Source: a virus. Taken from it: 20,321 nucleotides of DNA. Under the pieces are notes generated by a model. That model was not told the DNA's origin, searched no databases, and saw only the letters and a program-made list of their open reading frames with translations. The stretch lies in the IMG/VR virus record IMGVR_UViG_3300045738_001284, positions 1-20,321 of that record. One strand, given 5' to 3'. This document shows, piece by piece, positions 1 through 20,321 of this stretch; position 1 is the stretch's first letter, and the number at the start of each line of letters is the position of its first letter. A program made the translations under genes and the position numbers.

Positions 1-759
1 AAACCGATGTTACGCTCGAAGACGTAGCAACTCCACTACCTTCAATCGTAGATATGCGACTGCTATATCCAACGCCAGACGACGCGAGGGATATGACTGA
101 GCCTGTCAGTGCAACTCCGGTGGTCTCAATGGTCGAAATGCGGCTGCTGTAACCCACGCCAGATGCCGCAAGGGTCAAGGCCGAGCCGGTCAGCGCAACG
201 CCCGTGGTCATGATCGTTGCAACCCTGCTGGTGTTCAGATCGACTTTTACACCACTAGTCACAGAAAACGCTAGCCCAGAGGTGTAAGCGATGTTGGCTG
301 CGTTCAGCGTTCCCGTGACGGCCAAGTCCGTTCTGAGGTTTCCAGAGGTGTTGTAGAGGCCCGTATGCAGGGCAGTCCCAGAGTTAGCGAGGGATATGAC
401 TGAGCCTGTCAGTGCAACTCCGGTGGACTCGATAGTCGTAACCCTGTTGGAAACCGATGTTACGCTCGAAGACGTAGCAACTCCACTACCTTCAATCGTA
501 GATATGCGACTGCTATATCCAACGCCAGACGACGCGAGGGATATGACTGAGCCTGTCAGTGCAACTCCGGTGGTCTCGATAGTCGAAATGCGGCTGCTGT
601 AACCCACGCCAGATGCCGCAAGGGTCAAGGCCGAGCCGGTCAGCGCAACGCCCGTGGTCATGATCGTTGCAACCCTGCTGGTGTTCAGATCGACTTTTAC
701 ACCACTAGTCACAGAAAACGCTAGCCCAGAGGTGTAAGCGATGTTGGCTGCGTTCAGCG
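1..759. repeat. 450-bp-period near-identical repeat in the fibre gene
   Basis: Positions 1-309 match 451-759 at an offset of exactly 450 bp (150 codons), with only a few differences, for example around 128-132 and 310. The phase keeps the fibre reading frame. The repeat probably continues past the left edge. Confidence 0.85.
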
Positions 760-3529
760 CTCCCGTTGTAGCAAGATAGCCCCGAGTGTCAGCTGTCGCT
801 AGGGTAAGGGCAGATGCCGTTGCAACCCCAGTGGTCTCAATGGTACTCAACCTAGAACTGTTTGAATCTATCTGTGCGCCAGTAGTTGCAGAAAGCGTGG
901 TGCTCACGCTATATATGTTGGGATCTCCGGAAGTGAAATTAACCGTTGTGTCTCCAACCCCGGTAATTTTTATCACATCATCATTATAAATATCCGAATA
1001 TGCTGTTCCTGTTCCCGAAGCTGTCCACTTGTAATCGCCTCCGGCAGGCCCAGTAGACCCTGCATCTCCTTGATCTCCTTTTGATCCATCTAGCTTGGTA
1101 ACAGACAGAAAACACCACTCTTCTACGGTATTCATCGCCGTGGAGCCGGTGTTGTCGTTATTCCAGAGCAAAGTAAAGTAATCTCCAGACACTCCAGTAA
1201 CAACCGCAGAGGCATTCATGGTGGGGTCTGCATGATAGAAAAACTCGGTATAAAAGCTTTGCAGCACTAACGAGGGAATAACATTATTTTTTCTGATTAC
1301 AGTGAAACCTTCGCCAATGACCCCGCCATTGTCCGCACCCACCTGCCCATTGACTAGATAAACACCGGATTCTCGGAGATATATGCGGGAGGTGCTGGTA
1401 TTTCCGCTTATGCTTCCATATTCATAATCTAGAGTATTTAAGGTTACCAGCGTCGAAGCCGCGTCAGCGCATGAGGTGGAGGAAGTAGTTGTCAGCCTGC
1501 AAGCTACTCTGCTTCCCCCAGCTAAACCAGAAACTGTAACAATTTCAGCATAGTTAAAGGCACCTGTGGCGGCCAAGTCCGTTCTGAGGTTGCCTGATGT
1601 GTTATAGAGGCCCGTATGCAGGGCAGTCCCAGAGTTAGCTAGGGCTACGACAGAGCCGGTCAGCGCAACGCCAGTGGACTCGATGGTCGAAATGCGGCTG
1701 CTATATCCAACACCAGACGACGCGAGAGATATGACTGAGCCTGTCAGTGCAACTCCGGTGGACTCGATAGTCGTAACCCTGTTGGAAACCGATGTTACGC
1801 TCGAAGACGTAGCAACTCCACTACCTTCAATCGTAGATATGCGACTGCTATATCCAACACCAGACGACGCGAGAGATATGACTGAGCCTGTCAGTGCAAC
1901 TCCTGTAGTTTCAATGGTCGAAATGCGACCGTCGAGGCTTCCGGACGCGTTGTAGAGTCCTGTGTAGACAGCGTTAACAATATTAGGGGTAGCAGCCTTT
2001 GTTATCGTAGTGTCTATTGTGTTTTGAAGCTGAACAACACCAACTTCAGAAGTCGTTGCACTTACGCCACTTATCGTAACCTTATGGCGATCTGCCGCTG
2101 CAAGTTGACCAGTTGCAAATATGCCATTGTCTCCAGTGAACTCCACCTTAGCTCCTGATCCGATAGTGTTAGAGCCAGCGGTAATTAGATTGTAGTATTC
2201 TTTGTCTGGAGAGTTTACTATTATTGACCAATTTTCAAAGGCTGTGTTTTGGTTGGATGCATCTTGGAACTGGATGCCGCTCACCCCAACAGTTAGCTTA
2301 TCGTCGCTGGTATCAAAAGTCAAGCTACTGTCAAAGGTTAAGCCATCTGTAGCACTCCAAAAAGCCAGCTTATGGATATTCAAAGAAGGAGTAGAGCCAA
2401 GTCCAGTCAAAGCCCCAGTGGACATGATCGTTGCAACCCTGCTGGTGTTCAGATCGACTTTTACACCACTAGTCGCAGAAAACGCTAGCCCAGAGGTGTA
2501 AGCGATGTTGGCTGCGTTCAGCGCTCCCGTGACGGCCAAGTCCGTTCTGAAGTTTCCAGAGGTGTTGTAGAGGCCCGTGTGTAAAACGATACCTGTAGTC
2601 GCAAGATTAGCTGCCGTTGCAACCCCCGTGGACATGATTCCCGTGACCCTGCTCGTGTTCAGGTCAATCTTCGATCCGCTAGGATGCGTAAAGATTCCGA
2701 ATCCCCCCATCCCCGTAGTCATGATCGTCGTAACTCGACTGGTGTTCAGGTCAATCTTCGATCCGCTAGGATGCGTAAAGACTCCGGCTAGCCCAGAGGT
2801 GTAAGCGATGTTGGCTGCGTTCAGCGTTCCCGTGACGGCCAAGTCCGTTCTGAGGTTTCCAGAGGTGTTGTAGAGGCCCGTATGCAGGGCAGTCCCAGAG
2901 TTAGCGAGGGATATGACTGAGCCTGTCAGTGCAACTCCGGTGGACTCGATAGTCGTAACCCTGTTGGAAACCGATGTTACGCTCGAAGACGTAGCAACTC
3001 CACTACCTTCAATCGTAGATATGCGACTGCTATATCCAACGCCAGACGACGCGAGGGATATGACTGAGCCTGTCAGTGCAACTCCGGTGGTCTCGATAGT
3101 CGAAATGCGGCTGCTGTTGGTGTCAATGCTTACGCCACTTGCGTAAGAGAACGCAGTTCCTTGGGTTGTTCCGTCATTAAATGCTACGCCACTTACTCCA
3201 AGGCTTATGCCCGTAACAGAAACTATATTTCCTGTTGTAAAAACAGAGCCAGACGCCGGATAGGTAACAAAAACGGTAGCACTTCCCGATAGATATATGG
3301 GGGTGCTTCCGCTTGCGCTAGCGATGATAGTGTCTCTAGTGAGAACGTTAGAATTGTACGTTCCTATGCCAACTTCCCAGTTGGTTGATTCTTCTATTGC
3401 GTAGAAGGTTTGCGAGCCGTTTCCAAGAACAGAAAAGTCCTGAAAGCCCCCAAAGGAACTACTGAGGGTTACGTTCCCAGTTCCATTAGTTGTTGTGCCC
3501 TGCTTTACTCTATCTTTTACTACAAACAT
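1..3529 (-). CDS. Long modular tail fibre protein, partial (C-terminus beyond left edge)
   Basis: The frame is open from an ATG at 3529 to the window edge, giving at least 1176 residues. The N-terminal part and most of the rest are Ser/Thr/Gly/Val-rich repeats built on phrases such as SSRISTIETTGVALTGS and GLYNTSGNLRTDLAVTG. Related units differ by 28 and 21 residues, multiples of 7, as expected for trimeric coiled-coil or beta-stranded fibre shafts. Around residues 657-811 there is a non-repeated segment (GVYLVNGQVG, then GDYFTLLWNN and VEEWCFLSVTKLDG) resembling a C1q/TNF-like jelly roll. A short collagen-like Gly-X-Y run follows at about 815-831. The repeats then resume up to the edge. The gene lies 17 nt after the 139-residue tail-type gene; a purine-rich AGGGGAAAG precedes the start but is distant. 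A receptor-binding or side-fibre role is inferred from composition and position. Fibre identity is fairly sure; the jelly-roll label is by eye. Confidence 0.8.
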   Translation of the reverse strand, partial: MFVVKDRVKQGTTTNGTGNVTLSSSFGGFQDFSVLGNGSQTFYAIEESTNWEVGIGTYNSNVLTRDTIIASASGSTPIYLSGSATVFVTYPASGSVFTTGNIVSVTGISLGVSGVAFNDGTTQGTAFSYASGVSIDTNSSRISTIETTGVALTGSVISLASSGVGYSSRISTIEGSGVATSSSVTSVSNRVTTIESTGVALTGSVISLANSGTALHTGLYNTSGNLRTDLAVTGTLNAANIAYTSGLAGVFTHPSGSKIDLNTSRVTTIMTTGMGGFGIFTHPSGSKIDLNTSRVTGIMSTGVATAANLATTGIVLHTGLYNTSGNFRTDLAVTGALNAANIAYTSGLAFSATSGVKVDLNTSRVATIMSTGALTGLGSTPSLNIHKLAFWSATDGLTFDSSLTFDTSDDKLTVGVSGIQFQDASNQNTAFENWSIIVNSPDKEYYNLITAGSNTIGSGAKVEFTGDNGIFATGQLAAADRHKVTISGVSATTSEVGVVQLQNTIDTTITKAATPNIVNAVYTGLYNASGSLDGRISTIETTGVALTGSVISLASSGVGYSSRISTIEGSGVATSSSVTSVSNRVTTIESTGVALTGSVISLASSGVGYSSRISTIESTGVALTGSVVALANSGTALHTGLYNTSGNLRTDLAATGAFNYAEIVTVSGLAGGSRVACRLTTTSSTSCADAASTLVTLNTLDYEYGSISGNTSTSRIYLRESGVYLVNGQVGADNGGVIGEGFTVIRKNNVIPSLVLQSFYTEFFYHADPTMNASAVVTGVSGDYFTLLWNNDNTGSTAMNTVEEWCFLSVTKLDGSKGDQGDAGSTGPAGGDYKWTASGTGTAYSDIYNDDVIKITGVGDTTVNFTSGDPNIYSVSTTLSATTGAQIDSNSSRLSTIETTGVATASALTLATADTRGYLATTGALNAANIAYTSGLAFSVTSGVKVDLNTSRVATIMTTGVALTGSALTLAASGVGYSSRISTIETTGVALTGSVISLASSGVGYSSRISTIEGSGVATSSSVTSVSNRVTTIESTGVALTGSVISLANSGTALHTGLYNTSGNLRTDLAVTGTLNAANIAYTSGLAFSVTSGVKVDLNTSRVATIMTTGVALTGSALTLAASGVGYSSRISTIETTGVALTGSVISLASSGVGYSSRISTIEGSGVATSSSVTSV
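271..600. repeat. About 330 bp direct repeat inside the fibre gene, copy A
   Basis: By eye this stretch is identical to 2788-3117 (offset 2517 bp, a whole number of codons). It encodes one block of fibre shaft on the minus strand. Identity at DNA level over about 330 bp implies recent duplication or gene conversion. Confidence 0.9.
2788..3117. repeat. About 330 bp direct repeat inside the fibre gene, copy B
   Basis: This is the second copy of 271-600. A partly diverged relative lies around 1560-1930, so the block occurs at least three times in the gene. Confidence 0.9.
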
Positions 3530-3546
3530 ACCTAACTAACTTTCCC

Positions 3547-3966
3547 CTATTTAAAGAATATATCAAGATCGCCACTGGCAAACGAGAAAGTGTCTCCATT
3601 AGTAACGTTCTTGGCTGTAGTTAGCTGCCCGTAAAGAAGTATGTTCCCCTCTGCACCGCCTGCATCGGCTATGAAGACACCAGAAACATATCCCCAATCA
3701 GAAGTTGCTTTAGGGAAATTAATATCCTGAAAGTTGTTCGTTTGTCCCGAACTTGCGGGAGCGGCCCAGTACGCCGTTCCGGGGCCTCCGGAAGCCCTAG
3801 CGTATGATCCCCCACTAAGCTCTTGTGTGAATAGACCGCTTTCAAGAGAACCAGAGCTGTAGTTTCCAACCAATCCTACATATATACCCGTAGGGGCAGC
3901 AAATGTAATCTCCTTAAAGACGTGGCCTATAAGTCCTGATTCTAAATAATGTGACATTGCAGACAT
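3547..3966 (-). CDS. Small phage tail-type structural protein
   Basis: This is a 139-residue protein. The pattern HYLESGLIGHVFKE, then YVGLVGN, GGSYAR, INFPKATSDWGYV, a Gly-rich GNILLYGQL and NGDTFSFASGDL matches a family of short phage structural proteins often annotated as tail fibre or minor tail protein: a short helix followed by a beta-rich body. The ATG at 3966 has AAAAGGGG about 11 nt upstream. A second in-frame ATG lies three codons later. It sits between the terminator after the capsid gene and the long fibre gene, so it may help join the fibre to the tail or be a fibre subunit. No catalytic motif is visible. Family recognition is by motif memory; the exact role is inferred. Confidence 0.65.
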   Translation of the reverse strand: MSAMSHYLESGLIGHVFKEITFAAPTGIYVGLVGNYSSGSLESGLFTQELSGGSYARASGGPGTAYWAAPASSGQTNNFQDINFPKATSDWGYVSGVFIADAGGAEGNILLYGQLTTAKNVTNGDTFSFASGDLDIFFK

Positions 3967-3992
3967 ATTATTAGTCCCCTTTTCTCGTTACT

Positions 3993-4037
3993 AAAAAAGC
4001 CGCCCTCAGCAATCCCGCCGGACGCCAAAGGCGGCTT
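3993..4037 (-). terminator. Intrinsic terminator after the major capsid gene
   Basis: On the minus strand an 8-bp stem AAGCCGCC/GGCGGCTT encloses a 25-nt loop and is followed by TTTTTT (3998-3993). It lies between the capsid stop (4061) and the next start (3966). An alternative inner pairing CCGCC/GGCGG uses the same right-hand bases, so two structures compete. Read-through would be needed to express the fibre genes unless they have their own promoter. Confidence 0.75.
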
Positions 4038-4060
4038 ATATTTACAAACTGAAGAGTATG

Positions 4061-5068
4061 TTAGAATGCACCCATCAAAACTCTTCGGTTGTCGAGAACC
4101 GCAAAGCCGTGCTCTGCCCATCCGTAGAGACCTGCTCTTCGCTGACGATGAAGGGTATCGTCCTCAAAGATTTGGACTTCCTGACGAATTGGCATTACAA
4201 AGCTGTCAGTACTTCTCAGGTCCAAGCCAACGACAATTTCATTGTCGCCAGTTGGGAGACTACCCGAAAGGTCACCCTCGTAAAAGGATTCATATTCTTG
4301 ACCTTCACCAAGCTCATCCAAGTCATGGAGGGTTACTTGGAAAATTCTAAGAAGCAATCCACCGTCTTGGGTGATTAATTCTCTGCGAGTAACGGGATCT
4401 ACTTCATCGACACCCCAGTTCCGAATATCTTCGAGACCTTCTGGGCTGATGAATAGATCTGTAAGTTGACCTCGGTTAATTGAAGTGCTATTGCCGCCGC
4501 CATTTCGACGCATAACGGTCTTCATTAACGATACAAGTCGCTTGGAGAATACTCCGGCGGCTGCATCTGCATCGTATACCAAGATATTACGGTCAACGCC
4601 AGCACTTATAATTGTGTGCCATCCGTCGTCGTTCATTTTCTTGACAAACTGAGATTCCATAACGCTCATTGCGCGACCCACAACATCCCATCTAGCATCA
4701 CGAGCATATTTTAACAGATAGTCAATAGAAGCACCAACATCATAGGTCGGAACCATGACGTAATCGCCTTCTACGTGACGCTCTGGAATACGTCCGTGAT
4801 TAGGAATAGTGTAAGCAACAAAGTCTTTTTCAGTTCCGGGAGCGATGAAATCCAATGGGAATTCTGTACTTGCTCCGGGTGCGAGTCGGATGGCTTCGAA
4901 AATGCCATCCAAAATATTGCCGCTCATAACACCTTTACGCAAAGGTAGTTCCAAGGCTTTTGCAAGCTCGGATGTCGCAGCAAGAGACTCCTCCCTATTC
5001 AAAGAACCAGCCTGACGAAGCAGTTGGTCCATTTCGGGAGTAGGCTCGAAAAGGTTTCTATTAGCCAT
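4061..5068 (-). CDS. Major capsid protein
   Basis: This is a 335-residue protein placed directly after the protease/scaffold and candidate decoration genes, the usual place for an HK97-fold capsid subunit, and of typical length. The N-terminal ~55 residues are helical and charged (MDQLLRQAG, SLAATSELAKAL), followed by a Gly/Pro-rich body with FPLDFIAPGTEKDFVAYTIP, a helical middle (YLLKYARDARWDVVGRAMSV) and a C-terminal beta region ending HGFAVLDNRRVLMGAF. The phrase 'EHGFAVLDNRRV' is the kind of segment seen near the C-terminus of phage capsid proteins. AGGAG lies 9-10 nt before the ATG. A strong terminator follows it, consistent with high expression. The assignment rests on synteny and general character; no cleavage site was proved. 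Confidence 0.8.
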   Translation of the reverse strand: MANRNLFEPTPEMDQLLRQAGSLNREESLAATSELAKALELPLRKGVMSGNILDGIFEAIRLAPGASTEFPLDFIAPGTEKDFVAYTIPNHGRIPERHVEGDYVMVPTYDVGASIDYLLKYARDARWDVVGRAMSVMESQFVKKMNDDGWHTIISAGVDRNILVYDADAAAGVFSKRLVSLMKTVMRRNGGGNSTSINRGQLTDLFISPEGLEDIRNWGVDEVDPVTRRELITQDGGLLLRIFQVTLHDLDELGEGQEYESFYEGDLSGSLPTGDNEIVVGLDLRSTDSFVMPIRQEVQIFEDDTLHRQRRAGLYGWAEHGFAVLDNRRVLMGAF

Positions 5069-5106
5069 TCTCTAATCTCCTAAAATCATTAGGGTTAATT
5101 TAAAAG

Positions 5107-5589
5107 TTACCAAGTGATGTCGATGTCAACTTTAGCGTATCCATCGGCGTCTTTGATGGAAAGCAATCGACCAACAGCGGTACTACCAGTATTTGTCGAC
5201 AAGAATCCATTAACGTCAAAGTACAAGGTTGCACCGATATTCGCGGCAACTGGAGTGCCTGAAACATAATTGGTAACAACAGTCCCTCGCTTAAGCAACA
5301 GTACTTTACTACCTTTTTGGACTTCGTCCTTGTGGAAGTTAATGTGCTGTCTAGTAAGGTCGAGATTTACAACATCGTTCAGCAATAGACCTGCAGGTTT
5401 CTGGCTTTCGAGTAAGTCAAATGCTACAGTCCCCGTAGGAGATCCAACAAGTGCATTAGCGTCGTCCATGGCTGCTCCAGAGGCAGCCGCTGCAATTCTG
5501 TAAGTCACAATCCCACCTCTTTCACCAGTTTCATTCATGAAGAAACTAAGATCTGTAAGGTGTTCATTTCTATCTGGTTTAAGTGCCAT
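5107..5589 (-). CDS. Candidate head decoration protein
   Basis: This 160-residue, mostly beta-strand-like protein lies between the scaffold/protease and the major capsid gene, where phages often encode a capsid decoration or stabilising protein. There are Ala/Gly-rich segments and a C-terminal half (SKVLLLKRGTVVTNYV, ATLYFDVNGF, AVGRLLSIKDADGYAKVDI) that reads like small barrel-type decoration proteins in which the ends pack as beta strands. No transmembrane segment, signal peptide or catalytic motif is visible. AGGAG, contained in the last codons of the upstream gene, precedes the ATG by about 10 nt, so its translation is probably coupled to the scaffold. An unknown minor head protein is the main alternative. 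Confidence 0.5.
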   Translation of the reverse strand: MALKPDRNEHLTDLSFFMNETGERGGIVTYRIAAAASGAAMDDANALVGSPTGTVAFDLLESQKPAGLLLNDVVNLDLTRQHINFHKDEVQKGSKVLLLKRGTVVTNYVSGTPVAANIGATLYFDVNGFLSTNTGSTAVGRLLSIKDADGYAKVDIDITW

Positions 5590-5594
5590 TTTAT

Positions 5595-6338
5595 TTATTC
5601 TCCTGATTCATTATTGAGAACATAACTATTTACCCACTCTTGAAGGTTCGCACGAACATGCGTTATCTCGTCTTCTGATCCCTCAGAGGCGACAGTCATG
5701 TCGATAGCTTCTTCTACAGAAACGGTTTCAAGAACTTCTTCATCAACCTCTTCTGATTCGTCCGCATCTGCTACTTCTTCGCTAGCTTCTTCAGACCCAT
5801 CTGCTTCGACTTCGTCTTCATCGCTTTTGGAATAACGTTTCATTCGAGCCTTTTTCTCTTCTTCATCTTCTTCATCTTTCTTCTTCTTCTTAAAAGGATT
5901 TTCTCCCGCAGCCTCTTTAATAGTTTCGGCTACAGCTTCAAATTGCTCCTGAGAAAGATTTCCAAAGATTTCGAGTTTAGCAAGTGCTTCTTCTTCGGAA
6001 AGACCAGCCTCGACAAGTTGAGCCTTTCGCTCACCCTGAGACTTCTCTTGTTCCATTTTTTCTACCAGATCTTCTGCTTGACTGAGCGCTTCAGATTCTG
6101 TAGCCAGAGATTCCTCTAGCTCCTCAATCTTCTTCGTTGCAGCAGAAAGCTCTTCGCCGGATTCACTGAGGCTTTCGGAAAGGGCTTCTACTTGCTGCTT
6201 AAATTCAGCAACTTGATCTTCCCATTTCCCAATATTTGCTTCTGCAACTTTTGCAGTAAGCTCTTTATTTGCAGCCTCAAGAGCAGCGAGGGCTTCTTTA
6301 AGCTCTTTGACCTGATCATTCAAAATATCATTTGACAT
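5595..6338 (-). CDS. Nested scaffold protein from an internal start
   Basis: An in-frame ATG at 6338 (Met296 of the protease fusion) is preceded by AGGAG (6352-6348) with a 9-nt spacer, the best-placed ribosome binding site within this gene. Initiation here gives 247 residues starting MSNDILNDQVKELKEAL, exactly the coiled-coil scaffold without the protease domain. This mirrors the lambda C/Nu3 arrangement, where scaffold is made from an internal start of the protease gene and outnumbers the protease. Translation from this site is inferred, not shown. Confidence 0.65.
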   Translation of the reverse strand: MSNDILNDQVKELKEALAALEAANKELTAKVAEANIGKWEDQVAEFKQQVEALSESLSESGEELSAATKKIEELEESLATESEALSQAEDLVEKMEQEKSQGERKAQLVEAGLSEEEALAKLEIFGNLSQEQFEAVAETIKEAAGENPFKKKKKDEEDEEEKKARMKRYSKSDEDEVEADGSEEASEEVADADESEEVDEEVLETVSVEEAIDMTVASEGSEDEITHVRANLQEWVNSYVLNNESGE

Positions 6339-7223
6339 ATCAAGATTCTCCTGTGGATTTGTGTTGGAAAATACATAATTTCCTACTCTAACAGATACAC
6401 CATTATCGTTGGAAAACAGATTTTTCGTAAAGGAAGCGTTAGTAAAATCAAAGGAGTAGTCTCTATCAAAGATAATACTGTCTGGATTCGCTGGCTTTTC
6501 AACAAAGCCCTTTCCAGAAAATGTGATATTTTTTAAGAGTCTACCTACTTTATGATTTTCATACTGACCACTTCCACCGTAAGCTCGCAAATGCCTGCTT
6601 AAGAAGGCCGTCTCATTGGTTCTGGCTACAATATGGTTCTCGTTGTTGGGAGTAACAACAGCATAGTCAAAGCCTTTAAAAATACATTCCATGGAGACAA
6701 ACATCTGCCCGTCTTCGATTTTATTAATAAGATCTTCTGCTCTGGCTTGGTATTCTGGGTCTTGCCACTGATTGTAAATTACAGAAGAAACTAAAAGGTG
6801 ATAAAGGTCCGGCAAGTCATCAAGACTGATGTCCTGATCGATCAGCTTAAGCTGTTCGTCAACCGGCCAAGTACCGATAATTCCACCAACTATTTTCTTT
6901 TCATCGTGTTCTAAGTTGGCTGGTTTATATGTGGGTGTTTGTTTAGCGGCCCAAACCTCTTCTTGGGAGAAAACATCGTCGTTCTTGTTCCAAGAAGTAC
7001 TGACTAAAATAGAAAACGTTCTATATACGTCTCCGTCTTTGTCTCCGGCAGTGGCCCTAATGTCTTTTATAAGCTCTTCATTAAGGGACACTAAGGGTTT
7101 TTGGCCTTTTTTTGCCGGGTTTGCTGGGCACAACTGCGATACATATGCTAGGGAGGCTTGAGATCTTATCTGCTCCTCAAGGCCAGCTTCTCGTTCAGCA
7201 TCAAATATAATAATGTCGCTCAT
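5595..7223 (-). CDS. Prohead protease fused to scaffold protein
   Basis: This is a 542-residue two-part protein. Residues about 60-250 resemble prohead proteases of the gp21/S78 type: YKPANLEHDEKKIVGGIIG contains the probable catalytic His106, and GQMFVSMECIF contains the probable nucleophile Ser177. Residues about 296-415 are a long Glu/Lys/Ala/Leu-rich coiled coil, and the tail from about 440 is extremely charged (FKKKKKDEEDEEEKK, then Asp/Glu/Ser-rich), typical of internal scaffolds that are digested during maturation. It sits between portal and capsid genes. The start ATG has AGAGGT about 11 nt upstream. A second in-frame start at 6338 has its own strong ribosome binding site (listed separately). 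The protease call is by motif and context. Confidence 0.8.
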   Translation of the reverse strand: MSDIIIFDAEREAGLEEQIRSQASLAYVSQLCPANPAKKGQKPLVSLNEELIKDIRATAGDKDGDVYRTFSILVSTSWNKNDDVFSQEEVWAAKQTPTYKPANLEHDEKKIVGGIIGTWPVDEQLKLIDQDISLDDLPDLYHLLVSSVIYNQWQDPEYQARAEDLINKIEDGQMFVSMECIFKGFDYAVVTPNNENHIVARTNETAFLSRHLRAYGGSGQYENHKVGRLLKNITFSGKGFVEKPANPDSIIFDRDYSFDFTNASFTKNLFSNDNGVSVRVGNYVFSNTNPQENLDMSNDILNDQVKELKEALAALEAANKELTAKVAEANIGKWEDQVAEFKQQVEALSESLSESGEELSAATKKIEELEESLATESEALSQAEDLVEKMEQEKSQGERKAQLVEAGLSEEEALAKLEIFGNLSQEQFEAVAETIKEAAGENPFKKKKKDEEDEEEKKARMKRYSKSDEDEVEADGSEEASEEVADADESEEVDEEVLETVSVEEAIDMTVASEGSEDEITHVRANLQEWVNSYVLNNESGE

Positions 7224-7274
7224 ATATAAATTACCTCTAAGATAGCTACACCAAATAAGTGGTTTGATAAAACA

Positions 7275-9455
7275 TTACAGCTTAAGGTCTGCGTAGAAAG
7301 CCGCTCTTAGGTTTCTAATCTCTTCGATACTAAGGCGTCTACCAATTTGATCGGAGGCTTCATCAATCCAAGAGTTGCACTCTTCGTGGATTAGGGGATC
7401 GCAGCTACCATTTATGGCGGCAAAAATGCACTCTTGACTAATGTCTTCGCCCGGTTCTATATTGCAGAGTATTTCAAACTTCATCATTTCTGAGTGTTTG
7501 GTTTCATCTCTATTTAAGCTCCTCATGTTTTTCTTCCCAAAGCCCTTTAGGATTACAGAGTTGACAGCTTCAGATATTTTTTCTTGAGCATCTTGGGCCC
7601 ATATCTCTATGGCCGCCTTCTGTTTCGGCTTAAACGTTCTTCTTTCCCTAGGAACTAAGTCACGAGAATTTTTTGGTCTTCCGGGCCCCTGTGGATTCTT
7701 GTTTTCTTGATCGTCAACAAAAGGAAGTGTCTTTTGTTTTTCTTTTGGTTCGATCTTTTCTTTAGGCTTTCGCATTTGGAGGGCGGGCTCTTCACCATCT
7801 TTTCTGTCGTCAAGGTCCAGACCTACCTCGCTAGGGGTGGCCACGCCAGTTTGCAATGCAATTTTCTCAAGAGAGAAGGCTTGGTCGACAGCGTGGAAGG
7901 GGCTGATTTTTTCAGACATAGCACCGGTGTTCCTTCTCTTGTTCTCATTAAACAGGCGTTTTCTTTCAACGTTAGGCTTGGCCTTTATATTCCTCTGTAC
8001 GAATTCGTCACTGATGATGTTCCTGTCTGAAAGGTTGATCATAAGCTGTGTCATGGATGCCGGGTCGTCGAGATACATAAAGTCAAATTCGACCTCTGCT
8101 GGAAACCTAAAACCCATGGACTCTTGGACCATCCTAAGCTGTACGTTCCAGAATTCTAAAAGAATGTTTCTAGCATAATTAAGTCTCTCTGTCAGTGTTT
8201 TGAGAGATATAAAATTGTTGGTAGTTCCCGACGCACCAAAGGTGCCGGTGAGGGTTGGTGGAATTCCCAGACACGCATAGATAGCCATAAGGGTGGGCTT
8301 GTATTTCTCCTCACCCAAAAACCTCTGAACATCAGTTCCTGTTTCTATTAGCTCAATGTCGGGGCCCCACACAATATCCATTGTGCCACCGCCAACATTT
8401 GTTCCCAGTATATCCCCAAGCGCTGAGGCGGCAGCGGCGGTTGGCGCTAGTTTGTGTTCTAGACTGCCAAGTTTCCAGACCCTGATTTTTGATATAGCTC
8501 CATCAAGGGCGGCTTGATCAGCAAGCTTAAGCTTTTCATATAGAAGCAAGTCTTTAAAGCAAGCATATGTCATTGGGTCAGCCCACTCTTGCCAGTCGTC
8601 CTTTTTGTAATGAAACATAAAAGTCTTGTCGGGGGGAAGAACTATTCCATGGTTTGTCTGAGAGGCTCTTATAATCTCCTCTGGAATCTGGCTTAATACT
8701 ATAACGTCTTCTGGCTTCTTGCTAATTTGTAATCTTCTGATCTCTTTCTTTAAATAGCTAGGGATCTTCATTGTATAGAATCGGTTTCCTATCATGCTAG
8801 AAACCACCCCCCCAACAGGGTCTATTAAGAGGGGGTCAAGAAAAAGATACTGCCAAGGAATTTCTCCCTTTTGAAATTTTTTATCGTTTATTATCGCCTG
8901 CATATCCGGAGAAGCTATGGATTTTTGCATGTTTAGTCTTTTTTGTTTACTAAGCTTGGCAGTCTTCATTCTTATGGGAACATTGGCTTCTCTAAATAGT
9001 AAGTTGCAAATTCTCTCAGATACAAATGGCCCCCTAACTCGACTAAACCAGTCATTATAAAATTTTTCTATTCTTGGGTTCTGGTGAACCAAGCGAATGC
9101 CTTGGCAAGCAAAATCGCCCATTAAGTCTATTGCGTTGCGAATAAGTCCTATTCTACGATAGGCACTCCGGGCGAAGGCAATAATGTCTTTGCTTTTAGT
9201 CGGAACGGCCTGACCCGGACGAAACCAGTCAAAGTCTACTTGGCCCAGACCGGGTCGTCCGCTAAGGCGCGTGGTCAAATCGGAGAAATCTCTTGTCCTA
9301 GAACCCAAGCTCGCATAAGAAAACTCAGAAACTGCCTCTCCGTAGGCGGCTATTGCGGCCTCCCTTTTTTCAGGGTCATCGGAATCCCAGCTCACATAAG
9401 CTGCAGAATCTGTAAATTTGGTTTCTTGGCTGCGGGGGTATTTTCTTTTTGCCAC
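7275..9455 (-). CDS. Portal protein
   Basis: This 726-residue protein lies immediately downstream of TerL and upstream of the protease, the standard portal position. Portal-like segments include IIAFARSAYRRIGLIRNAIDLMGDFACQG near 90-120, the FHYKKDDWQEWADP region, and a core with RFLGEEKYKPTLMAIYACLGIPP followed by a Gly-rich GTFGASGTTNN segment and a long helix (LKTLTERLNYARNILLEFW), as in the stem and crown of phage portals. The C-terminal ~180 residues are an added region with an AT-hook-like GPGRPKNSRD and four Cys residues near the end. The start is GTG at 9455 with GGAGG only 4 nt upstream, an unusual close spacing; no better ATG was seen. It would form the dodecameric DNA channel at the head vertex. 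Confidence 0.85.
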   Translation of the reverse strand: MAKRKYPRSQETKFTDSAAYVSWDSDDPEKREAAIAAYGEAVSEFSYASLGSRTRDFSDLTTRLSGRPGLGQVDFDWFRPGQAVPTKSKDIIAFARSAYRRIGLIRNAIDLMGDFACQGIRLVHQNPRIEKFYNDWFSRVRGPFVSERICNLLFREANVPIRMKTAKLSKQKRLNMQKSIASPDMQAIINDKKFQKGEIPWQYLFLDPLLIDPVGGVVSSMIGNRFYTMKIPSYLKKEIRRLQISKKPEDVIVLSQIPEEIIRASQTNHGIVLPPDKTFMFHYKKDDWQEWADPMTYACFKDLLLYEKLKLADQAALDGAISKIRVWKLGSLEHKLAPTAAAASALGDILGTNVGGGTMDIVWGPDIELIETGTDVQRFLGEEKYKPTLMAIYACLGIPPTLTGTFGASGTTNNFISLKTLTERLNYARNILLEFWNVQLRMVQESMGFRFPAEVEFDFMYLDDPASMTQLMINLSDRNIISDEFVQRNIKAKPNVERKRLFNENKRRNTGAMSEKISPFHAVDQAFSLEKIALQTGVATPSEVGLDLDDRKDGEEPALQMRKPKEKIEPKEKQKTLPFVDDQENKNPQGPGRPKNSRDLVPRERRTFKPKQKAAIEIWAQDAQEKISEAVNSVILKGFGKKNMRSLNRDETKHSEMMKFEILCNIEPGEDISQECIFAAINGSCDPLIHEECNSWIDEASDQIGRRLSIEEIRNLRAAFYADLKL

Positions 9456-9512
9456 TTTTCCTCCAATGTGTATTGAGAGTAAAACAATACCTATTGTTTA
9501 TTACACCATTTA

Positions 9513-11612
9513 TTATTGATTTTTGTTTATTCTAAAACACGTAGCTTGGTTAAAATTTTTAGTCCATTCCGGCCCTACATACATTTTGGAATTGGCATGC
9601 GAATCGGAGGGTCCGGCAACTCGACCTATGCTTTCATATGCGGGGGGCGGTATTATAAATCTTTCAGAACGGGCTATCATGTTAGCTATAACTAAGGCGC
9701 TGTAGCGGTCTTTTCTAATTCTTCCCTTTTTCCCGGTCTCAAGCTTTATTTCGGGAGTATCCCATCTCTCTCTTCCTGATTGAGTCGAAGATATAATTAT
9801 TGTAGCTAGTTCACTTTTTAGTTCCTCTACTTCCATTACCACATCCTCTAGTGTATCATAAAGCCTCAGGGTGCTGCTTTCTCCTGTTTTTTCTTTAATT
9901 TCATTGAAGAAAATTTTATCTTTTTCTGTCACAATGCTTAGACTGAGAGTATCGAACCTAGGAAACAACAATACTTTGTCTTCCAAGTCCTTCCTCATGC
10001 CATGATTTGCCTGAGCCGTCCAGTCAGCCTTGGCAAAATTTATTAACTCTAGCATGTGGTCTCCGGCTAAGTCATCAGTATCTTTGCTTTTTCCCTCTTC
10101 TATGATTGGGTAAATAGGTCTTTCTCCCGATTGAAGCTTATCTAAATCTCTTAAGCCTTCAGCTATTGTAAAACCGCCTCCCTGTGAATCTATTCCTATT
10201 CTTCCACAAGGAAATATCTTTAGGAGGTCTCTTATTTTTCTAGAACAGAAGCTGTAGTAGTCATGGCTTTGCGTAAGCCCTATTCTCTTTCTTCCGGCAA
10301 AATCTTTTTTATTGGTGGTCCACACATAAATAACCCGCTGGTGTTCTGGGTGAACTTCTAAAATTACAAGAGCGAAGTTGTCTTGCTCGGAAGCAGGGTC
10401 AATTCCCATAACATACTGGGAGCCTGAGGAACCTCTAGTTGATGGGTCAAATGGCTCTGGACACCACGGAGCCCAAGTGTGTCTTGAGCAGTTTTCGTCT
10501 GTGGCAACGCAAGAGTGTATAAGGCTGCGCTTGAAAAAGCCTTGGCTATCTGATGTAAAACAAGCCCCATATTCCATTTGATAAATACCATTATGCATGG
10601 TCGCTCTAGCTCTTGCAACCTGCTGGTCGTCCATAAACCCTTCGGGGATTAGTTCGTATGGCATGCGTATAACAGAAAAATTTCTCCAGTCGAGTTTCTT
10701 CATGTAGTCCGGAACGTCTTCTGGGTTCTCGTCCATCATGGCGGCTACCTTTTTGAAGTCTCCCCGAGTTTGTATTGTCGCTTTATATTTCTTCCAGTAG
10801 TTAGCGTAGGGCTCAAAGTCGTAGCCAGCGGTTCCGGCTACTATGGACTGATTTGACCGACGACCTTGATAAGAGTCCTCCATTCTTGCTTTCCAAGTGC
10901 CCTCCTTCTGCATTTTTTTTCTTCTGGCTGCGTCTTTGACATTCTGGGTAGGATTGCTGGATACAGCAGCAAAGCCAGCAACGACGGTTTCATAGATATG
11001 TGTTGGTATAGAATTAAATTCATCGGCAATAATTGTATGGGCGCGTAAGCCTCGAATTTTACTTCCGTCTCCAAGGGGAACGGCCATGGCCCAACTGTCG
11101 TTAATCCTCATAGTGCATCTATCAACGTCGCGGCGTGGCCCGCTATTGTCAGAGCATATACTTTGTAGGATTGGTGCGTTACGCCAAATGGTATCCATGT
11201 ATTCAAAAATAACTTTAGATTGACGAAAGGCAGCGCCAACGATAACTATTTTGGTTTCGGGAATAAGGACACATCTTAGAAGAGAAAATACAGCTAACAA
11301 AAAGGACTTACCAAAGCCACGACTAGCTACATACATGGGGAAGGATCTTATCCAAAGTTCCCTGAGTATGCAGGTCTGGACAGGCAGCAACTCTACATTA
11401 AGAAGTTTCTTTACTGTCCACTGAAAGTATCTCGGGTCTCTCATAATTGAGAGTACATGCATGTGAATATTATCTTTTTGGTATGGTGTTAGATCTTCGA
11501 AGGGGCTATTGAAGTCTTTAATGTCCTCTTCACCAATACCAAGCCAAGCGTTGTCGCCAGATTCTATAATGCTAAGTATGGTGTTCTTCGTGCTTTTCTT
11601 TATGAAGCTCAT
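9513..11612 (-). CDS. terL: Terminase large subunit
   Basis: This 699-residue packaging motor and nuclease carries the Walker A motif ASRGFGKS at 96-103 and the Walker B motif TIIADEF with Asp197 and Glu198. A C-terminal RNase H-like nuclease is indicated by GIDPAS (Asp405), GRIGIDSQGGG (Asp475) and a later acidic DTLEDVV segment. It would cleave concatemeric DNA and pump it through the portal using ATP. The ATG at 11612 has GAGGAAGG just upstream and lies inside the end of the ERCC4-nuclease gene (41-nt overlap), suggesting translational coupling. Its length is slightly above the common 450-650 residues. It is the surest assignment in the window. Confidence 0.95.
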   Translation of the reverse strand: MSFIKKSTKNTILSIIESGDNAWLGIGEEDIKDFNSPFEDLTPYQKDNIHMHVLSIMRDPRYFQWTVKKLLNVELLPVQTCILRELWIRSFPMYVASRGFGKSFLLAVFSLLRCVLIPETKIVIVGAAFRQSKVIFEYMDTIWRNAPILQSICSDNSGPRRDVDRCTMRINDSWAMAVPLGDGSKIRGLRAHTIIADEFNSIPTHIYETVVAGFAAVSSNPTQNVKDAARRKKMQKEGTWKARMEDSYQGRRSNQSIVAGTAGYDFEPYANYWKKYKATIQTRGDFKKVAAMMDENPEDVPDYMKKLDWRNFSVIRMPYELIPEGFMDDQQVARARATMHNGIYQMEYGACFTSDSQGFFKRSLIHSCVATDENCSRHTWAPWCPEPFDPSTRGSSGSQYVMGIDPASEQDNFALVILEVHPEHQRVIYVWTTNKKDFAGRKRIGLTQSHDYYSFCSRKIRDLLKIFPCGRIGIDSQGGGFTIAEGLRDLDKLQSGERPIYPIIEEGKSKDTDDLAGDHMLELINFAKADWTAQANHGMRKDLEDKVLLFPRFDTLSLSIVTEKDKIFFNEIKEKTGESSTLRLYDTLEDVVMEVEELKSELATIIISSTQSGRERWDTPEIKLETGKKGRIRKDRYSALVIANMIARSERFIIPPPAYESIGRVAGPSDSHANSKMYVGPEWTKNFNQATCFRINKNQ

Positions 11613-12066
11613 AGACCTTCCTCATTATTAAAAACGCCATCTCTTCTGCCCTCTTCTTGTCCCCACAAGCCACTACATGTACTCCATACTCAAGCTGAAT
11701 AGACGATATTACCCTTTGCATATATTTGCCCTTTATGCGAAGCGACCTCCAAATTTTTTGTGGTATTCCTGAGCCTTGGGGATATCTTTCTATGTCCGCC
11801 CAGTTGAACTCAAGTAACAAAAAGGCGTGGGGGAATGTAGACATGCTTTCAAGCTCTTTGTGGAATCTCTTTTCTCCACAATTGCCTGCAAATTCAGACA
11901 CCCCCTCCTTCCTTTCAATACACAATAAGTGCTCCATGCCCTCTATTGCGTAGTCTCCAATGTCAACCTTTGCAATCTCTGTTCCCATGCAATAGGCATC
12001 TTCTTCAAACCACCAGCCATGGCCCTTCTTTTCTCTACTGTCTCTTATGACCTTGAATCTATTCAT
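11572..12066 (-). CDS. ERCC4-fold nuclease (XPF/MUS81 type)
   Basis: This 164-residue protein has the ERCC4 active-site pattern: RDSREK at 8-13, DIGDYAIEG around 35-43 and CIERKEGVSEFAG around 49-61, that is D-X-R-E, GDY and ERK. It is followed by alpha/beta segments (HAFLLLEFNW, VHVVACGDKKRAEEMA) expected of the fold. The helix-hairpin-helix domain of cellular XPF proteins is absent, so this is a stand-alone nuclease domain. Such enzymes cut branched or flap DNA. Its position next to TerL, overlapping it and overlapping the HNH gene upstream by 8 nt, suggests a role in clearing branches from replicating DNA before packaging, as T4 gp49 does by another fold; this role is an inference. Confidence 0.8.
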   Translation of the reverse strand: MNRFKVIRDSREKKGHGWWFEEDAYCMGTEIAKVDIGDYAIEGMEHLLCIERKEGVSEFAGNCGEKRFHKELESMSTFPHAFLLLEFNWADIERYPQGSGIPQKIWRSLRIKGKYMQRVISSIQLEYGVHVVACGDKKRAEEMAFLIMRKVYELHKEKHEEHHT

Positions 12067-12397
12067 CTTTCTTTTTTAATCTTTTTAAAGCTTCCCACTC
12101 TAATATCTTGTAAAACATAGGCTCATAGACCTCTTCGCTGCCCTTCGTTCTCTGATGGCAGCTTTTACATAGGGTTATTCCGTTTGTAACGTCAAACCTC
12201 ATTGATGGGTGGCTTGTCCATTTTTTTATGTGGTGAACTTCCAGTCTGGTCTTAGATCCGCAGCCGGGAAATTGGCACTTGTTTCCATCTCTCTTTCTGA
12301 CCGATTTTCTAAAGCCAGCGTATGCGGGGTCTTTGTAGTCCCTGCTGCTATGGAATGAACCTGACCTCCGGTACGTGCCTCTTCTTTTCTTCGGCAT
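12059..12397 (-). CDS. HNH endonuclease
   Basis: This 112-residue protein has a complete HNH motif: Cys41 and Cys46 (CQFPGC), LEVHHIKKW with His55/His56, Asn72 in VTNGITLC, and the second Cys pair with final His in CKSCHQ (77-81). The N-terminus is Lys/Arg-rich. Free-standing HNH proteins beside the large terminase are common in phages and in HK97-like systems assist packaging cleavage; a homing endonuclease is the alternative. Its start overlaps the end of the upstream GMD gene by 50 nt and no strong ribosome binding site precedes it, so it may depend on coupled translation. Confidence 0.85.
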   Translation of the reverse strand: MPKKRRGTYRRSGSFHSSRDYKDPAYAGFRKSVRKRDGNKCQFPGCGSKTRLEVHHIKKWTSHPSMRFDVTNGITLCKSCHQRTKGSEEVYEPMFYKILEWEALKRLKKKDE

Positions 12398-13502
12398 AGG
12401 TGTCGCTTTCTACCATTCTGTGTACAAGTTCTGTAAAAGTAACCTCTCTCTCCCAGCCAAGCTCGTTCTCAGCCTTTGTTGGTCGCCCTTTCAAGAATTC
12501 GACCTCTGCCGGGCGATAAAATTCTGGGTCTATAACGAAGAAGTCTTCATAGTTAGAAATTCCAGCATATTCAAAAGCCTTACTTAGAAATTCACGAACA
12601 CTATATGTTTCTCCTGTGGCAATTACATAATCGTCTGGCTTCTCCTGTTGTAACATCAGCCACATTGCATTCACATAATCGGAAGCATGGCCCCAGTCTC
12701 TGTAAGCGTCTACATTTCCTAGTCTAAGTTTTGGAAACGAGGGTACTGCTTTCATGTCTATATACATACGCTCTGTAGGAATGCTTATTGTGTCTTCGCC
12801 AATGTTGAATCTAGGAGATATCTGATCGAGAGAACCTCTGGAACTTCTTTCTTCCCATCTTAGAAAGTCTCCAAGCCACTTGGTAATCTTTCTGGTTACA
12901 AAGCCCTCTCCTCTCCTTTCACTTTCGTGGTTAAAAAGAATTCCGCAAGCACCAAAGATACCATAGCCCTCTCTGTAGTTTCTCACTAAATGATGAGAAG
13001 CTAGCTTGGCAGCAGCATAGGGGCTCTGAGGTTGAAATACAGTATCCTCGTCTTGGTAATGATCCCACTCGGGCTTTCCTGTTCCGCTTTTTTTCTCTTT
13101 AGTTATGGACTTGCCAAACATCTCCGAAGTTGACGCTTGGTAAAACTTTGTATGGGGGGAGAACCTCCTGATACCCTCTAGGAAATTGATGACACCTATC
13201 GTGTTAACCTGAAAGGTGTAGTCCGGCTGCTCAAAGGATGTTTTCACATGGGACTGTGCCGCTAGGTTATAAATTTCGTCTGGCTTGTGCTGTTCAACAA
13301 TAGAATAAACTGAGCCGGAATCAGATATCTCAAACTCCTCTATCTTTAGTTTCTTAGAGTCAATGTGGCCAATTCGCTCCAGCGTGGAGGTGCTGCTTCT
13401 TCTTTTAAGCCCGATTACCTCATATCCCTTGGAGAGCAGTAGCTCTATGAGATAAGAGCCATCTTGTCCTGTAGCCCCGGTTACAATTGCTTTCTTTGTC
13501 AT
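12348..13502 (-). CDS. gmd: GDP-mannose 4,6-dehydratase
   Basis: This 384-residue short-chain dehydrogenase converts GDP-D-mannose to GDP-4-keto-6-deoxymannose, the first step to GDP-fucose, GDP-rhamnose and related sugars. Visible features are the NADP-binding VTGATGQDGSYL at the N-terminus, GLKRRSS, NLAAQSHV, the catalytic STSEMFG (Thr/Glu) and Tyr162-X3-Lys (PYAAAKL), FNHES and RRGEGFVTRKI, then LGNVDAYRDWGHASDYVNAMW. Two stretches are longer than in cellular enzymes: about 130-155, and about 209-258 between RKIT and LRLGN, so it belongs to a divergent subgroup. GAGGA precedes the ATG. It lies among packaging genes, between the TerS candidate and the HNH gene, as an accessory metabolic gene. 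No partner reductase or epimerase is in the window. Confidence 0.92.
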   Translation of the reverse strand: MTKKAIVTGATGQDGSYLIELLLSKGYEVIGLKRRSSTSTLERIGHIDSKKLKIEEFEISDSGSVYSIVEQHKPDEIYNLAAQSHVKTSFEQPDYTFQVNTIGVINFLEGIRRFSPHTKFYQASTSEMFGKSITKEKKSGTGKPEWDHYQDEDTVFQPQSPYAAAKLASHHLVRNYREGYGIFGACGILFNHESERRGEGFVTRKITKWLGDFLRWEERSSRGSLDQISPRFNIGEDTISIPTERMYIDMKAVPSFPKLRLGNVDAYRDWGHASDYVNAMWLMLQQEKPDDYVIATGETYSVREFLSKAFEYAGISNYEDFFVIDPEFYRPAEVEFLKGRPTKAENELGWEREVTFTELVHRMVESDTYAEEKKRHVPEVRFIP

Positions 13503-13505
13503 AAC

Positions 13506-14306
13506 TTAATCCTCGTCTTTTATAGTAGCTTCGTTTAAAAACGGTTGATCTACGCTGCCATCTTCATAGGTATGGTATTCTGACATCTCTTCAACTGACT
13601 TGTCGGCAGCAATCCTATTAATCTCCATGTCTATACCTTCACGCTTACGAACCTCAGCATCGTCAAGTTGCTTTAACCAAGCTGAAAAGTTTGTCTTTGC
13701 GTCTTCCGAATTTCGCTTACGCTGTTCCCTCGTACCCTTCAAATCCTTTAACAATCGCTCCTTCTTGGTAAGAAGTTTTTCATGTTCATTAATGTATGCA
13801 GACTTAGAAGCGAACGCAGCGCCAAGTTGCGTTTGGAAACTTGCGATAGCCTGAGTGTCTTGCATAGCTTCAGGTTTACTCATTTCATCGTCAATAAGCT
13901 TATTGAGTCGTTCTATATTTTGCATAACCTGTTGGCGATCTTCCATCCCTCGATTAATAAGGACTTCCGTCCGAATAACCTCTAGTATCTGCATTTCCTC
14001 CGTATGGGTTACATCTTCTCCAAACTGTTTAAAATAATCAATCCACTGATGCTCAAAGAAGATAATCTCTCCATCACTAAACTGCTTTTTAAGTTCGTGA
14101 TAATAATAACGGCCACGAAGATGAACGAGTAGGTGCTCATCGTCCGTCATGTTCCGCGCCTTAAGATTTTCCTTATCAATAAACTTATTAACAGGATCAA
14201 CGGTGCGATTTAGAAAAGCAGCTATCTCCTCAATAGAAAGATCAAAGCAGTTCTGCCTGATATAGTCCATTTCGCCCCTTGAGAGCTTTCCTCGTTTACG
14301 GCCCAT
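13506..14306 (-). CDS. Candidate terminase small subunit
   Basis: This is a 266-residue protein. The basic N-terminus (MGRKRGKLSRGEMDYI) is followed by a helix-turn-helix-like segment (DLSIEEIAAFLNRTVDPVNKFI) at about 23-44. The middle is long and helical with repeated Glu/Lys/Gln heptad character (about 110-215), and the tail is acidic (about 235-266). DNA-binding N-terminus plus coiled-coil oligomerisation region is the usual plan of small terminases, which bind the packaging site and regulate TerL. It lies four genes upstream of TerL, separated by GMD and two nucleases. AAAGGAA precedes the ATG. It could also be another DNA-binding late regulator. Confidence 0.55.
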   Translation of the reverse strand: MGRKRGKLSRGEMDYIRQNCFDLSIEEIAAFLNRTVDPVNKFIDKENLKARNMTDDEHLLVHLRGRYYYHELKKQFSDGEIIFFEHQWIDYFKQFGEDVTHTEEMQILEVIRTEVLINRGMEDRQQVMQNIERLNKLIDDEMSKPEAMQDTQAIASFQTQLGAAFASKSAYINEHEKLLTKKERLLKDLKGTREQRKRNSEDAKTNFSAWLKQLDDAEVRKREGIDMEINRIAADKSVEEMSEYHTYEDGSVDQPFLNEATIKDED

Positions 14307-14317
14307 ATTTATTTCCT

Positions 14318-14914
14318 TTAGTATTCTGTTGGATCAATCCCATTTTCCTTTAAGACTACCATAATTTCCTCCATAAGGCGGTCTTTTCTTGTCTTTGGAA
14401 GCTTAAGACTATTTGAAAGCCTTATCCAATCTTCTCGAAACTGAACATGTAGCTCTTGGTCGATTAAGTTTAATAGATCGCGGGTAAATAAAGAATCCAG
14501 AGCACTTGACTCTCTCCCTATCTCATAAACAGTATTGTAAGAACTCATCAGGTTCCTCTTGGCAGTGTTCCTATCTGTCCAGCCCTTGTAGAGATGGCAA
14601 TCTAGCTTGTTGTCAAACTTGGTGCATTCATAGTTAACATACGCTGCCCAAGGGCAATTGTCGCAGGGTTTTTCTGGCCTACCATAGTTGTTCCTTTTAA
14701 AGTTATAAAGGCGGTTTCTTACATGTATCCAGAGAAAATTTTCAAGAGGCCTGTCCTCGTCCCACGATTCGATTCCTTCCCAAGCAAACAAAGACGCCTG
14801 CTGCTTCATGTCCTCAAGGGTGTGGTATCCAAATTTGAACTTACGCCCAAGGCGTATAGATATGCGCTCTATAATTTCATTAACATCATCCGGTAAGTTC
14901 TTCTTGGTCAACAA
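14318..14914 (-). CDS. Sigma-70 region 2-like protein with Cys cluster
   Basis: This 198-residue protein has, at residues about 30-75 (YHTLEDMKQQASLFAWEGIE, then DRPLENFLWIHVRNRLYNFKR), the layout of sigma-70 region 2, the part that binds the RNA polymerase clamp and the -10 element. It is followed by a Cys cluster (Cys84-X2-Cys87, Cys97, Cys106) that could bind zinc, and a C-terminal helical part that may stand in for region 4. A late-gene sigma factor at the head of the late block would make sense. The start is TTG at 14914, or the next TTG, with GAGGGAG just upstream; no ATG occurs until residue 36, inside the sigma-like domain. It overlaps the preceding gene by 29 nt. The sigma role is inferred from one domain only. 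Confidence 0.55.
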   Translation of the reverse strand: MLTKKNLPDDVNEIIERISIRLGRKFKFGYHTLEDMKQQASLFAWEGIESWDEDRPLENFLWIHVRNRLYNFKRNNYGRPEKPCDNCPWAAYVNYECTKFDNKLDCHLYKGWTDRNTAKRNLMSSYNTVYEIGRESSALDSLFTRDLLNLIDQELHVQFREDWIRLSNSLKLPKTRKDRLMEEIMVVLKENGIDPTEY

Positions 14915-15092
14915 CTTCTCCCTCTAGGTTGTCTGCCTCTAGTAAAAAATCTTGTAAAATGATAGAAGCATAACCAGCGAAAGCATCAATGCTAACCTCA
15001 ATGCTTTTAATGCCACTTAGCTCTTCTCCCGTCTCTGCGCTTACTACCTTGGTCTCGGTAGGGTCTCCTGTGTAGATAATCTTAATCTTCAC
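14886..15092 (-). CDS. Small unknown phage protein
   Basis: This 68-residue protein starts MKIKIIYTGDPTETKVVSAE and ends in an acidic tail. The start is GTG with AGGAG about 10 nt upstream, placed across the stop of the preceding gene; its own end overlaps the sigma-like gene by 29 nt. The overlaps on both sides and the good ribosome binding site make it a real gene in a tightly packed operon. Predicted strands (IKIIYTG, TKVVSA, IKSIEVS) followed by one helix suggest a small alpha/beta protein. No function recognised; a partner of the adjacent sigma-like protein is only a guess from position. Confidence 0.6.
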   Translation of the reverse strand: MKIKIIYTGDPTETKVVSAETGEELSGIKSIEVSIDAFAGYASIILQDFLLEADNLEGEVVDQEELTG

Positions 15093-15291
15093 TGGTTTCT
15101 TCTCCTTTATTTAAAATGGAAGACATTGACTTTTCTTCCTGTTCTTCCTCAAGTTCAGCCTTGATTTCCTTTTCAAGCTCTTCAGATGCTGTGACTTTTA
15201 GCTCTGATTTAACGAATTTTACATCAACACCGCTCGGCTGTGCTTCAGTGCCAGTGCCACGCAAGCTTTCTACTTCTCTGGCAGCATTCAT
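15082..15291 (-). CDS. Small acidic unknown protein, first gene of the late block
   Basis: A 69-residue protein beginning MNAAREVESLRGTGTEAQ. The open frame extends upstream to 15360, but the ATG at 15291 has GGAG with a 6-nt spacer and lies downstream of the likely -10 element, so the shorter form is preferred. The C-terminal half is Glu/Lys-rich and helical (SEELEKEIKAELEEEQEEK). It is the first gene read leftward and overlaps the next one by 11 nt. No function recognised. Confidence 0.55.
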   Translation of the reverse strand: MNAAREVESLRGTGTEAQPSGVDVKFVKSELKVTASEELEKEIKAELEEEQEEKSMSSILNKGEETSED

Positions 15292-15332
15292 TATATTCTC
15301 CAGTTTTTGAAAACATAAGTAATATGTCTTAG

Positions 15333-15368
15333 ATACAATATTATATACACGAACAACCACTTTTTGAT
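15333..15368 (-). promoter_or_regulatory. Possible leftward late promoter
   Basis: On the minus strand TATAAT lies at 15345-15340, about 50 nt before the first late-block start. The hexamer at the -35 distance is ATCAAA, not TTGACA. A good -10 without -35 would fit recognition by a modified polymerase or the phage's own sigma-like factor. The AT-rich gap is also where rightward transcription of the acetyltransferase gene should begin. Confidence 0.35.
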
Positions 15369-15390
15369 GGGTTAGATAAATTATTTTCGG

Positions 15391-15825
15391 ATGAATAAAT
15401 TAATTAGAGAACTGAAAAAGAGCGATGTTTCTTCAAGTTCGGAGTTCTTCCGCATACTGGATCAGCTTAGTCAGACTAACCTACCTTATTATCGACTTGA
15501 GTCGTTGTGGAATGCATACGAAAACAATAAGGACATGTATGTTCTGGTGGCAGAGAAGTACGGAAAAATTATAGGGGCGGGATCTGTGCTTATAGAACAA
15601 AAATTCCTACGGGGTGGAAGTAGGGTGGGGCACCTCGAAGACATAGTGGTTGATAGTGAGTCGAGGGAAAAGGGAACGGGGAAGGCCATCGTGGACTCTC
15701 TTATAGAAATAGCGAAAAAGAAAGGATGCTATAAGGTAATATTGAATTGTAATAATAATAATGTTCCTTTCTATATTAAGTGCGGATTTAAACTAACAGA
15801 ACATGAAATGAGGATGGATTTATAA
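15391..15825 (+). CDS. GNA1-like glucosamine-phosphate N-acetyltransferase (GNAT)
   Basis: This 144-residue GNAT protein has a C-terminal half closely following eukaryotic glucosamine-6-phosphate N-acetyltransferase GNA1: VGHLEDIVVD at 79-88, the acetyl-CoA loop SREKGTGKA at 91-99, GCYKVILNC at 112-120 and PFYIKCGF at 126-133. GNA1 acetylates glucosamine-6-phosphate on the way to UDP-GlcNAc; bacteria normally use GlmU on glucosamine-1-phosphate. The length equals that of a minimal GNA1. The stop overlaps the next start (TAATG), so it heads a short operon with the helix-turn-helix gene. No strong ribosome binding site is seen. The family is sure; the exact substrate is inferred from the motif match and not proven. 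Confidence 0.85.
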   Translation: MNKLIRELKKSDVSSSSEFFRILDQLSQTNLPYYRLESLWNAYENNKDMYVLVAEKYGKIIGAGSVLIEQKFLRGGSRVGHLEDIVVDSESREKGTGKAIVDSLIEIAKKKGCYKVILNCNNNNVPFYIKCGFKLTEHEMRMDL

Positions 15826-16079
15826 TGAATATTAAGTGGAGTAACGAGGAAAGGGACTATATCCGGGAAAATGCTGCAACCATGAAGGATGTAGACATAG
15901 CCGGTGAGCTTACATTGATTGCGGGCAGGGTGGTTACTTTGGATGCCGTCAGAAAAGTACGACAGAAGATGGGCATTGTGAAGAAGCCGGGGCGCGGTGT
16001 CTGTGGCGTGGTGTATGATAGCTCGGAGGCATCCCATGCATCTCACGAAAATGCAGGAGGCGCGGATTTCTCAAATTGA
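15825..16079 (+). CDS. Small helix-turn-helix DNA-binding protein
   Basis: This is an 84-residue protein. Residues about 4-50 (IKWSNEERDYIRENAATMKD, DIAGELTLIAGRVVTLDAVR, KVRQKMGIVKKPGRG) form a homeodomain-like helix-turn-helix followed by a basic Gly-Arg stretch, common in small phage DNA-binding proteins. The C-terminal ~25 residues are Ser/Ala/His-rich and probably disordered. The start overlaps the acetyltransferase stop, giving coupled translation. It might bind one of the repeat families in this region, which is conjecture. Confidence 0.65.
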   Translation: MNIKWSNEERDYIRENAATMKDVDIAGELTLIAGRVVTLDAVRKVRQKMGIVKKPGRGVCGVVYDSSEASHASHENAGGADFSN

Positions 16080-16287
16080 ATGGGAGATTCGCAAGACGGA
16101 GAGGGGCATTAAAGTCCTACACGCCCAAGGTGCCGACCGTCAGAAGATTATTGAGTATGGTGAAATAAGAGAGAAGTTAAAGGATAGGCTAGAAGGACTA
16201 ACACAAGAAAGATATTTTTCCTGTGGTAGATGGAAGTTGTTGAGAGAGGGAAGGCGCATCCCAAAGATTCCGGAGTGGCCGCTATGA
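16036..16287 (+). CDS. Small helical protein of unknown function
   Basis: This 83-residue protein starts MHLTKMQEARISQIEWEIRK. The ATG at 16036 has GGAGG (16025-16029) 6 nt upstream and is preferred over 15997, which lacks a site. The first ~55 residues are a charged, likely coiled-coil helix pair; the tail has Trp/Arg/Pro (RRIPKIPEWPL). It overlaps the helix-turn-helix gene by 44 nt and its stop overlaps the next start (ATGA). No family recognised. Confidence 0.6.
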   Translation: MHLTKMQEARISQIEWEIRKTERGIKVLHAQGADRQKIIEYGEIREKLKDRLEGLTQERYFSCGRWKLLREGRRIPKIPEWPL

Positions 16288-16469
16288 GCAAAGACTCAAA
16301 AAAAAGAAGCGTGCTAAAAACGCTATCTTGGAGGGTAATAGCCACCTCAATAGGAATGGGGCTGATTTACTTTTACACCGGGGAGGCTGCGTTTAGCGTG
16401 GCGTTTGGAGTAGCGGATTTTGTGATCAAGTCGGCTGCTTATTATCTGCACGAGCGGGTATGGACCTAG
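16284..16469 (+). CDS. DUF2061 small membrane protein
   Basis: A 61-residue protein starting MSKDSKKRSVLKTLSWRVIA. The pattern K-T-L-S-W-R-V-I-A-T, a hydrophobic segment with a TGEAA turn, then VADFVIKSAAYYLHERVW is the signature of the DUF2061 family: two short membrane segments around a TG turn and a terminal YYxHERxW. ATG at 16284 overlaps the preceding stop (ATGA) and has GGAG 9-10 nt upstream; the earlier ATG at 16230 would add 18 residues lying inside the previous gene and is less likely. The cell role of the family is unknown; it would sit in the inner membrane. Confidence 0.85.
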   Translation: MSKDSKKRSVLKTLSWRVIATSIGMGLIYFYTGEAAFSVAFGVADFVIKSAAYYLHERVWT

Positions 16470-16512
16470 ACCAAACGAAAGCGTCCCCTATCCTCCACTA
16501 TAGGAAAAGTAC

Positions 16513-17382
16513 ATGAAGGAAATAACTTCTGAAGATTTGACTCGCCGTTATCCTTATGGGACTAAGGTGAAAAAACGCTGCGGCGTCTATGCTATTGTCA
16601 ATCAGGATAATGATAAGATGTATATCGGGGCTTCCCACAATATATACAAAAGGAACAGATCTCATAACGGTCATTTGTCTAGTGGGGATCACAGTAACAG
16701 CTCTCTTCAAGAAGATTACAATAAAGGCCACTCTTTTAAACATTACATTGTCTGTGAATGTCCAGAGGGAGAGGAGCTACAAAGGGAGAAGGAAGTTCTA
16801 GGCTCATACAATATGAACGAACTTTATAATACGTCGCGTCCCCCACAATTAGATAAATTGCTACCATTTTTAGAGAAATCGACAAAAACCAAAGCGTATG
16901 GTCGCTACATCGTTAACAAAGGAACGGGATGCTGGGAATCGCAAGCATGCCACAGCGGATCAGGATATAGCAAAATGATAATTCGTATAGATGGTAAAGT
17001 CAGGCATCTTTTAAAGCATCGCGTGGCTTATTGGCAAGCTCACGGTGAATATCCAGAACTGATAAGACACAAGTGTAACAATAAATCTTGCATGAACCCT
17101 AGTCATCTAGAGAAAGGTACACATGCGGACAACTCAAGAGATCACCATCGGGAATTTCATGAAGAGTTCAGAAATGTCTGGATAGAATTGGGTGGCGATC
17201 CAGTCAAGATAACAGAGCATTTTGGGTGGAAGAAAAATTGTATTACAAGCAGAGGAGGAGTTGCAAGTTCCGTATATGATTATGAAAAGAAAACTGGAAT
17301 AAGAGAAGAGTTTCCGGAGATAATAAAAAAGAGGAAGCGGGCCGTTAGTGGTAATAAGTCTGGTAGATATTATGCAACATAA
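16513..17382 (+). CDS. GIY-YIG / HNH hybrid homing-type endonuclease
   Basis: This 289-residue protein has two nuclease signatures. The N-terminal GIY-YIG domain carries GVYAIVN at 24-30, MYIGAS at 36-41, Arg/His in KRNRSHNGHL, the candidate metal-binding Glu in REKEVL (about 92-94) and Asn in ELYNTS. Around 167-210 there is an HNH_3-type segment: LKHRVAYW, then LIRHKCNNKSCMNPSHLEKG with His186, Cys188, Cys193, Asn195, His198, and the terminal HADNSRD. The C-terminus is basic and probably binds DNA. GIY-YIG proteins usually carry other DNA-binding modules, so the HNH part may be a second cutting site or only a zinc-stabilised DNA-binding module. AGGAAAAG precedes the ATG. It is free-standing; no intron was detected. 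Both domains look intact. Confidence 0.85.
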   Translation: MKEITSEDLTRRYPYGTKVKKRCGVYAIVNQDNDKMYIGASHNIYKRNRSHNGHLSSGDHSNSSLQEDYNKGHSFKHYIVCECPEGEELQREKEVLGSYNMNELYNTSRPPQLDKLLPFLEKSTKTKAYGRYIVNKGTGCWESQACHSGSGYSKMIIRIDGKVRHLLKHRVAYWQAHGEYPELIRHKCNNKSCMNPSHLEKGTHADNSRDHHREFHEEFRNVWIELGGDPVKITEHFGWKKNCITSRGGVASSVYDYEKKTGIREEFPEIIKKRKRAVSGNKSGRYYAT

Positions 17383-17384
17383 AA

Positions 17385-17484
17385 CAAACGACCAGTTTTA
17401 TCAAGCGTGCGTCATTTTTTTTGGGATCAAACGACCACTTTTAATGGATGGGGCCGGAAGATTTTTAACAAACGACCACTTTTA
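17385..17484 (+). repeat. Three direct copies of a 16-bp motif
   Basis: CAAACGACCACTTTTA lies at 17428-17443 and 17469-17484, and CAAACGACCAGTTTTA at 17385-17400. Start-to-start spacings are 43 and 41 bp, near four helical turns, so bound proteins would lie on one DNA face. A weaker relative (AACAACCACTTTT, 15352-15364) lies in the divergent promoter gap. An operator for a phage regulator is the likely meaning. Confidence 0.75.
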
Positions 17485-17611
17485 TAGAATAGGCTCCAAC
17501 CTGTAGTCTGTACCACCCTGCGTTATGCTTACATTCTCATTACAGAAGGATGAGACTATAATACTACCCCTAATCATTTGATGTTTATTTAAGATAATGT
17601 GAAGAAATGAC

Positions 17612-17640
17612 TTGACAAGTGTCGATAATTATGATATACT
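17612..17640 (+). promoter_or_regulatory. Sigma-70 promoter for the 29-residue membrane protein
   Basis: TTGACA (17612-17617), a 17-bp spacer and TATACT (17635-17640). The coding start is about 31 nt further with AAGGAG before it, so this is an ordinary leadered promoter, unlike its neighbours. Confidence 0.85.
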
Positions 17641-17671
17641 TAGGTATTAAAGTTGAAAAGGAGAATTCAGT

Positions 17672-17761
17672 ATGAGTGACGAACTAATTATGTATGTTAT
17701 CGTTCCTATTATCATTCTAGTGGTGACATTCCCATTTAGAAATAAATTGAAAAAACTTTGA
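17672..17761 (+). CDS. 29-residue single-span membrane protein
   Basis: A short frame MSDELIMYVIVPIIILVVTF followed by PFRNKLKKL. AAGGAG lies about 9 nt upstream and a good promoter sits 31 nt upstream, so it is probably expressed. Residues 5-20 form one hydrophobic helix and the C-terminus is basic, giving an N-out, C-in prediction. Tiny phage membrane proteins can disturb membrane potential or block superinfection; no homologue was recognised. Confidence 0.65.
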   Translation: MSDELIMYVIVPIIILVVTFPFRNKLKKL

Positions 17762-17779
17762 AAAGGATAGGAATTACTC

Positions 17780-17808
17780 TTGACAAACGCTAGCGACTAT
17801 GATATAAT
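17780..17808 (+). promoter_or_regulatory. Consensus sigma-70 promoter, cassette 1
   Basis: TTGACA (17780-17785), 17 bp, TATAAT (17803-17808), a perfect match in both boxes. The ATG at 17815 is 6 nt after the -10 box, at the expected transcription start. Confidence 0.95.
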
Positions 17809-17814
17809 ACAGGC

Positions 17815-18102
17815 ATGTTAAACGAAACGAAAAACGAAAGAGAAAACGAAATGACATTTCAATTTGATGATTTCGACACGCAAATTCAAAGCGAGGAACT
17901 GGTATCCGACGAAGAGCTTTATGCTGCTGAGGAATACATGGGCACTCTAGAGGATGAGCTTGATGCTGTAGAGGATGAGCTTGACATTCTTGATGCCGAA
18001 ACTCGATTGGCTGATGCTGAATGGGATGCTCATTGGGAAGCAATGGATATGGATCTGCTCGATGCGAGTGGTGAGCTTCACGATTACGATGAAGATGAAT
18101 AA
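17815..18102 (+). CDS. Extremely acidic small protein (possible DNA mimic)
   Basis: The protein has 95 residues from the first ATG, or 83 from the second in-frame ATG at 17851 (MTFQFDDFDT). The 83-residue form has 33 Asp/Glu, one Arg and no Lys by count. Residues about 50-75 (LEDELDAVEDELDILDAETR) form a likely helix with repeated acidic heptads. Such charge and length are seen in phage DNA mimics that block restriction enzymes or nucleoid proteins, for example Ocr of T7; there is no sequence match to claim here, only the charge analogy. The first ATG is at the predicted transcription start, so translation may be leaderless; otherwise the A-rich leader serves the second ATG. Confidence 0.75.
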   Translation: MLNETKNERENEMTFQFDDFDTQIQSEELVSDEELYAAEEYMGTLEDELDAVEDELDILDAETRLADAEWDAHWEAMDMDLLDASGELHDYDEDE

Positions 18103-18122
18103 ATAAATCGCCGTAGGGGGGA

Positions 18123-18202
18123 TTGACAAAATCCGGCTGCGGGCCGCCGCCGTCGTCCTAACTCCTTATACAACAACGACTTATAGATACTTGATTATTT
18201 TG
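18123..18202 (+). repeat. 80-bp GC-rich hairpin element, copy 1
   Basis: It begins TTGACAAAATCCGG and runs through a strong GC hairpin (CGGC, GCGG, one-base loop, CCGC, GCCG), then TAACTCCTT, CAACGACTTA, and CTTGATTATTTTG. It matches 19460-19538 along its length. No TATAAT follows the TTGACA at 17 bp. Both copies lie after the stop of a cassette gene, so a structured 3' RNA or terminator-like role is likely. Confidence 0.7.
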
Positions 18203-18227
18203 CCTTTTTTGAACAAAGGACTGGATT

Positions 18228-18256
18228 TTGACCACCTAAAACGCCGATAATATATA
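18228..18256 (+). promoter_or_regulatory. Weak promoter upstream of the tandem cassette
   Basis: TTGACC (18228-18233), 17 bp, TATATA (18251-18256), followed by a purine-rich GGAGGGGAGAAGGGG stretch and an ATG at 18286 that opens the same reading frame as the gene ending at 18807. Confidence 0.45.
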
Positions 18257-18319
18257 TAGTGGAGGGGAGAAGGGGATAAAAAAACATGCAGAAAACTTCA
18301 AAAAAAACCCGCTTTGCTC

Positions 18320-18348
18320 TTGACAAAACGTCCAACTTAGTATATAAT
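18320..18348 (+). promoter_or_regulatory. Consensus sigma-70 promoter, cassette 2a
   Basis: TTGACA (18320-18325), 17 bp, TATAAT (18343-18348), then 6 nt and ATG at 18355. This is the first member of a duplicated promoter pair. Confidence 0.9.
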
Positions 18349-18427
18349 ACAGGCATGAGAAACAAAGAGAACAAAATGATGACTGAAAAAAACATGCAAA
18401 AAACTTCACAAAATAGCCGTACTGCTA

Positions 18428-18456
18428 TTGACAAATCAGAGAAGATCGTTTATAAT
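18428..18456 (+). promoter_or_regulatory. Consensus sigma-70 promoter, cassette 2b
   Basis: TTGACA (18428-18433), 17 bp, TATAAT (18451-18456), then 6 nt and ATG at 18463. About 110 bp of upstream sequence resembles that of cassette 2a (AAAAAACATGCA, AAAACTTCA, CCG, TGCT). Confidence 0.9.
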
Positions 18457-18462
18457 ACAAGC

Positions 18463-18807
18463 ATGAAAAACAATAATACTTTAACGAAAGAAAAGAAAAT
18501 GACTTTTACAAAATACAATACAAACGTAAATCACCTTACAACCCATGAAATGGTTGCTAGTAAAATAGAAAAAGGTTTGACTAATGAGCTTCGCATCATT
18601 TGTGAAATCGGTAATATCTTACGAGACATGGGTAAAAACCATACTCAAATTAACTTCCTTATGAACAACGAGGATTTTCTCACTAACGTTCTAAGTTGTT
18701 ACGATAGCGATGGTGGAGATAACACTCCCCCGTTTGATAATTTTCATCCTCTTAATGCTACTAAGATTAGCCCACGTTGGGCCGATGGTAGTAAGAGAAC
18801 CATTTAG
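18463..18807 (+). CDS. Unknown early-type protein behind a duplicated promoter
   Basis: The protein has 114 residues from the ATG at 18463, or 102 from the leader ATG at 18499 (MTFTKYNTNV). The same frame is also open from ATGs at 18286 and 18355, so transcripts from the upstream promoters could make longer forms that read through the second promoter; these are probably by-products. The body has a helical middle (HEMVASKIEKGLTNELRIIC, EIGNILRDMGKNHTQINFLM) and an acidic, Pro-rich tail. The leader codes TLTKEKKMTF, shared with two other cassettes, but the body is unrelated to theirs. No family recognised. It carries no strong ribosome binding site. Confidence 0.65.
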   Translation: MKNNNTLTKEKKMTFTKYNTNVNHLTTHEMVASKIEKGLTNELRIICEIGNILRDMGKNHTQINFLMNNEDFLTNVLSCYDSDGGDNTPPFDNFHPLNATKISPRWADGSKRTI

Positions 18808-18864
18808 GGTATAACCCGAAAGCCTAGCCCTAGTCGCTAGCATAGTCCAGTCTATTCAAAACTG

Positions 18865-19004
18865 CTTGAAGTTGAACAAGTAAACAACGACACTTGAAGT
18901 TGAACAAGTAAACAACGACACTTGAAGTTGAACAAGTAAACAACGACACTTGAAGTTGAACAAGTAAACAACGACACTTGAAGCCTAACAAGTAAACAAT
19001 GGCG
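18865..19004 (+). repeat. 28-bp tandem repeat, four perfect units plus one degenerate
   Basis: Units begin at 18865, 18893, 18921, 18949 (identical) and 18977 (diverged). Each starts CTTGAAGTTGAACAAG and ends AAACAACGACA. The unit contains inverted CTTG/CAAG and GTTG/CAAC pairs. There are no spacers. It lies 24 bp before a strong promoter. It could be an iteron-type origin or a multi-site operator. Confidence 0.95.
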
Positions 19005-19027
19005 GGACAAAAAACAACGAATAGGGC

Positions 19028-19056
19028 TTGACAAACCGAACAACTTGGTATATAAT
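19028..19056 (+). promoter_or_regulatory. Consensus sigma-70 promoter, cassette 3
   Basis: TTGACA (19028-19033), 17 bp, TATAAT (19051-19056), then 6 nt and ATG at 19063. Confidence 0.95.
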
Positions 19057-19062
19057 ACAGAC

Positions 19063-19428
19063 ATGTTAAACAAGACTACTTCAACGAAAGAAAAGAAAAT
19101 GACTTTTAAGATTAACGATAGTGATAAGACAAGAGTAAGTAACCTCAACATGATGCTTCATGACAATGGCGTAGACATCTGGATTAAGATGGATATGAAT
19201 GACATGAGCAGATGTGAATGGAGATTCCTTGATAGTCCTTCACCTAACACTTTTGGTACGATGGATCAGCCACTAGTACATGGTGGAATAGGTGCATTGA
19301 TCAATGACATGAGAGAGGCTTGCTTCGCTCATGGTATCATGAAGCGTCCTGCTCATATCAGTAACCGTAACCATGTTCGGCTTGCCATCAATGGTAATCC
19401 TGTTTGGACTACCTCAAACGGTGGCTAG
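19063..19428 (+). CDS. Unknown early-type protein, paralogue A
   Basis: The protein has 121 residues from ATG 19063 (MLNKTTSTKEKKMTFK), or 109 from the leader ATG 19099. It is a tandem paralogue of the gene at 19817: shared blocks include LHDNG/LHENG, NDMSRCEWRF/NDMSDCQWRF, FGTMDQPL/FGTMAQPL, GGIGALINDM/GGVGALLNDL, IMKRP, RNHVRL/RNHMRL and a terminal WTTSNGG/WTTANGG. Roughly half the body is identical by eye. The conserved WRF, Cys and His positions suggest a compact folded domain, not a disordered inhibitor. No known family was recognised. It sits between the tandem repeats and the second hairpin element. Confidence 0.7.
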   Translation: MLNKTTSTKEKKMTFKINDSDKTRVSNLNMMLHDNGVDIWIKMDMNDMSRCEWRFLDSPSPNTFGTMDQPLVHGGIGALINDMREACFAHGIMKRPAHISNRNHVRLAINGNPVWTTSNGG

Positions 19429-19459
19429 GGCGGCTACCCTACCCCCCCCGCTAGAGGGG

Positions 19460-19538
19460 TTGACAAAACCGGCGGCGGCCCGCCCCGGTCGACGTAACTC
19501 CTTTGATACCAACGACTTAAAATTTCTTGTTTATTTTG
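19460..19538 (+). repeat. 80-bp GC-rich hairpin element, copy 2
   Basis: This copy starts TTGACAAAACCGGCGG and has the GGCGG-C-CCGCC hairpin, TAACTCCTT, CCAACGACTTA and CTTGTTTATTTTG, as in 18123-18202. It is preceded by another hairpin, CCCC-GCTAGA-GGGG, and a run of eight C. Confidence 0.7.
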
Positions 19539-19559
19539 ATAAAAATGACCAGATAAGGG

Positions 19560-19588
19560 TTGACAAGCTAAAGTTTATGTGCTATAAT
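19560..19588 (+). promoter_or_regulatory. Consensus sigma-70 promoter with a leader
   Basis: TTGACA (19560-19565), 17 bp, TATAAT (19583-19588). The ATG is 32 nt later, so this transcript has a 5' leader of about 26 nt. The GATAATATATAAT just downstream resembles sequence near the weak promoter at 18228. Confidence 0.9.
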
Positions 19589-19620
19589 GACGATAATATA
19601 TAATAGAGAGCAAAGATACA

Positions 19621-19764
19621 ATGTTAAGCACTAGAACAGATAGAATGACACTCAAGCAGCTCCTGCTTCATCTCGATTACAGTAGGGATTGCCCCGATAG
19701 GATTCATCCTGATCGTTGGCGTGCTATGCTCACTTGGGCAAAAGAAAGAGGATATATTTCCTAA
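19621..19764 (+). CDS. 47-residue unknown protein
   Basis: A short frame starting MLSTRTDRMTLKQLLLHLDY and ending WAKERGYIS. It begins 32 nt after a perfect promoter. It shares the ML...MT double-Met start of the neighbouring cassettes (second ATG at 19645). It is basic, with Trp and Arg in the C-terminal half. The GAGAG 12-16 nt upstream is a weak ribosome binding site. No family recognised. Confidence 0.6.
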   Translation: MLSTRTDRMTLKQLLLHLDYSRDCPDRIHPDRWRAMLTWAKERGYIS

Positions 19765-19781
19765 AAATTGCCCGATAGGCC

Positions 19782-19810
19782 TTGACAAATTGGTCAAGAT
19801 AGTATATAAT
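19782..19810 (+). promoter_or_regulatory. Consensus sigma-70 promoter, cassette 4
   Basis: TTGACA (19782-19787), 17 bp, TATAAT (19805-19810), then 6 nt and ATG at 19817. Confidence 0.95.
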
Positions 19811-19816
19811 ACAACC

Positions 19817-20185
19817 ATGTTAAACAAGATTACTACAACGAAAGAAAAGAAAATGACTTTTAAGATTCAAGAAAATGATTACAATAGGGCTTTAGATCTT
19901 TATACTAGACTCCATGAGAATGGTATCGAAGTATGGATGAAGCTAAACACCAACGATATGAGCGATTGCCAATGGCGATTCATTGACCCTCATTCGCCGC
20001 ATATCTTTGGTACGATGGCTCAACCATTACACAATGGTGGAGTAGGTGCTTTGCTCAATGACTTGCTTCAGGCATGTTACAACCATAGTATCATGAAGCG
20101 TCCCGTTCGCATGGGTACACGTAATCACATGCGTCTATCATGCGATGCTAATGGTAAGCAGTGGACTACTGCTAATGGTGGTTGA
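19817..20185 (+). CDS. Unknown early-type protein, paralogue B
   Basis: The protein has 122 residues from ATG 19817 (MLNKITTTKEKKMTFK), or 110 from the leader ATG 19853. It is homologous to paralogue A over its full length, with the strongest conservation at CQWRFID, FGTMAQPL, GGVGALLNDL, SIMKRP and the C-terminal TANGG. The frame continues upstream to 19721, but that lies before the promoter and is rejected. The gene and its leader and promoter were probably duplicated together, since the promoter-leader DNA is the most alike part. A further short gene starts 1 nt after its stop. Confidence 0.7.
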   Translation: MLNKITTTKEKKMTFKIQENDYNRALDLYTRLHENGIEVWMKLNTNDMSDCQWRFIDPHSPHIFGTMAQPLHNGGVGALLNDLLQACYNHSIMKRPVRMGTRNHMRLSCDANGKQWTTANGG

Positions 20186-20186
20186 T

Positions 20187-20321
20187 ATGAATTGGTATCT
20201 AGTACAGTATGCTGATACAAGTGGTATGGTATATCTATGGATAGAGGCAAGCAGCCCCTTTGATGCTGCTGCTAATGTAGTGATTGATAAGGGTAGTAAG
20301 TCTATGCTTGCTAATGATGCG
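20187..20321 (+). CDS. Unknown protein, partial (runs off right edge)
   Basis: An ATG directly after the stop of paralogue B opens a frame of 45 codons to the window end: MNWYLVQYADTSGMVYLWIE and onward through ASSPFDAAANVVI. The one-base gap to the upstream stop suggests translational coupling within the cassette 4 transcript. The first 20 residues look like two beta strands. No family recognised, and only the N-terminus is visible. Confidence 0.55.
   Translation, partial: MNWYLVQYADTSGMVYLWIEASSPFDAAANVVIDKGSKSMLANDA

Follow-up and report, generated by a model that had tools for sequence, protein, structure and literature searches.

The element that recurs ahead of small genes in this viral DNA is probably, judged by its promoter geometry and by its behavior in relatives, a leaderless start codon fused to the promoter initiator and held in frame with an internal start. 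We put at roughly 70% the probability that the two starts work in tandem, with in-frame leaderless and internal initiation giving two isoforms and more dependable expression. The window, as the DNA analyzed is called here, is a viral fragment of 20,321 bases, and the genome-wide question was put to relatives instead. The source group consists of uncultured, largely marine phages in which many genes have the +1 ATG design. Leftward structural genes (terminase, capsid) lie in the window and rightward small genes begin at about 17.6 kb; the terminase, portal and capsid gave only distant matches to Bacillus, Staphylococcus or Microcystis phages.

Five promoter-leader cassettes in the window

Five plus-strand cassettes share the architecture TTGACA-N17-TATAAT-N6-ATG, in its fuller form TTGACA-N17-TATAAT-ACANNC-ATG, with first ATGs at 17815, 18355, 18463, 19063 and 19817. 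In 5/5 cassettes this ATG stands 7 nt after a perfect TATAAT, which is the transcription start expected for sigma-70. The first-pass annotation had noted, correctly, that the ATGs at 17815, 18463, 19063 and 19817 each have a further ATG in frame at a distance of exactly 36 nt; it had overlooked the fifth cassette at 18355, where the second in-frame ATG lies at +21, the placement of the first ATG at the expected +1, and a sixth promoter with AAT in that position.

In cassette 1, a sigma-70-type promoter (TTGACA, 17-nt spacer, TATAAT; 17780–17808) precedes a leader of 12 codons that runs from the +1 ATG to the in-frame ATG at 17851 (17815–17853), and the ORF (17815–18102) codes for 95 aa from the +1 ATG and 83 aa from the second. 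Homologues of this gene have a 39-nt in-frame leader (L019:1843) or an out-of-frame ATA leader (L036:9651). The fifth cassette consists of a promoter at 18320–18348 and a 7-codon leader ending in the in-frame ATG at 18376 (18355–18378). The promoter of cassette 2 (18428–18456) repeats the 18320 promoter unit as a 108-nt tandem duplication and is followed by a 12-codon leader with its in-frame ATG at 18499 (18463–18501) and an ORF of 114 aa (18463–18807). This tandem duplication of promoter and leader occupies 18278–18473, and since 108 nt (36 codons) is divisible by 3 and no stop codon falls in between, the 18355 transcript is open in frame across the promoter of cassette 2 and on into the 18463 gene.

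Cassette 3 has its promoter at 19028–19056, a 12-codon leader with the in-frame ATG at 19099 (19063–19101) and an ORF of 121 aa (19063–19428); the leader is unstructured and its Shine-Dalgarno (SD) sequence is weak (−0.9 kcal/mol). The match of a homologous protein in locus L355 begins at residue 15, past the leader. Cassette 4 comprises a promoter at 19782–19810, a 12-codon leader with the in-frame ATG at 19853 (19817–19855) and an ORF of 122 aa (19817–20185) that is a paralogue of the cassette 3 gene. The sixth promoter (19560–19588, −10 at 19583) has a +1 AAT that is out of frame with its gene start at 19621, and is an internal contrast to the five +1-ATG cassettes of the window.

The leader described earlier as common to four cassettes is identical over AACGAAAGAAAAGAAAATGACTTTT in cassettes 2–4 (0 expected in shuffles), and cassette 1 carries a looser variant of it. 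As also reported, the only two base differences between the leaders of cassettes 3 and 4 (ACT/ATT and TCA/ACA) are both nonsynonymous, although two alone prove little. Cassettes 3 and 4 have paralogous bodies (57% identity), and those of cassettes 1 and 2 are unrelated beyond the leader, which yields the three unrelated bodies previously counted. The label "early" given to these genes was a supposition. The proposed portability of the leader held up, many unrelated genes of relatives having it and leaders moving from one gene to another; the leaders of the window gene at 18463 and of L071:231, for example, are nearly the same ahead of unrelated bodies.

The window contains several other repeats. 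At 18865–18999 a 28-nt unit, CTTGAAGTTGAACAAGTAAACAACGACA, is repeated in tandem 4.8 times with 97% likeness between copies, and every copy contains an ACTTG/CAAGT dyad. In L038 (near 6312, minus strand) this repeat comes immediately after a +1-ATG promoter, so it may be transcribed there as a repeat RNA. Similar G+C-rich elements of the pattern TTGACAAAA.CCGGC..GC.GGCCGCC..AACTCCTT stand 3′ of cassettes 1 and 3 (about 18120–18165 and 19459–19510) in A+T-rich surroundings. Tandem repeats of 84 nt at 42–209 and 504–659, inside long open frames of the first kilobases of the fragment, probably belong to a repetitive structural protein.

Promoter initiator in relatives

A promoter-unbiased set was assembled from 80 loci fetched by terminase similarity alone. 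Among the promoters of these relatives, AT stood 7 nt after the −10 element in 70/90, compared with 0–12 at the seven other offsets tabulated (3–10), and the base before AT was a pyrimidine in all 68 of the 68 promoters analyzed. Y−1R+1 is the usual initiator. The third initiator base among the 68 was A in 46, G in 15, C in 5 and T in 2 cases. These promoters so appear to carry a Y-A(+1)-T initiator, whose third base, when it is G, would make the transcript begin with AUG; a 5′-terminal AUG on the mRNAs is thus predicted from exact promoter geometry. Relatives have two near-identical promoter forms, +1 ATG and +1 ATA, and the AUG and AUA leaders are otherwise alike, both being A-rich and of the form ACAAACAAC..AAAGGAAA.

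When cultured phages were searched at the DNA level for the cassette, only weak matches were returned. In one of these, Synechococcus phage S-CAM3 (L553, KU686197.1), a small annotated gene overlapping thyX begins at 283, exactly on the +1 ATG of a TATAATACACAC-ATG promoter of this kind, making S-CAM3 a possible cultured test case.

Reading frame is locked to +1 only in ATG leaders

The two promoter forms differed sharply in the frame of the downstream gene. In the window family, the gene start was in frame and open in 24/25 ATG leaders, the sole exception having an overlapping TGA, and in frame in 5/22 ATA leaders. Matched scans of virus contigs with two patterns differing only in the ATG/ATA base gave 33/35 in frame for ATG versus 14/39 for ATA (Fisher p=1e-7), and 33 versus 9 in frame and open (p=2e-10), the in-frame figures for ATA being at chance level. 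Across the 26 gene families having both forms, the counts were 70/80 and 29/83, respectively (CMH p=9e-10). Relatedness was ruled out as the cause of this lock, the difference persisting at p=3e-9 with one representative per family and class. In the promoter-unbiased set, 11/11 ATG leaders were in frame, with 4 further genes purely leaderless, and 8/39 ATA leaders were in frame. Near-identical copies of single genes occur in both forms: the leader of the MNDTYDWDLDAGEDF gene opens with ATG in L025 (21 nt) and with ATA in L095 (22 nt), and that of the MAFNYEKYYATLFRK gene with ATG in L037 (24 nt) and with ATA in L063 (22 nt).

A bias from internal methionines of long leaderless ORFs was answered by defining the gene start independently: among strict SD starts (dG<=-6), 47/56 were in frame for ATG versus 51/143 for ATA, and starts fixed by an ATA homologue were in frame in 52/58 cases. 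The leader lengths of +1-ATG genes vary in steps of three, and slippage of (AAC)n as the source of these steps was rejected, as ATA leaders have the same repeats yet remain at chance. The identical promoter pattern at 111 loci of GTDB genomes, which were mostly Clostridia and not hosts of these phages, gave 11/31 in frame, the chance level, so the frame lock comes from neither method nor promoter, and a general property of any promoter with a +1 ATG was ruled out.

Outside the window family, not every +1-ATG gene keeps the frame, the notable exceptions forming a group whose leaders span 43–53 nt. This AGVS..DG..KVRFAND family (L023, L029, L060, L062, L070, L085 and L146), a main source of out-of-frame +1 ATGs in phages with related promoters, often carries ATGGACAGC..TTCATA..ACACACAGA in its leader and perhaps has a different leader-based control.

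Evidence for both starts and against a conserved peptide

Since the frame follows the expected transcription start solely in transcripts that open with AUG, ribosomes evidently initiate at this predicted 5′-terminal AUG. The +1 ATG of 81 viral promoters opens at least 40 codons without an SD-led start, versus 21 in which it does not, and members of a HAD-like family are leaderless in L313/L315 but dual in L019/L317. The second start, by its sequence context, is also real: ATA homologues begin there, the L355 match starts after the leader, and an SD of <=-4 kcal/mol precedes it in 59% of +1-ATG genes, compared with 92% of +1-ATA genes and 20% of control internal methionines. In the window cassettes, the second ATG is preceded by a weak SD (−0.9 to −2.9 kcal/mol), so that one start, the first, may dominate there.

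The extensions between the two starts, 6 to 18 codons long, are all Asn/Lys/Thr-rich and open. The synonymous share of nucleotide changes was 16% in ATG leaders, no different from the 16% counted when the untranslatable ATA leaders are assigned a virtual frame, indicating that the peptide is not selected; conservation of the peptide was rejected, there being no excess of synonymous changes over the ATA control. By this measure it is the frame and the openness of the leader that are selected, in support of the earlier preference for a portable RNA or translation element over a conserved peptide. Copies in relatives displayed neither synonymous-only variation nor absence of the leader. No leader in the window had an RNA structure or hairpin more stable than shuffles (z-scores 0.6 to 1.45), the leader had no Rfam match, and no tRNA was found. 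The leader is rich in ACA/CAA, motifs that have been reported to raise translation (PMC3879156; PMC9031893).

Proposed mechanism and alternatives

The observations fit a scheme in which a G after the promoter initiator Y-A(+1)-T creates an ATG, and the mRNA would begin with 5′-AUG. Ribosomes would bind and initiate at this terminal AUG in the manner of leaderless translation, and the second AUG, in frame 6 to 18 codons on and usually preceded by an SD or A-rich site (weakly so in the window), would serve as the ordinary start of the protein. Two initiation routes on one message would then produce isoforms differing by a short Asn/Lys/Thr-rich tail, the leader acting as a reusable transcription-plus-translation unit. 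The most likely benefit would be that small phage genes are expressed more strongly or more reliably, in whatever state the host initiation machinery is. The +1 position, the frame lock, the ATG/ATA toggling and the lack of peptide constraint are statistics of the sequences; where transcription really begins, how much each start is used relative to the other and what the phage gains are inferred. A more specific, switch-proof design, in which infection alters initiation factors or ribosomes, translation shifts from the SD-led internal start to the 5′-AUG and the phages depend on leaderless initiation, seems to us rather doubtful.

The leading rival to tandem dual initiation, possible though we consider it improbable, is avoidance of clashes only: +1 AUGs would arise from an initiator of AT plus any base, ribosomes would indeed start on them, out-of-frame cases would therefore be harmful and purged, and the first AUG would have no positive role. 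It would account for the frame lock and the missing peptide constraint, as well as for the stop that often lies before or overlaps the second ATG in the few out-of-frame cases. However, a single change to ATA removes the AUG, and yet in-frame +1 ATGs exceed the neutral level (in-frame open leaders were 11 ATG to 6 ATA where 20% ATG would be expected, p=7e-5); in addition, the +1 ATG is the sole start of many genes in the same phages, and the SD is relaxed where a +1 ATG is present. The opposite simplification, that the first ATG is the only start and the second an ordinary internal methionine, draws on the weak SDs of the window cassettes and on the numerous purely leaderless genes of related phages. 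This reading is quite unlikely given that homologues with ATA leaders start at the second ATG (52/58 aligned starts in frame), that the L355 match sets in after the leader and that SDs are enriched before the second ATG over internal-methionine controls.

We assign still less weight to the 5′-AUG as a landing pad or standby site that captures 70S or 30S ribosomes and passes them to the second AUG, with little translation from the first. Such a role has been proposed for E. coli ptrB, where downstream expression needs the 5′-uAUG but not the peptide it encodes, but standby alone does not require an in-frame, stop-free arrangement. Hardly credible is a functional extension peptide acting as a signal, degron or interaction motif: the uniform Asn/Lys/Thr-rich composition and openness of the extensions would suit it, whereas their synonymous share equals that of the ATA virtual-frame control, their length ranges from 6 to 18 codons and homologues with ATA leaders lack them.

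If the reading frame is tied to the transcription start only with AUG as the first triplet, leaderless initiation would be routine in these phages and their hosts, many gene starts in these phages may be mis-annotated, and a compact dual-start promoter unit would exist that is directly testable.

Comparison with known systems

The lambda S holin is a phage dual-start gene in which two nearby in-frame starts give two isoforms. The cassettes resemble it in having two nearby in-frame starts, and differ in that the first start would lie at the 5′ end of the mRNA, the extension is unconserved, unrelated genes share the design and there is no start-controlling hairpin. The mobile promoter cassettes of T4-type phages (PeSL) reuse a promoter and leader with a stem-loop at many small early genes; the reuse of promoter plus leader is alike, whereas the cassette leaders are unstructured.

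Leaderless mRNAs (lambda cI and others; PMC9031893) have a +1 start codon, as predicted for the cassettes and strongly indicated by the statistics for many genes of related phages, and share with the cassettes a CA-rich downstream sequence, which has been reported to raise both leaderless and leadered translation (PMC9031893); the phage cassettes differ by adding a second in-frame start after a short leader. The start-associated sequences of cluster K mycobacteriophages, a 13-bp SD-containing motif beside the start codon (PMC3203893), are similar as a start-proximal repeat element common to unrelated phage genes, but are not accompanied by a further in-frame start at the site where transcription begins, and their motif GGGATAGGAGCCC next to the start was absent from the window leaders when these were read directly. 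As a recurrent phage design, the in-frame form was not found in the literature searched, which leaves out most subscription papers.

The closest known case is that of E. coli mRNAs with a 5′-uAUG, which combine a 5′-end AUG and an internal SD-led start on one message, as is predicted for the phage transcripts. Beck, Fleming and Janssen (2016, PMC4965119) showed that 70S ribosomes bind 5′-terminal AUGs on SD-containing mRNAs in E. coli and that translation starts there; these authors chose out-of-frame cases and deliberately left out in-frame ones, so the uORFs tested were separate or out of frame, whereas the phage +1 AUG is mostly in frame and open. In the phages, a 5′-uORF as a separate cistron is not the rule, the large majority being in frame and open, while an SD-led downstream start is found in relatives (59% versus 20% in the control) and is weak in the window cassettes. 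Unlike the E. coli 5′-uAUG mRNAs, the phage form extends over dozens of gene families and uses a standard promoter. Whether a 5′-terminal AUG on a leadered mRNA is of importance beyond reporter assays is a question to which evolution would here supply an answer from sequence alone.
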